Assembly (NCBI RefSeq): GCF_014196455.1
Contig: NZ_JACIDS010000001.1
Coordinates: 992,001-1,056,000 of the forward strand
Length of the DNA: 64,000 nt
Origin: Kaistia hirudinis
Lineage (GTDB): Bacteria > Pseudomonadota > Alphaproteobacteria > Rhizobiales > Kaistiaceae
Direction of reading: 5' to 3'
A program made the position numbers and the translations under genes. A model generated the notes under the pieces. The model was not told the origin of the DNA. It did not search any database and was given only the letters and a program-made list of their open reading frames with translations. How positions within the stretch are numbered: the stretch's first letter is position 1; the number at the start of each line of letters is the position of its first letter. Of the stretch, positions 1 through 64,000 are shown one piece after another.

Positions 1-1334
1 GTATTTCTACGCCCAATGAGCGGCAGCAGGCCGGCGAGCTCCGGCCCGTGGTCGAGGCCGGTCAGCGCCTGACGGAGCGGCATGAACAGCGCGCGCCCCT
101 TAGCGCCCGTCGCAGCCTTGACCGCATCGGTCCACTGCTTCCAGGTGTCCGCGCCGAAAGGCTCGCCGGGCAGCAGCGCGAGCGCGCTCTCGACGACGGG
201 ACGCGCCGCATCGTCGAGCGGCGGCATATCATCAAGCGGTCCGACGACCACGCGCCACCAGAGCGCCGCGTCGGAGAGGCGGACGAGATTGCCGCGCACC
301 GCATTCCAGAACGCCTCGCCGCCGCCGACGCCCAGCGCCGCCAGCCGCGCCTCGACGTCCGCATAGGACGCCGCATGCAGCAGCTTCGCATTCAGTCCGT
401 CGAGATCGGCGGGATCGAACCGCGCCGGCGCCTTCGACACCATTGAGAGGTCGAACTTCGCCGCCAGTTCGGCGAGGTCGCGCGCCGGCTCCACGGGCAG
501 CGAGGTTCCGATGAGCACGGCGAGCGACGCGACGGCCATCGGCTCGTAGCCGGCCTCGGCGAGCGAGGCGAGCGAGAGCGCGCCCGTGCGCTTCGACAGC
601 CCCTCCCCGCTCGCGGTCGTGAGCGTGTTGTGATGCGCGAAGGTCGGGACGGCGCCGCCGAGCGCCTCGAAGAGCTGGATCTGCACACCCGTATTCGTGA
701 CATGGTCGTCGCCGCGGATGATGTGCGTCACGCCCATCTCGATGTCGTCGACCACGGAAGGCAGCGTGTAGAGGAACGTGCCGTCCTCCCGGATCAGCAC
801 GGGATCGGAGAGCGAGGCGACCGTCACATGCTGCGGTCCGCGCACCAGATCATCCCAGCGCACCTCGCCCACGGTCTCGTCGAGGCGGAAGCGCCAGTGC
901 GGCCGGCGGCCTTCGGCCTCCAGCGCGGCGCGCTCGGCATCGGAAAGACGGAGCGCCGCGCGGTCGTAGACGGGCGGCAATCCGCGCGCCATCTGGCGCT
1001 TGCGCCGCCGCTCCAGCTCCTCGCCCGTCTCATAGGCCGGATAGAGCCGCCCAGAGGCCTTCAGCCGCTCGGCGGCCTCGGCATAGCGATCCGCGCGCAG
1101 CGACTGCCGCTCGAAGCGGTGCGGCGCGATGCCGAGCCAGGCGATGTCGCGCCGGATCGCATCGGCATATTCCTCGCGCGAGCGGCCCTGGTCGGTATCG
1201 TCGAGCCGCAGGATGAAGCTGCCGCCATGGCGCAGCGCGAACAGCCAGTTGAACAGCGCCGGGCGCGCATTGCCGATGTGCAGATAGCCGGTCGGCGACG
1301 GCGCGAAGCGAACGATGGGACGGGTGTTGGACAT
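1..1334 (-). CDS. gltX: Glutamate--tRNA ligase, 3' end cut by window edge
   Basis: Class I aminoacyl-tRNA synthetase that charges tRNA-Glu in the cytoplasm. The N-terminus carries the Rossmann-fold signature [12 protein letters not shown] (HIGN at residues 19-22). The KMSKS counterpart reads GLSKRTG at about residue 245. 444 codons are visible and the frame is still open at base 1, so only a short C-terminal piece is missing given the usual length of 440-480 residues. The ATG at 1334 starts the protein right before the conserved RFAPSPTG block. Many alphaproteobacteria carry two gltX paralogues, one of which may load tRNA-Gln for later transamidation. I cannot tell which paralogue this is. 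Confidence 0.95.
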
Positions 1335-1568
1335 GGCGAGGCTTTAGCGCTCCTCCGACGCCCCCGCAATCGCCCTCGCTCGATCCGCCGCACTTGCTCG
1401 ACTTGCGCGGGCAATTCGGCGATGCTACGCGCCAGCACCGCCCGATCAATGAAGGACGGCACGCCCGGCGGGATCGCGTGCCGGAGGGCCCGGTGAGCGG
1501 GATGCTCGCCGTGAGGGCGGCTGATCGGACAGGGCCGAGGTCGATCCCGCTCGATGGGGAGGGATGCC

Positions 1569-2177
1569 ATGACGCTTTCGGAAGAACAGGCTGCCCGGCT
1601 CGCGATCCGCGAGCTCGTCGAGAACTGGGCCGTTTGGCGAGACGCCGGCGACTGGGACCGCTTCGCGACGCTCTGGCACGATGACGGGCGCATGATGGCG
1701 ACGTGGTTCCAGGGGCCAGCCGCCGACTTCATCGCGGTGAGCCGGCTCGGCTTCGAACGCGGCGTGCGCATTCTCCACTTCCTCGGCGGCAGCTCGATCG
1801 ATGTTGCGGTTACGCGGGCGATCGCGCAGACCAAGATGACGATCAGCCAACGCGCCGCCGTCGAGGGCACGGAATGCGACGTCGTCTGCACCGGCCGCTT
1901 CTACGACTTTCTCGAGCAACGCGACGGCCGCTGGGGGCTCGTGCTGCGCCAGCCGATCTACGAGAAGGACCGGATCGACCCGGTCGATCCGTCGGTGGCC
2001 GTGCAGCTCGATCGCCAGTTGCTGCACGCCTTTCCGGCGGGCTACCGGCATCTAGCCTATCTGCAGACGGCGATCGGATATGAGGTGAAGCGCGACATGC
2101 CAGGGCTCGTCGGCCCCGAGGTCGAGGCGCTCTACGCGCGTGGCGCCGCCTGGCTCGCAGGCGGACCGGCGGACTGA
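1569..2177 (+). CDS. SnoaL-like / NTF2-fold family protein
   Basis: A 202-residue protein resembling the SnoaL_4 (NTF2-like) family. It opens with a helix leading into a WAVWRDAGDWDRF...WHDDG pattern, typical of the alpha+beta barrel used by small dehydratases, isomerases and hydroxylase subunits. The ATG at 1569 is preferred over the in-frame ATG at 1554 because a GGGGAGGG ribosome-binding site lies five bases before it and overlaps the upstream codon. It stands alone between divergent gltX and the convergent helicase gene, so context gives no substrate. The enzymatic role is unknown; some members are non-catalytic. Confidence 0.75.
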   Translation: MTLSEEQAARLAIRELVENWAVWRDAGDWDRFATLWHDDGRMMATWFQGPAADFIAVSRLGFERGVRILHFLGGSSIDVAVTRAIAQTKMTISQRAAVEGTECDVVCTGRFYDFLEQRDGRWGLVLRQPIYEKDRIDPVDPSVAVQLDRQLLHAFPAGYRHLAYLQTAIGYEVKRDMPGLVGPEVEALYARGAAWLAGGPAD

Positions 2178-2187
2178 AGGAGCGAGC

Positions 2188-3282
2188 CTACCGCACGATC
2201 GTGATGCGCTTCGCGGCGCGCGTGATGCCGGTGTAGAGCCAGCGGTCGCGGTGCTCGCGGAAGGCGTAGCTTTCGTCGAAGAGCACGACGTCGTCCCATT
2301 GCGAGCCCTGCGACTTGTGCACGGTCAGGGCGTAGCCATAGTCGAACTCGTCGGAATTGCGCCGCTGCGGATAGGAGAGGCTCTCGCCGCCATCCTCGAA
2401 GAAGGCCGGGTGAATGCCCGCCTTCACGGTTTTCGCGCCGGGCTCGTCCTCCGGCACGATGTCCATGCGAAGCAGGCTGCGCTTCGGCGAGGTCAGACGC
2501 TTGACCGTCCAGGTGCCGCCATTCAGCAGCCCTTTCTGCTTGTCGTTGCGCAGGCACACGAGCTTGTCGCCGACGGCGGGCATCGGCGAGAGCAGGCCTT
2601 TCAGCTCGCGGATGCGCTGGTTATAGGCGCGGCGCGTCTTGTTGGTGCCGACAAGGACCTGGTCCGTCGCCAGGATCTGCTCCGCATCGATCTCGCGGCG
2701 CTGGATGACGCGGCTCTCGCCATATTCGCCATAGTCGACCGGCTCGCCGGCGCGCACGGCCATGGAGAGGCGGATGATCGGGTTGTCCTGCGCCTGCCGA
2801 TGGACCTCCGTCAGCATGTGATCGGGCTCGGTCTCCGTGAAGAAGCCGCCGCCCTTGACGGGGGGAAGCTGCGCCGGATCGCCGAGAACCAGCACGGGCG
2901 TGCCGAAGGACAGGAGATCGCGGCCGAGCTCCTCGTCGACCATCGAACACTCGTCGATGATGATGAGATCCGCCTTGGAGGCCGCGCTTTCGTGATTGAT
3001 GGCGAAGACCGGCTGCTCCTCATCCTCGCCGGCGCGCGGACGATAGATCAGGCTGTGGATCGTGCCGGCGCCCTCGCAGCCCTTGGTGCGCAGGACATGC
3101 GCCGCCTTGCCGGTATAGGCCGCGAAGGCGACCGTGCCGTCTATGCCTTCGGCGAGGTGGCGGGCGAGCGTCGTCTTGCCCGTTCCGGCATAGCCGAACA
3201 GGCGAAAGACGGGCCTGTCGCCCCGGCGCAACCAGTCGGCGACGGCCGTGAGAGCGTCTTCCTGTTGCGGCGACCAGTGCAT
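2188..3282 (-). CDS. ATP-dependent RecD-like DNA helicase
   Basis: A 364-residue superfamily 1 helicase related to RecD2 and Dda. Walker A is GYAGTGKTT (residues 30-38), Walker B is IIIDECSMV (about 107-115), followed by GDPAQLPPV. The C-terminal UvrD-like half has the TVHKSQGSQW motif and ends with YTGITRAAKR. The ATG at 3282 is chosen because GGGAGA lies just upstream; an in-frame start at 3363 would add 27 residues without family similarity. It is shorter than full RecD2 because it lacks the long N-terminal extension. The expected role is 5'-3' unwinding in repair or replication restart. A perfect inverted repeat at 3376-3397 lies upstream. Confidence 0.88.
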   Translation of the reverse strand: MHWSPQQEDALTAVADWLRRGDRPVFRLFGYAGTGKTTLARHLAEGIDGTVAFAAYTGKAAHVLRTKGCEGAGTIHSLIYRPRAGEDEEQPVFAINHESAASKADLIIIDECSMVDEELGRDLLSFGTPVLVLGDPAQLPPVKGGGFFTETEPDHMLTEVHRQAQDNPIIRLSMAVRAGEPVDYGEYGESRVIQRREIDAEQILATDQVLVGTNKTRRAYNQRIRELKGLLSPMPAVGDKLVCLRNDKQKGLLNGGTWTVKRLTSPKRSLLRMDIVPEDEPGAKTVKAGIHPAFFEDGGESLSYPQRRNSDEFDYGYALTVHKSQGSQWDDVVLFDESYAFREHRDRWLYTGITRAAKRITIVR

Positions 3283-3693
3283 GCAATCTCCCGTACGCGC
3301 TTGCGCGATTCGCTCGTGTGGTCCGGTCACGGTTTCATAGCGAACTCGCCGCGTCGGTAACATGCGAAGCGCGAGAATGTGATATTTCGATCACATTTCT
3401 CCGGATCAAACGCCGCTCGCCGCAATTTTCCTTGGTCTGCCTTGGTTTGGGCCCTTCCGCCCCGCACAGAGGCCGTGACGCAAGTGTCGCATGACTGCGA
3501 ACCGGCAGCGTTTCGATGACGCTGTGGCGGTTTTGTCATTGCGGCATAAGGAGAAAGAAACGACTAAGAGCGCAATATTTCATTGACCGTGTATCGACGC
3601 CGGGACCGACCAGTCCAGGGCAAGGATAACGCGGTCGTCGGGCTCCGGCGGCTCTTCCGGAGCGTTCCCGCAGGATGTTGAAAGGGTAAGGCT
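3283..3693. other. Intergenic region between divergent helicase and transpeptidase genes
   Basis: About 410 bases separate two divergent genes. The stretch is visibly richer in A and T than its surroundings, as expected for a two-way promoter region. It contains the inverted repeat listed at 3376-3397. I see no convincing small gene: the short open frames here lack a good ribosome-binding site or family similarity. Confidence 0.6.
3376..3397. promoter_or_regulatory. Perfect 8-bp inverted repeat, candidate operator
   Basis: The arms AATGTGAT and ATCACATT flank a six-base loop, 94 bases upstream of the helicase start. The core looks like a CRP half-site pair (TGTGA...TCACA), but the half-sites are separated by eight bases rather than the six of the CRP consensus. 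It is therefore probably the site of another dimeric regulator. The binding protein is unknown. Confidence 0.4.
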
Positions 3694-4524
3694 TTGACCG
3701 AGACGAAGCCTCAGGCAGCGACGGGAAGGCTCAGCCGTCGTGCATTCATGATCGGAATGCCGGTCGTTCTGGCGGGTTGCCAGACGGCTGGTCAATCGTC
3801 GATGTCGGCACAGCCGGTCGGCGCGCCGATCATCGATCAGAGCTATCGGCAGATGTATGCCGCGATCGACACGGAGCCGTTCCCGGTTCCGGCCGTGGAC
3901 CTGAGCAAGATTGATCCGCAGTTCTTCCGCCAGGTGGTGCAGCTGCCGCCGGGGTTGGTTGCGGAGCCGGGAACGCTCGTCATCGATCCCCCGAACCATT
4001 TCCTGTACCTCGTGTTCGAGAACGGCACGGCGATCCGCTACGGCGTCGGCGTCGGCCGCCAGGGTTTTGCGTGGTCGGGCGACGCGACCATTCAGGCCAA
4101 GCGCGAATGGCCGAAGTGGCATCCGCCGAAGGAGATGATGGCCCGCGATCCCGAAGCGGCCAAGTGGCCCGACGGCATGCCCGGCGGCCCCGGCAACCCG
4201 CTCGGCGCCCGCGCCATGTACCTCTACCAGGGCAAGGTCGACACGCTCTATCGCATCCACGGCACGACGCAGCCCTGGTCGATCGGCAAGTCGCTCTCCT
4301 CGGGCTGCATCCGCCTGATCAATCAGGACATCATCGATCTCTACAGCCGCGTCCCGATCGGCACGCGCGTCACCGTCCTCGGCGACGCGCAGCCCGATCC
4401 GAATGCGGTGTTCAATTCGCATGGCGGCGCCGTTCCCGATCCGCAGCCGCCGGCGCGCACCTCGAGCTACAACAATGGCGGCGGCGCGTATGCGCCGATG
4501 CCGCCGTCCGGCGTGCCGGGCTGA
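3694..4524 (+). CDS. L,D-transpeptidase (YkuD family), Tat-exported lipoprotein
   Basis: A 276-residue envelope enzyme expected to form 3-3 peptidoglycan cross-links or attach proteins to peptidoglycan. The N-terminus has a twin-arginine motif SRRAF (Arg15-Arg16), a short hydrophobic stretch and a lipobox VLAGC, so Cys29 is likely lipid-modified after Tat export. The YkuD catalytic block has His189 in RIHGTT and the nucleophile Cys205 in SSGCIRL. The C-terminal 40 residues are rich in Pro, Gly and Ala. A TTG start is used; an ATG 18 codons later would destroy the Tat motif. A strong terminator follows at 4548-4575. Confidence 0.92.
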   Translation: MTETKPQAATGRLSRRAFMIGMPVVLAGCQTAGQSSMSAQPVGAPIIDQSYRQMYAAIDTEPFPVPAVDLSKIDPQFFRQVVQLPPGLVAEPGTLVIDPPNHFLYLVFENGTAIRYGVGVGRQGFAWSGDATIQAKREWPKWHPPKEMMARDPEAAKWPDGMPGGPGNPLGARAMYLYQGKVDTLYRIHGTTQPWSIGKSLSSGCIRLINQDIIDLYSRVPIGTRVTVLGDAQPDPNAVFNSHGGAVPDPQPPARTSSYNNGGGAYAPMPPSGVPG

Positions 4525-4547
4525 ACCGGACCTTCTGGTCTTCGACG

Positions 4548-4575
4548 AAAGGGCTCCCTCGCGGGGGCCCTTTTT
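4548..4575 (+). terminator. Rho-independent terminator of the L,D-transpeptidase gene
   Basis: A GC-rich stem (AGGGCTCCC pairing with GGGGGCCCT around a short loop) is followed directly by TTTTTG, about 25 bases after the stop codon. Reading through would enter the antiporter gene. Confidence 0.85.
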
Positions 4576-4681
4576 GTTTGTCCAGAGCGCCAATGAAATG
4601 CGAAGAATGAGCGGCAAGGACTTGTTTGGCCATATTTTTCCGCCAAATTAGACGGGTCGCTCCTCCCAGCCGGATTGAAAT

Positions 4682-6556
4682 GTGCCGCATTACACGCCAC
4701 TGATCGCAACCATCGTCGTCGGATTGGTCCTCGCCTTCATTTTTGGCGTCATAGCGCAGCGGCTGCGCATTTCTCCCCTGGTCGGATATCTCCTCGCCGG
4801 CGTCGCCGCCGGCCCCTTCACGCCAGGCTTCGTCGCAGACCAGAATCTCGCCAATGAACTGGCCGAGATCGGCGTGATCCTGCTGATGTTCGGCGTCGGC
4901 CTGCACTTCTCGCTCAAGGACCTCATGTCCGTGAAGGCGATCGCGGTGCCCGGCGCGATCGTGCAGATCTCCGTCGCGACCGTGCTGGGCATGGGGCTCG
5001 GCTGGGTGGTCGGCTGGCCGCTTGCCGGCGGCTTCGTGTTCGGCCTCGCCCTCTCCGTGGCCTCGACGGTGGTTCTGCTGCGCGCGCTGCAGGAGCGGCG
5101 GCTGGTCGAGACGGATCGCGGCCGCATCGCCGTCGGCTGGCTGATCGTCGAAGACCTCGCCATGGTCCTGGCCCTGGTGCTGCTGCCGGCGCTGGCCGAG
5201 ATCCTGACGGGCGGTGCCGCCACGGGATCGGGCCTCGCGGCGCAGAGCGGATATGGCCTGCTCGGGATCCTGGCGATCACGATCGGCAAGGTGGCCGCCT
5301 TCGTCGCGCTGATGCTGATCGTCGGCCGCCGCGTCATCCCCTGGGCGCTGCACTACATCGCCCACACCGGCTCGCGCGAATTGTTCCGCCTCGCCGTTCT
5401 CGCCATCGCGCTCGGTGTCGCCTTCGGCGCTGCCACGTTGTTCGGCGTCTCCTTCGCGCTCGGCGCCTTCTTCGCGGGCATGATCCTCTCGGAATCGCCG
5501 CTGTCGCAGCGCGCTGCCGAAGAAACGCTGCCGCTGCGCGATGCGTTCGCGGTGCTGTTCTTCGTCTCGGTCGGCATGCTGTTCAACCCGTCGATCGTGC
5601 TGCGCGAGCCGCTGCTGCTCATCGCCACGCTCGGCATCATCCTGATCGGCAAGTCGATCGCCGCCTATCTCATTGTCCGCGCCTTCGGCCACCCGAAGTC
5701 CACCGCGCTGACGATCTCGGCCAGCCTTGCGCAGATCGGCGAATTCTCGTTCATCCTCGCCGCGCTCGGCGCCGATCTCGGGCTGATCAACGAGACGGCC
5801 CGCGACCTGATCCTCGCCGGCGCGATCCTCTCGATCCTCTTGAACCCGCTGATGTTCGCCGCGGCGAAACGCCTGTTCCAGCGCACGGACGAGGCGAAGA
5901 AGGTGACGCCCACGGTCGCCCCCTCCTCGCCGGAGCAGCCGGCGATCATTGCGGATGACGAGAGCGGGTTGAAGCCGACCAGCCAGACCGGACACAGCAT
6001 CGTCGTCGGCTACGGCCGGGTCGGGCGGATCGTCACGGAGGGGCTGCGCGACAAGGGCCTGCCCTATCTCGTCATGGAGAACGGCACCCAGCGCGCGAAG
6101 GAACTTCGAGAAGCCGGCATCGAGGTGATCGTCGGCAATGCCGTCGAGGACGATGTGCTCGCCGCGGCCAATCCCGTCGGCGCCCGGCATCTCCTCGTCG
6201 CCATTCCCGAGGCGTTCGAGGCTGGTCAGATCGTCGAGAAAGCCCGCGCGCTCAATCCCGACATCGAGATCATCGCGCGTGGCCGCACCGATGCGGAGGT
6301 CGAGCACCTCATCGGCCACGGCGCCAATCTGGCGATCATGGGTGAGCGGGAGATCGCGCTCGGCATGCTGGCGAGCGTCAACGCGATCGAGGCGCATCAT
6401 GCGGACGAGACGGCTTCATCGAAGCCGCCCGAGACGCCCGCCGCGAGCGCCCCGTCCGAGGGCGCATCGGAAGCCGCTTTGCCGACTGCGGACCCGGCAT
6501 CGGAGTCGACCGATCAGCCGCCAGCCGAACGGCACGACGGCGCGACCGCGGCGTAG
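4682..6556 (+). CDS. ybaL: CPA2-family cation:proton antiporter, YbaL/KefB type
   Basis: A 624-residue inner-membrane antiporter. The first ~390 residues form the Na_H_Exchanger domain with about 12 hydrophobic segments, starting PHYTPLIATIVVGLVLAF, closely like YbaL. A cytoplasmic TrkA-N/RCK domain follows from about residue 438 (VVGYGRVGRIV, a Rossmann nucleotide-binding glycine motif) and covers ENGTQRAKELREAG. The last ~60 residues are a low-complexity Ala/Pro/Ser/Glu tail not found in E. coli YbaL. The GTG start at 4682 gives the best match to the family N-terminus. The likely role is K+ or Na+ for H+ exchange in pH or electrophile stress, gated by a nucleotide bound to the RCK domain. 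Confidence 0.92.
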   Translation: MPHYTPLIATIVVGLVLAFIFGVIAQRLRISPLVGYLLAGVAAGPFTPGFVADQNLANELAEIGVILLMFGVGLHFSLKDLMSVKAIAVPGAIVQISVATVLGMGLGWVVGWPLAGGFVFGLALSVASTVVLLRALQERRLVETDRGRIAVGWLIVEDLAMVLALVLLPALAEILTGGAATGSGLAAQSGYGLLGILAITIGKVAAFVALMLIVGRRVIPWALHYIAHTGSRELFRLAVLAIALGVAFGAATLFGVSFALGAFFAGMILSESPLSQRAAEETLPLRDAFAVLFFVSVGMLFNPSIVLREPLLLIATLGIILIGKSIAAYLIVRAFGHPKSTALTISASLAQIGEFSFILAALGADLGLINETARDLILAGAILSILLNPLMFAAAKRLFQRTDEAKKVTPTVAPSSPEQPAIIADDESGLKPTSQTGHSIVVGYGRVGRIVTEGLRDKGLPYLVMENGTQRAKELREAGIEVIVGNAVEDDVLAAANPVGARHLLVAIPEAFEAGQIVEKARALNPDIEIIARGRTDAEVEHLIGHGANLAIMGEREIALGMLASVNAIEAHHADETASSKPPETPAASAPSEGASEAALPTADPASESTDQPPAERHDGATAA

Positions 6557-6582
6557 AACGTTCGCACGTTCGTGAGGATCAC

Positions 6583-6601
6583 GAGCCGGCCCTTCCGGCT
6601 C
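6583..6601. terminator. Stem-loop between convergent antiporter and dioxygenase genes
   Basis: Seven-base perfect arms GAGCCGG and CCGGCTC enclose a five-base loop in the 55-base gap between two convergent genes. It lacks a T-run on either side, so it may be a bidirectional weak terminator or an mRNA 3' end protector. Confidence 0.45.
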
Positions 6602-6611
6602 GCGATCGACC

Positions 6612-7403
6612 TTATCCGAACCGGTACATGTCCATCGAGAGCGTTCCATATTCGTAGGAATTATGGATGCGCTCTCCCTTCACGCCCTGCCCGGCCGCGC
6701 CGAGCGCGACGAAGAACGGCATGAAATGGTCGTCCTCCGGATGCGCCATCACGGCATGGGGCGCATGCTCGCGATAATGGACCAAGCCGTCCGTGTCGCC
6801 CTCGGCGGCGTGCGCGGCGATCCAGTCGGAGAACTCGCGCGCCCAGCCTTCCGTCGGCGCATCGACCGGCGCCATACCGCCGGCGCGAAAGACCGAGCGG
6901 AGATTATGGGTCGCGGCACCGGTCCCGATCACGAGAATGTCCTGTTCGCGCAGCGCCGCGAGGGCCTGCCCGAGCGCGAAGTGCCAGGCGGCGTCGCGGT
7001 GCGGCTGGACCGAGAGCTGGACCAGCGGGACATCGGCATGCGGCCAGATCAGCGAGAGCGGGACCCAGGTGCCGTGATCGAAGCCGCGATGCGCCGCGAT
7101 CGTCACCGGCAGGCCCGCCTTCCGCAGCGCGTCCGCGACCTCGTCTGCGACAGCGGCATCGCCCGGCGCAGGATAGACGATCTCATAGAGCGGCCGCGGA
7201 AAACCGCGGAAATCATAGATCATCTCGGGGTGTGCGTCGGAGACGACAACCGGCGCGTCGGTCTCGAAATGCGCCGACACGACCACGACGGCCCGCGGCT
7301 TTGCGATGGAAGCGCCGAGATCGACCAGGAAACGATGGGCCGGCGTATCCATCAGCGCCAGCATCGGCGAACCGTGCGACAGGAAATAGGTGGGAAGGGA
7401 CAT
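6612..7403 (-). CDS. Class III extradiol ring-cleavage dioxygenase, DODA/YgiD type
   Basis: A 263-residue member of the LigB superfamily, like 4,5-DOPA extradiol dioxygenase and E. coli YgiD. Conserved blocks are FLSHGSPM (metal-ligand His10), VVVSAHFET, and HRGFDHGTWVPL followed by VPLVQLSV. The metal is expected to be Fe(II) or Zn(II). The substrate is a catechol-type ring, but its identity cannot be read from sequence. Length matches the family. The ATG at 7403 is preceded by AGGAGGC-like bases. It lies downstream of a TetR regulator on the same strand, 89 bases away, so the two could share transcription. Confidence 0.88.
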   Translation of the reverse strand: MSLPTYFLSHGSPMLALMDTPAHRFLVDLGASIAKPRAVVVVSAHFETDAPVVVSDAHPEMIYDFRGFPRPLYEIVYPAPGDAAVADEVADALRKAGLPVTIAAHRGFDHGTWVPLSLIWPHADVPLVQLSVQPHRDAAWHFALGQALAALREQDILVIGTGAATHNLRSVFRAGGMAPVDAPTEGWAREFSDWIAAHAAEGDTDGLVHYREHAPHAVMAHPEDDHFMPFFVALGAAGQGVKGERIHNSYEYGTLSMDMYRFG

Positions 7404-7492
7404 GGAAGCCTCCTTGGCTCGCCTCCAAGATAGGCTTGCAGATCATGCACGATAAGTTGATCGATTCAGCACGCAGCGTTCAACCAGCTTGA

Positions 7493-8125
7493 TCAATCGC
7501 GGCGAAGACTGGCCTTGATCAGCCGATCCGCGACCGCCGCCAGCGAGCGGGACGGTCCGCCCTCGCCGAAGAGCTGGCCCGAAACATAGGCGCCTTCGAC
7601 GAGCAGCAGCAGGCCATCGCCGAGCTCTTCGGGATCGACGGCTCCCATGGCGGCGGCGAATTCGGTCAGCCGCTGGCGCAGCGCGCGCTTGTTGGCCTCG
7701 GCGACCTGGCGCGCCGGATTGGCGGGGTCGGGATATTCGACGGCCGCATTGGTCATGCCGCAGCCGCGATAGCCGGCGCGCTGAGCCCGCTCGCCGGTGC
7801 GCCGCAGGAAGGCGAGCAGCCGCTCGCGCGGATTATCCGAGCCCGACCCGTCCAGCGCCGCCTCGAAGCGGTGCCAGAAATCGGCATCGTATTCGCGCAT
7901 ATAGGCAGCGGCGAGCTCATCCTTGGATGCGAAGGCGCGATAAAGGCTCGGCTTGGTGACGCCGGCGCGCGCTACGATCTCGTCGACGCCGACAGCCCGG
8001 ATACCTTCGCGATAGAACAGATCGCTCGCCGTCCCGAGAATGCGCTCGGCCGCGCGCGGCTTCGCGGCTTCGGCAGGCTTCGCCTCGGGCTGCACCGGCA
8101 TGCTCGGACTCGCTCTATCGGTCAT
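7493..8125 (-). CDS. TetR/AcrR family transcriptional regulator
   Basis: A 210-residue regulator with an N-terminal helix-turn-helix domain at about residues 25-72 (AERILGTASDLFYREGIRAV, then ARAGVTKPSLYRAFASKDEL), followed by an all-helical ligand domain. The first ~22 residues are a Pro/Ala-rich extension. An operator-like sequence at 8154-8178 lies 29 bases upstream of its start, and a near-identical copy overlaps the start codon of the MFS transporter at 9697. This suggests it represses both its own gene and that transporter. The ligand is unknown. Confidence 0.92.
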   Translation of the reverse strand: MTDRASPSMPVQPEAKPAEAAKPRAAERILGTASDLFYREGIRAVGVDEIVARAGVTKPSLYRAFASKDELAAAYMREYDADFWHRFEAALDGSGSDNPRERLLAFLRRTGERAQRAGYRGCGMTNAAVEYPDPANPARQVAEANKRALRQRLTEFAAAMGAVDPEELGDGLLLLVEGAYVSGQLFGEGGPSRSLAAVADRLIKASLRRD

Positions 8126-8153
8126 GTCGCCAACCGGAATGAATGAGGATCGG

Positions 8154-8178
8154 GATGCTACGGAACGGTCAGTAACAT
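8154..8178. promoter_or_regulatory. TetR operator-like sequence, left copy
   Basis: The core ACGGAACGGTCAGTAACAT recurs exactly at 9680-9698; the full 25-base unit has one mismatch. TetR-family operators often contain such a CGGTCAGT / ACTGACCG core. It sits upstream of the TetR gene, where autorepression is expected. Confidence 0.6.
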
Positions 8179-8456
8179 CAATATAGTCGATCGCGGTCCC
8201 TTCGACCAGAGCGCCGCCGGCAGCGCGCGACGATCATGCGCGCCCGCCCACGACCGGCGAGGCCTGGCAGCGCATCAATGACATAGCGACACCCTTTAAG
8301 ATTGCATGAACTCATCAGTGCAATTGCCTTCAGTTTTTCCTTCGACCAAAGCATAGACAGTTCACGGTTGCGAGCATTCGGCGCCATTGCCAGTGATTGA
8401 GGAAGGTACTAGGGTGACGAAGATTAGAACTGCGTGCGTCCAGGGGGAGGATTGTC
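8179..8456. other. Intergenic stretch at left end of inserted segment
   Basis: About 280 bases between the left operator copy and the methyltransferase start. Base use is more mixed and AT-richer than neighbouring core genes. Short frames exist on the minus strand but have no recognisable product. A good GGGGGAGG ribosome-binding site for the next gene lies at its right end. Confidence 0.5.
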
Positions 8457-9347
8457 GTGGGTCTATTAGGAAGAGTTCGCAATAGAGCCAATATTGCGTT
8501 CGAAGGCGCGACAAATGCGGCGCAGGCTGGCCCGCATGTTGATCTTGACCGCAAGCTTCAGATTTTGCTGATGCAGCAATATCGGCTGATGGCGGCGCCA
8601 ATTCCCTTCACGGACGTCGAATTCAGCTCCTATTCGCAGAACGGCGAGGACGGGATTCTTCTCTACCTTTTCTCGGTCATCGGCTCGGGCGGCAAGCGCG
8701 CCGTCGAGATCGGCGCCGGCGACGGCGTCGAATGCAACAGTGCCAACCTCGTGATCAACCATGGCTGGAATGCGCTGCTGATCGACGGAGACCCCACCAA
8801 TATCGCCAAGGGCCGCGCGCATTATGCGCGGCGCACCGGGGCGTGGCGGCTTCGCCGCCTGCCTCCGACGCTCGTGCAGGCCTGGATTTCGGCCGAGAAC
8901 ATCAACCAACTGATCGAGGATCACGGGTTCAGCGGGGAGGTCGACCTGCTGTCGATCGATATCGACGGGATGGATTACTGGATCCTCCAGGCCCTGACCT
9001 GCGTGTCCGCGCGCGTTCTCGTCGTCGAATTCAACAATCGTTGGTCCGCCGACCAGACCGTCACCGTGCCCTATTCCAAGACCTTCGTCGGCGACGGTGT
9101 CCTCGGCGAGGATGCCGGCTATTTCGGCGCCAGCCTCTCCGCCTTCGCGAAACTTGGCCGCGATCGCGGCTACCGACTGATCGGCGTCAACGGGCCTGCC
9201 ACCAACGCATTCTTTCTGCGCGAGGGTGTCGGCGAGGACCGGTTTCCGGCCGTGACGGTCGAATCCTGCCTCGCCACCGACTATGCCCGCCATCAGGTCA
9301 GGACGAAGGGCGCAGCCCTCGCCGGCCGCGAGGTCGTGCTGGTCTAG
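8457..9347 (+). CDS. FkbM-like SAM-dependent methyltransferase-fold protein
   Basis: A 296-residue protein with a Rossmann-type SAM-binding pattern: VEIGAGDGVECNSANLV (motif I), LLIDGDP (acidic residue of motif II), and DLLSIDIDGMDYW (motif IV-like). This pattern is typical of FkbM-like proteins found with polysaccharide and glycan modification genes. It uses a GTG start with GGGGGAGG upstream. It stands alone between two direct copies of a TetR operator-like element, which suggests the segment was inserted between a regulator and its target. Substrate unknown; O-methylation of a surface sugar is a guess based on relatives. Confidence 0.7.
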   Translation: MGLLGRVRNRANIAFEGATNAAQAGPHVDLDRKLQILLMQQYRLMAAPIPFTDVEFSSYSQNGEDGILLYLFSVIGSGGKRAVEIGAGDGVECNSANLVINHGWNALLIDGDPTNIAKGRAHYARRTGAWRLRRLPPTLVQAWISAENINQLIEDHGFSGEVDLLSIDIDGMDYWILQALTCVSARVLVVEFNNRWSADQTVTVPYSKTFVGDGVLGEDAGYFGASLSAFAKLGRDRGYRLIGVNGPATNAFFLREGVGEDRFPAVTVESCLATDYARHQVRTKGAALAGREVVLV

Positions 9348-9673
9348 TCGAGGCCGCATCCCCCGTCTGACCGCGATCGCCTCGTTGGCCGAGATTGCGG
9401 CCCGAGTGTCGCGGGCCCTGCGGACGGCAGCTAGCCTGCCCCGATGCCGCCCAGCAACACGGCGTGGTATCCCCTTGCCGGGCCTCTCGGATTCGCGCTG
9501 TATTCCGAGCCATCGCCTCGGCCAGCGTCAGCCCAATCGACCATCGACTAAGACGAACAGCCGCCTTGATCAGGTCGGCGAAGCCACCTCTGGCTGGCCT
9601 CAAACCGACCCGCCCGACAATTTCAGCGGCGCCATCTTGACGATGTAACAGACCGGTACGTATCATCTCAACA
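9348..9673. other. Intergenic stretch at right end of inserted segment
   Basis: About 325 bases with no convincing gene. A minus-strand frame covers most of it but shows no family similarity and an Arg/Ala-rich composition typical of a shadow frame. It may be remnant DNA from the event that brought in the methyltransferase. Confidence 0.45.
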
Positions 9674-9698
9674 GATGCAACGGAACGGTCAGTAACAT
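9674..9698. promoter_or_regulatory. TetR operator-like sequence, right copy
   Basis: Same orientation and same sequence as 8154-8178 with one difference at the sixth base. It ends inside the ATG of the MFS gene, so a bound repressor would cover the ribosome-binding region and probably the transcription start. Confidence 0.6.
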
Positions 9699-10974
9699 GA
9701 GCCTAGCAGGTCGGCTGTCCCTCGGCCAGAAATACGCCTTTGTCGTCACGGGGGTGATCTTCCTGGCGCTTCTCGCCTCCGCCGGTCTGCGCGCGTCGCC
9801 CGGCGTGATGATGCTGCCGCTCGGCGACGCCTTTGGCTGGGACCGCGGCACGATCTCGTTCGCCGCTGCGGTCGGCATCTTCCTCTATGGCCTGACGGGA
9901 CCGTTCGCGGCGGCGCTGATGCAGACGGTCGGGGTGCGGCGCACCCTGCTCGGGGCGCTGGTGCTCATGGCGCTTTCGACCGGGCTCTCCGCCTTCATGA
10001 CGGCGCCCTGGCAGTTCGTGGCGACCTGGGGCGTGCTTTCTGGGCTCGGATCGGGTGCGGTCGCGCTCGTGCTCGGCGCCACCATCGTCAATCGCTGGTT
10101 CGTCACCAATCGCGGCTTGGTCATGGGCCTGCTGACCGCTAGCACGGCGACCGGCACGCTGATCTTCCTGCCCGGGCTGGCGGCGCTGGCGGAATGGGGC
10201 GGCTGGCGGGCGATCGTGATTGCGATGGCGGTCCTGATCACGGCCTTGATTCCGCTGGCTTATTTCCTCGTGCCGGAGCGTCCCGCCGACATCGGCACCG
10301 AGCCCTATGGCGCCAAGGCGGGCGATCCCCTGCCCGCGGCGACCACCGGCAATGCGCTGGCCAATGCACTTCGCACGCTCGCGGAGGCCGCACGGACGCG
10401 CACCTTCTGGTATCTCTTCGCCACCTTCTTCATCTGCGGCTTCACGACCAACGGCCTCGTCGGCACGCATATGATCGCGTTCTGCGCCGATATGGGCATT
10501 CCCGAGGTGCAGGCGGCCAGTATGCTGGCGATGATGGGACTGTTCGATCTGTTCGGAACGACAGCTTCCGGCTGGCTGACCGACCGTTTCGACCCGCGCA
10601 AGCTTCTCTTCGTCTATTATCTGCTGCGTGGCCTCTCGTTGATGTACCTGCCCTTCAGCGATTTTTCCTTCTATTCGCTGTCGTTCTTCGTCGTCTTCTA
10701 TGGGCTCGACTGGATCGCGACGGTGCCGCCCACCGTCCGGCTCGCCACCGAGGCCTTCGGCGAGCGGCGCGGGCCGATCGTGTTCGGCTGGGTGGTGGCG
10801 GGGCATCAGGTCGGCGCCGCGGCGGCGGCGTTCTTCGGCGGCTATATGCGCACCGTGCAGGGCAACTATTTCGACGCCTTCTTCATCGCCGGCACGACCG
10901 GTATCGTCGCGGCGGGAATCGCCCTGCTGATCGCACGGCCGAAACGGCAGGATCCCGCCCTTTCGGCGGCCTGA
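9697..10974 (+). CDS. MFS transporter, 12-TM
   Basis: A 425-residue major facilitator protein with about 12 hydrophobic helices in two halves separated by a hydrophilic loop near residues 195-230 (PERPADIGTEPYG). It resembles the monocarboxylate/oxalate-formate-like MFS group. The second half contains the DRFDPRKLLF loop. The ATG at 9697 overlaps the operator-like repeat, consistent with control by the TetR protein encoded at 7493-8125. Before the ~1.5 kb insertion the two genes were probably adjacent and divergent. Substrate unknown; a small organic anion is plausible. Confidence 0.9.
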   Translation: MSLAGRLSLGQKYAFVVTGVIFLALLASAGLRASPGVMMLPLGDAFGWDRGTISFAAAVGIFLYGLTGPFAAALMQTVGVRRTLLGALVLMALSTGLSAFMTAPWQFVATWGVLSGLGSGAVALVLGATIVNRWFVTNRGLVMGLLTASTATGTLIFLPGLAALAEWGGWRAIVIAMAVLITALIPLAYFLVPERPADIGTEPYGAKAGDPLPAATTGNALANALRTLAEAARTRTFWYLFATFFICGFTTNGLVGTHMIAFCADMGIPEVQAASMLAMMGLFDLFGTTASGWLTDRFDPRKLLFVYYLLRGLSLMYLPFSDFSFYSLSFFVVFYGLDWIATVPPTVRLATEAFGERRGPIVFGWVVAGHQVGAAAAAFFGGYMRTVQGNYFDAFFIAGTTGIVAAGIALLIARPKRQDPALSAA

Positions 10975-11382
10975 TCAGTCGTCGCCGGCATAGAGTTCGG
11001 CGCCATCCTCGATGGCGTAATAGTCGCCCTTTTCGGCGATGAAGATGTGCCGGCCGATCGTGAGACCGGTCGGCGTTTCGAGCGAGCCCATCGCCACCGC
11101 GACGCGGCCGGAGCCGGGACGGCGCCAGAACAGGGCCGAGCCACAGGTGCCGCAGAAGCCGCGCTCGGCGATATCGGACGAGCGATACCAGACGAGGCGA
11201 TCCGAGCCCTCGATCGAGAGGTCGGCCTCGGCGACATTGGTCGAGACCCAGTAGTGGCCCGACTGGCGCCGGCACATCGTGCAATGGCACGCGACCGGCG
11301 TCGCCCGCGGGCCGCCAATGGCGAAAGCGACGGCGCCGCAGAGGCACCGCCCCTTCAGACGCGACGAGTCCCCCTCGCCCAT
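10975..11382 (-). CDS. GFA family protein (glutathione-dependent formaldehyde-activating fold)
   Basis: A 135-residue zinc-binding protein of the GFA/CENP-V fold. Cysteine clusters are visible: CLC at 13-15, CHCTMC at 32-37, and a later CGTCGSALFW pair. The longer upstream frame is not used because the MGEGDSSRLKG start at 11382 lies just four bases after the class II DAHP synthase stop, suggesting coupled translation. Most GFA proteins have no shown activity; the name comes from one founding member. A link to the formaldehyde pathway gene at 31729-32841 cannot be claimed from distance alone. Confidence 0.85.
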   Translation of the reverse strand: MGEGDSSRLKGRCLCGAVAFAIGGPRATPVACHCTMCRRQSGHYWVSTNVAEADLSIEGSDRLVWYRSSDIAERGFCGTCGSALFWRRPGSGRVAVAMGSLETPTGLTIGRHIFIAEKGDYYAIEDGAELYAGDD

Positions 11383-11386
11383 CGGC

Positions 11387-12775
11387 TCAGATGCCCGATG
11401 CGGCGGCCGCCTGGAGGGCCTGTCCCTGCCGGCTGTGCTTGAGCAGTTCGGCGACAAGGAAGGCGAGTTCCAGCGACTGGTCGGCATTGAGGCGCGGGTC
11501 GCAATGGGTGTGGTAGCGATCCGACAGATCCTCGTCGGTGATCGCGCGGGCACCGCCGGTGCATTCGGTGACGTTCTTGCCGGTCATCTCGATATGGATG
11601 CCGCCGGGGAAGGTGCCCTCGCCGGCATGGACCTCGAAGAAGGTCTTCACCTCCTTGAGCACCAGATCGAACGGACGCGTCTTGTAGCCGGTGACCGCCT
11701 TGATCGTGTTGCCATGCATGGGATCGCACGACCAGACGACCGAGCGCCCTTCCCGCTCCACCGCGCGGATGAGGCCGGGCAGGTGGTCATAGACCTTGCC
11801 GGCGCCGAAGCGGCAGATCAGCGTGAGGCGGCCGGGCTCGTTGTCGGGGTTCAGCACGTCGATCAGCTGGATGAGACCATCCGGCGTCAGCGAGGGGCCG
11901 CATTTCAAACCGATCGGATTGCGGATGCCGCGCATATAGTCGACATGGGCGTTCTCGACCTGGCGCGTGCGGTCGCCGATCCACAGCATGTGGCCGGAGG
12001 TCGCGTACCAGTCGCCGCTGGTCGAATCGACGCGCGTCATCGCCTGCTCGTAACCGAGCAGCAGCGCCTCGTGCGAGGTGAAGAAATCCGTCGAGCGCAG
12101 CGACGGCGCGGTATCCGGATCGATGCCGCAGGCGCGCATGAAGGCCATGGCCTCGGAAATGCGGTCGGCGATCTCCTGGTAGTGATGGCCCTGCGGCGAA
12201 TCCTTGACGAAGCCGAGCATCCATTGATGCACATGCTCGAGATTGGCATAGCCGCCCTGCGCGAAGGCGCGCAGCAGGTTCAGCGTCGCCGCGGATTGGC
12301 GGTAGGAATCCTCGATCCGGCGCGGATCGGGAATGCGCGACTCCGGCGTGAAGTCGATGCCGTTGATGTTGTCGCCGCGATAGCTCGGCAGCTCGACATC
12401 GCCGATCTTCTCCATCGGCGCGGAGCGCGGCTTGGCGAACTGGCCGGCGATGCGGCCGACCTTCACCACCGGCATCGAGCCGGCGAAGGTCAGCACCACG
12501 GCCATCTGCAGGAAGACGCGGAAGAAATCGCGGATATTGTCCGGATGGTGCTCGGCGAAGCTCTCGGCGCAGTCCCCGCCCTGCAGCAGGAACGCCTCGC
12601 CGCGCGAGACCTGCGCGAGCGCCTTCTTGAGCTTGCGTGCCTCGCCGGCGAAGACCAGCGGCGGATAGGTCGAGAGCCGCGCCTCGACGGCGGCGAGCGC
12701 CTCCGGATCGGGATAGACCGGCACCTGTTCGATCGGCTTGCCGCGCCAGCTGTCCGGCTTCCAGTTCGTCTTCAT
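11387..12775 (-). CDS. aroG: Class II 3-deoxy-7-phosphoheptulonate (DAHP) synthase
   Basis: First enzyme of the shikimate pathway, condensing phosphoenolpyruvate and erythrose 4-phosphate. The 462-residue length and WKPDSWR start fit the plant-type class II enzyme rather than the AroF/G/H class I type. The metal-binding motif QGGDCAESF places Cys69 at the expected position. Further conserved blocks are [12 protein letters not shown] and [10 protein letters not shown]. The ATG at 12775 is preceded by GGAG. Feedback control in this class is exerted by aromatic amino acids through accessory helices and is not readable here. It is followed four bases later by the GFA gene. Confidence 0.93.
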
Positions 12776-12848
12776 GATCTGTCGCTCCACCGCTCCGCCG
12801 GTGCTCCCCAACACCGCGGAAAGGCGAGCCTTATACACGCGCGCGGGC

Positions 12849-13757
12849 TCAGCGGCCAGCATCGCCCGCAAGGGGCGGCGCAAGGCTCGCCCACAGATGC
12901 GCGGTCGCCAGCGAGCGGAACGGCGCGAAGGGCCGCATCAGCGCCTCCTGCGCCGCCATGTCGGGCCGCACCTCGAGGCCGTGGAGGCGCTGGAGGGCCG
13001 TTGCGAGGCCGGAATCCCCAACCGGGGCGACATCGCCATGGCCGAGCCCGCGCAGCATGACATAGCGCGCCGTCCAGCGGCCGATGCCGCGGAGCGCGAC
13101 GAGCCTTTCCTCGGCCTCGTCGGCCGGCAAGAGGGCCAGCGCGTCGAGGTCGAGCGTCCCTTCGGTGACGGCGCGGGCGACGCCGATGAGATAGGCGGCC
13201 TTGGCGCGCGAGAAGCGGCGGGCGGTCAGGGCCTCGGGCGCGAGCGCGGCGATGTCGGCGGGCGTCGGATGCAGCCGCCATCCGCTCTCGCCATGGGGCG
13301 CGCCCGCAAGGTCCACCATCTCCCGCCGCAGCGCCGCCGCGAAGGTCAGGTTGATCTGCTGCCCGATCACGGCCCAGCACATCGCTTCCCAGGCATGGGC
13401 GGTCAGCGGCAGGCGCAGGCCGGGCCGTCCCGCCACCAGCCGCGCCACGATCGGGTCGCGCTCCGCGATCCGATCGAGCCCGGCGGCATCGGCGTTGAGG
13501 CCGAGCATGCGCCGCGCGATGGCGAGCACGGCTTCGGCCTCCGCCGGAACGAGCGGACGATCGGCGGCAAGCGTCGCAGCCGTGCCGGAGCCGAGATCGA
13601 TCGCGACCAGCGTCGGCCCGCCGGCTAGGCGTAGCGGCTTCAGGATGCGAGCCCCTTCGACCCGCTCCGTCAGGCTCGCCCCGTCGCGGCCGTGATAGGC
13701 CAGCACCTCTGCCGCCCGATAGAAGGCGGGCAGTGGCAGCTCGGCGAAGAGGCGCAT
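12849..13757 (-). CDS. alkA: DNA-3-methyladenine glycosylase II (AlkA-like)
   Basis: A 302-residue HhH-GPD DNA glycosylase removing alkylated bases. The N-terminal AlkA_N-like region is followed by the glycosylase core. The helix-hairpin-helix with its Gly/Pro loop is [16 protein letters not shown], and the catalytic aspartate lies in [10 protein letters not shown] shortly after, at the E. coli AlkA Asp238 position. The ATG at 13757 overlaps the TGA of the upstream Ada-domain gene by one base (TGATG), so translation is very likely coupled. The pair looks like a split version of the Ada-AlkA fusion known elsewhere. Confidence 0.92.
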
Positions 13758-13948
13758 CAGGCGTCGCGATCCGGCCGGCAGCGCCGGCAGGCGCGCAGCC
13801 CCGCCGCCTCCGCCTCGCCCCGGTCGGCGAAGAAGCGCACATTCTCCGGCTTCGGCGGCCGCGACGGACAGGCGGGCAAGCAATAGATGCCGGTGGTGAC
13901 GACGCCATAGAGGCGGGCGGTCTCAGGGAAGGGCATGGCAAGGCTCAT
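13757..13948 (-). CDS. Stand-alone Ada methylphosphotriester-sensing zinc domain
   Basis: A 63-residue protein that consists only of the N-terminal Ada zinc domain. The core YGVVTTGIYCLPACPSR and KPENVRFF match Ada closely. All four zinc cysteines are present at residues 23, 27, 54 and 57; in E. coli Ada the first (Cys38) accepts the methyl group from a DNA phosphotriester. No AraC-type helix-turn-helix and no O6-methylguanine transferase domain follow. Its stop overlaps the alkA start. It may hand damage to AlkA or act as a methyl sink. Either ATG of MSLAM could be the start. Confidence 0.85.
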   Translation of the reverse strand: MSLAMPFPETARLYGVVTTGIYCLPACPSRPPKPENVRFFADRGEAEAAGLRACRRCRPDRDA

Positions 13949-14093
13949 GCAGCCAGCATCGCCCCTCCCCGCGCCTGCCGCCACCCGTTTGTTGCTGGCG
14001 GTGCGGAAGGGGCGGAGGCGGTGGCCGTAGGGAGCTTTCAGAGGGAGGCATGCCGTGCCGTCGGGAATGGTCGCCCGATCCCAATCCCATTCG

Positions 14094-14189
14094 CCGTCAT
14101 CCCGGCGAACGCCGGGATCCATGCAGCCTGTGTCGTATCAGCGTCCAGCGCTTCGGCTGGATGGATCCCGGGTCAAGCCCGGGATGACG
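14094..14189. repeat. 96-bp two-hairpin intergenic repeat, copy 1
   Basis: Two palindromes, CCCGGCG-AA-CGCCGGG at the left and ATCCCGGG-TCAAG-CCCGGGAT at the right, are joined by a linker containing GCGCTTCGGCTG. The second copy at 33001-33096 has the same orientation and the same length. This is a REP-like element family. Confidence 0.8.
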
Positions 14190-14320
14190 CCGGAGTGTGG
14201 GGCGCTGCCGGCAAAGCGACTTTGCGCGGTGGCTCCCCCCCTCCCCGACCCTCCCCCGCAAGCGGGAGAGGGGGAAGAGGGGAGCGCGCAGGACCGCCCT
14301 GCGCGTGGGCCTCTTTCTTT

Positions 14321-14373
14321 CACCTCTCCCAGAGGGAGAGGTCGACGCACGCAGTGCGGCGGGTGAGGGGTTA
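14321..14373 (+). repeat. Palindromic repeat, forward member of an inverted pair
   Basis: It starts CACCTCTCCCAGAGGGAG and ends GGGTGAGGGGTTA. The first half is itself a palindrome (CCTCTCCC/GGGAGAGG). The same element occurs inverted at 14427-14475. Confidence 0.7.
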
Positions 14374-14426
14374 GGGAAGGCGCAGAATAAGGCGCTGATC
14401 CGCCTTTCGTAAAACCTGATGGACCG

Positions 14427-14475
14427 TAACCCCTCACCCGGCCCTGTGGGCCGACCTCTCCCTCTGGGAGAGGTG
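14427..14475 (-). repeat. Palindromic repeat, reverse member of an inverted pair
   Basis: Inverted copy of 14321-14373, with a different central segment (GGCCCTGTGGGCC). Together the two copies could fold into a large cruciform downstream of the GDPD gene. Confidence 0.7.
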
Positions 14476-14507
14476 AAGGAAGAGCCTCATCCCCACCGCC
14501 CCCGCCC

Positions 14508-15260
14508 TCACCCCGCGTCGGGGTCGAAGCCTTCGAAGGTGATCTGGTCGGCGCAGCGCTTCGCTTTCTCGCGCTGTTCGGGGGTGCGGATCGTCCAGGT
14601 GATCAGCGGGCCGCGAAAGGCGCGGAAGAGCGAGGTGGCGAAGCTCGGCAGGCCGCCGATGTCGAACGAGACGAAGGACGCGCCGACCCAGGGCGCATCG
14701 ATGAGGTGGCGGAGGCGGAAACGCCGCTCGGCCTCGAGGAAGCCCCAGTCGTTCAGGTCGGTATAGCGATCCGCCACGATCCCGCGCGGGATTGCCGGCG
14801 CGAGACGGCGCATGGCGGCCATCGAGTCCGGATCGAAGGACATCACGACGAAGGGACCGGAATAGGCCGCGAGGATCGGCGCCGCGGCGCGCTCCAGCGC
14901 CCGGTTGCCGGAAAAATCGCTCTTGAGTTCGATCACCAGCGGCGCGGCGCCGGCCACCGTCTCCAGCAGCTCGGCGAGCGTCGGAACGCGGTCGCTGCCC
15001 GACTTGAAGGCGAGCGCCTTCAGTTCGGCGAGGTCATGCGCGTCGACGCGGCCCGTGCCTTCGAGCAGGCGGTCGACGGTGTCGTCGTGAAACACCACCA
15101 CCGCGCCGTCACGGGTGAGCTGGAGATCGACCTCGATCGCGAAACGCTTGTCGATCGCGGCGCGGACGGCCGAGAGCGTGTTCTCGATGCGGCCGACGGA
15201 CGCATCGTGATAGCCGCGATGCGCGATCGGTCGGGCCGTGAGCCAGGCGGGTGCGGGCAT
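14508..15260 (-). CDS. Glycerophosphodiester phosphodiesterase family protein
   Basis: A 250-residue GDPD-fold enzyme, expected to cleave glycerophosphodiesters such as glycerophosphocholine to glycerol 3-phosphate and an alcohol. Catalytic and metal-binding motifs are AHRGYHD, IENT, EVDLQLTRDG and VFHDDT in the usual order. No signal peptide is seen, so it should be cytoplasmic. Its start lies five bases after the RidA stop, making a two-gene operon. Products could feed lipid recycling; the exact substrate is unknown. Confidence 0.9.
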   Translation of the reverse strand: MPAPAWLTARPIAHRGYHDASVGRIENTLSAVRAAIDKRFAIEVDLQLTRDGAVVVFHDDTVDRLLEGTGRVDAHDLAELKALAFKSGSDRVPTLAELLETVAGAAPLVIELKSDFSGNRALERAAAPILAAYSGPFVVMSFDPDSMAAMRRLAPAIPRGIVADRYTDLNDWGFLEAERRFRLRHLIDAPWVGASFVSFDIGGLPSFATSLFRAFRGPLITWTIRTPEQREKAKRCADQITFEGFDPDAG

Positions 15261-15265
15261 GAGCG

Positions 15266-15730
15266 TCAGTCGATCTCGAAGATCGCCTCCACCTCGACCG
15301 CCACGCCGAAGGGAAGGCCGGACACGCCGACGGCCGAGCGGGCGTGACGACCCTTGTCGCCGAAGACCTCGACGAAGAAATCGGACGCGCCGTTCACCAC
15401 CTTGGGCTGGTCAGTGAAGCCCGGCGCGGACTGGACGAAGCCGACGAGCTTCACGACGCGCGCGACACGATCGAGATCGCCGAGCGCGGCCCGCGCCTGC
15501 GCGAGGATGTTGATGGCGCAGAGCTTCGCGGCGGCGCGGCCGTCGTCGATGCCGAAGGCATCGCCCACCGCGCCGACGAATTCGAGGCCCTGCTGGCCGA
15601 CCGGAATCTGGCCGGAGATGTAGAGCATGCCGCGACTCACCACATAGGGCACATAGTTCGCGGCCGGCGCGGCCGGCGTCGGCAGGTTGATGCCGATGGC
15701 GGCAAGGCGGCTTTCGATGAGGCCGGTCAT
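15266..15730 (-). CDS. RidA family protein
   Basis: A 154-residue member of the RidA/YjgF/UK114 family. RidA proteins hydrolyse reactive enamine/imine intermediates from PLP enzymes. The C-terminal segment ARSAVGVSGLPFGVAVEVEA aligns with the RidA block that holds the catalytic arginine (Arg105 in E. coli) and the following glutamate, so the deaminase site looks intact. It is somewhat longer than the canonical 128 residues, which fits the LPTPAAPAANYVPYV-type subgroup. First gene of an apparent operon with GDPD. Confidence 0.88.
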   Translation of the reverse strand: MTGLIESRLAAIGINLPTPAAPAANYVPYVVSRGMLYISGQIPVGQQGLEFVGAVGDAFGIDDGRAAAKLCAINILAQARAALGDLDRVARVVKLVGFVQSAPGFTDQPKVVNGASDFFVEVFGDKGRHARSAVGVSGLPFGVAVEVEAIFEID

Positions 15731-15912
15731 GGCGTAACTCCCGCTTTATGGACCGCTCGGGTTTCGCGCGAATCCACAAGGCCCGCAAGAACCCCTGCCG
15801 CGCGAGCTGGCCAAGGGCATCAGAAAGCAAATGGAACTTGCCGCAATTTGCCGTTTCGTTGCACCATTGTCTGGACCGCGTCCGTGACGTCCGGACGACA
15901 ATGGAGTTTTGC

Positions 15913-16770
15913 GTGAACCAGAGCGTTGTCACCGTTGCTCGCCGCCTGGCAGGGCCTGCCCTGCTGACGCTGGCGCTCGCTCTGCCGCTGCCGGCCTTCG
16001 CCGGCGTGCCGATGATCGCCCATCGCGCGGTCTATGACCTGACGCTCGACATGGACAATTCGTCCGACAAGGTCAGCGATGCCGAAGGGCGCATGGTCTA
16101 TGATTTCGCCGGTTCGGCCTGCGAGGGGTTCACGACGCGCCTGCGCTTCGTGACGCGAGTTTCCGACGAGGACGGCAATGCCCGCCTGACCGACGTCGCG
16201 ACGACGACCTTCGAGGATACGGACGGCAAGACGTTCGACTTTTCGACCAAGAGCTTCGTCGACGGCACGCTGTCGGAAGACACCAGCGGCACGGCGAAAC
16301 GGGTCAACGATAAGGTCGAGGTCAAGGTCGCCAAGCCCTCGACGCGGCGCTTCGAGATCGCGCGCTCGTTCCAGTTCCCGAACCAGCATCTGCAGACGAT
16401 CATCGAGGCGGCGCTGCGCGGCGACCATTTCATGCAGATCGACCTGTTCGACGGATCGGACAAGGGCGAGAAGGCCTATGAGACGTCCGTCGTCATCGGC
16501 AAGCTCGATTCCGGCGACGACGAGTTCGGCGACGCGGTCGTGGCGAAGAGCGCCGGCATCGACACCGTGCGCCACTGGCCGGTGACGATCAGCTATTTCG
16601 ACGGCCCGGCCAATGGCGAGCAGTCGCCGACCTATGAGCTGTCGTTCATCCTCTACGAGAACGGCATCACGCGCCGCCTGCGGCTCGACTATGGCGATTT
16701 CGCGCTGACCGGGAAGATGGTCAAGCTCGACATCACCCCGGTCAAGGTCGGCGGCAAGCACTGCCGCTGA
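15913..16770 (+). CDS. EipB family cell envelope integrity protein (DUF1849)
   Basis: A 285-residue periplasmic protein with a signal peptide (hydrophobic ALLTLALALPLPAFA, cleavage after AFA). It belongs to DUF1849, whose Brucella member EipB is a beta-spiral protein needed for envelope integrity. Two cysteines, one in SACEGF and one near the C-terminus in GKHCR, match the disulfide-forming pair reported for EipB. The GTG at 15913 is preferred because GGAG lies six bases upstream; the ATG at 15901 would add MEFC and lacks a site. It is divergent from the RidA operon. Confidence 0.88.
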   Translation: MNQSVVTVARRLAGPALLTLALALPLPAFAGVPMIAHRAVYDLTLDMDNSSDKVSDAEGRMVYDFAGSACEGFTTRLRFVTRVSDEDGNARLTDVATTTFEDTDGKTFDFSTKSFVDGTLSEDTSGTAKRVNDKVEVKVAKPSTRRFEIARSFQFPNQHLQTIIEAALRGDHFMQIDLFDGSDKGEKAYETSVVIGKLDSGDDEFGDAVVAKSAGIDTVRHWPVTISYFDGPANGEQSPTYELSFILYENGITRRLRLDYGDFALTGKMVKLDITPVKVGGKHCR

Positions 16771-16776
16771 CGGATC

Positions 16777-17448
16777 TCAGCGGTCGCGGCGGACCTTCTC
16801 CACCGCGCCGGCCAGCTCGCCAAAATGGCTGATGACGATATCCGGACCGAGCTCGGTGACGGGGATGGTCGTATAGCCGAAATCCACGGCGACGACCGGC
16901 ACCGCTGCGGCGAGCGCCGTATCGATATCCGTCTTCGAATCGCCGACCATCACGGCGCGTTCCGGCCGCCCGCCGGTGCGGCGGATCGTCTCGATCAGCG
17001 CCAGCGGATCGGGCTTGCGCGCCGCGAAGGTGTCGGAGCCGCAGATCGCGTCGAAGCGGGCGGCAAGACCGAGCGTCTCCAGAAGCTGCACCGAGAGCGC
17101 TTCCGTCTTGTTGGTGCAGACCGCGAGGCTCCAGCCTGCGGCGGCGAAATGATCCAGCGCCTCGCTCACGCCCGGGAAGGGACGGCTCGCATCGGCGATG
17201 TGCGACGAATAATGCGCGATATAGTCCGCGAACAGGCGATCCACTTCCGCGGCGCTGCGCGCGGCGGCATTTGCAGCGAGCCCGCGTTCGATCAGAGCGC
17301 GGGCGCCGTGGCCGACCATCGCGCGGGCATCGTTGAAGGGAACCGCCGCGAGGCCCTCGCGCTCCAGCACGACATTGAGCGTCGCAACGAGATCGGCGGC
17401 GGTGTCGACGAGCGTGCCGTCGAGGTCGAAAACGAGGGTCGGTCGCAT
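16777..17448 (-). CDS. gph: Phosphoglycolate phosphatase (HAD family)
   Basis: A 223-residue HAD hydrolase. Motif [11 protein letters not shown] holds the nucleophile Asp, motif II is VCTNKTE, motif III uses the Lys in AARKPDP, and motif IV is MVGDSKTD. It dephosphorylates 2-phosphoglycolate formed by repair of oxidised DNA ends or by Rubisco-type reactions. The family is promiscuous, so another sugar phosphate is possible. The start at 17448 begins [11 protein letters not shown]; the much longer upstream frame is a shadow of rpiA. It is divergent from rpiA. Confidence 0.9.
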
Positions 17449-17598
17449 GGAGTGTCCGGACTGGCGGGAGGGGTCGCCCTTCCTATAGGCGAGGCCGGTG
17501 CACCGGGCCAGTGGCAGGCGTTGGCGCGCCAACGGCTGCGTGCTAACACACGGCCTCACCTGTGCACCGCGATCTTCGCCAAAGCGGAAGAGACACCC

Positions 17599-18297
17599 AT
17601 GCCGACGGCCGATGAACTGAAGCAGATGGCGGCGCTCGCCGCTCTCGAGAAGATCGAGGGCGGCATGAAGCTCGGCCTCGGCTCCGGTTCGACCGCCAAC
17701 CATTTCGTCAAGTCGCTCGGCGCGCGCGTGCGGGACGGGCTCGACATCATCGGCGTGCCGACCTCGGAGCGCACCGCCCAGCTGGCGAAGGCCGAGGGCA
17801 TCCGCCTGACGACGCTCGACGAGGTGCCGGCGCTCGACCTGACCGTCGATGGCGCCGACGAGCTCGACGAGAAGCTCCGCCTGATCAAGGGCGGCGGCGG
17901 CGCGCTGCTGCGCGAGAAGATCGTCGCGGCCGCCTCGCGCCGCATGATCGTCATCGCCGACGACAGCAAGCTGGTGCCGCATCTCGGCGCCTTCCCGCTG
18001 CCGATCGAGGTCAATCTTTTCGGCCTCGGCGCGACGCGCGCGGCGATCGAGGCGGCTGCCTATCGCTTCGGCCAGCCGGCGACGCTGACCCGCCGCCTCG
18101 CGGCCGATGGTTCGCCCTTCGTCACCGACGGCGGACATGCCATCATCGATGCATCTTTTGGCCTTATTCGCGATCCAGAAGGCTTGAGTCTCGCTCTTTC
18201 CGCGATTCCGGGGGTCGTGGAGCACGGTCTGTTCATTGGTCTCGCGACGTCTGCCGCGATCGCCACCCCTGATGGCGTCCGCTGGCTGCACGCTTAA
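17599..18297 (+). CDS. rpiA: Ribose-5-phosphate isomerase A
   Basis: A 232-residue pentose phosphate pathway enzyme interconverting ribose 5-phosphate and ribulose 5-phosphate. Conserved blocks are LGLGSGSTA (phosphate loop), VDGADELD, and [13 protein letters not shown] with the catalytic glutamate. The length matches the family. The ATG at 17599 is preceded by GGAAGAG. It stands divergent from gph and 31 bases before a DUF2059 gene, with which it may be co-transcribed. Confidence 0.95.
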
Positions 18298-18328
18298 GTC
18301 ACTCAGAAGCTCATCGGGAGCCCGTTCA

Positions 18329-18835
18329 ATGAAGCTTAACCGCACCGCCTTTCGCGCCGCCGCGCTCGCGATGGGCATCGTCGTCGGCCTTGCCGGCGCC
18401 GCCCGCGCCGACGAGGTCACGCCGGAGCACCTCGCCGCCGCGAAGTCCGCCATCGATGCGGCGAAGAACTTCAAGGGCTTCGACAATCTGCTGCCGCTGC
18501 TCGCGCAGCAGACGCAGAACCGCCTGATCCGCCTGCGCCCCGACCAGCACCAGCTGATCTCGCAGGTCGTCGACCAGGAATCGCTCGACCTCGCCTCGCG
18601 CCGCGTCGATCTCGACAATGATGTCGCGCGCATCATGGCGAAGTACTTCACGCAGGAAGAGCTCGTTCAGATCGCGGCGTTCTACAACACCACCGCCGGC
18701 AAGAAGTTCGCCGACCTGCTGCCGAAGGTTTCGACCGAGGCGCTGCAGGCCGTGAAGGGCTGGTCGGATCGCGTCGGCGAAGAGCTCTACGAGAAGTCGG
18801 TCGCCGATCTGAAGAAGAAAGGCGTCGAATTCTAA
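18329..18835 (+). CDS. DUF2059 domain protein, exported
   Basis: A 168-residue protein with a signal peptide (RAAALAMGIVVGLAGAARA, cleavage near residue 27) followed by a helical DUF2059 domain containing MAKYFTQEELVQIAAFYNT and GKKFADLLPK. Family members are periplasmic and of unknown function. It follows rpiA closely and precedes gor by 23 bases, an order I have seen in related genomes, so a shared transcript is plausible. Confidence 0.82.
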   Translation: MKLNRTAFRAAALAMGIVVGLAGAARADEVTPEHLAAAKSAIDAAKNFKGFDNLLPLLAQQTQNRLIRLRPDQHQLISQVVDQESLDLASRRVDLDNDVARIMAKYFTQEELVQIAAFYNTTAGKKFADLLPKVSTEALQAVKGWSDRVGEELYEKSVADLKKKGVEF

Positions 18836-18858
18836 TCGACGCAGCCGGGGCTGAGCGC

Positions 18859-20229
18859 ATGTCGACCTACGACGTCGATCTCTTCGTCATCGGCGCGGGT
18901 TCGGGCGGCGTGCGCGCCGGTCGGATTGCCGCGTCGCATGGCGCCCGCGTCATGGTCGCCGAGGAGTTCCGCGTCGGCGGCACCTGCGTGATCCGCGGCT
19001 GCGTGCCGAAGAAGCTCCTCGTCTACGCCTCGCATTTCTCGGACACCTTCGAGGACGCCGCCGGCTTCGGCTGGAGCGTCGGCGAGACCCGCTTCGACTG
19101 GCCGCGCCTGATCGCGGCCAAGGATCGCGAGATCGACCGGCTCAACGCCGCCTATATCCGCAATCTCGAGCGCTCCGGCGCGACGATCGAGCCGATGCGG
19201 GCGATCATCGAGGATCCGCATTCGGTCCGCCTCGCGGATGGCCGCCTCGTCACCGCCGGCACGATCCTGATCGCGACCGGCGGCCAGCCCTATATCGACG
19301 CGACGCTACCGGGGCGCGAGCTCGCCATCACCTCGAACGAGGCGTTTCATCTCCCGCGCCTGCCCGAGCGCATCGTCGTCGTGGGCGGCGGCTTCATCGC
19401 GGTCGAGTTCGCCGGCATCTTCAACGGCCTCGGCGTAGAGACGACGCTGCTCCATCGAGGCGACGCGCTGCTGCGCGGCTTCGACGAGGATCTGCGCCAC
19501 AAGCTGCGCGAGGAGATCGAAAAGCACGGCATCCGCCTGGTGCTCGCCGACAGCCCCGCCGAGATCCTGAAGGCGGATGAGGAGCTCGTCCTGCGCACAA
19601 GGGGCGGGCTCGACATCCGCGCCGGCGAGGTGATGATCGCCACGGGCCGCCGGCCGAACACGGCCGGCCTCGGCCTCGAGGCGGCCGGCGTCGCGGTGGA
19701 TGCGGCCGGGGCCGTCATCGTCGACGACTATTCGCAGACCAATGTCCCCTCGATCTATGCCGTGGGCGACGTGACCAACCGCGTGAACCTGACGCCCGTG
19801 GCGATCCGCGAGGGCCATGCCTTCGCCGATACGGTCTTCGGCGGCAAGAAGGTCGCGGTCGACCATTTCTGCATCCCGAAGGCCGTATTCTCGCAGCCCG
19901 AGATCGGCACGGTCGGCCTGACCGAGGCCGAGGCGCTCGCCCAGTTCCCGGCGGTCGACATCTACAAGGCCGATTTCCGCCCGATGAAGCACACGCTCTC
20001 GGGCCGAGACGAGCGCATGCTGATGAAGCTGGTCGTCGATGGTGAGAGCCAGCGCGTGCTCGGCTGCCATATCCTTGGCGAGGGCGGCGCGGAAATGGCG
20101 CAGCTCGTCGCGATCGCAATCAAGATGCGCGCGACCAAGGCCGATTTCGACGCCACCATGGCGCTGCATCCGACCGCCGCCGAGGAACTCGTCACCATGC
20201 GCGAGCCCTCCGTCCGCCACCGGCGGTAG
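18859..20229 (+). CDS. gor: Glutathione-disulfide reductase
   Basis: A 456-residue flavoprotein that regenerates reduced glutathione with NADPH. The FAD motif is VIGAGSGGVRAGR (residues 10-22). The redox-active disulfide is GGTCVIRGCVPKK with Cys43 and Cys48. The NADPH motif is VVGGGFIAVEF, and the second FAD motif is IYAVGD. The C-terminal catalytic dyad His-Glu lies in MALHPTAAEELVTM. Full length. A perfect 12-bp hairpin follows the stop at 20251. The organism therefore uses glutathione, consistent with frmA and a GST in this window. Confidence 0.96.
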   Translation: MSTYDVDLFVIGAGSGGVRAGRIAASHGARVMVAEEFRVGGTCVIRGCVPKKLLVYASHFSDTFEDAAGFGWSVGETRFDWPRLIAAKDREIDRLNAAYIRNLERSGATIEPMRAIIEDPHSVRLADGRLVTAGTILIATGGQPYIDATLPGRELAITSNEAFHLPRLPERIVVVGGGFIAVEFAGIFNGLGVETTLLHRGDALLRGFDEDLRHKLREEIEKHGIRLVLADSPAEILKADEELVLRTRGGLDIRAGEVMIATGRRPNTAGLGLEAAGVAVDAAGAVIVDDYSQTNVPSIYAVGDVTNRVNLTPVAIREGHAFADTVFGGKKVAVDHFCIPKAVFSQPEIGTVGLTEAEALAQFPAVDIYKADFRPMKHTLSGRDERMLMKLVVDGESQRVLGCHILGEGGAEMAQLVAIAIKMRATKADFDATMALHPTAAEELVTMREPSVRHRR

Positions 20230-20248
20230 GAGGCGCGGGCGCCCTGCT

Positions 20249-20277
20249 CCTTCACCTCTCCCCGAGGGAGAGGTGAA
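20249..20277 (+). terminator. Perfect 12-bp hairpin after gor
   Basis: TTCACCTCTCCC pairs fully with GGGAGAGGTGAA around a three-base loop, 21 bases after the gor stop. There is no T-run. The stem shares its CACCTCTCCC core with the palindromic repeats at 14321 and 14427, so it is probably a repeat unit co-opted as a 3' end. Confidence 0.55.
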
Positions 20278-20385
20278 GAAGGCGCCCTTTGGCTGCGGCC
20301 GTGCCCCGTCCGCCTCTGGCGCCTTGCGGCGGCGCGCCCTAGATGGTGGGATGGCTTCCCCCACTTCTCGAAAGAGCCGCCTTCC

Positions 20386-21633
20386 ATGACAGCCTCCCGC
20401 GATGCGCGGCTGACCGTCCTGCCCTCGCTGCGTGAAATCCCGCGCGCGGCCTGGGATGCCTGTGCCAATCCGGGCTGGGACAGCGCGCGGCCCTTCGGCG
20501 GCGATCCGGACGCCTTCCTGCGCACGGCCGGCGGCTCGCAAAGTGAATCAAGGGCGCCTTACAACCCGTTCGTTTCATATGATTTTCTTGTCTCGCTCGA
20601 AGAAGCGCGCTGCGCCGTCGGGCGGACCGGCTGGCAGGGGCGCCATCTCGTGCTCGGCGAGGTCGATGCGCTGACGGCCGTGGCGCCGTGCTACGAGAAG
20701 ACCCACTCCATGGGCGAATATGTCTTCGACCATGGCTGGGCCGATGCTTATGAGCGCGCCGGCGGCCGCTATTATCCGAAGCTGCAGGTCTCCGTCCCCT
20801 TCACGCCTGCCACAGGCCCGCGCCTCCTCGTGCGCGACGCGGCCGACGATACGGCCCGCGCCATTCTCGCCGCCGGGCTGATCGAGCTTGCGCGCCAGAC
20901 CGGCTCCTCCTCCGTCCACGCGACCTTCCTCGAAGAGACCGACGCGACGACGCTGGAGGCTGCCGGCTTCCTGCCCCGGACCGACCAGCAGTTCCAGTTC
21001 GACAATCCCGGCTATCGCGACTTCGACGATTTTCTGGACGCGCTCGCTTCGCGCAAGCGCAAGACGATCCGCCGCGAACGGCGCGACGCACTCATCGGCG
21101 GTCTCGAGGTCGAGGTCCTGACGGGTCCGGCGATCGACGAGGCGGCCTGGGACGCCTTCTTCGAGTTCTATCAGGACACCGGTGCGCGAAAATGGGGCAG
21201 GCCGTACCTGAACCGGCGCTTCTTCTCGATCGTAGGAGAGCGCATGAACGACCGCATTCTCCTCCTCTTCGCCCGGCGCGGCAGCCAGCGCATCGCCGGC
21301 GCGCTGAATTTCATCGGATCGGACGCGCTTTACGGGCGTTATTGGGGCGCCGTCGAGGAGGTTCCGTTCCTGCATTTCGAGCTCTGCTACCACCAGGCGG
21401 TGGAATGGGCGATCGACCATCGCCTGCCGCGCGTCGAGGCCGGCGCCCAAGGCGAGCACAAGCTGGCACGCGGCTACCGGCCCGTGATCACGCGCTCGGC
21501 GCATTACATCGCCGACCCGAACCTTCGCCGCGCGATCGCCGATTATCTGGCCCGCGAGCGTGCCGCCGTCGCGGCCGAACATGAATTGCTGGAGGAGCAC
21601 GTGCCGTTCCGCTCCGGCGAGGGCCCGGCATGA
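20386..21633 (+). CDS. GNAT-fold acyltransferase, DUF482 / FemAB-like
   Basis: A 415-residue protein of the group once called DUF482, related to FemAB-type peptidyl or acyl transferases with a double GNAT fold. Recognisable blocks are PYNPFVSYDFLVSLEE near the N-terminus, RKRKTIRRER in the middle, and FIGSDALYGRYWG and EAGAQGEHKLARGY near the C-terminus. No signal peptide; it is expected in the cytoplasm. Its stop overlaps the next start by four bases, so it is translationally coupled to an LTA-synthase-like membrane enzyme. The two may act in one envelope-modifying pathway. Substrate unknown. Confidence 0.82.
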   Translation: MTASRDARLTVLPSLREIPRAAWDACANPGWDSARPFGGDPDAFLRTAGGSQSESRAPYNPFVSYDFLVSLEEARCAVGRTGWQGRHLVLGEVDALTAVAPCYEKTHSMGEYVFDHGWADAYERAGGRYYPKLQVSVPFTPATGPRLLVRDAADDTARAILAAGLIELARQTGSSSVHATFLEETDATTLEAAGFLPRTDQQFQFDNPGYRDFDDFLDALASRKRKTIRRERRDALIGGLEVEVLTGPAIDEAAWDAFFEFYQDTGARKWGRPYLNRRFFSIVGERMNDRILLLFARRGSQRIAGALNFIGSDALYGRYWGAVEEVPFLHFELCYHQAVEWAIDHRLPRVEAGAQGEHKLARGYRPVITRSAHYIADPNLRRAIADYLARERAAVAAEHELLEEHVPFRSGEGPA

Positions 21634-23315
21634 CGGCACTCATCGTCTGGATCGCCGCCGCGGCGGTCGTGCTGCTCGCAGAGCGGCGGCCCCGCGCCGT
21701 CCTGTTCACGCTCGCCGCCTTCACCTTCCTGATGGCGCTGTTCCTGCTGCCCTTCGGCGATGTGAACCGGGCGGCGCTGTTCGCTCTGGTGCTGGCGCTC
21801 GCCATCGGCGGCGCCTCGGCGGTCAAGCATCATCACAGCGGCATGAAGCTCGCCTTCGCCGATATCGCGCTCGCCACGGCCGGCACGATCCCCTTCATGA
21901 TCCGCCAATATCGCCGCACCGCGGTGATGACCTTCGCCGGCGCGGCGCTGCTCATCCTCGCCGCCCTCTTCGGCGCCATCTTCCTGGCCGGGGAACGGAT
22001 CGACTGGACGCGGCGGGCGCTGGTGCTCGCCACCGCCTTCGGCGCGATGCTTGCGACCTACTATGCGGCCGGCGGCGCGCGGCGCTTCCGTGCCGATCTG
22101 CACGCCGGTGCGCGCTTCTTCTCCTTCTTCATCGCCTCCATCATCGACGTGCCGAGCTGGTGGCCGACCACGGGGCTGCGCATGCTCGATGTCGGCGCGG
22201 CGCCGCTGCCGCTCGCCGCGCCACGGCCGGCGCGCGGCGACATCCGCCCCGACATCATCGTCGTGCAGCACGAATCCGTCTTCGATCCGCGCCTGTTCGG
22301 CCTGCCGGTCGACGAGAAGATCGCCGCGTTCCTCGAGCCCGAGGGCGGCCGCTCGGGGCGCCTCCATGTCGATATCTATGGCGGCGGCTCCTGGCAGACG
22401 GAGTTCAGCCTGCTGACGGGCCTTTCCTCCGCGAGCTTCGGGCCGGATTCCTATTTCCTGTTCAAGAAGGGCGTCGGCCGCTTCCGCCACGCGCTGCCGA
22501 TCGAGCTGGCCCAGCTCGGCTATCGCACCATGCTGGCGACCAGCTGCCGGCGCGACTTCCTCAATTACGACGCGTTCTATGCCGGCATCGGTGTCGAGGA
22601 GCGGCATTTCTCCGACACCTACCCCCCGCCCTTCGATCTCGTCGGCTTCGAGGCGACGAACTCCGACACGGATTTCTTCGCCGCGACGCGCGAGGCGCTG
22701 TTTCGCGCGCTGGACGATGATCCGGCGCCGCGGTTCCTGATGGCGCTCACCAATTTCAACCACGGTCCGCACGAGACGGAGATCATCCCGCCCCATCTGC
22801 GCAAGGACGCCCGCGATTTCGCCCTCGCCGCCCTGCCCGACCGGACCTATGCCGAATATTACGCCCGCCTCGACGAGACGGCGGAGAGCTGGGCGGCGTT
22901 CAAGGCGGCGCTCGCGGAGCGCCATCCCGGCCGGCCGATGCTGTTCGTGCGCTATGGCGACCACCAGCCGACCATGACGCGCGCCATCGAGAAGGCGCTT
23001 TCGATCGCCTCCGACGATCCGCGCCAGTTCGAGACCTTCTTCGCGCTCGAAGCGGTCGGCTTCACGCCGGATTTTGCGCATGTGCCGGACCGGCTCGACA
23101 TCGCGCAGCTCGGGACAGCCGCGCTCGCTGCCACGCCGCTGCCGCTGGATGCCGTGAGCGCGACGCGTCTTGCGCTGCTGCCGCGGATCGGCCCCGCCTA
23201 TCTCGCCTCGACGCTGCCGGAGAAGCGCGCCTTCCACCGCACTCTGGTGGATCGGCGCGCCATCCTGCTCGAACGCGAGGCGCCCGCCTTGCACGGCGCC
23301 CCCGAACGGGCATAA
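21630..23315 (+). CDS. LTA synthase-like membrane phosphotransferase (alkaline phosphatase superfamily)
   Basis: A 561-residue protein with about five N-terminal membrane helices (residues 1-165) and a periplasmic sulfatase-fold domain. Catalytic features resemble LtaS and OpgB-type enzymes: VQHESVFD (metal Glu), GGSWQTEFSLLTGL (likely nucleophile Thr), FNHGPHE, and RYGDHQP (metal Asp and His). Gram-negative relatives transfer phosphoglycerol or phosphoethanolamine groups to glycans or lipids. The reading frame starts inside the stop of the preceding acyltransferase gene (ATGA). The acceptor is not known. Confidence 0.85.
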   Translation: MTALIVWIAAAAVVLLAERRPRAVLFTLAAFTFLMALFLLPFGDVNRAALFALVLALAIGGASAVKHHHSGMKLAFADIALATAGTIPFMIRQYRRTAVMTFAGAALLILAALFGAIFLAGERIDWTRRALVLATAFGAMLATYYAAGGARRFRADLHAGARFFSFFIASIIDVPSWWPTTGLRMLDVGAAPLPLAAPRPARGDIRPDIIVVQHESVFDPRLFGLPVDEKIAAFLEPEGGRSGRLHVDIYGGGSWQTEFSLLTGLSSASFGPDSYFLFKKGVGRFRHALPIELAQLGYRTMLATSCRRDFLNYDAFYAGIGVEERHFSDTYPPPFDLVGFEATNSDTDFFAATREALFRALDDDPAPRFLMALTNFNHGPHETEIIPPHLRKDARDFALAALPDRTYAEYYARLDETAESWAAFKAALAERHPGRPMLFVRYGDHQPTMTRAIEKALSIASDDPRQFETFFALEAVGFTPDFAHVPDRLDIAQLGTAALAATPLPLDAVSATRLALLPRIGPAYLASTLPEKRAFHRTLVDRRAILLEREAPALHGAPERA

Positions 23316-23354
23316 CTCGGCGCGCTTCCGACGGACGAGAGGATGGACCAGCCG

Positions 23355-23780
23355 ATGGCCGCTTACGACGACAGCAACATCTTCGCGAAGATCCTTCGCG
23401 GCGAGATCCCCTCGCATCGCGTCTATGAGGATGACGATACGATCGCTTTCATGGATGTGATGCCGCAGGGCCCCGGCCATCTGCTCGTCGTGCCGAAAGC
23501 GCCCTCGCGCAACCTGCTCGACGCCGATCCGCTCGTGCTCGGCAAGACCATCGCGATCGTCCAGCGCCTCGCCGTGGCCGCCAAGGCGGCCTTCGCGGCC
23601 GATGGCGTCTCGATCTTCCAGTTCAACGAGCCGGCCGGCGGACAGACGGTTTTCCACCTGCATTTCCACGTCGTGCCGCGCTTCGACGGCGTGCCGCTGC
23701 AGCCGCATTCGGGCAAGATGGAAGACAGCGCCGTCCTCGCCGAAGGCGCGGCGAAGGTGAAGGCCGCGCTGGCGGCTTGA
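23355..23780 (+). CDS. HIT family hydrolase
   Basis: A 141-residue histidine triad protein, with the active-site motif HLHFHVV and the preceding QFNEPAGGQTVFH typical of the Hint/HinT branch. Relatives hydrolyse nucleoside phosphoramidates or AMP-lysine. A start four codons earlier (ATG at 23343) is equally possible; the family usually begins at AYDDSNIFAKI. It follows the LTA-synthase-like gene on the same strand and may be read through from it. Confidence 0.9.
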   Translation: MAAYDDSNIFAKILRGEIPSHRVYEDDDTIAFMDVMPQGPGHLLVVPKAPSRNLLDADPLVLGKTIAIVQRLAVAAKAAFAADGVSIFQFNEPAGGQTVFHLHFHVVPRFDGVPLQPHSGKMEDSAVLAEGAAKVKAALAA

Positions 23781-23856
23781 TGCTGTGGCTCGGCTTCGGC
23801 CTCGATGACAGGCCATGAAACGCGGAGATGGCGGCGCCTTCGCGGCCTAAGCTCGA

Positions 23857-24876
23857 TCAGCCGCCAGCCGCCTCGGACACCGCAAACTGCCGGAACGAAA
23901 CCAGCTTCTGCTGGCGCTCGTCCCAGAGCGCCAGATGGGCGCAGCGGAAGCTTTCGAAGAAGGTCAGGCGGCCGACGCCCGCCAGTTGCGGATGGTCCGC
24001 GAGGACTTCGCTGAGCCGATAGAACGGGATGCGGCTGGCGAGGTGATGCACATGGTGCACGCCGATATTGCCGGTGAACCAGGCGAGCGCCGACGGCAGT
24101 TCGTAGTGCGAGCTGCCATGCAGCGCGGCGTCCTGGAAGCTCCAGTCCGCCGCATGCACCCAGCGCGTGTCTTCGAACTGGTGCTGGACATAGAAGAACC
24201 ACATCGCCAGCGAGGCGGCGATGAGGATGACCGGGCCCTGGATCAGGACGAAGGGCCCGAGGCCGACCAGCCAGATCAGGCCGAGCACCACCGCCGCAAT
24301 CGCCGCATTGGTGCCCATGGTGCTGATCCACGGCGCCCTGCCCGCCCGCATCAGCCCCACCGGCAGGCGGTAATGCAGCAGGAAAAGATAGGCCGGCACC
24401 AGGCCGAACATGACGAGCGGATGCCGATAGATCCGGTAGCGCCGCCGCGCGGCGGGATCGAGCGCGGCATATTCCGCGACCGTCAGCGTCTCGATATCGC
24501 CGATGCCGCGCTTGTCGAGATTGCCGACCGCGGCGTGATGGATCGCGTGCGTCCGGCGCCAGAAGCCATAGGGCGTGAGCGTCACCACGCCGATGATCCG
24601 GCCGACCCAGTCATTCGCCGCGCGATGGGCGAAGAGCGCGCCATGGCCGCAATCATGCTGGAGCATGAAGAGGCGCATCAGGAAGGCCGCGGCGGGCACC
24701 GCCAGCAGCAGGCTGAGCCAATAGCCGACGGACAGCGACGCCCACATCAGCGCCCAGAGCAGCACCAGCGGTACGGCCGTGATCGACAGCTCGAACAGGC
24801 TGCGCCGGAGCGCGGGCTCGCGATAGCGGGCGAGTTCGCCCGCCGTGATCGCCGCATGGGGCGCGTTGGATGACAT
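23857..24876 (-). CDS. Membrane fatty acid desaturase, paralogue 1
   Basis: A 339-residue membrane di-iron desaturase. The three histidine boxes are HDCGH, HAIHH and HHVHH, spaced as in FADS-type enzymes. Four hydrophobic segments flank them in the usual 2+2 arrangement. It should introduce a double bond into acyl chains of membrane lipids; regiospecificity cannot be read. A second copy at 25356-26414 has the same boxes and long shared stretches such as NDWVGRIIGV, so the two arose by duplication. A DUF3309 mini-protein gene lies between them. Confidence 0.9.
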   Translation of the reverse strand: MSSNAPHAAITAGELARYREPALRRSLFELSITAVPLVLLWALMWASLSVGYWLSLLLAVPAAAFLMRLFMLQHDCGHGALFAHRAANDWVGRIIGVVTLTPYGFWRRTHAIHHAAVGNLDKRGIGDIETLTVAEYAALDPAARRRYRIYRHPLVMFGLVPAYLFLLHYRLPVGLMRAGRAPWISTMGTNAAIAAVVLGLIWLVGLGPFVLIQGPVILIAASLAMWFFYVQHQFEDTRWVHAADWSFQDAALHGSSHYELPSALAWFTGNIGVHHVHHLASRIPFYRLSEVLADHPQLAGVGRLTFFESFRCAHLALWDERQQKLVSFRQFAVSEAAGG

Positions 24877-24901
24877 GATGTCCGCTCGCTCTGGCGCCCG
24901 C

Positions 24902-25063
24902 TCAGAGGCGCACGCCGCCGAACAGCCAGACCAGCACGAGGATGATCAGGATGATGCCGAGCACGCCGCCGAGGCCGCGCCCGCCATAGCGGCTATAGCC
25001 ATAATATCCACCACCGCCGCCGAAGATGAGGATCAATATGATGACGATCAGGATCATGGACAT
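24902..25063 (-). CDS. DUF3309 hydrophobic mini-protein
   Basis: A 53-residue protein made of two hydrophobic helices (SMILIVIILILIFGG and GVLGIILIILVLVWLF) joined by a Gly/Tyr/Arg loop, the DUF3309 pattern. It is expected in the inner membrane. A strong GGAGGG ribosome-binding site sits six bases before the ATG at 25063. It lies between two desaturase genes on the same strand, 25 bases from the first. Function unknown; relatives are often stress-induced membrane peptides. Confidence 0.82.
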   Translation of the reverse strand: MSMILIVIILILIFGGGGGYYGYSRYGGRGLGGVLGIILIILVLVWLFGGVRL

Positions 25064-25329
25064 GATAGGCCCTCCTTGGGCGCGAGGTCGCGCGGGCGTT
25101 CCCGCGCAACGGCAGAAGCGGCGCATGTGAAGGCCAAGACCGCTCTGGCAAGTCCACACCGCTTCGGCGCTGGAGACGCCGAACCGCGATGGAGACACGG
25201 GTTCTAGGGGAAGCGGGATGTGGCGCTCATCGGGCGCACCAATGTGTCGGCGCGTTCGAACGCCGCGCCTATAGTCTCAAGACATAGAGACGCTGTTGGT
25301 TGCCTCGGCCGGCAAATATAGGTGGTCCG

Positions 25330-25349
25330 GCCGCCGGCTTGTCGGCGGC
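25330..25349 (-). terminator. Hairpin after the second desaturase gene
   Basis: Arms GCCGCCG and CGGCGGC enclose a six-base loop, just downstream of the desaturase stop on the minus strand. No T-run follows, so termination may be partial. Confidence 0.4.
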
Positions 25350-25355
25350 GCGACC

Positions 25356-26414
25356 TCAGCTCGCCTGCGGCGCGGCGGCGGCGCTCCAGCGGCGCCAGCC
25401 CTTGAACGGCACCATCTGGCGGCGGCGCTCGTCCCAGAGGACGAGGCGGACCGTGCGCAGGCTGTCGCTAAGCGTGACGCGGCCGATGGAGCCGAGCTCG
25501 GGATGCGTCCGCAGGACCTTGGGGAGGTTGTAATAGGGAATCCGGCTGGCGAGATGATGGATGTGATGCAGGCCGATATTGGCCGTCATCCAGCGCAGGA
25601 AGCCCGGCAGCACATAATAGGAGCTGCCATGCAGCGCCGCCTCCTGATGCGTCCATTCCGGCGGGCGGGCCCAGAACGTGCCCTCGAACTGGTGCTGGAC
25701 ATAGAAGAGCCAGACGCCGATCGAGCCGGCCACCGCGACGATCGGAAGCTGGATCATCAGGAACGGCCCGAGGCCGACCAGCCAGATCAGAAAAACGGCC
25801 ACGGCGATGATCGCGAGATTGGTGCCCATCGCGCTCGCCCAGGGCCGCCAGCCTTCGCGCATCAGCCCGATCGGCAGGCGATATTGCAGCAGGAAGAGAT
25901 AGGCCGGCCCGATGCCGAACATGACCAGCGGATGGCGATAGGCACGATAGCCGATCCGCCCCCAGAAGCCGCTGGCACGATATTCCTCGACGGTCAGCGT
26001 CGTGACGTCGCCCATGCCGCGCTGGTCGAGATTGCCGGAGCCGGCATGATGCACCGCGTGGGTGCGGCGCCAGTAATCATAGGGCGTGAAAGTCGCGACG
26101 CCGATGATGCGCCCGACCCAGTCGTTGACGGCGCGACGCCGGAAGAAGGCGTCGTGGCCGCAATCGTGCTGGATCATGAAAAGGCGGACGAGGAAGGCCG
26201 CCGCCGGCACGGTGAAGAACAGCGCCAGCCACCAATGGCCGGTCGAAACCAGCCACCACATCACCACCCAGAAACCGGCAAAAGGCAGCGCGGTGACGAG
26301 GATTTCGAACACGCTGCGAACTTCATCAGGCTCGCGAAAGGCAGCAAGCAGCTTCGGCCAACGGCGCGTCCCGGCCGCGCCGGTCTCATGCGGAGCATCG
26401 ATCATGTCGGACAT
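25356..26414 (-). CDS. Membrane fatty acid desaturase, paralogue 2
   Basis: A 352-residue di-iron desaturase and tandem paralogue of the gene at 23857-24876. Histidine boxes are HDCGH, HAVHH and HHIHH. Shared blocks include NDWVGRIIGV, WRRTHA, IWLVGLGPF, FYVQHQFE and ALHGSS. The N-terminus is slightly longer. About 290 bases separate its stop from the mini-protein start, so it is probably transcribed from its own promoter at the edge of the accessory island. The two copies may differ in substrate or in temperature response. Confidence 0.9.
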   Translation of the reverse strand: MSDMIDAPHETGAAGTRRWPKLLAAFREPDEVRSVFEILVTALPFAGFWVVMWWLVSTGHWWLALFFTVPAAAFLVRLFMIQHDCGHDAFFRRRAVNDWVGRIIGVATFTPYDYWRRTHAVHHAGSGNLDQRGMGDVTTLTVEEYRASGFWGRIGYRAYRHPLVMFGIGPAYLFLLQYRLPIGLMREGWRPWASAMGTNLAIIAVAVFLIWLVGLGPFLMIQLPIVAVAGSIGVWLFYVQHQFEGTFWARPPEWTHQEAALHGSSYYVLPGFLRWMTANIGLHHIHHLASRIPYYNLPKVLRTHPELGSIGRVTLSDSLRTVRLVLWDERRRQMVPFKGWRRWSAAAAPQAS

Positions 26415-27138
26415 GGTCGAGCTATACAGGAGAAAGGCGCGGAAAGGGTGGAATTATCGGGGGTGGGCGGGGGGATTTGCGTGGGGGGCGGAGGCAGGCA
26501 GCGAGGGCCGTGGCGAATGAACCGTCATCCTGTCGAGCCACGATTCCAGAAACTCCAGCCGTTTGCCCTGCTGTCGGATCGGCCGGATCGAGAGAAAGCC
26601 AGTCATACGGCCCGGTCGAAAAGACGGTGACACCCACGGAGGCTCACGGAGGCGATCGAGGGAGCGTGCGCGTGGATTGGAGGCGAGTCAATGTTGGGGT
26701 GATGACTATTTGGGAAGGGCCTGACTTAGAGATGATTGAGGCTGAGGCGGATTGGTCTGCTTGGCGCCGCAATCGAAAGGTCGCCGCGGCTCTCACCAAT
26801 GACGGGTTTGGGGCCAGAAGTGGACTGGCCGGTCTTGGCTGCCGCTATGCAGATAGCGGCCGTGCGGCAGCCGACCCCACTGTGGTCGTAGCCGCTCGGC
26901 TCACTTGACGACGCTTATAGCCCAAATGGGGCGGTCTTTGAAGGCGCACGATGTTGCGCTCGAGCCCCGCAACGGACTCCATCCGGCTGGAAGTTATGCG
27001 AACTCGATGTAGTGGCGCGGGCGTTCGAGAGGACAATTGCACCGCACTGCGTTGGAGGCAGTCAATGCGCGGCGAGCGTACTAGTCAAACGGCTGCACAA
27101 AAGCTCTACTCCTCGGATTGATTGCGAGGGACTCCGCC
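26415..27138. other. Left flank of accessory island, no confident gene
   Basis: About 720 bases of mixed, AT-richer sequence. A plus-strand frame at 26477-26908 exists, but its N-terminal half has no family similarity and the start lacks a ribosome-binding site; its second half contains a Trp- and Glu-containing stretch (GPDLEMIEAEADWSAW) that might be a decayed gene. No direct repeat matching the right flank was found by eye. Confidence 0.5.
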
Positions 27139-28734
27139 GTGCGTCTGCTTAATGCCCATATCACCAGGTTCCGTCGTTTCGCCGAACTGACCGTCCAGGA
27201 TATCCCAGCGAGCGCCAAGCTTGTGGTGCTTGCTGGACCGAACGGATCCGGCAAGTCTTCGCTCTTTGATGCTCTGCTTCTACGTTACCGCATAGATACG
27301 GGATACGGCTGGAACGGCGATACTAAGTACTACGATCGGCCGCAGGATCCGGTCGTCGACCTCGGCGCTAGGATCTCCGTCACCACCGACACTAGCAACA
27401 GCTTCGCCCGAGGCAACCTATACGTGCGGACCGCGTACAGGAACGACCATGAATTCACCAGCGATACCCTCCGCCGGCAGGGACCCATCTTTGATAACCT
27501 CCGCTTGAATCGGCTGATCGAGCCCGACGCGACGGTCAGCGTCAACTACCAGCGCCTTGCCTCCCAAGCGATGGAGGACGTATTCGTCAACGAGGCGGCC
27601 GGGACGACCATGGGCGACTACCGCGAGAAGCTGATTGGCGAGGTCCGGTCGCCCTTGAAGCGGTTGTTCCCCGATCTGACGTTCGTCGGTGTAGGCAATC
27701 CTCTCGACCAGGGTACCTTCCAGTTCGATAAGGGTACCTCGAGAGGATTCGACTACAAAAACCTCTCCGGAGGTGAGAAGGCTTCCTTCGACCTGATCCT
27801 CGATTTCGTGGTCAAGCGGCGCAGTTATGCGGATGCGATCTACTGCATCGACGAGCCGGAAACCCACATGAACACGCGGCTACAGGCGGCGCTCCTCGGC
27901 GAACTGGTAGGTCTACTTCCTGGCAACTCTCAACTCTGGATCGCGTCGCACTCGATAGGGATGATGCGGAAGGCACGCGAGATGTACGATGCGGACCCGA
28001 CGTCGGTGGCCTTCATAGATTTCAGCGGTCACGACTTCGATCAAGTAGCTATTCTCTCCCCGAGCAGGCCCACCCGCGCCTTCTGGGAGGGGGTGATGCA
28101 CGTCGCCCTCGACGATCTCGCTGCGCTGGTAGCACCCAAGCAAGTGGTCATCTGCGAAGGCAACCCTATGGGTTCGGTGCCGGGGAAGAATACCGAGCAC
28201 GACGCTCGGGTCTACGAAGCGATCTTCGCTGACGAGATGCCCGAGACCGCCTTCATTTCCGCCGGCAACTCGAAGGAAGTACAGAATGATTTCATCGGAT
28301 TGGCAACCGTGCTGCCGAAGCTTACCTCCGGCATCAAAATCATCCGCCTCATCGATCTTGACGATCACACCCCGGCAGACGTCGCAGCCTTCAAGAGCAA
28401 AGGCGTAAACGTTCTGAGCCTTCGACATCTCGAATCCTACCTCTACGATGACGAAGTGTTAATTGCCCTCTGCGACTCGGTCGGGAAACCAGGGAAGGCG
28501 GCGGACCTAATCGCCGCCAAGGCTGCTGCAATCGCCAGCGTGGTGAGCCAGGGCCACCCGGCGGACGACATTAAGAAGGCCGCGGGTACCATCTATGTCG
28601 CGGCCAAGCAAATTCTGTCGCTCACTCAGATGGGCAATGATGCTCCTGCGTTCGCACGTAATACGCTATCGAAGCTGATCAGGCCCGGTATGGCCATCCA
28701 TGACAAACTGCGCATAGACGTGTTTGGAGTCTGA
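27139..28734 (+). CDS. OLD-like AAA/ABC ATPase with C-terminal TOPRIM-like domain
   Basis: A 531-residue protein. Walker A is GPNGSGKSS (residues 33-41), the ABC signature is NLSGGEKASF (about 208-217), Walker B is YCIDEPETHMN (about 235-245), and an ASHS H-loop lies near 270. The second half shows a TOPRIM/DUF4435-like pattern: VVICEGN (Glu near 340), DARVYEAIF, LIDLDDHT (about 403-410) and LRHLESYLYDDEVL. This architecture matches OLD-family and PARIS-type (AriA+AriB) antiphage proteins, with both halves in one chain. A GTG start at 27139 has GAGGG upstream; a TTG at 27118 is less likely. Codon use differs from neighbouring core genes. Confidence 0.75.
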   Translation: MRLLNAHITRFRRFAELTVQDIPASAKLVVLAGPNGSGKSSLFDALLLRYRIDTGYGWNGDTKYYDRPQDPVVDLGARISVTTDTSNSFARGNLYVRTAYRNDHEFTSDTLRRQGPIFDNLRLNRLIEPDATVSVNYQRLASQAMEDVFVNEAAGTTMGDYREKLIGEVRSPLKRLFPDLTFVGVGNPLDQGTFQFDKGTSRGFDYKNLSGGEKASFDLILDFVVKRRSYADAIYCIDEPETHMNTRLQAALLGELVGLLPGNSQLWIASHSIGMMRKAREMYDADPTSVAFIDFSGHDFDQVAILSPSRPTRAFWEGVMHVALDDLAALVAPKQVVICEGNPMGSVPGKNTEHDARVYEAIFADEMPETAFISAGNSKEVQNDFIGLATVLPKLTSGIKIIRLIDLDDHTPADVAAFKSKGVNVLSLRHLESYLYDDEVLIALCDSVGKPGKAADLIAAKAAAIASVVSQGHPADDIKKAAGTIYVAAKQILSLTQMGNDAPAFARNTLSKLIRPGMAIHDKLRIDVFGV

Positions 28735-29050
28735 CCAGACCCGAATCCCTCTTACTACCCGCCTCGACAGTCACGTCTTTCGGAACCGAAGCAGCCAGGG
28801 GAACTCGGGGGCGGGCTACGTGGCGCATACATCCCGTCATTTCTGGCGATGAGGCAGCGGTTGACTGCGGTGTAGCAGGGCTAGGTGAGCGTATCCGGTG
28901 GGATCGCCTCCAAGCCCGGAAGTTCTACCCTAGAGTCGGATCTGCCCATAATCGACCGCGCCTCCGACGTTTCCCCACGTCGGCGAACGCTTTTTTTCGC
29001 ATGACGGGATGACCACGTCGCTGGCAGTATCTGCAAGAAAGGGGGCCGCG
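28735..29050. other. Spacer between the two island genes
   Basis: About 315 bases with no credible gene. It contains a terminator-like hairpin and T-run (28964-28997) and, at its right end, an AAGGGGG ribosome-binding site for the next gene. An alternative upstream start for that gene lies at 29009. Confidence 0.6.
28964..28997 (+). terminator. Terminator-like hairpin with T7 run
   Basis: CCGACGT pairs with ACGTCGG around a six-base loop, followed seven bases later by seven T residues. If active, it would separate transcription of the ATPase gene from the YaaC-like gene, or act as an attenuator. Confidence 0.5.
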
Positions 29051-30178
29051 ATGCCAAGACTGAATCCGGCTAGAACGGGCCAGCGAGTCCAAGTGAAGGC
29101 TAGACAGATCGAGTTCTCCTTTTGGCCGTCACGGCCGGGGCGGCTGCATAGGGGGCTTCAAAGTCGCCTCTTCGCACTCGATCCGTGGGCGATCATGCGC
29201 CAGACCGTGGAAAAAGAATGTCCGCGCTTGCGGCGTGACGAGGCCTTGGCGACGCTGGAGCAGGCTGAGGACTTCTATGTGATGGGAACAGAGCGTGGGA
29301 CCGAGGCCGCGCAGCCGCTCGCACTATACTACAGCTACATGAACCTGTTGAAGACGTTCTGCCTTACACGTGGCGCGCGCTCAACGTTCGATCAGGCGCA
29401 GCACGGACTTAAGGAACGCCTTCGGGCAGGCCGCCGCGAACTCGTGGACGCCTATCTCGTGGCCGACCAGACCACCGCCGCCCGCGCTCAGAACTTCGAT
29501 GAACTATATGGCTTGCTCACCGGCACGCACTTGGCGGGGCAAGCCAATTACGACCTGCCCGCCCTGCTTCCACAAATCCTGCCGGGGCACCGTTTGTGGG
29601 CGCAGGCGTCCGGCAAGGTCGAGCGGTTCATTGCCATCCACGACCTGCAATTCTGGCACGATGCGACGGCACATACGCTCTGGCTGCGCATCTATCTCCA
29701 AGCAGACGACCTATCGCGACTCAACGTTAGCCACACTCGCCTGCTCGCGGAATCAGGCCTCGGAGCCACCTTCCGCGAGGTGCAGTCGGATGTGCCAAGG
29801 CAGATTTGCCTTGAGCAGACCGCGACCCAACCCTGTCCCAACAACTACCCGGCGGACCATATTCACCATGTTGTGGAGACAGTGCGGCCCAGCCTCTGGA
29901 CTACCGTGTCATCGATCCCGCCTTATCGGCGATACTACCTTTATCTGTGTCCGCCCGCCGAATTGCCGCACCGTCTCCCACAACTTCTCTCGATGTACGC
30001 CGTCACGTTCTACCTAGGCTCGATCACAAGGTATCGCCCGCACCATTTCGACGCCCTGCTGCAGGGCGCCTTCGGACCTCGCGTGCGAGACTTCGTGACC
30101 GGCCAACCGCTTCAATTTCTTTATCTGATGGCATCGGAGATGGCGCGACGTGACGTCGCCAAGCCGAGCATCCTCTGA
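29051..30178 (+). CDS. YaaC-like protein
   Basis: A 375-residue protein resembling the YaaC-like family (Pfam YaaC). The N-terminal part has ALYYSYMNLLKTFCLTRG, matching the family's FYGLVQLIKACLLT-type helix, and the C-terminal part has SITRYRPHHFDALL, also typical. Family function is unknown. The ATG at 29051 is favoured by AAGGGGG upstream; 29009 would add 14 residues. It lies 316 bases after the OLD-like ATPase on the same strand, in an island of atypical composition, which suggests a shared role in defence or stress. No catalytic motif is evident to me. Confidence 0.65.
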   Translation: MPRLNPARTGQRVQVKARQIEFSFWPSRPGRLHRGLQSRLFALDPWAIMRQTVEKECPRLRRDEALATLEQAEDFYVMGTERGTEAAQPLALYYSYMNLLKTFCLTRGARSTFDQAQHGLKERLRAGRRELVDAYLVADQTTAARAQNFDELYGLLTGTHLAGQANYDLPALLPQILPGHRLWAQASGKVERFIAIHDLQFWHDATAHTLWLRIYLQADDLSRLNVSHTRLLAESGLGATFREVQSDVPRQICLEQTATQPCPNNYPADHIHHVVETVRPSLWTTVSSIPPYRRYYLYLCPPAELPHRLPQLLSMYAVTFYLGSITRYRPHHFDALLQGAFGPRVRDFVTGQPLQFLYLMASEMARRDVAKPSIL

Positions 30179-30599
30179 CGGTTCGGGACTACACCGAGGG
30201 TGTTTCATTGGGCGCGCCCATGGCGTCCGGCAGGTTCGTGACAAGACATATCCGCCATACTCATTGAACGCAGATTCTTGACCGAGTGGCGGCTCCCAGA
30301 ATTAGCTTTCGACCGGCGGGATGACCGAAATTGGGGCGCAAAGTCGACATCGCAGCAAGGGCCGTCGAGGGCTCTATGATGGGTCGTCAGCAGACGCTCA
30401 TGTGTCCCCAGAATGAATCACATGTGTCCCCAGAATGAATCAATTGAGCAAAACTACCGTCCGTCTTCTTGCAGTACGGGAAGCTGGTAGCGTTGCTTCC
30501 AAAGACGGCGTCGGCGATCCAATATCACGACAACGGCTCCTTCCCAATCTGGACAACGAGCCGCGCTGATGGCTGGGCGGCATGCTCCCGATGCCCCCC
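30179..30599. other. Right flank of accessory island
   Basis: About 420 bases with no credible gene. It contains an exact tandem 22-bp repeat at 30399-30442. The sequence changes back to GC-rich core DNA at the stop codon of the next gene, which marks the right edge of the island. Confidence 0.6.
30399..30442. repeat. Exact tandem 22-bp repeat, possible insertion-sequence end
   Basis: Two head-to-tail copies of a unit containing TGTGTCCCCAGAATGAATCA. TGTnCCCC-type motifs in multiple copies occur at the ends of IS21-family elements, where they bind the transposase. No istA or istB gene is present, so this would be a solo remnant end. Family assignment is from memory and is uncertain. Confidence 0.5.
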
Positions 30600-31718
30600 T
30601 CACTCCTCCTCCGCAAAGCTCCCCACCAGCTTCAGCCCCTCGATCCAGGTCGCGCCGTCCTGTTTGATGACGGTGCGCGGGGTGATGCCCGCTTCTTCGG
30701 CGAGGGCGGCGGCGAGGGGTTCGGAGTGGGTGACGACCCAGATCTGGGTGCGTTCGGCGGCCTTGGCGATCAGGCGCGCCAGCGGGGGGATGAGATCGGG
30801 GTGGAGGCTCGTTTCCGGCTCGTTCAGCGCGATGAAGGCCGGCAGGCGGTAGCTCGAGAGCGCCGCGACGAGGGCGAGATAGGCCAGCGTGCCGTCGGAG
30901 AGCTCATGCGCGCCGAGCGGACGCGGCAGATCGGCGAACTGGAGGCCGAGCGCCACGCGGCCATCGGGGAATTCGAAGGCGAGCCGGGCGCCGGGAAACG
31001 CGTCATGGATGGCGGCCGCGATCGCCGGCATCTCGCCGCGCACCTGTTTCACGGTCGCCAGCGCCGCGGCGAGATCCGCGCCGTTTGAGGCGAGCGTCGG
31101 TGTCGTGACCGCGAGGGCCGGGCGGCGGAGCGGCGAAGCCCGGTCGGTGCGGAAGTCGTGATAGAAGCGCCAGTCGGACAGCGCGCGCCGCACCGTCTCG
31201 AGCTCGGCGAAACGCCCCTGATCACGGAAGGCGGCGAGCGCGGTTTCCGACGGGACCAGCGCCTCGTCATAGGTGATGCGTGCGCCATCCTCGCCGCGCA
31301 GCCATGCGGCCGGGCCGGCGCGCTGCATCAGCGTGACGGGCCGCCGGCCGGAGGTCGCGCGCAGCGACTCCGCCTTGACCAGCGGCTCGGCGAGCGTCAG
31401 CGCCGCCTCGTCGAGCGCCGGCGTGCCGATCTCGATGGCATAGTCGAGATCGTCGAACACGGCGCGCAGCGACAGCCGCGCTCTGTCGCCCTTCCGGCGC
31501 GGTCCGGCCCAGAAGACGCTCTCGACGCCGCCCTCCTCCACGATCGCCCGCGTGATGGTCCCCGTGGCCGCGTGCTGCAACAGCTCGAGCGCGCGGTAGA
31601 GATTGGATTTGCCGACGCCGTTCCTGCCGAGAAGCACCGTCAGCCGCCCGATCGGCAGATAGATCTTCCGCAGCGAGCGGTAGTTCTCGATCGAGACGGC
31701 TGTCAGCGGCAGCTTCAT
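30600..31718 (-). CDS. AAA family ATPase, RecF/AAA_21-like
   Basis: A 372-residue ABC-type ATPase. Walker A is GRNGVGKSN (residues 31-39), the signature is HELSDGTLAYLALV, the Walker B region reads IALNEPETSLHPDL, and the H-loop is VVTHSEPL. The usual Walker B aspartate before the glutamate is Asn, a variant seen in this subgroup. No nuclease or TOPRIM domain is attached. It starts 10 bases after the frmA stop, so it is probably in that operon and belongs to the core genome rather than to the neighbouring island. Function unknown; SMC/RecF-like DNA binding is likely. Confidence 0.82.
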   Translation of the reverse strand: MKLPLTAVSIENYRSLRKIYLPIGRLTVLLGRNGVGKSNLYRALELLQHAATGTITRAIVEEGGVESVFWAGPRRKGDRARLSLRAVFDDLDYAIEIGTPALDEAALTLAEPLVKAESLRATSGRRPVTLMQRAGPAAWLRGEDGARITYDEALVPSETALAAFRDQGRFAELETVRRALSDWRFYHDFRTDRASPLRRPALAVTTPTLASNGADLAAALATVKQVRGEMPAIAAAIHDAFPGARLAFEFPDGRVALGLQFADLPRPLGAHELSDGTLAYLALVAALSSYRLPAFIALNEPETSLHPDLIPPLARLIAKAAERTQIWVVTHSEPLAAALAEEAGITPRTVIKQDGATWIEGLKLVGSFAEEE

Positions 31719-31728
31719 TGCGCGCGGA

Positions 31729-32841
31729 TCAATACACCACCACCGAGCGGATCGACTTGCCCTCATGCATCAGGTCGAACGCCGTGTTGATCTCGTCGAG
31801 CGGCATGGTGTGGGTGATCAGATCGTCGATGTTGATCTTCCCCTCCATGTACCAGTCGACGATCTTCGGCACGTCGGTGCGCCCGCGCGCGCCGCCAAAG
31901 GCCGAGCCCTTCCAGACGCGGCCGGTGACGAGCTGGAACGGGCGGGTCGCAATCTCGGTGCCCGAGGGCGCCACGCCGATGATGATGGATTCGCCCCAGC
32001 CGCGATGGCAGCACTCCAGCGCCTGGCGCATGGTGTGGACATTGCCGATGCATTCGAAGGAGAAATCGGCGCCGCCGCCGGTCAGGTCGATGATCGCCTG
32101 CACGACCTTGTCGCGGCCGACCTCATCGGGATTGATGAAGTGCGTCATGCCGAACTTCCGCGCCATCTCGACCTTGCCGGGGTTCAGGTCGACGCCGATG
32201 ATCTTGTCCGCGCCGACCATGCGCGCGCCCTGGATCACGTTCAAACCGATGCCGCCGAGGCCGAACACCACGACATTGGCGCCCGGCCAGACCTTGGCCG
32301 TATAGACCACCGCGCCGATGCCGGTCGTCACGCCGCAGCCGATGTAGCAGATCTTGTCGAAGGGCGCGTCCTCGCGGACCTTGGCGAGCGCGATCTCCGG
32401 CAGCACGGTGAAGTTCGAGAAGGTCGAGGTGCCCATATAATGGAACACCTGCTCGCCCGAGCAGGAGAAGCGCGTCGTCGAATCCGGCATCAGGCCCTGG
32501 CCCTGCGTGGCGCGGATCGAGGTGCAGAGATTGGAGCGGCGCGACAGGCACGTCTTGCAGTTGCGGCACTCGGGCGTATAGAGCGGGATGACGTGGTCGC
32601 CGACCTTCACCGAGGTGACGCCGGCGCCGACCTCGCGCACGATGCCCGCGCCCTCATGGCCGAGGATCGCCGGGAACTTGCCCTCCGAATCGAGGCCGGA
32701 CAGCGTATAGGCGTCGGTGTGGCACACGCCCGTCGCCATGATCTCGACGAGCACCTCGCCCGCCTTCGGCCCGTCGAGCTCGATCGTCTCGATGGTCAGC
32801 GGCTTGTTGGCTTCCCAGGCGACTGCGGCACGGGTCTTCAT
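31729..32841 (-). CDS. frmA: S-(hydroxymethyl)glutathione dehydrogenase / class III alcohol dehydrogenase
   Basis: A 370-residue zinc medium-chain dehydrogenase that oxidises the glutathione-formaldehyde adduct with NAD+, and can also reduce S-nitrosoglutathione. Catalytic zinc ligands appear in GVCHTD, GHEGAG and YIGCGVTTG. The structural zinc loop is [18 protein letters not shown]. The NAD motif is [11 protein letters not shown]. Full length and very well conserved. It is followed by an ATPase gene 10 bases later. S-formylglutathione hydrolase (frmB) is not in the window. Confidence 0.95.
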
Positions 32842-33259
32842 GGGCGGTTCCTCTCTGTCGAACGTCGGGGCGAGATTCCCTCTCGCTTCGCCCCAAGCTT
32901 ATACGCCGCGTCCAAGCGCAGGGAAGAGGAGGCGCAAGGCGGCGCGGGGAGAATGTGGCGGGCGACTTTCGAGGAGCGATGCTGCGGCCCCATCCAGCTG
33001 CCGTCATCCCGGCGGAAGCCGGGATCCATACAGCCTGAGGCGCCGCGTCGACCGGCGCTTCGGCTGAATGGATCCCGTGTCGAGCACGGGATGACGGCGG
33101 AGACGGGGGCGACATCGGCGTATCAACGTTTCGAGGAGGGGGCCAAGGAGAGGCGAAAACACCCGCGCGTCGCCGCCATCCTCCCTGCGACACGGCGTTC
33201 CATTGGCGGGCGTCGTCGTGCTAGCGATTGTATGCAATCGAAAGTCGGGGGACGGGCGG
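32842..33259. other. Divergent intergenic region with a REP-like element
   Basis: About 420 bases between frmA and the exporter gene. It holds copy 2 of the 96-bp two-hairpin repeat at 33001-33096. Both flanking promoters should lie here, but I cannot assign -35/-10 boxes with confidence. Confidence 0.6.
33001..33096. repeat. 96-bp two-hairpin intergenic repeat, copy 2
   Basis: Same length and orientation as 14094-14189. The right hairpin reads ATCCCGTG-TCGAG-CACGGGAT, where both stem sides changed together relative to copy 1, preserving pairing. Confidence 0.8.
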
Positions 33260-34741
33260 ATGGATGGAGCGGTGTCGGGCGCGGGTTCGCGTGAGGGAGC
33301 ACCGGGCGGTGCGCCGCTGCCCGCCGACCCGGCGCGGCCGCATGCCAATCCCTGGCCGATCGTCGCCGTCACCTGCATCGGCGCCGCCATGGGCCAGTTC
33401 GATGCCAGCGTCGTGCAGCTCGCCTTGCCCGATCTCGCCGTCGTGTTCGACACGCGCGAAACGCTGGCGAGCTGGGTCGCGCTCTCCTATGTGCTCGCCT
33501 TCTCGGCCGCCCTCCCCGTCTTCGGGCGGCTCTGCGCCATGTTCGGCCGGAAGCGGCTCTATCTGGCCGGCATGGTGGTCTTTATCCTCGCCTCGGCGCT
33601 CTGCGGCATCGCCACCAGCCTGCCGGAACTGATCGTCTACCGCATCATCCAGGGCATTGGCGGGGCGAGCCTCGGCGCCAATTCGATCGTGATCCTCAAC
33701 CAGGCGGCCGGCAAGGCGCTCCGCGCCCGGGCCATGGGCTATTTCTCCGCCGCCCAGGCCGTCGGCGTCAGCCTGGGGCCGATCGCGGGCGGGCTGCTGC
33801 TCGGCTTCTTTGGCTGGCAGGCGATCTTCTGGGTGACGGTGCCGATCGGCCTTCTCGGTGCCGTGGCGGGCTGGCTCGTCCTGCCCGACGATACGGAGCG
33901 TGACCGGCAGCCCTTCGACTGGCAGGGCGCGCTGCTGCTCGGACCCTCACTCGTCTGCCTCGTGATCGTGCTGAACCACATCGCCGATTGGGGCATCGCC
34001 TCGCTGCCGGCGCTCGCCTTCGGGATCGGCGGCATCGTGCTGCTCGCCTGCTTCATCCTGCGCGAGAAGCGGACGCCCTCGCCGCTGATCGATCTCGGCA
34101 TCTTCGCGTCGAAGCCGTTCTCGCTCGGCGTCGTCGCCGTGCTGCTCTCCTATGCGCTGCTCTATGGCATGTTCTATCTGATGTCGTATGCCGCGATCCG
34201 CGGGCTGCACGAGCCGCCGGAGCGCGCGGGGCTGCGCCTTTCCGCCATCCCGATCGCGCTCGGCATCGCCGCACCCTTCGCCGGCGCGCTGGTCAAGCGC
34301 CATGGCACGGCGACGCTGGCGCTCTTCGGCATGGCGCTGGCCGCCGCCGCGTTGCTGACGCTCTCGCTGGTCGCGCTGGAGCCGATCCCTTCGCGCACCA
34401 TCGGCATGATCGCGCTTGCCGTCTTCGGCGCCGGGCTCGGCTTCTTCATGGCGCCGAACAACAGCGCCACCATGGGCGCGGCGCCGGCGCGCTTTGCGGG
34501 CGAGGCCGGGGCGATGATCAATCTCGCGCGCATGCTGGGCGTCAGCCTCGGCATCGCCTCCTCCGCCTCGATGCTGCGCTGGCGGACGGAAGTCATCACC
34601 GGGGCGACGGGCGACACCGTGTTCTTCTACGGCCATCCGATGCTGGGCGCGGTCGAGACGAGCTTCGGCCTCCTGTTCGGCCTCGCCCTCGTCGCCGCGA
34701 CCGCGACGTGGTGGCGCCGGCGCGTCGCGCCCGACGCCTGA
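33260..34741 (+). CDS. MFS transporter, DHA2 family (14-TM drug exporter)
   Basis: A 493-residue inner-membrane protein with about 14 hydrophobic helices. The N-terminal helix QFDASVVQLALPDL, the SWVALSYVLAF segment and GRLCAMFGRKRLYL (motif A) are typical of the EmrB/QacA drug:H+ antiporter group. Motif C-like GVSLGPIAGGLL is also present. The ATG at 33260 has GGGGGACGGGCGG directly upstream. No EmrA-type partner is nearby. The gene converges with a GST gene only four bases away. Substrate unknown. Confidence 0.9.
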   Translation: MDGAVSGAGSREGAPGGAPLPADPARPHANPWPIVAVTCIGAAMGQFDASVVQLALPDLAVVFDTRETLASWVALSYVLAFSAALPVFGRLCAMFGRKRLYLAGMVVFILASALCGIATSLPELIVYRIIQGIGGASLGANSIVILNQAAGKALRARAMGYFSAAQAVGVSLGPIAGGLLLGFFGWQAIFWVTVPIGLLGAVAGWLVLPDDTERDRQPFDWQGALLLGPSLVCLVIVLNHIADWGIASLPALAFGIGGIVLLACFILREKRTPSPLIDLGIFASKPFSLGVVAVLLSYALLYGMFYLMSYAAIRGLHEPPERAGLRLSAIPIALGIAAPFAGALVKRHGTATLALFGMALAAAALLTLSLVALEPIPSRTIGMIALAVFGAGLGFFMAPNNSATMGAAPARFAGEAGAMINLARMLGVSLGIASSASMLRWRTEVITGATGDTVFFYGHPMLGAVETSFGLLFGLALVAATATWWRRRVAPDA

Positions 34742-34745
34742 GGCG

Positions 34746-35366
34746 TCAGGCCGGCGGGCTGAAGGCCTGCGATATCTCGGCGAAGACCGGCAGCGCCTCG
34801 CAGCGCTCGGCGTGGGCCAGCAGCGCCGGATGATCGCCGAAGAGATCGGGATGCACATCGCGCACGAAGCGGAGCGCGCAGGCGACCGCGATATCGGCAT
34901 GGCCGATGCGCTCGCCGAACCACCAGCTCGTCGATACAGCCGCCCGTTCGGCCTCGAGCACATCGAGCACGTCGGCGATCTGCGCGCGGCAACGCGCGAC
35001 CCAGACGTCCGACTTCTCCTTATGCAGCACGCCTTCGTAGAAAAGGATCACCGCCTTGTCGGCGAGCCCGGTGCCGAGCGCCGCGATCTTGAGCGCGCGG
35101 CGCCGGTCCGGCCCATGGTCGGCAATCAGGCGCTGGTCTTCCTCGACCTGCTCGTCCAGCCAATCGAGGATCGCAGCGCTCTCGATCAGCACCTCGCCGC
35201 TATCCAGCACCAAAGTCGGCACGCGGCGAAGCGGGTTATAGACGACGATCTTCTCCGCATCGGCAAAGGTCGACCACGGCTTCTGCTCGAAGGGCAGGCC
35301 ATAAAGCTTCAGCGCAATGCCGACGCGGCGGACGAAGGGGGAGTCGTATTGGCCGATGAGGAACAT
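34746..35366 (-). CDS. Glutathione S-transferase family protein
   Basis: A 206-residue GST. The N-terminal thioredoxin-like domain includes YDSPFVRRVGIALKLYG with the catalytic Ser/Tyr region, the cis-proline RRVPTLVLD, and the gamma-glutamyl-binding IESAAIL. The C-terminal helical domain contains HADIAVACALRFV with the N-capping aspartate. It belongs to the bacterial YibF-like or zeta/theta-like group; substrate unknown. Lies tail-to-tail with the exporter gene and about 100 bases after the TetR gene stop on the same strand. Confidence 0.9.
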   Translation of the reverse strand: MFLIGQYDSPFVRRVGIALKLYGLPFEQKPWSTFADAEKIVVYNPLRRVPTLVLDSGEVLIESAAILDWLDEQVEEDQRLIADHGPDRRRALKIAALGTGLADKAVILFYEGVLHKEKSDVWVARCRAQIADVLDVLEAERAAVSTSWWFGERIGHADIAVACALRFVRDVHPDLFGDHPALLAHAERCEALPVFAEISQAFSPPA

Positions 35367-35472
35367 GGGTGTCTCCGCTGGGCACGAGCCGCTCGGTCAA
35401 TCCTAGCGACTGCGCCGCCCCCGCGCCAAGCTCTTGCTCGGAGCCGATCGCCATCGCGAGAGTCAGGCGCGG

Positions 35473-36111
35473 TCACGGCTCGTCGTTCGCCTCTTCCTCC
35501 CCACCAGCCAGCACGGCCGCCGCTCCGTCGAGGATCAGGCGCAGGCCGAGCTCGAACGCTGCAGCCGGGCTGCTGGTTCGATAGTGATGGACGGCGATCG
35601 CGGTGAGTGGATAGGCCTTGGCGCCTTCGTCGAGGGCGCGGCGATCCGCGTCTTCCACGCTCTCGGCCTGCTCTTCCACCACACAGCCGACTGTATAGCG
35701 GCTGATCGCGATGACGAGATCCATCGCAAAGACCGCGCTGAAGCCGGCCTCCACCAGATGGCGCAGTTGCGCCTCGATCTGGTCGAGATCCTGCGGCCCC
35801 GCCTCCGTGCCGGCATGGACGCGCGCGCCGTCGCGCCACGCCGTCAGGCCCGCGTGAAAATTGCGCGCGTTCATCTCCAGGAAGGCCCGCCAGGGCTCAC
35901 CGGGCAACGGCGCGCGACGACCGGGCGCCCGCGCCTGGATCTCGTCGTTCATCGCATTGAGCAAAGCGCGCTTGCTCTTGAAATGCCAATAGAGCGCGGG
36001 CTGCTGCACGCCGAGGCGTATGGCAAGCGCCCGCGTGGTCAGCCGGTCCACGCCGACCTCATTCAGAAGCTGCAACGCCTCGTCGACGATGCGCGCCCGA
36101 TCGACCTTCAT
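35473..36111 (-). CDS. tetR: Tetracycline repressor-like TetR regulator
   Basis: A 212-residue regulator. The helix-turn-helix domain reads VDEALQLLNEVGVDRLTTRALAIRLGV then QPALYWHFKSKRALL, very close to classical TetR. The C-terminal region has the TetR_C character (FELGLRLILDG near the end). It is divergent from a TetA-like transporter with a tetO-like operator in the 75-base gap, the canonical arrangement. It probably represses both genes and releases on binding a tetracycline-like ligand or Mg-chelate, but the natural inducer is not certain. Confidence 0.85.
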   Translation of the reverse strand: MKVDRARIVDEALQLLNEVGVDRLTTRALAIRLGVQQPALYWHFKSKRALLNAMNDEIQARAPGRRAPLPGEPWRAFLEMNARNFHAGLTAWRDGARVHAGTEAGPQDLDQIEAQLRHLVEAGFSAVFAMDLVIAISRYTVGCVVEEQAESVEDADRRALDEGAKAYPLTAIAVHHYRTSSPAAAFELGLRLILDGAAAVLAGGEEEANDEP

Positions 36112-36148
36112 TTCTTCCCCTTGCCAGATGTGAGCATCGCGCCTATGG

Positions 36149-36169
36149 AAATTTATCGATGATAAAGTT
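36149..36169. promoter_or_regulatory. tetO-like operator
   Basis: TTTATC-GAT-GATAAA (36152-36166) is a perfect inverted repeat, extended by AA/TT pairs outside. It matches the Tn10 tetO core TCTATCATTGATAGA at 11 of 15 positions. It lies in the gap between divergent tetR and tetA, 18 bases before the tetA start codon. Confidence 0.75.
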
Positions 36170-36186
36170 TAACCCAGCGTGATGTC

Positions 36187-37374
36187 TTGAACAGATCCCT
36201 TTGCGCCATTCTTGCGACGATCACGCTGGATGCGGCCGGTATCGGCCTGACTCTGCCGATCATTCCGAGCCTCTTGCGCGATGTCGGCCACACCGGCGAT
36301 CTCGGTTGGCGGTTCGGCGCCTTCCTCTCCCTTTATGCGCTGATGCAGTTCATCGCCTCGCCCCTGCTCGGCATGCTCTCGGACCGGTTCGGGCGGCGGC
36401 CCGTTCTGCTCGCCTCGCTTGCCGGCGCGGCGATCGATTATCTCTTCATGGCTTTCGCGCCGACGCTGGCGCTGCTCTTTCTCGGGCGGGCGATCGCCGG
36501 CGCCACAGCGGCCAATATGGCAGTGGCCTCGGCCTATATCACCGACATCACGCCGGATTCCCAGCGCGCCCGCCGCTTCGGCCAGTTGAGCGCCTGCTTC
36601 GGCCTCGGCTTCATTGCCGGCCCCGTGCTCGGCGGCACGCTCGGCGACATCTGGGTTCGGGCGCCATTCATCGCAGCGGCGGTGCTCAACGGCATCAACC
36701 TCGTCGTCACCTTCCTCGTTCTGAAGGAATCGCGGACGCCCGGCATCGCGGAAGGCGAGCGGCCCTCGCTGAACCCGCTCGCGCCGCTGCGCTGGGCGCT
36801 GACCTTCCCCGCCTTGCTGCCGCTCCTCGGCGCCTATGTCATTCTCGGCTTCATCGGCGAGATCGCCGGGACGATCTGGGTGCTCTATGGCGAGGACCGG
36901 TTCGGCTGGGACACGGTGACGATCGGCATCTCGCTCGCCGGCTTCGGCGTGTTCCACGCGCTGGCGCAGGCGTTCCTGGTCGGCCCGATCGCCGAGCGCT
37001 ATGGCGCGCGGCGCGCCCTCGTCGTCGGCATCGGCGCCGATACGCTCGCCTATGTGCTGATCGCGCTGGCAACGCAGGGCTGGATGGCCTTCATGCTGCT
37101 GCCGCTGTTCTGCCTCGGCGGGCTCGGCGGTCCGGCGATGCAGTCCCTGCTCACCGCCCGCGTCAGCGCCGATCATCAGGGGCGTCTGCAGGGCGTACTT
37201 GCCAGCATGACCAGCCTCGCCTCGATCTTCGGACCGTTGCTGATCAGCAGCCTCTATTTCGCCTCGCGCGCCCAGGTGCCGGGTCTCGTGTGGCTGGTCG
37301 GGGCGGCGCTCTATCTCGTCTGCCTGCCACTCCTGCTCGCCGCGTCGCGGTCGCAACCTGGCATGACGGCGTGA
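36187..37374 (+). CDS. tetA: TetA-like tetracycline efflux MFS transporter
   Basis: A 395-residue 12-TM antiporter of the DHA1 TetA group. Helix 1 has LDAAGIGLTLPIIPSLL with the conserved acidic residue, followed by FLSLYALMQFIASPLLG. The A-motif loop is GMLSDRFGRRPVLL and the C-motif is GFIAGPVLGG. It is close to TetA(A)/(B)-class sequences by eye but appears chromosomal and without mobile genes around it. A TTG start at 36187 is the only start giving the full helix 1; the ribosome-binding site is weak. Tetracycline export is plausible but intrinsic substrates may differ. Confidence 0.85.
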   Translation: MNRSLCAILATITLDAAGIGLTLPIIPSLLRDVGHTGDLGWRFGAFLSLYALMQFIASPLLGMLSDRFGRRPVLLASLAGAAIDYLFMAFAPTLALLFLGRAIAGATAANMAVASAYITDITPDSQRARRFGQLSACFGLGFIAGPVLGGTLGDIWVRAPFIAAAVLNGINLVVTFLVLKESRTPGIAEGERPSLNPLAPLRWALTFPALLPLLGAYVILGFIGEIAGTIWVLYGEDRFGWDTVTIGISLAGFGVFHALAQAFLVGPIAERYGARRALVVGIGADTLAYVLIALATQGWMAFMLLPLFCLGGLGGPAMQSLLTARVSADHQGRLQGVLASMTSLASIFGPLLISSLYFASRAQVPGLVWLVGAALYLVCLPLLLAASRSQPGMTA

Positions 37375-37380
37375 GCTGCC

Positions 37381-38691
37381 CTACCCCCCGCCGCGCTCCT
37401 TCCTCAGCTTGGCCCAATAGTCCATGCGCTTCCTGATTTCGCGCTCGAAGCCGCGTTCGACCGGCTCGTAGAAGCTCTGGCGCCCCAGTGCGTCGGGGAA
37501 ATAGTCCTGGCCCGAGAAGGCGTCGGGCTCGTCGTGGTCGTAGCGATAGCCCTCGCCGTAGCCCTCGCCCTTCATCAGCTTGGTCGGCGCGTTCAGGATG
37601 CGCTTGGGCGGCAGCAGCGAACCGCCCTGCTTCGCGGTCTGCGTCGCGGCCTTGAAGGCGGTGTAGACGGCGTTCGATTTCGGCGCCGTGGCGAGATAGA
37701 CGCAGGCCTGCGCGAAGGCGAGTTCGCCTTCCGGGCTGCCGAGATAGTCATAGGCATCCTTCGCGGCATTGGCGATGACCAGCGCCTGCGGGTCGGCGAG
37801 GCCGATATCCTCGACCGCCATGCGCACGAGGCGCCGTCCCAGATAGAGCGGATCCTCGCCGGCATCGAACATGCGCGCGAGATAATAAAGCGCCGCGTCG
37901 GGATCGGAGCCGCGGACGGATTTGTGCAGGGCGGAGATGAGGTTGTAATGGCCGTCCTGGCCCTTGTCGTAGATCGGCGCGCGGCGCTGCACGATCTCCT
38001 GCAGCGCCTTCGAATCGAAGATTTCGCCTTCCCTCGCGGCGCGCCAGACTTCCTCGGCCAGCGTCAGCGAGGCGCGGCCGTCGCCATCCGCCATGCGGAT
38101 CAGCACCTCGCGGGCCTCCTCGTCGAGCGGCAGGGGCTTGCCCTCCGTCTCTTCGGCGCGCTCCAGCAACTGCCCGATCGAATGGGCGTCGTGCGAATGG
38201 AAAACGAGCACGCGGGCGCGGGACAGCAGCGCTGCGTTCAGCTCGAAGGAGGGGTTCTCCGTCGTCGCGCCGACCAGCGTGACGGTACCGTCCTCCATCA
38301 CCGGCAGGAAGCTGTCCTGCTGGGCGCGGTTGAAGCGGTGGATCTCGTCGACGAAGAGCAACGTGCCCTTGCCGATCTGCCGCCGCGCCCGCGCCGCCTC
38401 GAACACCTTCTTCAAATCCGCGACGCCGGAAAAGATCGCCGAGATCTGCTCGAAATGCAGATCCGTCTCATGCGCGAGCAGGCGCGCGACGGTCGTCTTG
38501 CCCGTGCCCGGCGGTCCCCAGAAGATCATCGAGCCGAGCGAGCCGGAATGGAGCATGCGCGTTATCGCGCCGCCTTCGCCGACCAGGTGGTCCTGCCCGA
38601 CGACCTCGGCGAGGCGCTGCGGGCGCAGCCGATCGGCCAGCGGGCGCGGCGCCGCCTTCTCCAGTCCCGCCGCGGCGAAGAGATCGCTCAT
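37381..38691 (-). CDS. rarA: Replication-associated recombination protein A
   Basis: A 436-residue AAA+ ATPase (RarA/MgsA, WRNIP1 family) acting at stalled replication forks. The N-terminal RLRPQRLAEVVGQDHLVG block, Walker A GPPGTGKTT, Walker B FVDEIHRFN, sensor 1 VGATTENPSFELN and arginine-finger LLSRARV are all present, followed by the tetramerisation domain ending KGEGYGEGYRYDHDEPDAF. Its start lies two bases after the degQ stop, so the two form an operon. Converges with tetA, six bases apart. Confidence 0.95.
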   Translation of the reverse strand: MSDLFAAAGLEKAAPRPLADRLRPQRLAEVVGQDHLVGEGGAITRMLHSGSLGSMIFWGPPGTGKTTVARLLAHETDLHFEQISAIFSGVADLKKVFEAARARRQIGKGTLLFVDEIHRFNRAQQDSFLPVMEDGTVTLVGATTENPSFELNAALLSRARVLVFHSHDAHSIGQLLERAEETEGKPLPLDEEAREVLIRMADGDGRASLTLAEEVWRAAREGEIFDSKALQEIVQRRAPIYDKGQDGHYNLISALHKSVRGSDPDAALYYLARMFDAGEDPLYLGRRLVRMAVEDIGLADPQALVIANAAKDAYDYLGSPEGELAFAQACVYLATAPKSNAVYTAFKAATQTAKQGGSLLPPKRILNAPTKLMKGEGYGEGYRYDHDEPDAFSGQDYFPDALGRQSFYEPVERGFEREIRKRMDYWAKLRKERGGG

Positions 38692-38693
38692 GG

Positions 38694-40127
38694 TCAGCCG
38701 CCGATCGTCGAGCGGATCAGCCGCCCGCCGCGCTCGATGGTCAGCCGCCAGGCGTCGGCCGGCTGGCCGGCGACACTGGCCAGGATCCGCGTCGTGTCGA
38801 TCGGGACGCCGTTCACGTCGACGATCACGTCGCCAGGCTGGAAGCCGACGCGGGCCGCGATCGAGCCGTCGGCGATCTTCTCGATCAGCACGCCGCGCTC
38901 ACGATTGCCCTTGTAGCCGTTCTCGACCGCGACAGCCGGCGAGAGATTGACCACCGTGGCGCCGGTGAAGGGCGACTCGGCGTCGATCGCGCGCTCGTCG
39001 CGCAGCGGCACCTCGGGCGGCGCCTCCAAAGCGAGCGTCAACTGCATCTCCTTGCCGCCGCGCAGCACAGTGAGCGTGGACGAACTGCCGACGCCACGCG
39101 TCGCCAGGCGATAGTTGAGGGCATTGGGATCATCGATGTCGATGCCGTCCGCCTTGACGACGAGATCGCCCGCGGCGAGCCCCGCCTTGGCGGCCGGGCT
39201 GTCCGCACGGACCGCACTGACCAGCGCGCCAGTGGGCCGGTCGATGCCGAGGCCGTCGGCAATGTCGGCGGTGACGTCCTGGAAGTCCGCGCCGATCCAG
39301 GGCAGGCTCAGCTTCTTCCCGGACAGCGCGGACTGCGCGACGACGCGCACGAGATTGGACGGGATCGCAAAGCCGATGCCGATCGAGCCGCCGGAGCGGG
39401 AATAGATCGCTGTGTTGATGCCGACGAGGCGGCCCTTCATGTCGATCAGCGCGCCGCCGGAATTGCCGGGATTGATGGCCGCGTCGGTCTGGATGAAGAA
39501 CTGATAGTCGGACGCGCCGACCTGGCTGCGGGCGAGCGCGGAGACGATGCCGCTGGTCACGGTCTGGCCGACGCCGAAGGGATCGCCGATCGCGAGCACC
39601 AGATCACCGACTTCCAGCGCATCCGAATCGGCGAATTCGATCACCGGAAACGGCCCCTTCGCGCCCTTGAGGCGGAGGACGGCGAGATCCATGCGCTCGT
39701 CCTTCAGGATGATGTCGGCCGGCAGCTCGCGCCGGTCGGAGAGCGCGACCTTCACCTCGTCGGCATTCTCGATGACGTGATAATTCGTCACCACGAGGCC
39801 GGACGACTCGATGATGACGCCGGAGCCGAGCGATTGCTGCACGCGCTTGCGCGGCGCACCGCCCATGTCGCCGCCGAAGAAGCGGCGGAAGAACGGGTCG
39901 TCCATGAAGGGCGAGACGCGCTGCTGCACCACGCGCGAGGCATAGACATTCACGACAGCCGGCGAGACGCGCTTCACCAGCGGCGCAAAGGAAAGGCTGA
40001 TCTCCTGCGCACTCTGCGGAACGGTGCGCTCGACCGCCGTCGAACGCTCCGTCAGGCCGAATGCGGCCAGACCGCCAAGGAGCGCGAGGCAGAGCCCGAA
40101 CGGCAACAGCCCGAAACGCAGTCGCAT
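38694..40127 (-). CDS. degQ: Periplasmic serine endoprotease DegQ/HtrA family
   Basis: A 477-residue trypsin-like protease of the envelope quality-control system. An N-terminal hydrophobic signal (LPFGLCLALLGGLAAFGL) exports it. The catalytic triad is His in VVTNYHVIE (about 117), Asp in RMDLAVL (about 146) and Ser in NPGNSGGAL (about 222). Two PDZ domains follow, the first around AVRADSPAAKAGLAAGD and the second around KIADGSIAARVGFQPGD. Upstream gene of a degQ-rarA pair; divergent from a membrane protein gene at 40311. Confidence 0.93.
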   Translation of the reverse strand: MRLRFGLLPFGLCLALLGGLAAFGLTERSTAVERTVPQSAQEISLSFAPLVKRVSPAVVNVYASRVVQQRVSPFMDDPFFRRFFGGDMGGAPRKRVQQSLGSGVIIESSGLVVTNYHVIENADEVKVALSDRRELPADIILKDERMDLAVLRLKGAKGPFPVIEFADSDALEVGDLVLAIGDPFGVGQTVTSGIVSALARSQVGASDYQFFIQTDAAINPGNSGGALIDMKGRLVGINTAIYSRSGGSIGIGFAIPSNLVRVVAQSALSGKKLSLPWIGADFQDVTADIADGLGIDRPTGALVSAVRADSPAAKAGLAAGDLVVKADGIDIDDPNALNYRLATRGVGSSSTLTVLRGGKEMQLTLALEAPPEVPLRDERAIDAESPFTGATVVNLSPAVAVENGYKGNRERGVLIEKIADGSIAARVGFQPGDVIVDVNGVPIDTTRILASVAGQPADAWRLTIERGGRLIRSTIGG

Positions 40128-40310
40128 GACGCGGAACCTCCTGAAGACATTGTCACCCTGACGATGCTACATGAATTGCGGCGAGGCCGTGGCCCTCCGG
40201 CAATCCCCAGCGGCATCGCTGGCAGGGTCTTTTGCGCGGCCGTTTGCGCCGTCGGGGCTTGGCGCGCTGCACCGCTTGGGAATAATAAAGCGGGGGCAAG
40301 AAGGATTTCC

Positions 40311-41294
40311 ATGCTCTGGATCGGTTTGTTCATAGTCGGGGTCTTCGGCGTTCTGGCCGGCGTGATCCCGCTGATCCTGAACGGCGCCCGCGCCGGCAGC
40401 ATCGTGACGCTCGCTTTCGGCCTGGCGCTGCTGGTTTCCGGCACGGTCGGCGTCGTGGCGCGGCCCGACCTCGTGGCGCTGCGCCTGCCGCGCATCGTGC
40501 TCGGCGGCGGTGACGAACCTGCCCCGACGCCCGTCGCCGTGGTGAAGACCACCGATTCGCTCCCCGCCCCCGACGAGCCGGCCAAGGCCGAGCCCGCGGC
40601 GCCGGCCGCCTCCTCCGACGCGCCCAAGGACGAATCGCAGATGGCGCCGGCGAAGCTGCCGGAACCGGTCACGGTCACCACCACCAAGGTGGTCGGCGTC
40701 GAGCCGGAGCCCATGGCGAACCAATCCGCGCAGCTTCCCGATGCCGGCAATGCCGAGATCAGCGCCGCGCCAGCCGCACCGGCGGCTCCCGCGCAGCCGA
40801 ACGACGCCGAGGCGCTCGCCGCCCTCGTCCCGCAGCAGCCGCGCGACGAGGCCGCCTTCACCAAGGTCGTGACCGCCGCGCGCCAGGAATATGAGGGCGC
40901 GAATTTCGACGACCGCGCCGCGCTGCAATCCGGCCGCGCCGCCGCGATCTGCGGCGCCGTCAAGGGACCGGCCGTGCAGAACTGGGTCGGGCGGATCAAG
41001 GAGATCGACAAGGACGCGGGCGGGCGCACGATCGTGACCGTCAGCCTGCCGGACGGCACGCTGGTCAAGACGTGGAACAACGCCATGTCCGACATCGAAG
41101 ACAAGACGCTGATCGTCGCCGGCACGCCGCTCGCCACCGCCTTCGCGAAGCTCGCCCAGGGCGATGCGATCCGCTTCTCCGGCACTTTCTTCAATGACGA
41201 GCCGGACTGCTTCCGTTCGAGCCGCCTCTCGCTCGACCAGTCGATGACGGAGCCGAGCTTCCTGTTCCGCTTCAACGACGTCGAAAAGCTCTGA
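40311..41294 (+). CDS. Membrane-anchored protein of unknown function
   Basis: A 327-residue protein that I do not recognise. Residues 1-50 form two hydrophobic helices (WIGLFIVGVFGVLAGVIPLIL and TLAFGLALLVSGTVGVV). Residues 70-180 are a Pro/Ala/Glu-rich linker. The C-terminal ~130 residues form a globular domain with AAICGAVKGPAVQNWVGRI, VSLPDGTLVKTWNN and GDAIRFSGTFFNDEPDCF, which looks like a small beta-barrel with two cysteines. The start at 40311 has AAGGA upstream. It is followed 13 bases later by another exported unknown, and the two probably form an operon. Confidence 0.7.
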   Translation: MLWIGLFIVGVFGVLAGVIPLILNGARAGSIVTLAFGLALLVSGTVGVVARPDLVALRLPRIVLGGGDEPAPTPVAVVKTTDSLPAPDEPAKAEPAAPAASSDAPKDESQMAPAKLPEPVTVTTTKVVGVEPEPMANQSAQLPDAGNAEISAAPAAPAAPAQPNDAEALAALVPQQPRDEAAFTKVVTAARQEYEGANFDDRAALQSGRAAAICGAVKGPAVQNWVGRIKEIDKDAGGRTIVTVSLPDGTLVKTWNNAMSDIEDKTLIVAGTPLATAFAKLAQGDAIRFSGTFFNDEPDCFRSSRLSLDQSMTEPSFLFRFNDVEKL

Positions 41295-41307
41295 CGGGAA
41301 CTCTGCG

Positions 41308-42000
41308 ATGCGCCGCGCGATCCTGATTGCCGGCCTGGCCGGCATGCTGACGGCCGGCTCCTCCGGCGACGCCTTCGGCCGCGATGTGGCCAACCCCATC
41401 TGGCCGGACAACTATGTCGGGCGGCTGCAGGCGCTGGCGCTGGTCCAGTCGCTGCGGGCCGAACTGCTCGCCAATCCGAGCGCGACGCTGGTTCTCGATC
41501 GCTGGTGCGCCGACCACCGCCTCGCGCCGCCCGGATCGAAGATCGTCGCCGACCGTGTGAAGGGCACAGACAAGGCGGCCGATGCGGCCGTGCGCGAGGC
41601 TCTCGGAGTCGGACCGGATGAACCCATCGCCTATCGCCGCGTCCGCCTCACCTGCGGCGACACCGTGCTCTCGGAAGCCGACAACTGGTATGTCCCGGCT
41701 CTCCTCACCGAGGCGATGAACCGCGAGCTGGAGACGACCGACACGTCGTTCGGGCGCGTCGTCAAGCCGCTCGACTTCACGCGCACCACGATCGCCTCGA
41801 AGCTTCTCTGGAGCCCCCTGCCTGAGGGCTGGGAAATGCAGGCTGCCGACGGCGCTGCGGCGGCCAATGCAGCCCTCCCCGTCCCGGACTTCGTCCTCCA
41901 GAACCGCGCCGTGCTGAAGCGCGCCGATGGCCGCCCGTTCAGCCTCGTCGTCGAGAACTATACCGGCAACATCCTGGCCTTCCCGCCGCCCGCTCGCTGA
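41308..42000 (+). CDS. Exported protein with chorismate lyase-like fold
   Basis: A 230-residue protein with a possible N-terminal signal (AILIAGLAGMLTAGSSGDAFG). The body contains YRRVRLTCGDTVLSEADNWYVP and GRVVKPLDFTR, a pattern resembling the chorismate lyase/UTRA fold (UbiC). A periplasmic location argues against the UbiC reaction. Follows the membrane-anchored unknown by 13 bases. Function unknown; ligand binding or a lyase-like role is a guess from fold. Converges with the ribosomal cluster terminator. Confidence 0.6.
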   Translation: MRRAILIAGLAGMLTAGSSGDAFGRDVANPIWPDNYVGRLQALALVQSLRAELLANPSATLVLDRWCADHRLAPPGSKIVADRVKGTDKAADAAVREALGVGPDEPIAYRRVRLTCGDTVLSEADNWYVPALLTEAMNRELETTDTSFGRVVKPLDFTRTTIASKLLWSPLPEGWEMQAADGAAAANAALPVPDFVLQNRAVLKRADGRPFSLVVENYTGNILAFPPPAR

Positions 42001-42040
42001 CCGGGCCGCGTCCGCTTCACGAACCGCTTCTCGCACAAAC

Positions 42041-42067
42041 AAAAAGGGCGGCCCTTGCGGACCGCCC
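42041..42067 (-). terminator. Terminator of the ribosomal cluster
   Basis: On the minus strand GGGCGG pairs with CCGCCC around a 10-base loop, followed directly by TTTTTG. It lies 31 bases past the rplQ stop. It may also serve the convergent gene from the plus side, though that side lacks a T-run. Confidence 0.8.
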
Positions 42068-42097
42068 TCTTCCAAACTCGCGAAACGAAATCAGCGA

Positions 42098-42526
42098 TTA
42101 CGCCGCCTCGGCCTCGGACGACTCGGCAGCCGCGTTGCGCGCGCGATCCGCGGCGCCCTTGGCTTCGACGTCGCGCTCGACGAACTCGATCACCGCGACC
42201 GGCGCATTGTCGCCATAGCGGAAGCCGGCCTTGAGAACGCGGGTGTAGCCACCCTGACGCTCCTTGTAGCGCGGTCCGAGCGTCTCGAAGAGCTTCTTCG
42301 CGGCGTCCTCGTCGCGCAGCTGCGCGATCGCCTGGCGGCGCGCGTGCAGGTCGCCGCGCTTGCCGAGCGTGATCAGCTTCTCGACGATCGGGCGAAGATC
42401 CTTCGCCTTGGGGAGCGTCGTGGTGATCTGCTCGTGCGTGATGAGCGCGACGGCCATATTGGCGAACATCGCCTTGCGATGGCTCGCCGTGCGGCTGAAC
42501 TTGCGGCCCGAATTACCGTGGCGCAT
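42098..42526 (-). CDS. rplQ: 50S ribosomal protein L17
   Basis: A 142-residue large-subunit protein near the exit tunnel. The N-terminus [20 protein letters not shown] is diagnostic. The Ala/Glu-rich C-terminal tail (about 20 residues) is longer than in E. coli, as is usual in alphaproteobacteria. Last gene of the ribosomal cluster, 49 bases after rpoA and followed by a hairpin terminator. Confidence 0.97.
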
Positions 42527-42575
42527 GGCCCTCTCCTCGATTCAATTTCCGGCGGCTCACGCCGTGGGACGTGTC

Positions 42576-43592
42576 TTAGTAATGGTCTTCGTAGCGCTTG
42601 GCGAGCTCTTCGATGTTCTCCGGCGGCCAGTTCGTGACCTCCATGCCGAGATGGAGACCCATCTGGGCGAGAACTTCCTTGATCTCGTTGAGCGACTTGC
42701 GACCGAAGTTCGGCGTGCGGAGCATTTCCGCCTCCGTCTTCTGGATGAGGTCGCCGATATAGACGATGTTGTCGTTCTTCAGGCAGTTCGCGGAACGCAC
42801 CGAAAGCTCGAGCTCGTCGACCTTCTTGAGCAGCGCCGGGTTGAAGGCGAGCTCCGGAATGGCCTCCGCGGTCGTCTCCTTCTGCGGCTCTTCGAAATTG
42901 ACGAAGATCGACAGCTGGTCCTGGATGATGCGCGCCGCATAGGCGACCGCGTCATCCGGGCGGAGCGAGCCGTCGGTCTCGACCGAAAGCGTCAGCTTGT
43001 CATAGTCGAGAACCTGGCCCTCGCGGGTGTTCTCGACGCGGTACGACACCTTCTTGACCGGCGAATAGATGCTGTCGACCGGGATCAGGCCGATCGGGGC
43101 ATCCTCGGGGCGGTTGCGGTCAGCCGCGACATAGCCCTTGCCGGTGTTGACGGTGAACTCCATGCGGATCTCGGCGCCCTCGTCGAGCGTGCACAGCACG
43201 AGCTCGGGGTTGAGCACCTCGACATCGCCGACCGTCTGGATGTCGCCGGCGACGACGACGCCCGGGCCCTGCTTCCGCACGACCATGCGCTTCGGGCCGT
43301 CGCCCTGCATCTTGATCGCGATTTCCTTGATGTTGAGGATGATGTCGGTGACATCCTCACGCACGCCGGGAATCGACGAGAATTCATGCAGCACGCCGTC
43401 GATCTGGACCGCGGTGACCGCGGCGCCCTGAAGCGAGGAAAGCAGCACGCGGCGCAGCGCATTGCCGAGCGTCAGGCCGAAGCCACGCTCCAGCGGCTCC
43501 GCGACAACGGTCGCGAGGCGCCGGGGATCGGAGCCCAGCGAGACTTCCAGCTTGTTCGGCTTGATCAGTTCTTGCCAGTTCTTGTGGATCAC
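42576..43592 (-). CDS. rpoA: DNA-directed RNA polymerase subunit alpha
   Basis: A 338-residue subunit that seeds RNA polymerase assembly. The N-terminal dimerisation domain includes [19 protein letters not shown]; the C-terminal domain contains [14 protein letters not shown] and [16 protein letters not shown], which binds UP elements and activators. Length is as expected. A 124-base gap separates it from rpsK, long enough for an internal promoter, though I could not pick one out. Confidence 0.98.
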
Positions 43593-43716
43593 GACCGTAT
43601 CCTTTTGATCTCGACGCGCTCCGACGGTTCGGATCGCGTGGCGTCCGGCCGGGCCGGAACGCCGAATGTCGATGCGGAACGGAAAGGGCGCGGCGTATCC
43701 GCGCCCTCACGAGGCC

Positions 43717-44106
43717 TCAGACGCGGCGGCGCTTGCGCGGCCGGCAGCCATTGTGCGCGATCGGCGTGACGTCCCGGATCGAGGTGATGGTGAAGCCCGC
43801 GGCCTGCAGCGCGCGGAGCGCCGACTCACGGCCCGAACCCGGACCGGAGACTTCGACCTCGAGCGTCTTCATGCCATGCTCGGCAGCCTTGCGGCTCGCA
43901 TCTTCCGCCGCCATCTGCGCGGCATAAGGCGTGGACTTGCGCGACCCCTTGAAGCCCATCATGCCGGCCGACGACCAGGAGATCGTGTTCCCCTGCGCGT
44001 CCGTGATGGTGATCATCGTGTTGTTGAAGGTCGAGTTCACATGCGCGACGCCCGAAGAAATGTTCTTGCGTTCGCGGCGACGCACGCGCGTCGTGTCCTT
44101 AGCCAT
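43717..44106 (-). CDS. rpsK: 30S ribosomal protein S11
   Basis: A 129-residue small-subunit platform protein contacting the mRNA exit channel. The core [17 protein letters not shown] and the C-terminal [18 protein letters not shown] are conserved. Lies between rpsM and rpoA as in most bacteria. Confidence 0.97.
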
Positions 44107-44185
44107 TCTCTATCCTTTGGTTCGATCTCGACACCGCCGTAGTTCCGGCGGCTACACCGGGAGCCTAGCGCCCCTGTTCCGTGAA

Positions 44186-44554
44186 TTACTTCTTCTTGCC
44201 GGCGATCGGCTTGGCCGGGCCCTTGCGGGTGCGCGCATTGGTATGCGTGCGCTGGCCGCGAACCGGCAGGCCGCGGCGATGGCGCAGGCCGCGATAGGAG
44301 CCGAGGTCCATCAGGCGCTTGATGTTCATTGCGACTTCGCGGCGCAGATCACCTTCCACGACGTAGTCGCGGTCGATCGCCTCGCGGATCTGCAGAACTT
44401 CGGCGTCCGAAAGCTCGTTCACGCGCCGCGCCGGATCGATGCCGGTCTTGGTGACGATGTCGGCAGCGTGCTTCGGGCCAATGCCGTGGATATACTGGAG
44501 CGCGATGATGACGCGCTTGTTCGTCGGAATGTTTACGCCTGCGATACGGGCCAC
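44186..44554 (-). CDS. rpsM: 30S ribosomal protein S13
   Basis: A 122-residue head protein bridging to the large subunit and to P-site tRNA. It starts with GTG at 44554, giving [15 protein letters not shown], the family N-terminus; the longer frame beginning at 44596 is not used. GGAG lies upstream at normal spacing. No rpmJ (L36) gene lies next to it, as usual for alphaproteobacteria. Confidence 0.96.
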
Positions 44555-44722
44555 TTGCCGTCTCCATTTACGCCGCCCGTCAACCGGGATCGGCACCTCG
44601 TTTTCCCCGCGTCCGGTGGAGGCCGGCCCTTGCGGAGCTTCTAAATTCTAATCAGCAAACACGCGACGCCGCGCCCCGATTCCCGGGGAACGACGCCGCC
44701 GTTCCGAAATGAGAGGCGTCCC

Positions 44723-45328
44723 TTATCGGGTAACGGCCTTCTCGTCAAGATGGGCGAGCGTCTTTTCGACATCCCGCCAGACTTCGTCGATGGGCCGCAT
44801 GCCATCCAGCTCGATCAACCGGCCCCGCGCCTTGTAGTAAGGCGCGATCTGCGCGGTATCACGATCATAGGCCGCAAGACGGGTCTTGAAGACCTCCGGA
44901 TCGTCATCCTTGCGAACCGGCTCGCCGCGCGCCTTCGTCTCCTCGGCGCGCTTGACGATGCGATCGATCAGCTTGGAACGATCGACCTTGAGCTCCACGA
45001 CAATGTCGAGCACCAGGCCCTTCTTCGCCAGCATCGCCTCGAGTGCATCGGCCTGGGCGATCGTGCGGGGGAAGCCGTCGAGAATGAAGCCCTTGCGGGC
45101 ATCCGCCTCGTCGATCCGGTCCGCGACGATGCCGATCACCACCTCGTCCGGGACGAGATTGCCGGCATCCATGATCGCCTTGGCCTTGAGGCCGACCGGC
45201 GTTCCCGCCTTGACCGCCGCCCGGAGCATGTCGCCCGTCGACAATTGCGGAATGCCGAAGCGCTCGACAATCCGTGCCGACTGGGTGCCCTTGCCGGCAC
45301 CCGGCGGTCCGAGCAGGATCAGCCTCAT
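44723..45328 (-). CDS. adk: Adenylate kinase
   Basis: A 201-residue enzyme that interconverts ATP+AMP and 2 ADP. The P-loop is [10 protein letters not shown] (residues 7-16), the AMP-binding block [10 protein letters not shown] follows, and [10 protein letters not shown] is present. The LID between [10 protein letters not shown] and [11 protein letters not shown] is short and has no zinc cysteines. Start overlaps the secY stop by four bases, so the two are coupled. About 170 bases separate it from rpsM. Confidence 0.97.
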
Positions 45329-46656
45329 CGTCTCTTCCCCTTGAGCTTAGCCTTCTTCACGAGCCCTTCATATTGATGCGCAAGCAGGTGTCCCTGCACC
45401 TGTGACACGGTGTCCATCGTGACATTCACCACGATGAGCAGCGACGTGCCGCCGAAATAGAAGGGAACATGGGTGGCCGAGATCAGGAATTCGGGCAGCA
45501 GGCAGACGATGATCAGGTAGGCCGCGCCGAGCACTGTGATTCGGGTGAGCACATAGTCGATATACTCGGCCGTGCGCTGGCCCGGACGAATGCCCGGAAC
45601 GAAGCCGCCGTGCTTCTTCAGATTGTCCGCGGTGTCGACCGGATTGAACACGATCGCCGTATAGAAGAACGCGAAGAACGCGATCATCGCCGCATAGAGC
45701 AGCATATACAGCACCGTGCCGTGGCCGAGCAGCGCGACGATCGAGTTGAACCAGCCGGGGCCCTGCCCTGCCGTGAAATTCGCGACGGTCGCCGGCAGCA
45801 GCAGCAGGGACGAGGCGAAGATCGGCGGGATGACGCCGGCGGTGTTCAGCTTCAGCGGCAGATGCGACGACTCACCCTGGAACATCCGGTTGCCGACCTG
45901 GCGCTTCGGATACTGGATGATGAGGCGGCGCTGCGCGCGCTCCATGTAGACGATGAAGGCGATCGCCGCGACGGCGACGACGGCCACCAGCAGGATGACC
46001 CAGGTCGCGATCGCGCCCTGACGGCCGAGCTCGAGAACGCTCGCCAGTGCATGCGGCAGGTTCGCGACGATGCCGGCGAAGATGATCAGCGAGATGCCGT
46101 TACCGATGCCGCGCGACGTGATCTGCTCACCGAGCCACATCAGGAACATCGTGCCGCCGGTCAGCGTCAGCACGGTCGTGATGCGGAAGAACAGGCCGGG
46201 ATCGATGACGATATTCGAACCGCCCTCGAGGCCGACGGAAATGCCGTAGGCCTGCACGACGGCGAGCAGCACCGTGCCGTAGCGCGTGTACTGGTTGATG
46301 ATCTTGCGTCCCGCCTCGCCTTCCTTCTTCAGGGCATCGAGCGAGGGGACGATCGACGTCATCAGCTGGATGATGATCGACGCCGAGATATAGGGCATGA
46401 TTCCGAGCGCGAAGATCGCCATACGGCCGACCGCGCCACCCGAGAACATGTTGAAGAGGCCGAGAATGCCGGACTGCTGGTTCTGGAAGGCGCTCGACAG
46501 CGCCTCCGGATTGATGCCCGGCAGCGGAATATAGGTGCCGAGGCGATAGACCAGCAGCGCGCCGAGCGTGAACCAGATGCGCTTCTTCAGTGCATCGGCC
46601 TTGGCGAACGCGCCAAAGTTCAGATTGGCCGCGAGTTGTTCAGCCGCAGATGCCAT
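45325..46656 (-). CDS. secY: Preprotein translocase subunit SecY
   Basis: A 443-residue inner-membrane channel with ten transmembrane helices. Conserved segments are [22 protein letters not shown] near the start, [16 protein letters not shown], and the plug-facing [12 protein letters not shown]. Partners SecE and SecG are elsewhere. Located in the spc operon after rplO with a 114-base gap, coupled to adk by a four-base overlap. Confidence 0.98.
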
Positions 46657-46770
46657 TCACCGCTCCGATCGGGCCCGAGGCGCGGGCCCAGTACCCCCAA
46701 CATGAGGGGCTTACGTGGTCCCTCGAAGGCACGACATCAAGCCGCGCCTTCGACCGGATCGCAAGCGGCT

Positions 46771-47256
46771 TTACGCCGCTTCGGTCTCAGCAACAGCCGC
46801 GGCGAGCAGCTTGACCGAACCGCCAGCCTTTTCGACCGCCTCGAGTGCGGGCTTCGACGCACCGGCAACCTCGAAGGTCACGGCGCCCTTGAGCTCGCCC
46901 GGGCCGAGAAGGCGCAGGCCGTCCTTGACGCGGCGCAGAACGCCGGCCTCGACCAGGACTTCGACGGTGATCGGCTTCGCCGTATCCAGCTTGCCGGCGT
47001 CGATCGCCTTCTGGATGCGGCCGAGGCTGATCTCGTTGTAGTCCTTGGCGAAGATATTGGTGAAACCGCGCTTCGGCAGGCGACGATGCAGCGGCATCTG
47101 GCCGCCCTCGAAGCCCTTGATCGCAACGCCGGTGCGCGACTTCTGGCCCTTGACGCCACGCCCACCGGTCTTGCCCTTGCCGGAGCCGATGCCGCGACCA
47201 ACCCGGATGCGATCCTTGTGAGCGCCCGGATTGTCAGTGATCTCGTTCAGCTTCAT
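46771..47256 (-). CDS. rplO: 50S ribosomal protein L15
   Basis: A 161-residue protein. The N-terminus [16 protein letters not shown] and the Gly-rich [15 protein letters not shown] block are diagnostic. The Ala-rich C-terminal end is typical of the order. Between rpmD (19 bases upstream) and secY. Confidence 0.97.
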
Positions 47257-47275
47257 CGAACTGTCCTCTCGCGGA

Positions 47276-47488
47276 TCACGCCTCGTCCACGACGCGGACG
47301 AGGTGCGACACCTTGGCGATCATGCCCCGAACCGCAGGGGTGTCCTGCAGCGTCGCGCGGCGGCGGATCCTGTTGAGGCCGAGGCCGATCAGCGTAGCGC
47401 GCTGCTCGGCCGGCCGGCGAATCGGGCTTCCCGTCTGCTCGACGACGATCGTCTTAGCAGCGCTGGTGCCGTCGGTCTTCTTGGCCAT
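47276..47488 (-). CDS. rpmD: 50S ribosomal protein L30
   Basis: A 70-residue protein with the conserved [14 protein letters not shown] and [13 protein letters not shown] short N-terminal [10 protein letters not shown] extension is present. Located between rpsE and rplO. Confidence 0.95.
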
Positions 47489-47515
47489 CGTCCATAATCC
47501 TCGAATTCGGGCCTA

Positions 47516-48064
47516 TCAGGCCTCGGCAGCCGCAACCTCGACCGCGTCGCCGCGGCGGGACTGCAGAACCGAAACCTTGATGCCGCGACGGGCCGCGACG
47601 GAGCGCGGGCTGTCCTCGGCGGCGAGCGCCGCAAACGTGGCACGCACCATGTTGTACGGGTTGGACGAGCCCATCGACTTCGCGACGACGTCCTGGACGC
47701 CGAGCGTCTCGAACACGGCGCGCATCGGGCCGCCGGCGATGATGCCGGTGCCGGGCGGTGCGGCGCGCAGGAAAACGCGACCGGCGCCGTGGCGACCGAA
47801 CACGTCGTGATGCAGCGTGCGACCGTCGCGCAGCGGCACGCGGACCAGCGAACGCTTGGCGGCCTCGGTCGCCTTGCGGATCGCTTCCGGAACCTCACGC
47901 GCCTTGCCGTGGCCGAAGCCGACCCGGCCCTTCTGGTCGCCGACGACGACGAGGGCCGCGAAGCCGAACCGCCGTCCGCCCTTCACCACCTTCGCGACGC
48001 GATTGATGTGAACGAGCTTGTCGACGAATTCGCTGTCGCGCTCTTCCCGCTGCTCTCTTGCCAT
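47516..48064 (-). CDS. rpsE: 30S ribosomal protein S5
   Basis: A 182-residue protein important for decoding fidelity and mRNA helicase activity. The double-stranded RNA-binding region has [16 protein letters not shown] and the C-terminal domain [16 protein letters not shown]. Start chosen at 48064 ([10 protein letters not shown]) over an upstream in-frame ATG at 48076. Spectinomycin-contact loop appears normal. Confidence 0.97.
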
Positions 48065-48112
48065 CGAAAGATCCAATCGTCTTGTTGTTTCGCTAGATGC
48101 GCCCGAGGCGCA

Positions 48113-48469
48113 TCAGAAATCGAGACCGCCTTCGCGAGCTCCGTCGGCCAGCGCCTTCACGCGGCCGTGATACAGATACGGCCCGCGATCGAACACCACC
48201 TGCGTGACGCCCGCCGCCTTGGCGCGCTCGGCAATCAGCTTGCCCACCACCTCGGCGGCCGCCTTGTCGGCGCCGGTCTTCAGCGAGGAGCGCAGATCCT
48301 TCTCGAGCGTGGACGCCGAGGCGATCGTGTGCCCGGCCGCGTCGTCGATCACCTGAGCATAGATATGCTCGGACGAACGATGCACGCTGAGGCGCGGACG
48401 TCCCGACGCGACCTTCCGGATCGCACGGCGGACGCGCGCGGCGCGCCGATCCTTGATCGTATTGGCCAT
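48113..48469 (-). CDS. rplR: 50S ribosomal protein L18
   Basis: A 118-residue 5S rRNA-binding protein. [19 protein letters not shown] starts the protein at 48469, and [19 protein letters not shown] is the conserved C-terminal block. The upstream extension of the frame overlaps rplF and is not used. Confidence 0.96.
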
Positions 48470-48480
48470 GACGGTCTCCG

Positions 48481-49014
48481 TTACTTCTTCTTGCCTTCCT
48501 TGCGGAAGATCACTTCGTTCGCGTACTTGACGCCCTTGCCCTTGTAGGGCTCCGGACCGCGGAATTCGCGGATCTCGGCGGCGACCTGACCGACACGCTG
48601 ACGATCGATGCCCGAGATCAGGATCTCGGTCGGCTTGGCGCACTGGATCGTGATGCCGGCCGGGATCGGATAGACCACGTCGTGGCTGTAGCCCAGTGCC
48701 AGCTGCAGGTTGGTTCCCTGCACGGCAGCGCGGTAGCCGACGCCGTTGATCTCGAGCTTCTTGGAGAAGCCGTCCGTCACGCCCTTCATCAGGTTGGCGA
48801 TCATCGTGCGCGACATGCCCCAGGCAGCCCGCGAGGGCTTGCTGTCGTCACGCGGCGCGACGTTCACGCCGCCCTCGCCCAGCTCCACCGTGACATGCTC
48901 GGTGAAATTGAACGTAAGCTCGCCCTTCGGTCCCTTAACGGACACCGTCTGGCCATTGATGGTGGCCGTAACGCCTTTCGGCACCGCCACCGGCTTCTTT
49001 CCGATACGAGACAT
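48481..49014 (-). CDS. rplF: 50S ribosomal protein L6
   Basis: A 177-residue protein near the sarcin-ricin loop. [15 protein letters not shown] at the start and the C-terminal [16 protein letters not shown] are diagnostic. Two repeated alpha/beta domains of about 85 residues each are expected from length. Confidence 0.97.
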
Positions 49015-49054
49015 CAGATCAATCCGTCCGGTTCGTGTTTCGCGTTAAACCAGA

Positions 49055-49453
49055 TCAGAATACCTGGCACAGAACTTCGCCGCCGACATTCTGCTCGCGG
49101 GCGTCGGCATCCGACATGACGCCCTTCGGCGTCGAGAGGATGGAGACGCCGAGGCCATTCTTGACCCGCGGAATGTTCTTAACCGAAGCGTAGACACGCC
49201 GACCGGGCTTCGACACCCGCTCGATCGTCCGGATGACCGGCTCGCCGTCGAAATACTTCAGTTCGATCTCGATTTCGGCCTTGCCGTCACCGTGATCGAC
49301 CATGGCAAAGCCACGGATGTAGCCCTCGGACTGCAACACGCCGAGCACGTTGTGGCGCAGCTTCGAAGCCGGGGTCGAAACCTTCGACTGCCGACGAAGC
49401 TGTGCGTTACGGATGCGGGTGAGCATATCACCCAGAGGATCGGTCATTGTCAT
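49055..49453 (-). CDS. rpsH: 30S ribosomal protein S8
   Basis: A 132-residue 16S rRNA-binding protein. [18 protein letters not shown] and the C-terminal [16 protein letters not shown] are diagnostic. In E. coli S8 represses the spc operon at the rplE site; no matching structure was checked here. The first residues MTMTD allow a start two codons later. Confidence 0.97.
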
Positions 49454-49466
49454 CGGACCGTTCTCC

Positions 49467-49772
49467 TTACCAGCTCGACTTGACCAGGCCCGGGATCAAT
49501 CCCAGCGACCCGAGTTCGCGCAGTGCGATACGCGACATCTTCAGCTTGCGATAGACACCGCGCGGACGCCCGGTGACCTCGCAGCGGTTGCGAATGCGCG
49601 TCGGCGAGGAGTTGCGGGGCAACTCAGCCAGCTTGAGGCGCGCCTGAAAGCGCTCCTCCAGCGGCAGCGACTCGTCGTTCGCGATCGCCTTCAGCTTCGA
49701 GCGACGGCCCGAATACTGCTTGGCGAGCTTGCGGCGCCGATCGTTCTTCTCGATGGAGCTCTTCTTAGCCAT
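49467..49772 (-). CDS. rpsN: 30S ribosomal protein S14
   Basis: A 101-residue, zinc-independent (long, cysteine-poor) S14. [16 protein letters not shown] starts it and [19 protein letters not shown] lies near the end. No short zinc-binding paralogue is in the window. Confidence 0.97.
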
Positions 49773-49795
49773 ATCAGTCTCGTCCTCTCGGCTCG

Positions 49796-50353
49796 TTACT
49801 GGCGGAACGGGAAGTTGAGCGCCTTCAGCAGCGCCCGGGCTTCCTCGTCCGTCTTCGCGGTGGTGCAGACGATCACGTCCATGCCCCAGACCTGATCAAC
49901 CTTGTCGTAGTTGATCTCCGGGAAAATGATGTGCTCCTTGATGCCCATGGCATAGTTGCCACGGCCGTCGAAGCTCTTCGGGTTCAGGCCGCGGAAGTCA
50001 CGCACGCGCGGCAGCGCGATGGTGACCAGGCGATCCAGGAACTCGTACATGCGCGTCTTGCGCAGCGTGACCTTGCCGCCGATCGGCATGTTCTCGCGCA
50101 CCTTGAAGGTCGCGATGGACTTGCGAGCACGCGTCAGGGCGGGCTTCTGACCGGCGATCATCGCCAGGTCGCCGAGCGCCGACGTCACCTTCTTGGAGTC
50201 GTTCACCGCCTCGCCGACGCCCATGTTCAGGACGATCTTGTCGAGGCGCGGAACCTCCATCGGGTTCTTGTAGCCAAATTCAGCGACGAGCTTCTCGCGA
50301 ACCTCGTCCTGGTAGAACTTCCTGAGCCGCGGCTCGTAAGCTGCCTCAGCCAT
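49796..50353 (-). CDS. rplE: 50S ribosomal protein L5
   Basis: A 185-residue 5S rRNA-binding protein. [16 protein letters not shown] and [17 protein letters not shown] are conserved. Its start lies inside the end of rplX (eight-base overlap), indicating coupled translation. Confidence 0.97.
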
Positions 50354-50663
50354 CGATCACATCTCCCGAACGCTTTGCGACGCGTTGCTTGCGCCCGTCT
50401 TCGGTCACCTTGAAGCCAACCCGGGTCGGCTTGCCGTCCTTGGGGTCGGCAACGGCGATGTTCGAGACATGGATCGGCAGCTCTTTCGAGATGATGCCGC
50501 CCTGCTCGCTCGCCGTCTGCTTCTGATGCTTGCGGCCAACATTGATGCCGCGCACCACCGCGCGCTGCTCGTCGGGGATCACCCGCAGAACTTCGCCCGT
50601 CTTGCCCTTATCCTTGCCGGCCAAGACGACGACGTTGTCGCCCTTCTTAATCTTAGCGGCCAT
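50346..50663 (-). CDS. rplX: 50S ribosomal protein L24
   Basis: A 105-residue assembly-initiator protein. The KOW motif is [20 protein letters not shown] and the [13 protein letters not shown] block follows. The stop overlaps the rplE start by eight bases and the start lies one base after rplN. Confidence 0.97.
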
Positions 50664-50664
50664 A

Positions 50665-51033
50665 TCACAGCACCTCCGGCGCGAGCGAGATGATCTTCAT
50701 GTGGTTCTTCGCGCGCAATTCGCGCGGAACCGGTCCGAAGATACGGGTCCCGATCGGCTCCTTCTGATTGTTGATCAAGACGGCGGCGTTCTTGTCGAAC
50801 CGGATGACGCTGCCGTCCGGACGGCGGATATCCTTCGCCGTGCGCACGACGACCGCCTTCATCACGTCGCCCTTCTTGACGCGGCCGCGCGGAATGGCCT
50901 CCTTGATCGACACGACGATGACGTCGCCGACCGATGCGTATTTCCGCTTCGAACCGCCGAGAACCTTGATGCACATCACACGACGAGCGCCGGAATTATC
51001 CGCCACGTCGAGGTTAGTTTGCATCTGAATCAT
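50665..51033 (-). CDS. rplN: 50S ribosomal protein L14
   Basis: A 122-residue protein. [19 protein letters not shown] at the start and [17 protein letters not shown] are diagnostic. It lies at the subunit interface. A 63-base gap separates it from rpsQ. Confidence 0.97.
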
Positions 51034-51096
51034 GACTGGCCGCCTACTTTCCTGGTCGCTACCGCGCCAATCGGCGCAGCCACGACGAACCTCTTC

Positions 51097-51345
51097 TTAT
51101 TTGCCGTCCGTCAGCTCGGTGCCGACAACGACCCAGCGCTTGTTCTTCGAGATCGGCTTCGTCTCCTCGATGAAGACCTGGTCGCCGACCTTGTAGGTGT
51201 TGCCCTCGTCATGGGCGTGATACTTCTTCGAACGACGCACCGTCTTCTTCATGACCGGGTGCGTAAAGCGCCGCTCGACGAGAACGACAACAGTCTTGTC
51301 GTTCTTGTCGCTGACGACGCTGCCCTGCAGAACGCGTTTCGGCAT
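51097..51345 (-). CDS. rpsQ: 30S ribosomal protein S17
   Basis: An 82-residue early 16S rRNA binder. It starts [18 protein letters not shown] at 51345; the longer frame to 51432 overlaps rpmC and is rejected. The [16 protein letters not shown] block is conserved. Confidence 0.96.
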
Positions 51346-51355
51346 CCTCGTCTCC

Positions 51356-51556
51356 TCAGCGCTTGTCCGCCGCGCTCTTCTGCGCGGCGATGGTCTTGAT
51401 TCTGGCGATGTCGCGGCGAACCTGCCGGACACGCGCCGTGTTCTCGAGCTGGCCGGTCGCCCGCTGAAAGCGCAGGTTGAACTGCTCCTTCTTCAGGTTC
51501 GCGAGTTCCGTCTCGAGCTGATCGGCGGTCTGGAGCCGAATATCCTTGGCCTTCAT
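51356..51556 (-). CDS. rpmC: 50S ribosomal protein L29
   Basis: A 66-residue helical protein at the tunnel exit. [18 protein letters not shown] and [18 protein letters not shown] are diagnostic. The start at 51556 is used instead of an ATG 30 bases upstream. Confidence 0.95.
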
Positions 51557-51582
51557 GGCTGTCGTCCTCGTCGGTCCGCCGA

Positions 51583-51996
51583 TCACTCGGCGATGCGCTG
51601 CACGAAGCGCGTCTTGATCGGGAGCTTGGCGGCACCGAGACGGAGCGCCTCGCGGGCGGTCTCCTCGTCGACTCCGTCGATCTCGAACATGATGCGGCCG
51701 GGCTTGACGCGCGACGCCCAGTATTCCGGAGCGCCCTTGCCCTTGCCCATGCGGACTTCGGTCGGCTTCGACGTGACCGGAACATCCGGGAACACGCGGA
51801 TCCAGACACGGCCGGCACGCTTCATGGCACGGGTGATCGCGCGGCGAGCCGCCTCGATCTGGCGCGCCGTGACGCGCTCCGGCTCCAGCGCCTTCAGGCC
51901 GAAACCGCCGAAGTTCAGGTCCGTACCACCCTTGGCGACGCCATGGATGCGGCCCTTGAACTGCTTGCGGAACTTGGTGCGCTTCGGTTGCAGCAT
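51583..51996 (-). CDS. rplP: 50S ribosomal protein L16
   Basis: A 137-residue protein near the A-site t[19 protein letters not shown] starts it; [20 protein letters not shown] is the conserved loop reaching the peptidyl transferase centre. Lies between rpsC and rpmC. Confidence 0.97.
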
Positions 51997-52030
51997 TTTC
52001 GTTCTCTCTCGACTTCAGCCGGTTCCGACC

Positions 52031-52747
52031 TTACGCCGCGTTATCGCGACGACGGCCACCCGAGCCGGAGCCCTGTTCATTGCCTTCGGTCTGGCGACGC
52101 TCGGACGCCATCGGATCGTGCTCCAGGATCTCGCCCTTGAAGATCCAGACCTTGATGCCGCAGGCGCCGTACGCGGTATGCGCCGTTGCCGTGCCGTAAT
52201 CAATGTCCGCACGAAGCGTGTGCAGCGGAACGCGGCCCTCGCGGTACCACTCCAGACGCGCGATCTCGGCGCCGCCGAGGCGGCCCGACGCGTTGATGCG
52301 GATACCCTCGGCGCCAAGACGCATCGCCGACTGGACCGAGCGCTTCATGGCGCGACGGAACGCGACGCGGCGCTCGAGCTGCTGGGCGATCGAAGCGGCC
52401 ACCAGGTTCGCGTCGATCTCCGGCTTGCGGACCTCCACGATATTGATGTGCACTTCGCTGTCCGTCAGCTTGCCGACGATCTTGCGCAGCTTGTCGATAT
52501 CGGCGCCCTTCTTGCCGATGACGATACCCGGGCGAGCCGAGTGGATCGTCACGCGGCACTTCTTGTGCGGGCGCTCGATTACGATCTTGGAGACCGCAGC
52601 CTGCTTCAGCTCCTTGAGGAGCGCGGCACGGATGCGCTGGTCCTCGTGGAGCAGCTTGCCGTATTCGCCCTTGTTGGCGAACCAGCGGCTGTCCCAGGTC
52701 CGGTTGATGCCGAGCCGAAGGCCGATCGGATTGACTTTCTGGCCCAT
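52031..52747 (-). CDS. rpsC: 30S ribosomal protein S3
   Basis: A 238-residue head protein at the mRNA entry channel. [20 protein letters not shown] begins it, and the KH motif [14 protein letters not shown] is present. The C-terminal tail is Gly/Arg/Gln-rich. The start overlaps the rplV stop by one base (TGATG). Confidence 0.97.
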
Positions 52748-53127
52748 CAGGCGGCCTCCTCAGCTTCACGCACGACGATCGTCAGGTGCGAAAACGGCTT
52801 CTCGATCCGGCCGACGCGACCGCGGGCCCGCGGCGAAAACCGCTTCATGACCATTGCCTTGCCCACGAAGGCTTCGGCAACGACAAGAGCGTCCACGTCG
52901 AGATCGTGATTGTTCTCGGCGTTGGCGATCGCACTCTCGAGCGTCTTCTTCACGTCGCGTGCAATGCGCTTCTCCGAGAAGGTCAGGTCCGCGAGAGCGG
53001 TGCTGGCCTTCTTGCCCCGGATCAGCTGGGCGACGAGATTGAGCTTGCGCGGAGAGACACGGATCATGCGCGTCATCGCGCGCGCCTCGGTGTCCTTCAG
53101 CGCGCGTTCGCGCTTCGGCTTGCCCAT
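52747..53127 (-). CDS. rplV: 50S ribosomal protein L22
   Basis: A 126-residue tunnel-constriction protein. [17 protein letters not shown] starts it, and [17 protein letters not shown] plus the beta-hairpin [16 protein letters not shown] are conserved, the latter being the macrolide-contact loop. The stop is coupled to rpsC. Confidence 0.97.
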
Positions 53128-53128
53128 C

Positions 53129-53407
53129 TTACTTCCTCTTCGCCTTCTTGTCGGCCGTATGGCCATAGTAGGTGCGAGTCGGCGAGAACTCGCCGAACTT
53201 GTGCCCGACCATGTCCTCGTTGACGAGGACCGGAATGTGCTTCTGGCCGTTGTAAACGCCGAAGGTCAGGCCGACGAACTGCGGAAGGATCGTGGAACGA
53301 CGGCTCCAAATCTTGATCACCTCGCTGCGGCCCGAAGAGCGGCTCTTCTCGGCCTTGCGAAGGAGGAAACCGTCGACGAACGGGCCTTTCCAGATGGAAC
53401 GAGACAT
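53129..53407 (-). CDS. rpsS: 30S ribosomal protein S19
   Basis: A 92-residue head protein. [20 protein letters not shown] and [15 protein letters not shown] are diagnostic. The rplV start follows immediately after the stop. Confidence 0.97.
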
Positions 53408-53419
53408 GGAAAGCCTCTC

Positions 53420-54256
53420 TTACTTGCTCTTGCGCAGATGACGGCTGCGCGCGATGAACTTGTCGGTCGACTTGTTGTTGCGGGTCTTCTTGCCCTTGGT
53501 GGGCTTGCCCCACGGGGTGACCGGATGACGGCCGCCCGACGTGCGGCCCTCGCCGCCACCGTGCGGATGGTCAACCGGGTTCATCGCGACGCCGCGCACG
53601 CTCGGACGCTTGCCGAGCCAGCGGTTGCGTCCCGCCTTGCCGATCGAAATATTCGAGTGATCCGGGTTCGACACCGCACCGACCGTCGCGAGGCAGGACT
53701 GGCTGACCAGACGCTGCTCGCCCGAGTTGAGGCGAAGGATCGCATAACCCTGATCGCGGCCGACATACTGCGCATAAGCGCCGGCCGAACGCGCGATCTG
53801 GCCACCCTTGCCGGGCTTCAGCTCGACATTGTGGACGATCGTGCCGACCGGCATGGCGCCGAGCGGCATGGTGTTGCCGGGCTTCACGTCGGCCTGGGCC
53901 GCCGAGATGACCGTGTCGCCGACCGCCAGGCGCTGCGGCGCCAGGATGTAGGAGAGCTCGCCGTCCGCATACTTGATCAGCGCGATGAACGCGGTGCGGT
54001 TCGGATCATATTCGATGCGCTCGACGACAGCCGGAATGTCCAGCTTGCGGCGCTTGAAATCGATGATGCGGTAGGCGCGCTTGTGACCGCCGCCACGACC
54101 ATAGGCCGTCACGCGACCCAGATTGTTGCGACCGCCGCTCTGCCGCAGGCCAACCGTCAGACCCTTGACCGGCTTGCCGGCGTAGAGCTCCGAGCGATCG
54201 ACGAGAACCAGCTGGCGCTGGCCTGGCGTGGTCGGCTTATAATGCTTGAGTGCCAT
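53420..54256 (-). CDS. rplB: 50S ribosomal protein L2
   Basis: A 278-residue protein essential for peptidyl transfer and subunit joining. [20 protein letters not shown] starts it, and the conserved histidine loop [11 protein letters not shown] lies near the C-terminus. Confidence 0.98.
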
Positions 54257-54278
54257 GGCTTCAGCCTATTCTTCTTGC

Positions 54279-54572
54279 TCAGAGACCGGTCGACACGTCG
54301 ATCGAGTCACCCTCGGCCAGCGTCACGATCGCCTTCTTGACGTCGCTCTGCTTACCGACGATGCCGCGGAAGCGCTTGACCTTGCCCTTGCGCACCAGCG
54401 TGTTGACGCCGGTCACCTTGACCTTGAACAGCGCCTCGACGGCAGCCTTGATCTCGGGCTTGGTGGCGGTCTTCAGAACGTTGAAGACAACCTTGCTCTG
54501 CTCCGTCGCAATGGTCGACTTTTCGCTGAGCACCGGGCTGCGGATGATGTCGTAGTGGGTCGGCTTGCTCAT
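54279..54572 (-). CDS. rplW: 50S ribosomal protein L23
   Basis: A 97-residue tunnel-exit protein that docks trigger factor and [19 protein letters not shown] and KFRGIVGK-like bases ([11 protein letters not shown]) are visible. The start overlaps the rplD stop by four bases. Confidence 0.97.
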
Positions 54573-55189
54573 TTGAACCGCTCCTGCAGCGCTTCCACCG
54601 CGGCCTTGGTCAGAACCAGCTTCTCACGGCGCAGAATGTCGTAGACGTTGATGCCCTGGATCGGCAGCACGTCGATGTTCGGCACGTTGCGGGCCGCGAG
54701 GCCGAAATTCGCATTCACCTCGGCACCGTCGATGATCAGAGCATTCGCAAGCCCGAGCTTGGCGAAGCGCTCCTTGACCACCTTGGTCTTCGGCTGGTCG
54801 AGCACGACGTCGGAGACAACGACGAGATTCTCGCCCTTCACCTTGGCCGACAAAGCGTGCTTCAGCGCCAGGGCGCGGAACTTCTTCGTCAGGTCATGCG
54901 CATGGCTGCGGACGACCGGGCCGAACGCCTTGCCACCGCCGCGGAACTGCGGAGCGGTCTTGGCGCCGTGACGAGCACCGCCGGTGCCCTTCTGCTTGTA
55001 CATCTTCTTGGTCGTTCCGCTGACTTCGGAACGGCCCTTCGACTTGTGCGTGCCAGCCTGGCGCTTGGCGAGCTGCCAGCGAACCATGCGCTGCAAGATG
55101 TCGCTGCGCGGGTCGAGACCGAAGATCTCGTCCGAGAGCGAAATCTCGCCGGCCTCGGCGCCGTCGAGCGTCGTGACCTTGATATCCAT
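54569..55189 (-). CDS. rplD: 50S ribosomal protein L4
   Basis: A 206-residue protein lining the exit tunnel. The extended loop [14 protein letters not shown] is conserved. In E. coli L4 autoregulates the S10 operon; whether this occurs here is not known. The start overlaps the rplC stop by one base. Confidence 0.97.
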
Positions 55190-55905
55190 TATTCGGTCTC
55201 CTTCGCTTCGACCGCTGCCTCGGCAGCCGCGCGCAGCTTGATGGCGCCGGGAACCGGGACATCCTTCGGCAGAGCGCGCTTGACCGCGTCGCGAACCTCG
55301 ATCCAGCCACCCTTCGAACCGGGAACCGAGCCCTCGACCATGATCAGGCCGCGCTCGACATCCGTACGGATGACCTTGAGATTCTGCGTGGTGACGCGGA
55401 CATCACCCATGTGGCCGGCCATCTTCTTGTTCTTGAAGACCTTGCCGGGATCCTGGCGCTGACCCGTCGAACCATGAACGCGGTGCGAGACCGAGTTACC
55501 ATGAGTCGCGCGGCCGCCACCAAAATTGTGACGCTTCATGACGCCGGCAAAGCCCTTGCCGATCGACACACCCGACACGTCGACGAACTGGCCGACGACG
55601 AAGTGCTCGGCCGTCAGTTCGGCGCCGATCTCGATCAGGTTGTCCGGCGATACACGGAACTCGACGACCTTGCGCTTGGGCTCGACTTCAGCCTTCGCAA
55701 AGTGGCCGCGTTCGGCCTTCGGCGTGTTCTTGACCTTGGCGAGGCCGGAGCCCAGCTGCACCGCGGTGTAGCCGTTCTTGTCTTCCGTACGGTGGGCGAC
55801 AACCTGACAATTGTCGAGCTTGAGCACGGTGACCGGCACCTGCTCGCCCGCATCCGTATAGATGCGGGTCATGCCCAGCTTCTGTACGATCAATCCAGAG
55901 CGCAT
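55189..55905 (-). CDS. rplC: 50S ribosomal protein L3
   Basis: A 238-residue assembly-initiator. [18 protein letters not shown] starts it at 55905; an upstream ATG at 55947 overlaps rpsJ and is not used. The loop [18 protein letters not shown] contains the methylatable Gln region of the family. Confidence 0.97.
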
Positions 55906-55921
55906 CTTGTCCTCGCTCGCC

Positions 55922-56230
55922 TCAGAGCTTGATTTCGACGTCCACACCGGCAGCGAGGTCGAGCTTCATCAGCGCGTCCACGGTCTGCGGGGTGGGATCG
56001 ACGATGTCGAGAAGGCGCTTATGAGTGCGCATCTCGAACTGCTCGCGGCTCTTCTTGTCGATATGCGGCGACCGGTTCACGGTGAACTTCTCGATCTGAG
56101 TCGGCAGCGGCACGGGGCCGACGACGCGGGCACCGGTACGCTTGGCCGTGTTCACGATCTCGCGCGTCGAGGCATCGAGAATTCGATGATCGAACGCTTT
56201 GAGCCGGATCCGGATATTCTGACCGTTCAT
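55922..56230 (-). CDS. rpsJ: 30S ribosomal protein S10
   Basis: A 102-residue protein, also the NusE transcription factor partner of Nus[20 protein letters not shown] and [20 protein letters not shown] are diagnostic. First gene of the S10 part of the cluster, following tuf after a hairpin. Confidence 0.98.
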
Positions 56231-56253
56231 CGATTTGTGTCCTCAAGAAACGT

Positions 56254-56277
56254 GGGCGCGCCGCAACAAGCGCGCCC
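56254..56277 (-). terminator. Strong stem-loop between tuf and rpsJ
   Basis: Eight-base GC-only arms GGGCGCGC and GCGCGCCC enclose an eight-base loop in the 62-base gap. No T-run follows on the minus strand. It may act as a partial terminator or mRNA processing signal separating tuf output from the S10 genes. Confidence 0.5.
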
Positions 56278-56292
56278 CGTCCGGATCTAGCC

Positions 56293-57483
<1,191 letters not shown>

Positions 57484-57536
57484 CGGACTTCTCCGTCTCG
57501 TTCAGCTGGTTTCGTGTCGCGCTATCTAGAAAGGGC

Positions 57537-59612
57537 TCAGGCGTACTTCGCCTGAACTTCCTGAGCGACGGCCTGCGGAACCTGCTCATAGTGGTCAAAC
57601 TGCATCGTGTAGCTCGCGCGCCCCTGGCTCATGGAGCGCAGGTTGTTCACGTAGGAGAACATGTTCGCGAGCGGCACGAAGGCGGTGATGACATTCGCGT
57701 TGCCGCGCATGTCCTGGCCCTGGATCTGGCCACGGCGGGAATTCAGATCGCCGATAACCGAGCCGACGAAATCTTCCGGCGAGACCACTTCGACCTTCAT
57801 GATGGGCTCGAGAAGGGCCGGATTGGCCTTCAGGAGACCTTCGCGAAGAGCGGCACGCGAGGCGATTTCGAACGCGATCGCCGAGGAGTCCACCTCGTGA
57901 TAGGCGCCGTCGATCAGCGAGACCTTGACGTCCACGACCGGGAAGCCGGCGATCGGGCCGGAGGTCATGACCGAGTTCAGGCCCTTTTCGACGCCCGGGA
58001 CGTATTCCTTCGGAACCACGCCGCCGACGATCTTGTTCTCGAACTGGTAGCCAGCGCCGATCTCGTTCGGCTCGATCATGAACTTGACGCGAGCGAACTG
58101 GCCGGTACCACCGGTCTGCTTCTTGTGCGTGTAGTCGATCTCGGTCGCCTTGCGGATCGTCTCGCGATACGCAACCTGCGGAGCACCGACATTCACGTTG
58201 ATGTTGTACGGCGCACGGCGAAGGATATCGATCTTGATGTCGAGGTGAAGCTCGCCCATGCCCTTGATGATGGTCTGGCCGGACTCGCTGTCGGTCGACA
58301 CGCGGAAGGACGGATCCTCGGACGCGAGCTTCTGCAGGGCAAGCGACAGCTTCTCCTGATCGGCCTTCGTCGCCGCCTCGACCGACATCTCGATGACGGG
58401 GTCCGGGAACTCCATCTTCTCGAGGATGACGGGCGACGCCGGATCGCAGAGCGTGTCGCCGGTGCGGGCTTCCTTGAGGCCGACCAGAGCGACGATGTCG
58501 CCGGCATAGGCCTCTTCGATGTCCTCACGCGAATTGGCGTGCATCTGGACCATGCGGCCGATGCGCTCGCGCTTTTCCTTGGTCGAGTTGAGCAGCGTCG
58601 TACCCTTCTGCAGCACACCCGAATAGATGCGTGCGAAGGTCAGGATGCCGAACGGGTCCTCGATGATCTTGAACGCGAGCATCGAGAGCGGCTCGGAGTC
58701 GGTCGAATGACGCTCGACTTCCTGCTCGGTCTTCGGGTCGATGCCCTTGGTCGGCGGAACGTCGACCGGCGACGGCAGGTAGTCGACGACCGCGTCGAGC
58801 AGCGTCTGCACGCCCTTGTTCTTGAACGCCGAGCCCGTGAGGACCGGGAACCAGGTCGAATGCAGCACGGCCTTGCGGATGAGCGACTTCAGCGTCGCGA
58901 CGTCGGGCTCGGTGCCCTCGAGATAGGCTTCCATCGCGGTGTCGTCGAGCTCGACGGCAGCCTCGATCAGTTCGGCGCGAGCCTCCTGAGCCCGCTCCAG
59001 CAGATCGGCCGGGATCTCGACGACGTCATACTTCGCGCCGAGGCTCTCGTCGTGCCAGACAACCGCACGCATCTCGACGAGGTCGATGATGCCCTTGAAG
59101 TCCTGCTCGGCGCCGATCGGCAGCTGGATCGGGACGGGACGCGCGCCGAGGCGGGTCTTGATGTCCGCGATGCACATGTCGAAGTTCGCGCCGGTCTTGT
59201 CCATCTTGTTGCAGAAGACAATGCGCGGCACGTGGTACTTGTCGCCCTGGCGCCAGACGGTCTCGGTCTGGGGCTCGACACCCTGGTTGGAGTCGAGCAC
59301 GCACACGGCACCGTCGAGAACGCGCAGCGAACGCTCGACTTCGATCGTGAAGTCGACGTGGCCGGGCGTGTCGATGATGTTCAGGCGCTTGCCGTTCCAG
59401 AAGGTGGTCGTGGCCGCAGACGTGATCGTGATGCCACGCTCCTGCTCCTGCTCCATGTAGTCCATGGTGGCGGCGCCGTCATGGACTTCGCCGATCTTAT
59501 GGCTCTTGCCGGAGTAGTAGAGGATGCGCTCGGTCGTCGTGGTCTTGCCGGCATCGATGTGGGCCATGATGCCGAAATTGCGGTAGTCTTCGATCTTGTG
59601 CGTGCGGGCCAT
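57537..59612 (-). CDS. fusA: Elongation factor G
   Basis: A 691-residue translocation GTPase. G1 is [10 protein letters not shown]3 is DTPGHVDF, G4 is CNKMDKTG. Domain IV ends with [18 protein letters not shown] and the family C-terminal region [14 protein letters not shown] strong AAGGTGAG ribosome-binding site precedes the ATG. Fusidic-acid-contact residues were not examined in detail. Confidence 0.98.
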
Positions 59613-59635
59613 GATGGTCTCACCTTGTCCGATCG

Positions 59636-60106
59636 TTACCAGCGATAATGCGAGAAGGCGCGGTTGGCCTCCGCCATGCGGTGCGTGTCTTCGCGCTTCT
59701 TGACCGCGTTGCCGCGATTGTTCGAAGCGTCGAGGAGCTCGCCCGAGAGGCGCTCGATCATCGTCTTCTCGTTGCGGGCACGGGCAGCCGTCAGCAGCCA
59801 GCGGATCGCGAGGGCCTGGCGGCGGTCCGTACGAACCTCGACCGGGACCTGATAGGTCGCACCACCGACGCGGCGCGAACGAACTTCGATATGCGGCGCG
59901 ACATTGTCCAGCGCCTGGCGGAACACGGCAACCGGCTCCTGCTTGGTGCGGGCCTGGATGACGTCGAGGGCGCCGTAAACGATGCTCTCGGCAACCGACT
60001 TCTTGCCGTCATACATGACGGCATTCATGAACTTGGTGACGACGATATCGCCGAACTTCGGGTCCGGGATGATCTCGCGCTTCTCGGCTTTATGGCGACG
60101 GGACAT
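59636..60106 (-). CDS. rpsG: 30S ribosomal protein S7
   Basis: A 156-residue head-assembly initiator. [20 protein letters not shown] starts it and [18 protein letters not shown] is conserved. It lies 12 bases after rpsL. In E. coli S7 represses the str operon from the rpsL-rpsG gap; the short gap here makes that structure unlikely. Confidence 0.97.
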
Positions 60107-60118
60107 AAACGAAACCCC

Positions 60119-60490
60119 TTACTTCGGACGCTTCGCGCCGTACTTCGAACGACGCTGCTTACGGTTCTTGACGCCCTGGGTGTCGAGCACGCCGCGCAGA
60201 ATGTGGTAGCGCACGCCCGGCAAGTCCTTGACGCGACCGCCGCGGATCATGACGACCGAGTGTTCCTGCAGGTTATGGCCCTCACCAGGGATGTAGCCGA
60301 TAACCTCGAACTGATTGGTCAAACGCACCTTGGCGACCTTACGAAGCGCCGAGTTCGGCTTCTTCGGGGTCGTCGTATAAACGCGCGTGCAGACGCCGCG
60401 CTTCTGCGGGTTCTGCTCGAGCGCGGGAACCTTGTTCCGCTTGGCCGGCGCCTGGCGAGGCTTCCGGATCAACTGATTAATAGTCGGCAT
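60119..60490 (-). CDS. rpsL: 30S ribosomal protein S12
   Basis: A 123-residue decoding-centre protein. It starts [13 protein letters not shown] at 60490; the upstream frame extension is not used. The positions where streptomycin resistance mutations fall, Lys43 (TTTPKKPNS) and Lys88 (GGRVKDLPG), are wild type, so ribosomal streptomycin sensitivity is expected. First gene of the cluster; rpoC is not adjacent. Confidence 0.98.
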
Positions 60491-60931
60491 GCGTCGCCTT
60501 TCAGCTAGCCTACGGTCCTGATCGCATCGCTTCCCAACCCTCGCCGGTGACCTTGCGGCCATAAACGAAGGGCGCCATTCCACCCGGAGGTGGAGGCGCC
60601 ACGAGAAGCAGAGGATCACGGCTTACGCCGCGATCATGCGTGTCGCATTCTTAACGTCGTTGTCGATCCAGACAGTGTTTAAGTCCGAACTCCGCGGCGC
60701 GGCGCCAGCGAACGCTTTAGACTTACCACCTGCCCGAAAGCTCGCGGAACCTACTTATTCCCCCCCTCCGCGTCAACCCCTGTTTACGGTTCTTTGGCAG
60801 AGCCGCTTTCCGGGAAGATTCCTGCGACGGCCAAGCTTTCGCGGTTCGATTGATGCGGAGATGAGGGGTTCTGCGCAATTATCGTTCGCCACGACCCCGG
60901 ATACCCGGTCGCCGCAGCGAATCGTGCCGAA
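60491..60931. other. Promoter and leader region of the ribosomal cluster
   Basis: About 440 bases. A promoter at 60748-60776 would give a leader of about 250 bases before rpsL. A short frame with no start codon in the leader is not taken as a gene. The right half, towards the cupin gene, holds no feature I can name. Confidence 0.6.
60748..60776 (-). promoter_or_regulatory. Probable promoter of the str/S10/spc/alpha cluster
   Basis: On the minus strand TTGACG (-35) and TAGGTT (-10) are separated by 17 bases, a good match to the housekeeping consensus of alphaproteobacteria. It is the best-looking promoter upstream of rpsL. Additional promoters closer to rpsL cannot be excluded. Confidence 0.65.
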
Positions 60932-61369
60932 CTATTGCGGCGGGGGAACCTTCACGCTGAAGGGTTTCCCCTTCTCGCCGGTGACGATCATCAAGATTCG
61001 CACCGTCTCATCGCCCACGACTCGCCCGTCATGCGGGCGATTGACCATTTCCGCGAACGAATCGCCGGCCTTGAAGATTCGCTTCTCGCCGCCGGCCGTC
61101 TGCACCTCGATGGTGCCCTGGAGGATATAGGCATAGGCGGGATAGGGGTGCTCGTGCCAGCCGGTCTCGGCGCCAGGCGGAATCTCGACCATCAATGTGA
61201 GCACCTCGGGCGCGTCGACGTCGGGGTAGCGGATCGGTTCACCGCTCGACGTCGTCTGCGTATCGAGCAGGCGCTTCACCTTGACGCTCGGCTTGTAGCT
61301 CTCTTCCGCATGCGCTCCCGACACGCCGAGAACCAGCATCACCCCCAGGACTGTCTTCCAAGGCAGCAT
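60932..61369 (-). CDS. Exported cupin domain protein
   Basis: A 145-residue protein with a signal peptide (VLGVMLVLGVSGAHA, cleavage after AHA). The single cupin domain has motif 1 PPGAETGWHEHPYPAYAYIL(first 20 shown) and motif 2 around NRPHDGRVVGDE, with His and Glu residues suitable for one metal ion. Family members include dioxygenases, isomerases and binding proteins; no substrate can be assigned. It lies alone between rpsL and the hydrolase gene. Confidence 0.82.
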   Translation of the reverse strand: MLPWKTVLGVMLVLGVSGAHAEESYKPSVKVKRLLDTQTTSSGEPIRYPDVDAPEVLTLMVEIPPGAETGWHEHPYPAYAYILQGTIEVQTAGGEKRIFKAGDSFAEMVNRPHDGRVVGDETVRILMIVTGEKGKPFSVKVPPPQ

Positions 61370-61445
61370 CCGACTTCCCTCCCCTTTTGATTGCGTTGGC
61401 CGTTCCTCTGCAGCCGGTCTTGCCTACAGGAGCCTGACCCGATGA

Positions 61446-61469
61446 GAAAGGGCCGCACTGGGCGGCCCT
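61446..61469 (-). terminator. Terminator of the alpha/beta-hydrolase gene
   Basis: On the minus strand GGGCCG pairs with CGGCCC around a seven-base loop, followed by TTTCTC, 61 bases after the hydrolase stop. Confidence 0.7.
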
Positions 61470-61529
61470 TGCATGATCACAGCAGAGGGCGCCGCAGCGG
61501 GCGCCCGGGCGATCTATGCGGCCACGCTC

Positions 61530-62816
61530 CTATTGACCGACGTCGGTCGTCGATTTGATCGCATCGCCCGTGGCCGCCGCGCTGTCCGACACCTGATTGC
61601 CGAATGCCTCGACATTCTGGTCGAAGTTCTTGCGCGTGTTCGGATCGACGATCGCGACCGGTGCGGCGACGACGAGGCCCGCGGCCGTGCCGACGGTCGC
61701 GGCGGCGCCGGCCGAGGCCGCGATGATCCTGTCACCAAGGCCGATGCGGGAATCGGTGATCGTCTGGCCCTGCGCGAGCCGGAGCCCGATCGCCTGCACC
61801 ACTTGCGGGCTCTCGGCGAACTTGCCGTGGTTAAGCCTGTCGGCGGTCTTCAGGTCCGTCAGGTCGATGACCGTGACGTTCTCCGCCGCGAGCTGGCTCT
61901 TATAGGGCTCCAGCGTCGGGTTGATCTGGCCGAGCCGCTCGACATTGCCCCAGATCCGCCGCGACGCCGCCAGCGCGCGATCGTCCTGCGAGACGAACAG
62001 CGTGAAGTTCGGCCGCTTGGGTCCGATATCAGCCATCTGGCTGCGGAAGACATCGACGTCGACATCCGGCGAGGCCAGCATGACGTTCTTGATCTTCGGC
62101 GCGATGCGGCCGTTGCGGATCGCCATCTGCCGAAGCGCCTCGATGGTCACCCAATTGCCCATGGAATGCGCGAGGATCGAGATCTCGCCGACATTGGGGT
62201 CTGCCGCCAGCGAGGAGAGCAGCTTCTCGAGCGCGTCGCGCGAATAATTGGTGCTCTCGCGGTCATAGCCATAGGCGAGCAGGCTGCCACGCGAAGGCCA
62301 GGTGAAGAGCACCGGCACGACATCGGAATGGGAGTCGTGCACGATCTGGGCGAAGCGATAGACGGCGTCGTCGAACTGGTTGTTGAAGCCATGGATGAAG
62401 ACGAGCGCCTGGCGCCCGGGCGTCTTGACGATGCGCTTGTTGAACCAGGTCTTCGCCTGGGCCAGCGTCATGTCTTCCGCCTTCACGGTCACGAAATCGG
62501 TCGCGGGATTGCCCGGCAGCTTCTTCGGCCACTGCACCTCGCCGACCTTACGAACCTGCTCGGGCGGGATCGAGACGACGATGTTCGCGAAGTCGAGCTG
62601 CGAGCCGCGCTCGCCGGAGAAGATGACGCCCGGCTTGTCCGAACGCAGGCGCGTCGTCGCGACCCCGATGTCGACGAGGCTCGTTCCCTGGGCGGTCAGC
62701 GCGACCGGCGCCAGCACGCCTTCCGGACGGCCGCCGCATCCCGCAAGCACGAGAACCGCTACCACGCCGACGCAAACCGCCCGCAACTGCCGAACGCCAA
62801 AGGACAAGATCACCAT
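61530..62816 (-). CDS. Alpha/beta hydrolase lipoprotein (DUF900 family)
   Basis: A 428-residue protein with a lipoprotein signal (CVGVVAVLVLAGC, lipidated Cys near residue 27). The hydrolase domain has FIHGFNNQFDDAVYRFAQI (oxyanion region) and the nucleophile elbow LAHSMGNWV with the catalytic Ser. It belongs to the DUF900 group of envelope-attached esterase-like proteins. The last ~90 residues are a helical, Ala-rich extension without clear homology. ATG at 62816 preferred; a longer frame to 62921 lacks a signal of its own. Substrate unknown. Confidence 0.82.
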   Translation of the reverse strand: MVILSFGVRQLRAVCVGVVAVLVLAGCGGRPEGVLAPVALTAQGTSLVDIGVATTRLRSDKPGVIFSGERGSQLDFANIVVSIPPEQVRKVGEVQWPKKLPGNPATDFVTVKAEDMTLAQAKTWFNKRIVKTPGRQALVFIHGFNNQFDDAVYRFAQIVHDSHSDVVPVLFTWPSRGSLLAYGYDRESTNYSRDALEKLLSSLAADPNVGEISILAHSMGNWVTIEALRQMAIRNGRIAPKIKNVMLASPDVDVDVFRSQMADIGPKRPNFTLFVSQDDRALAASRRIWGNVERLGQINPTLEPYKSQLAAENVTVIDLTDLKTADRLNHGKFAESPQVVQAIGLRLAQGQTITDSRIGLGDRIIAASAGAAATVGTAAGLVVAAPVAIVDPNTRKNFDQNVEAFGNQVSDSAAATGDAIKSTTDVGQ

Positions 62817-62891
62817 TCTCCAGAGAGAGACGCTCCCATACCACGCCAGCCCGACGCGGCCCATCCCCCGGCCTCGCCGCGAGACGACAAG

Positions 62892-62914
62892 AAAAAGGCC
62901 GCCCGGAGGCGGCC
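62892..62914 (-). terminator. Terminator of the choloylglycine-hydrolase family gene
   Basis: On the minus strand GGCCGCC pairs with GGCGGCC around a four-base loop and is followed by TTTTTC, 52 bases after the stop codon. Confidence 0.85.
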
Positions 62915-62965
62915 TCTTCATTCTTCGTGGCAGAACGCGCAGCCTGCTCGGGCTGCGCCCTTAGA

Positions 62966-64000
62966 TCACTTGCCCGCGGCGAGCGCCGCGGTGCCATCGC
63001 TGGCGAGGCCGTCGATCGTGGCGAGCGGAATCGAGACGACCTTGTCGAGCTTCGACAGGGCACCGAGATCGAACTTCGTGTAGTTCATGCCCTTATAGGT
63101 GCGCAGGAACAGCGTATCCTGAGTGAGGTCCGTGAGCGCGGTCCAGGACGTGTATTCGCTGGTGAAGGCGGGGGCGTCCTTGGTCAACGCCGCGGCGATG
63201 CCCTCATTGCCGGCGCCGCCCGCGTCCTTGGTGATGTCCTTCGGGCGATCGAAATTGTTCATGACATGGGCGACGGTGCGGATCGCGTCGTCCGGGTTGG
63301 ACACCTTCTCCGCGAACTGGGCGTAATAGACCGCGCGCACGAACCGGCCGACGGACGTATTCGACGCCGGCAGGCCTTCGGTTGCGATGCCGGAATCCGG
63401 CTGGGCGACCGCGAGATTGCCGAACTTGTTGGTCGAACGGTCCAGATTGTTTAGGAAGGTGTAGTTGTTGAGATTGGTCAGATGCCACGCCAGGCTCGGA
63501 CCGTTCGTCATCACGCCAACCGGGTTGTCGTAGACGGTCTGCTTGCCATCGGCGAACTCGATGACGATCGAAGCGCCGGTCCGATCGTGCAAGACGTAGT
63601 GGAAAGGCGACTTGGCATTGCCTAGCAGAGCCAACGGCGCGAGCAGCACCGGCTGGCTGGCGAGCGCCGCCTTCACTTCAGCGACCGTCGCGAACTGGCC
63701 GAGGGTCCACGAGCCCAAATCGATCGCCGACAGCGCGGCTTTCGTCTTCTGGAAGGCCGCACCGGGACCATTGGCATCGGCGAAAGCGAGCAGGCTGAAG
63801 GTCAGCCCCTTCTCATTCAGTCCCTCGACGATCTTGAGATCGTCCATCGAACCATCGGGCACGGTCACGGCCAGCACGCGATAGGTGCTGGCGTAGTCCA
63901 GCGCCGCCGCATCGGCTGAGCCCTGCGACGTCGTGCGCTGACCCGCGGGGAAATAGGTCACGAAATAAGGCAGCTCGCCGGCGAGCTCGAGCGTGCGGCC
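62966..64000 (-). CDS. Choloylglycine hydrolase / penicillin V acylase family protein, 5' end cut by window edge
   Basis: 344 codons of a linear-amide C-N hydrolase (Ntn fold) are visible; the N-terminus with the catalytic Cys and any signal peptide lies beyond the right edge. Visible family blocks are NEKGLTFSLLAF, FHYVLHDRTGASIVIEF and VYDNPVGVMTNGPSLAWHLTNLNNY, where the Asn residues help form the oxyanion site. Relatives cleave bile-salt amides, penicillin V or acyl-homoserine lactones. The substrate cannot be decided from this part. Confidence 0.88.
   Translation of the reverse strand, partial: GRTLELAGELPYFVTYFPAGQRTTSQGSADAAALDYASTYRVLAVTVPDGSMDDLKIVEGLNEKGLTFSLLAFADANGPGAAFQKTKAALSAIDLGSWTLGQFATVAEVKAALASQPVLLAPLALLGNAKSPFHYVLHDRTGASIVIEFADGKQTVYDNPVGVMTNGPSLAWHLTNLNNYTFLNNLDRSTNKFGNLAVAQPDSGIATEGLPASNTSVGRFVRAVYYAQFAEKVSNPDDAIRTVAHVMNNFDRPKDITKDAGGAGNEGIAAALTKDAPAFTSEYTSWTALTDLTQDTLFLRTYKGMNYTKFDLGALSKLDKVVSIPLATIDGLASDGTAALAAGK

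Follow-up and report, generated by a model that had tools for sequence, protein, structure and literature searches.

An insertion of about 4.17 kb in the genome of Kaistia hirudinis contains a gene for a single-chain ABC ATPase-TOPRIM protein. With a probability of roughly 0.7, it is a defence gene of the PARIS/OLD kind that stands alone, namely a divergent single-chain AriAB whose TOPRIM nuclease would halt growth, and the neighbouring YaaC gene is independent cargo. This reading is built on the domain make-up of the protein, its predicted fold and conserved catalytic positions, on the foreign origin of the insertion, on the extent of the transferred unit and on the absence of linkage to YaaC. 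An earlier note on this DNA had proposed a two-gene defence module. The ABC ATPase-TOPRIM chain, the foreign origin and a likely defence role were retained, and the partnership with YaaC was not.

An insertion of foreign origin

In the window, i.e. the whole 64-kb stretch of DNA that was analysed, the insertion is flanked by genes for a fatty acid desaturase and an AAA ATPase (Table 1). The two genes that it carries lie on the same strand, as first described. Its limits were obtained by blastn against seven same-genus loci, which belong to seven of the 13 remaining genomes of the genus and were chosen for good desaturase matches and enough room. In all seven, similarity stopped at 26360-26428 on the left and set in again at 30600-30628 on the right, in agreement with the block edges of 26430 and 30600 proposed earlier. 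The gap between both similar stretches measured 57-147 bp in three of these relatives and about 1.1 kb in the four others. The content of the site thus varies across the genus, and the insertion with its two genes is of foreign origin.

Table 1. Coordinates of the insertion, its genes and its neighbours in the window
Feature	Position	Strand	Basis
Insertion, ~4.17 kb	26429..30599	.	blastn vs 7 same-genus loci
Fatty acid desaturase gene, left neighbour	25356-26414	-	Pfam FA_desaturase
AAA ATPase gene, right neighbour	30600-31766	-	
Conserved leader of ATPase gene, CTAGTCAAACG block (by eye)	27081..27138	+	DNA similarity to homologue loci
Single-chain ABC ATPase-TOPRIM protein, 531 aa, divergent AriAB-like	27139..28734	+	Pfam, PADLOC, predicted models, structural matches
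TOPRIM glutamate codon, candidate metal ligand (E347 of 538-aa ORF)	28156..28158	+	E in 15/15 aligned C-terminal domains
TOPRIM D-x-D codons (D413, D415 of 538-aa ORF)	28354..28362	+	both D in 15/15 aligned domains
YaaC-family protein, 375 aa from ATG 29051	29051..30178	+	PF14175 E 3.1e-30

The AT-richer block and the deviant codon use that had been noticed beforehand were both confirmed. GC content is 0.588, 0.587 and 0.611 in the three 1-kb bins between 27001 and 30000, most other bins of the window ranging from 0.62 to 0.71, with values of 0.597-0.608 also found in the bins at 8001, 49001 and 60001. For the ATPase-TOPRIM and YaaC genes respectively, the codon adaptation index (CAI) is 0.455 and 0.432 (reference minimum, 0.529) and GC3 is 0.726 and 0.713 (reference minimum, 0.774). 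Both genes are therefore below all 46 reference genes, which are the other window genes of at least 150 aa found with a simple caller and from which the CAI weights were themselves derived. One of 14 genomes of the genus has the ATPase family, as have 3 of 289 genomes of the class, the K. hirudinis genome being counted in both cases.

No second copy of either insertion end was found in the same genome, no plasmid matched the two non-coding stretches, no tRNA gene was found in the 64-kb window and no obvious flanking repeat was seen at the insertion ends. Scanning for promoters and terminators gave counts near chance, 3 where a mean of 1.3 is expected and 4 where 2.9 is expected. Close to the right edge, at 30399-30442, a 22-bp unit, CATGTGTCCCCAGAATGAATCA, is repeated in tandem without mismatch.

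On the left side, a second desaturase gene (23857-24876) adjoins the neighbour of the insertion. Both match Pfam FA_desaturase and are about 60% identical, and they probably arose by tandem duplication; the desaturase search gave one match each in most same-genus genomes. On the right side, the AAA ATPase gene matches the PADLOC HEC-01A profile (7.1e-46). It was considered as a third component and rejected because it is also found in same-genus loci without the insertion, 6/7 by gene call and 7/7 by DNA similarity. This is a defence-profile match on an apparent core gene of the genus.

A single-chain ATPase-TOPRIM protein

The open reading frame of the first gene extends over 27118-28734 (538 aa, open from TTG 27118). 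An ATG or GTG was found at the position of GTG 27139 in the nine homologue rows compared (9/9), which gives a protein of 531 aa. In this numbering the Walker A motif (GPNGSGKSS) falls exactly at residues 33-41 as previously reported, and the motifs LSGGE, DEPETH, CEGN, DARVYEAIF, LIDLDDHT and LESYLYDDEVL are all present. Pfam AAA_21 matches the protein above its curated cut-off (61.2 bits, E 2.2e-16, cut-off 27) and AAA_15 below it (29 bits, cut-off 32.1). DUF4435 (PF14491) gave no match to the window protein at E <= 1 and weak matches in 6 of 15 relatives, the best at E 7.4e-4. The PADLOC AriAB profile PDLC02981 matches the protein with an E value of 2.1e-25 (87.5 bits); it matches 17/17 family members and is top-ranked in the four whose tables were compared.

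In the predicted model, the closest structural match of the TOPRIM half is AriB, followed by the TOPRIM domains of OLD and GajA. Model and alignment together indicate an AriB-like TOPRIM fold with a catalytic glutamate and a D-x-D motif. The view that an ABC ATPase and a TOPRIM/DUF4435-like domain share one chain is upheld by Pfam AAA_21 and by the predicted fold. PDB sequence searches with the queries P0001, P0002 and A3 returned no AriB and no YaaC structure, and query A2 returned AriA at E 0.0027, behind PtuA, Rad50 and UvrA.

The gene is preceded by a conserved leader, which is probably its promoter, as judged from the sequence. The similarity of the leader starts at 27081 in loci L015, L033 and L034 and at 27103 in L016, and it is partial in L016 and L035. 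The DNA common to the closest homologues begins at 27081 or 27103 and ends at 28724-28800. It comprises the gene, some 60 bp of upstream sequence and no more than 66 bp downstream, and does not reach YaaC. The moving unit is therefore the ATPase gene with its own short leader.

Relation to PARIS, OLD and Gabija

PARIS, encoded by two genes or by a single-gene fusion, is reported in 5.2% of genomes (abstracted from PMC9122126), and published AriAB fusions of PARIS already have the single-chain ATPase-TOPRIM layout. Like the fused AriAB (PDLC02981, PDLC02982), the window protein combines in one chain an AAA_21/ABC ATPase and, after it, a DUF4435-like TOPRIM, with the catalytic E and D-x-D and with AriB as its closest predicted fold. 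However, its score with the first fused profile contrasts with the 655.8 bits of a clear fused member, and with the other fused profile it reaches 36.9 bits against 287.9 for the control. It also lacks a DUF4435 match, and its TOPRIM domain has, by eye, about 8-12 extra residues between the glutamate and the next conserved aspartate. Because of the missing DUF4435 match, the protein was classed as AriAB-like of the PARIS/OLD kind and not as PARIS. Lysines K60 and K64 of AriB, located between strands 2 and 3 and described as needed (PMC12409363), have no fully conserved counterpart here.

The protein also resembles Class 1 OLD (P2 Old, T. scotoductus OLD), a lone gene with an ABC ATPase and a TOPRIM in one chain. 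When the neighbours of the ATPase loci were compared with each other, no family was common to more than two loci, so that the gene behaves as a loner, as in Class 1 OLD, and has no constant GajB-like partner. A Class 1 OLD-type DNA nuclease that degrades invading DNA, instead of a PARIS-type tRNase, is on balance rather unlikely. The same one-chain domain order and loner status are described for Class 1 OLD in PMC10568477, and the OLD and GajA TOPRIM domains come next after AriB among the structural matches. Nevertheless, the closest fold and the closest profiles are those of AriB and AriAB. The lysine column between strands 2 and 3, K386, weakens this objection, being K in 8/15 rows, so that an AriB-like grip on tRNA would be conjectural. 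According to PMC10568477, AriB cleaves tRNA and OLD and GajA cleave DNA, and it is not clear if PARIS fusions and Class 1 OLD differ in the way they work.

As for Gabija, GajA likewise has ATPase and TOPRIM in one chain, but the window protein gives lower structural scores with it (6.6-6.0). No GajB-like UvrD/Rep helicase is present beside the ATPase-TOPRIM gene in the window, its neighbours being the desaturase, YaaC and AAA ATPase genes.

Absence of linkage with YaaC

The second gene had been described as YaaC-like, and its match to PF14175 (106.1 bits, cut-off 27) substantiates this identity. Its open reading frame spans 29009-30178, and relatives of its subclade begin level with ATG 29051, which is probably the start. 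That the two genes form a real two-gene system of this lineage, assembled recently, is very improbable. They do lie on the same strand of one insertion, 316 bp apart, and share an atypical codon use. Against this, no YaaC gene was found in the examined flanks of the 21 ATPase-family loci sampled outside the window (0/21), of which 17 have at least 1.5 kb downstream and are assessable (0/17; L025, L026, L028 and L034, with less than 0.1 kb downstream, were left out). Conversely, no ATPase gene was found in the examined flanks of five YaaC loci (0/5; L013, L050, L052, L063 and L064, the flanks of L063 and L064 being shorter than 1 kb on one side). The distant AriAB loci L014 and L029 were left out of these counts and used as controls. 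Moreover, the DNA unit shared by the ATPase homologues stops before YaaC, and YaaC has a purine-rich stretch of its own ahead of its ATG (by eye). The earlier note had itself named homologues that almost never neighbour each other across genomes as refuting the pair, and this is what was found. The partnership was rejected for want of linkage and because the shared DNA ends before YaaC.

The flank searches used HMMs made from four and six YaaC sequences, which recovered all six known YaaC copies, and not PF14175. Among 16 whole host genomes searched with PF14175, YaaC was found in one (1/16), a Bosea, about 11 kb upstream of the ATPase homologue on the same contig. Several genes separate the two, and this copy is distant (20-21% identity). 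The same profile detected YaaC in one of the 14 genomes of the genus, K. hirudinis counted, and in none of five records, from plasmids and viruses, that contain the ATPase family. The negatives of all these PF14175 searches may be too many. The profile matched the Bosea, class and Pseudomonas records and 0/14 control genomes, B. subtilis among them in spite of its yaaC gene, so that distant members may be missed.

Genomic context of the ATPase family

Single homologues lie close to known or candidate defence genes or to mobility genes. The copy in L028, itself split into two pieces, is beside type I restriction subunits and Mrr, that of L017 adjoins Dsr1, and that of L020 is beside Tn7/Tni-type transposition genes and a PDC-S06 ATPase. 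An integrase gene was found near the homologue in L018 and L036, with a weak match below the cut-off in L033. Viral contigs contain four of the family homologues, and a Zymomonas plasmid contains another; in L015, L054 and others the surroundings look like plain chromosome. Since these neighbours were chosen by eye, they are supporting context and not a measured enrichment. Stops or a frame change interrupt the homologues in L016, L028 and L054, which suggests rapid turnover or assembly errors.

Among 50,697 phage records, none matched the ATPase-TOPRIM or the YaaC protein, and 2 of 72,556 plasmid records matched the ATPase, one of them being the distant control L014. On this small Lichenicola plasmid (L014:1947-8567), the fused AriAB of 655.8 bits is followed a few kb on by an AriA-like gene, after which comes a DUF4435 gene that matches AriB more weakly.

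YaaC as probable separate cargo

The window YaaC is 47-48% identical to three relatives, one from a Pseudomonas plasmid and two from viral contigs, and 21% and 20% identical to the copies in Bosea and in another same-class genome, respectively. The relative on the Pseudomonas plasmid, which is conjugative, is in a region with ABC-3C genes, and a metallophosphatase gene lies a few kb away (L013:5131-6582). In one viral contig (L064:3605-6134), the relative (47% identity) is directly downstream of an integrase gene, which suggests mobile cargo. In the other (L063:897-7042), its neighbours are umuC/umuD-like genes and a gene for a metallophosphatase-nSTAND protein. The scan of viral contigs gave none with YaaC alone as query and two with a YaaC alignment. 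Four plasmids matched YaaC among the 72,556 records, namely three Pseudomonas plasmids of the same kind and one Vibrio plasmid (21% identity).

YaaC is thus probably a separate, independently mobile second cargo gene of the insertion and not a subunit. No study of YaaC function was found in the literature covered, subscription journals and preprints lying outside this coverage, and B. subtilis yaaC is given as of unknown function in one table of PMC11141002. Tentatively, the YaaC subclade might be an undescribed single-gene cargo of mobile elements, possibly a gene for phage defence or for competition between mobile elements, beside an AriAB-like clade that is divergent and may have another trigger and another substrate than PARIS.

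Proposed function

A housekeeping repair ATPase (RecF, Rad50 or SMC type) to which an accessory domain has been joined is hardly credible, because the family is rare in the genus and class and is present here in an insertion, and because the TOPRIM half is AriB-like by structural match, so that the refutation set beforehand, a housekeeping family without TOPRIM, does not apply.

By analogy with known systems, defence, sensing of a trigger, nuclease activity and a nucleic acid substrate are probable attributes of the divergent single-chain AriAB. PARIS serves as a model for a sensor ATPase combined with a two-metal TOPRIM nuclease (PMC12409363). The ATPase half, of the Rad50/OLD type, would oligomerise and keep the TOPRIM half inactive. 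An infection trigger sensed by the ATPase half, in PARIS a phage anti-restriction protein, would then release or activate the TOPRIM domain. The latter, as a two-metal nuclease, would cut nucleic acid, either tRNA as AriB or DNA as OLD and GajA, and growth would halt before phage is made.

The two-gene reading of this locus is hereby corrected, and the protein is placed between PARIS and OLD, in a divergent clade of single-chain proteins. This compact AriAB-like clade would be a handy test case, and the subclade of plasmids and viral contigs is a lead for the YaaC family.
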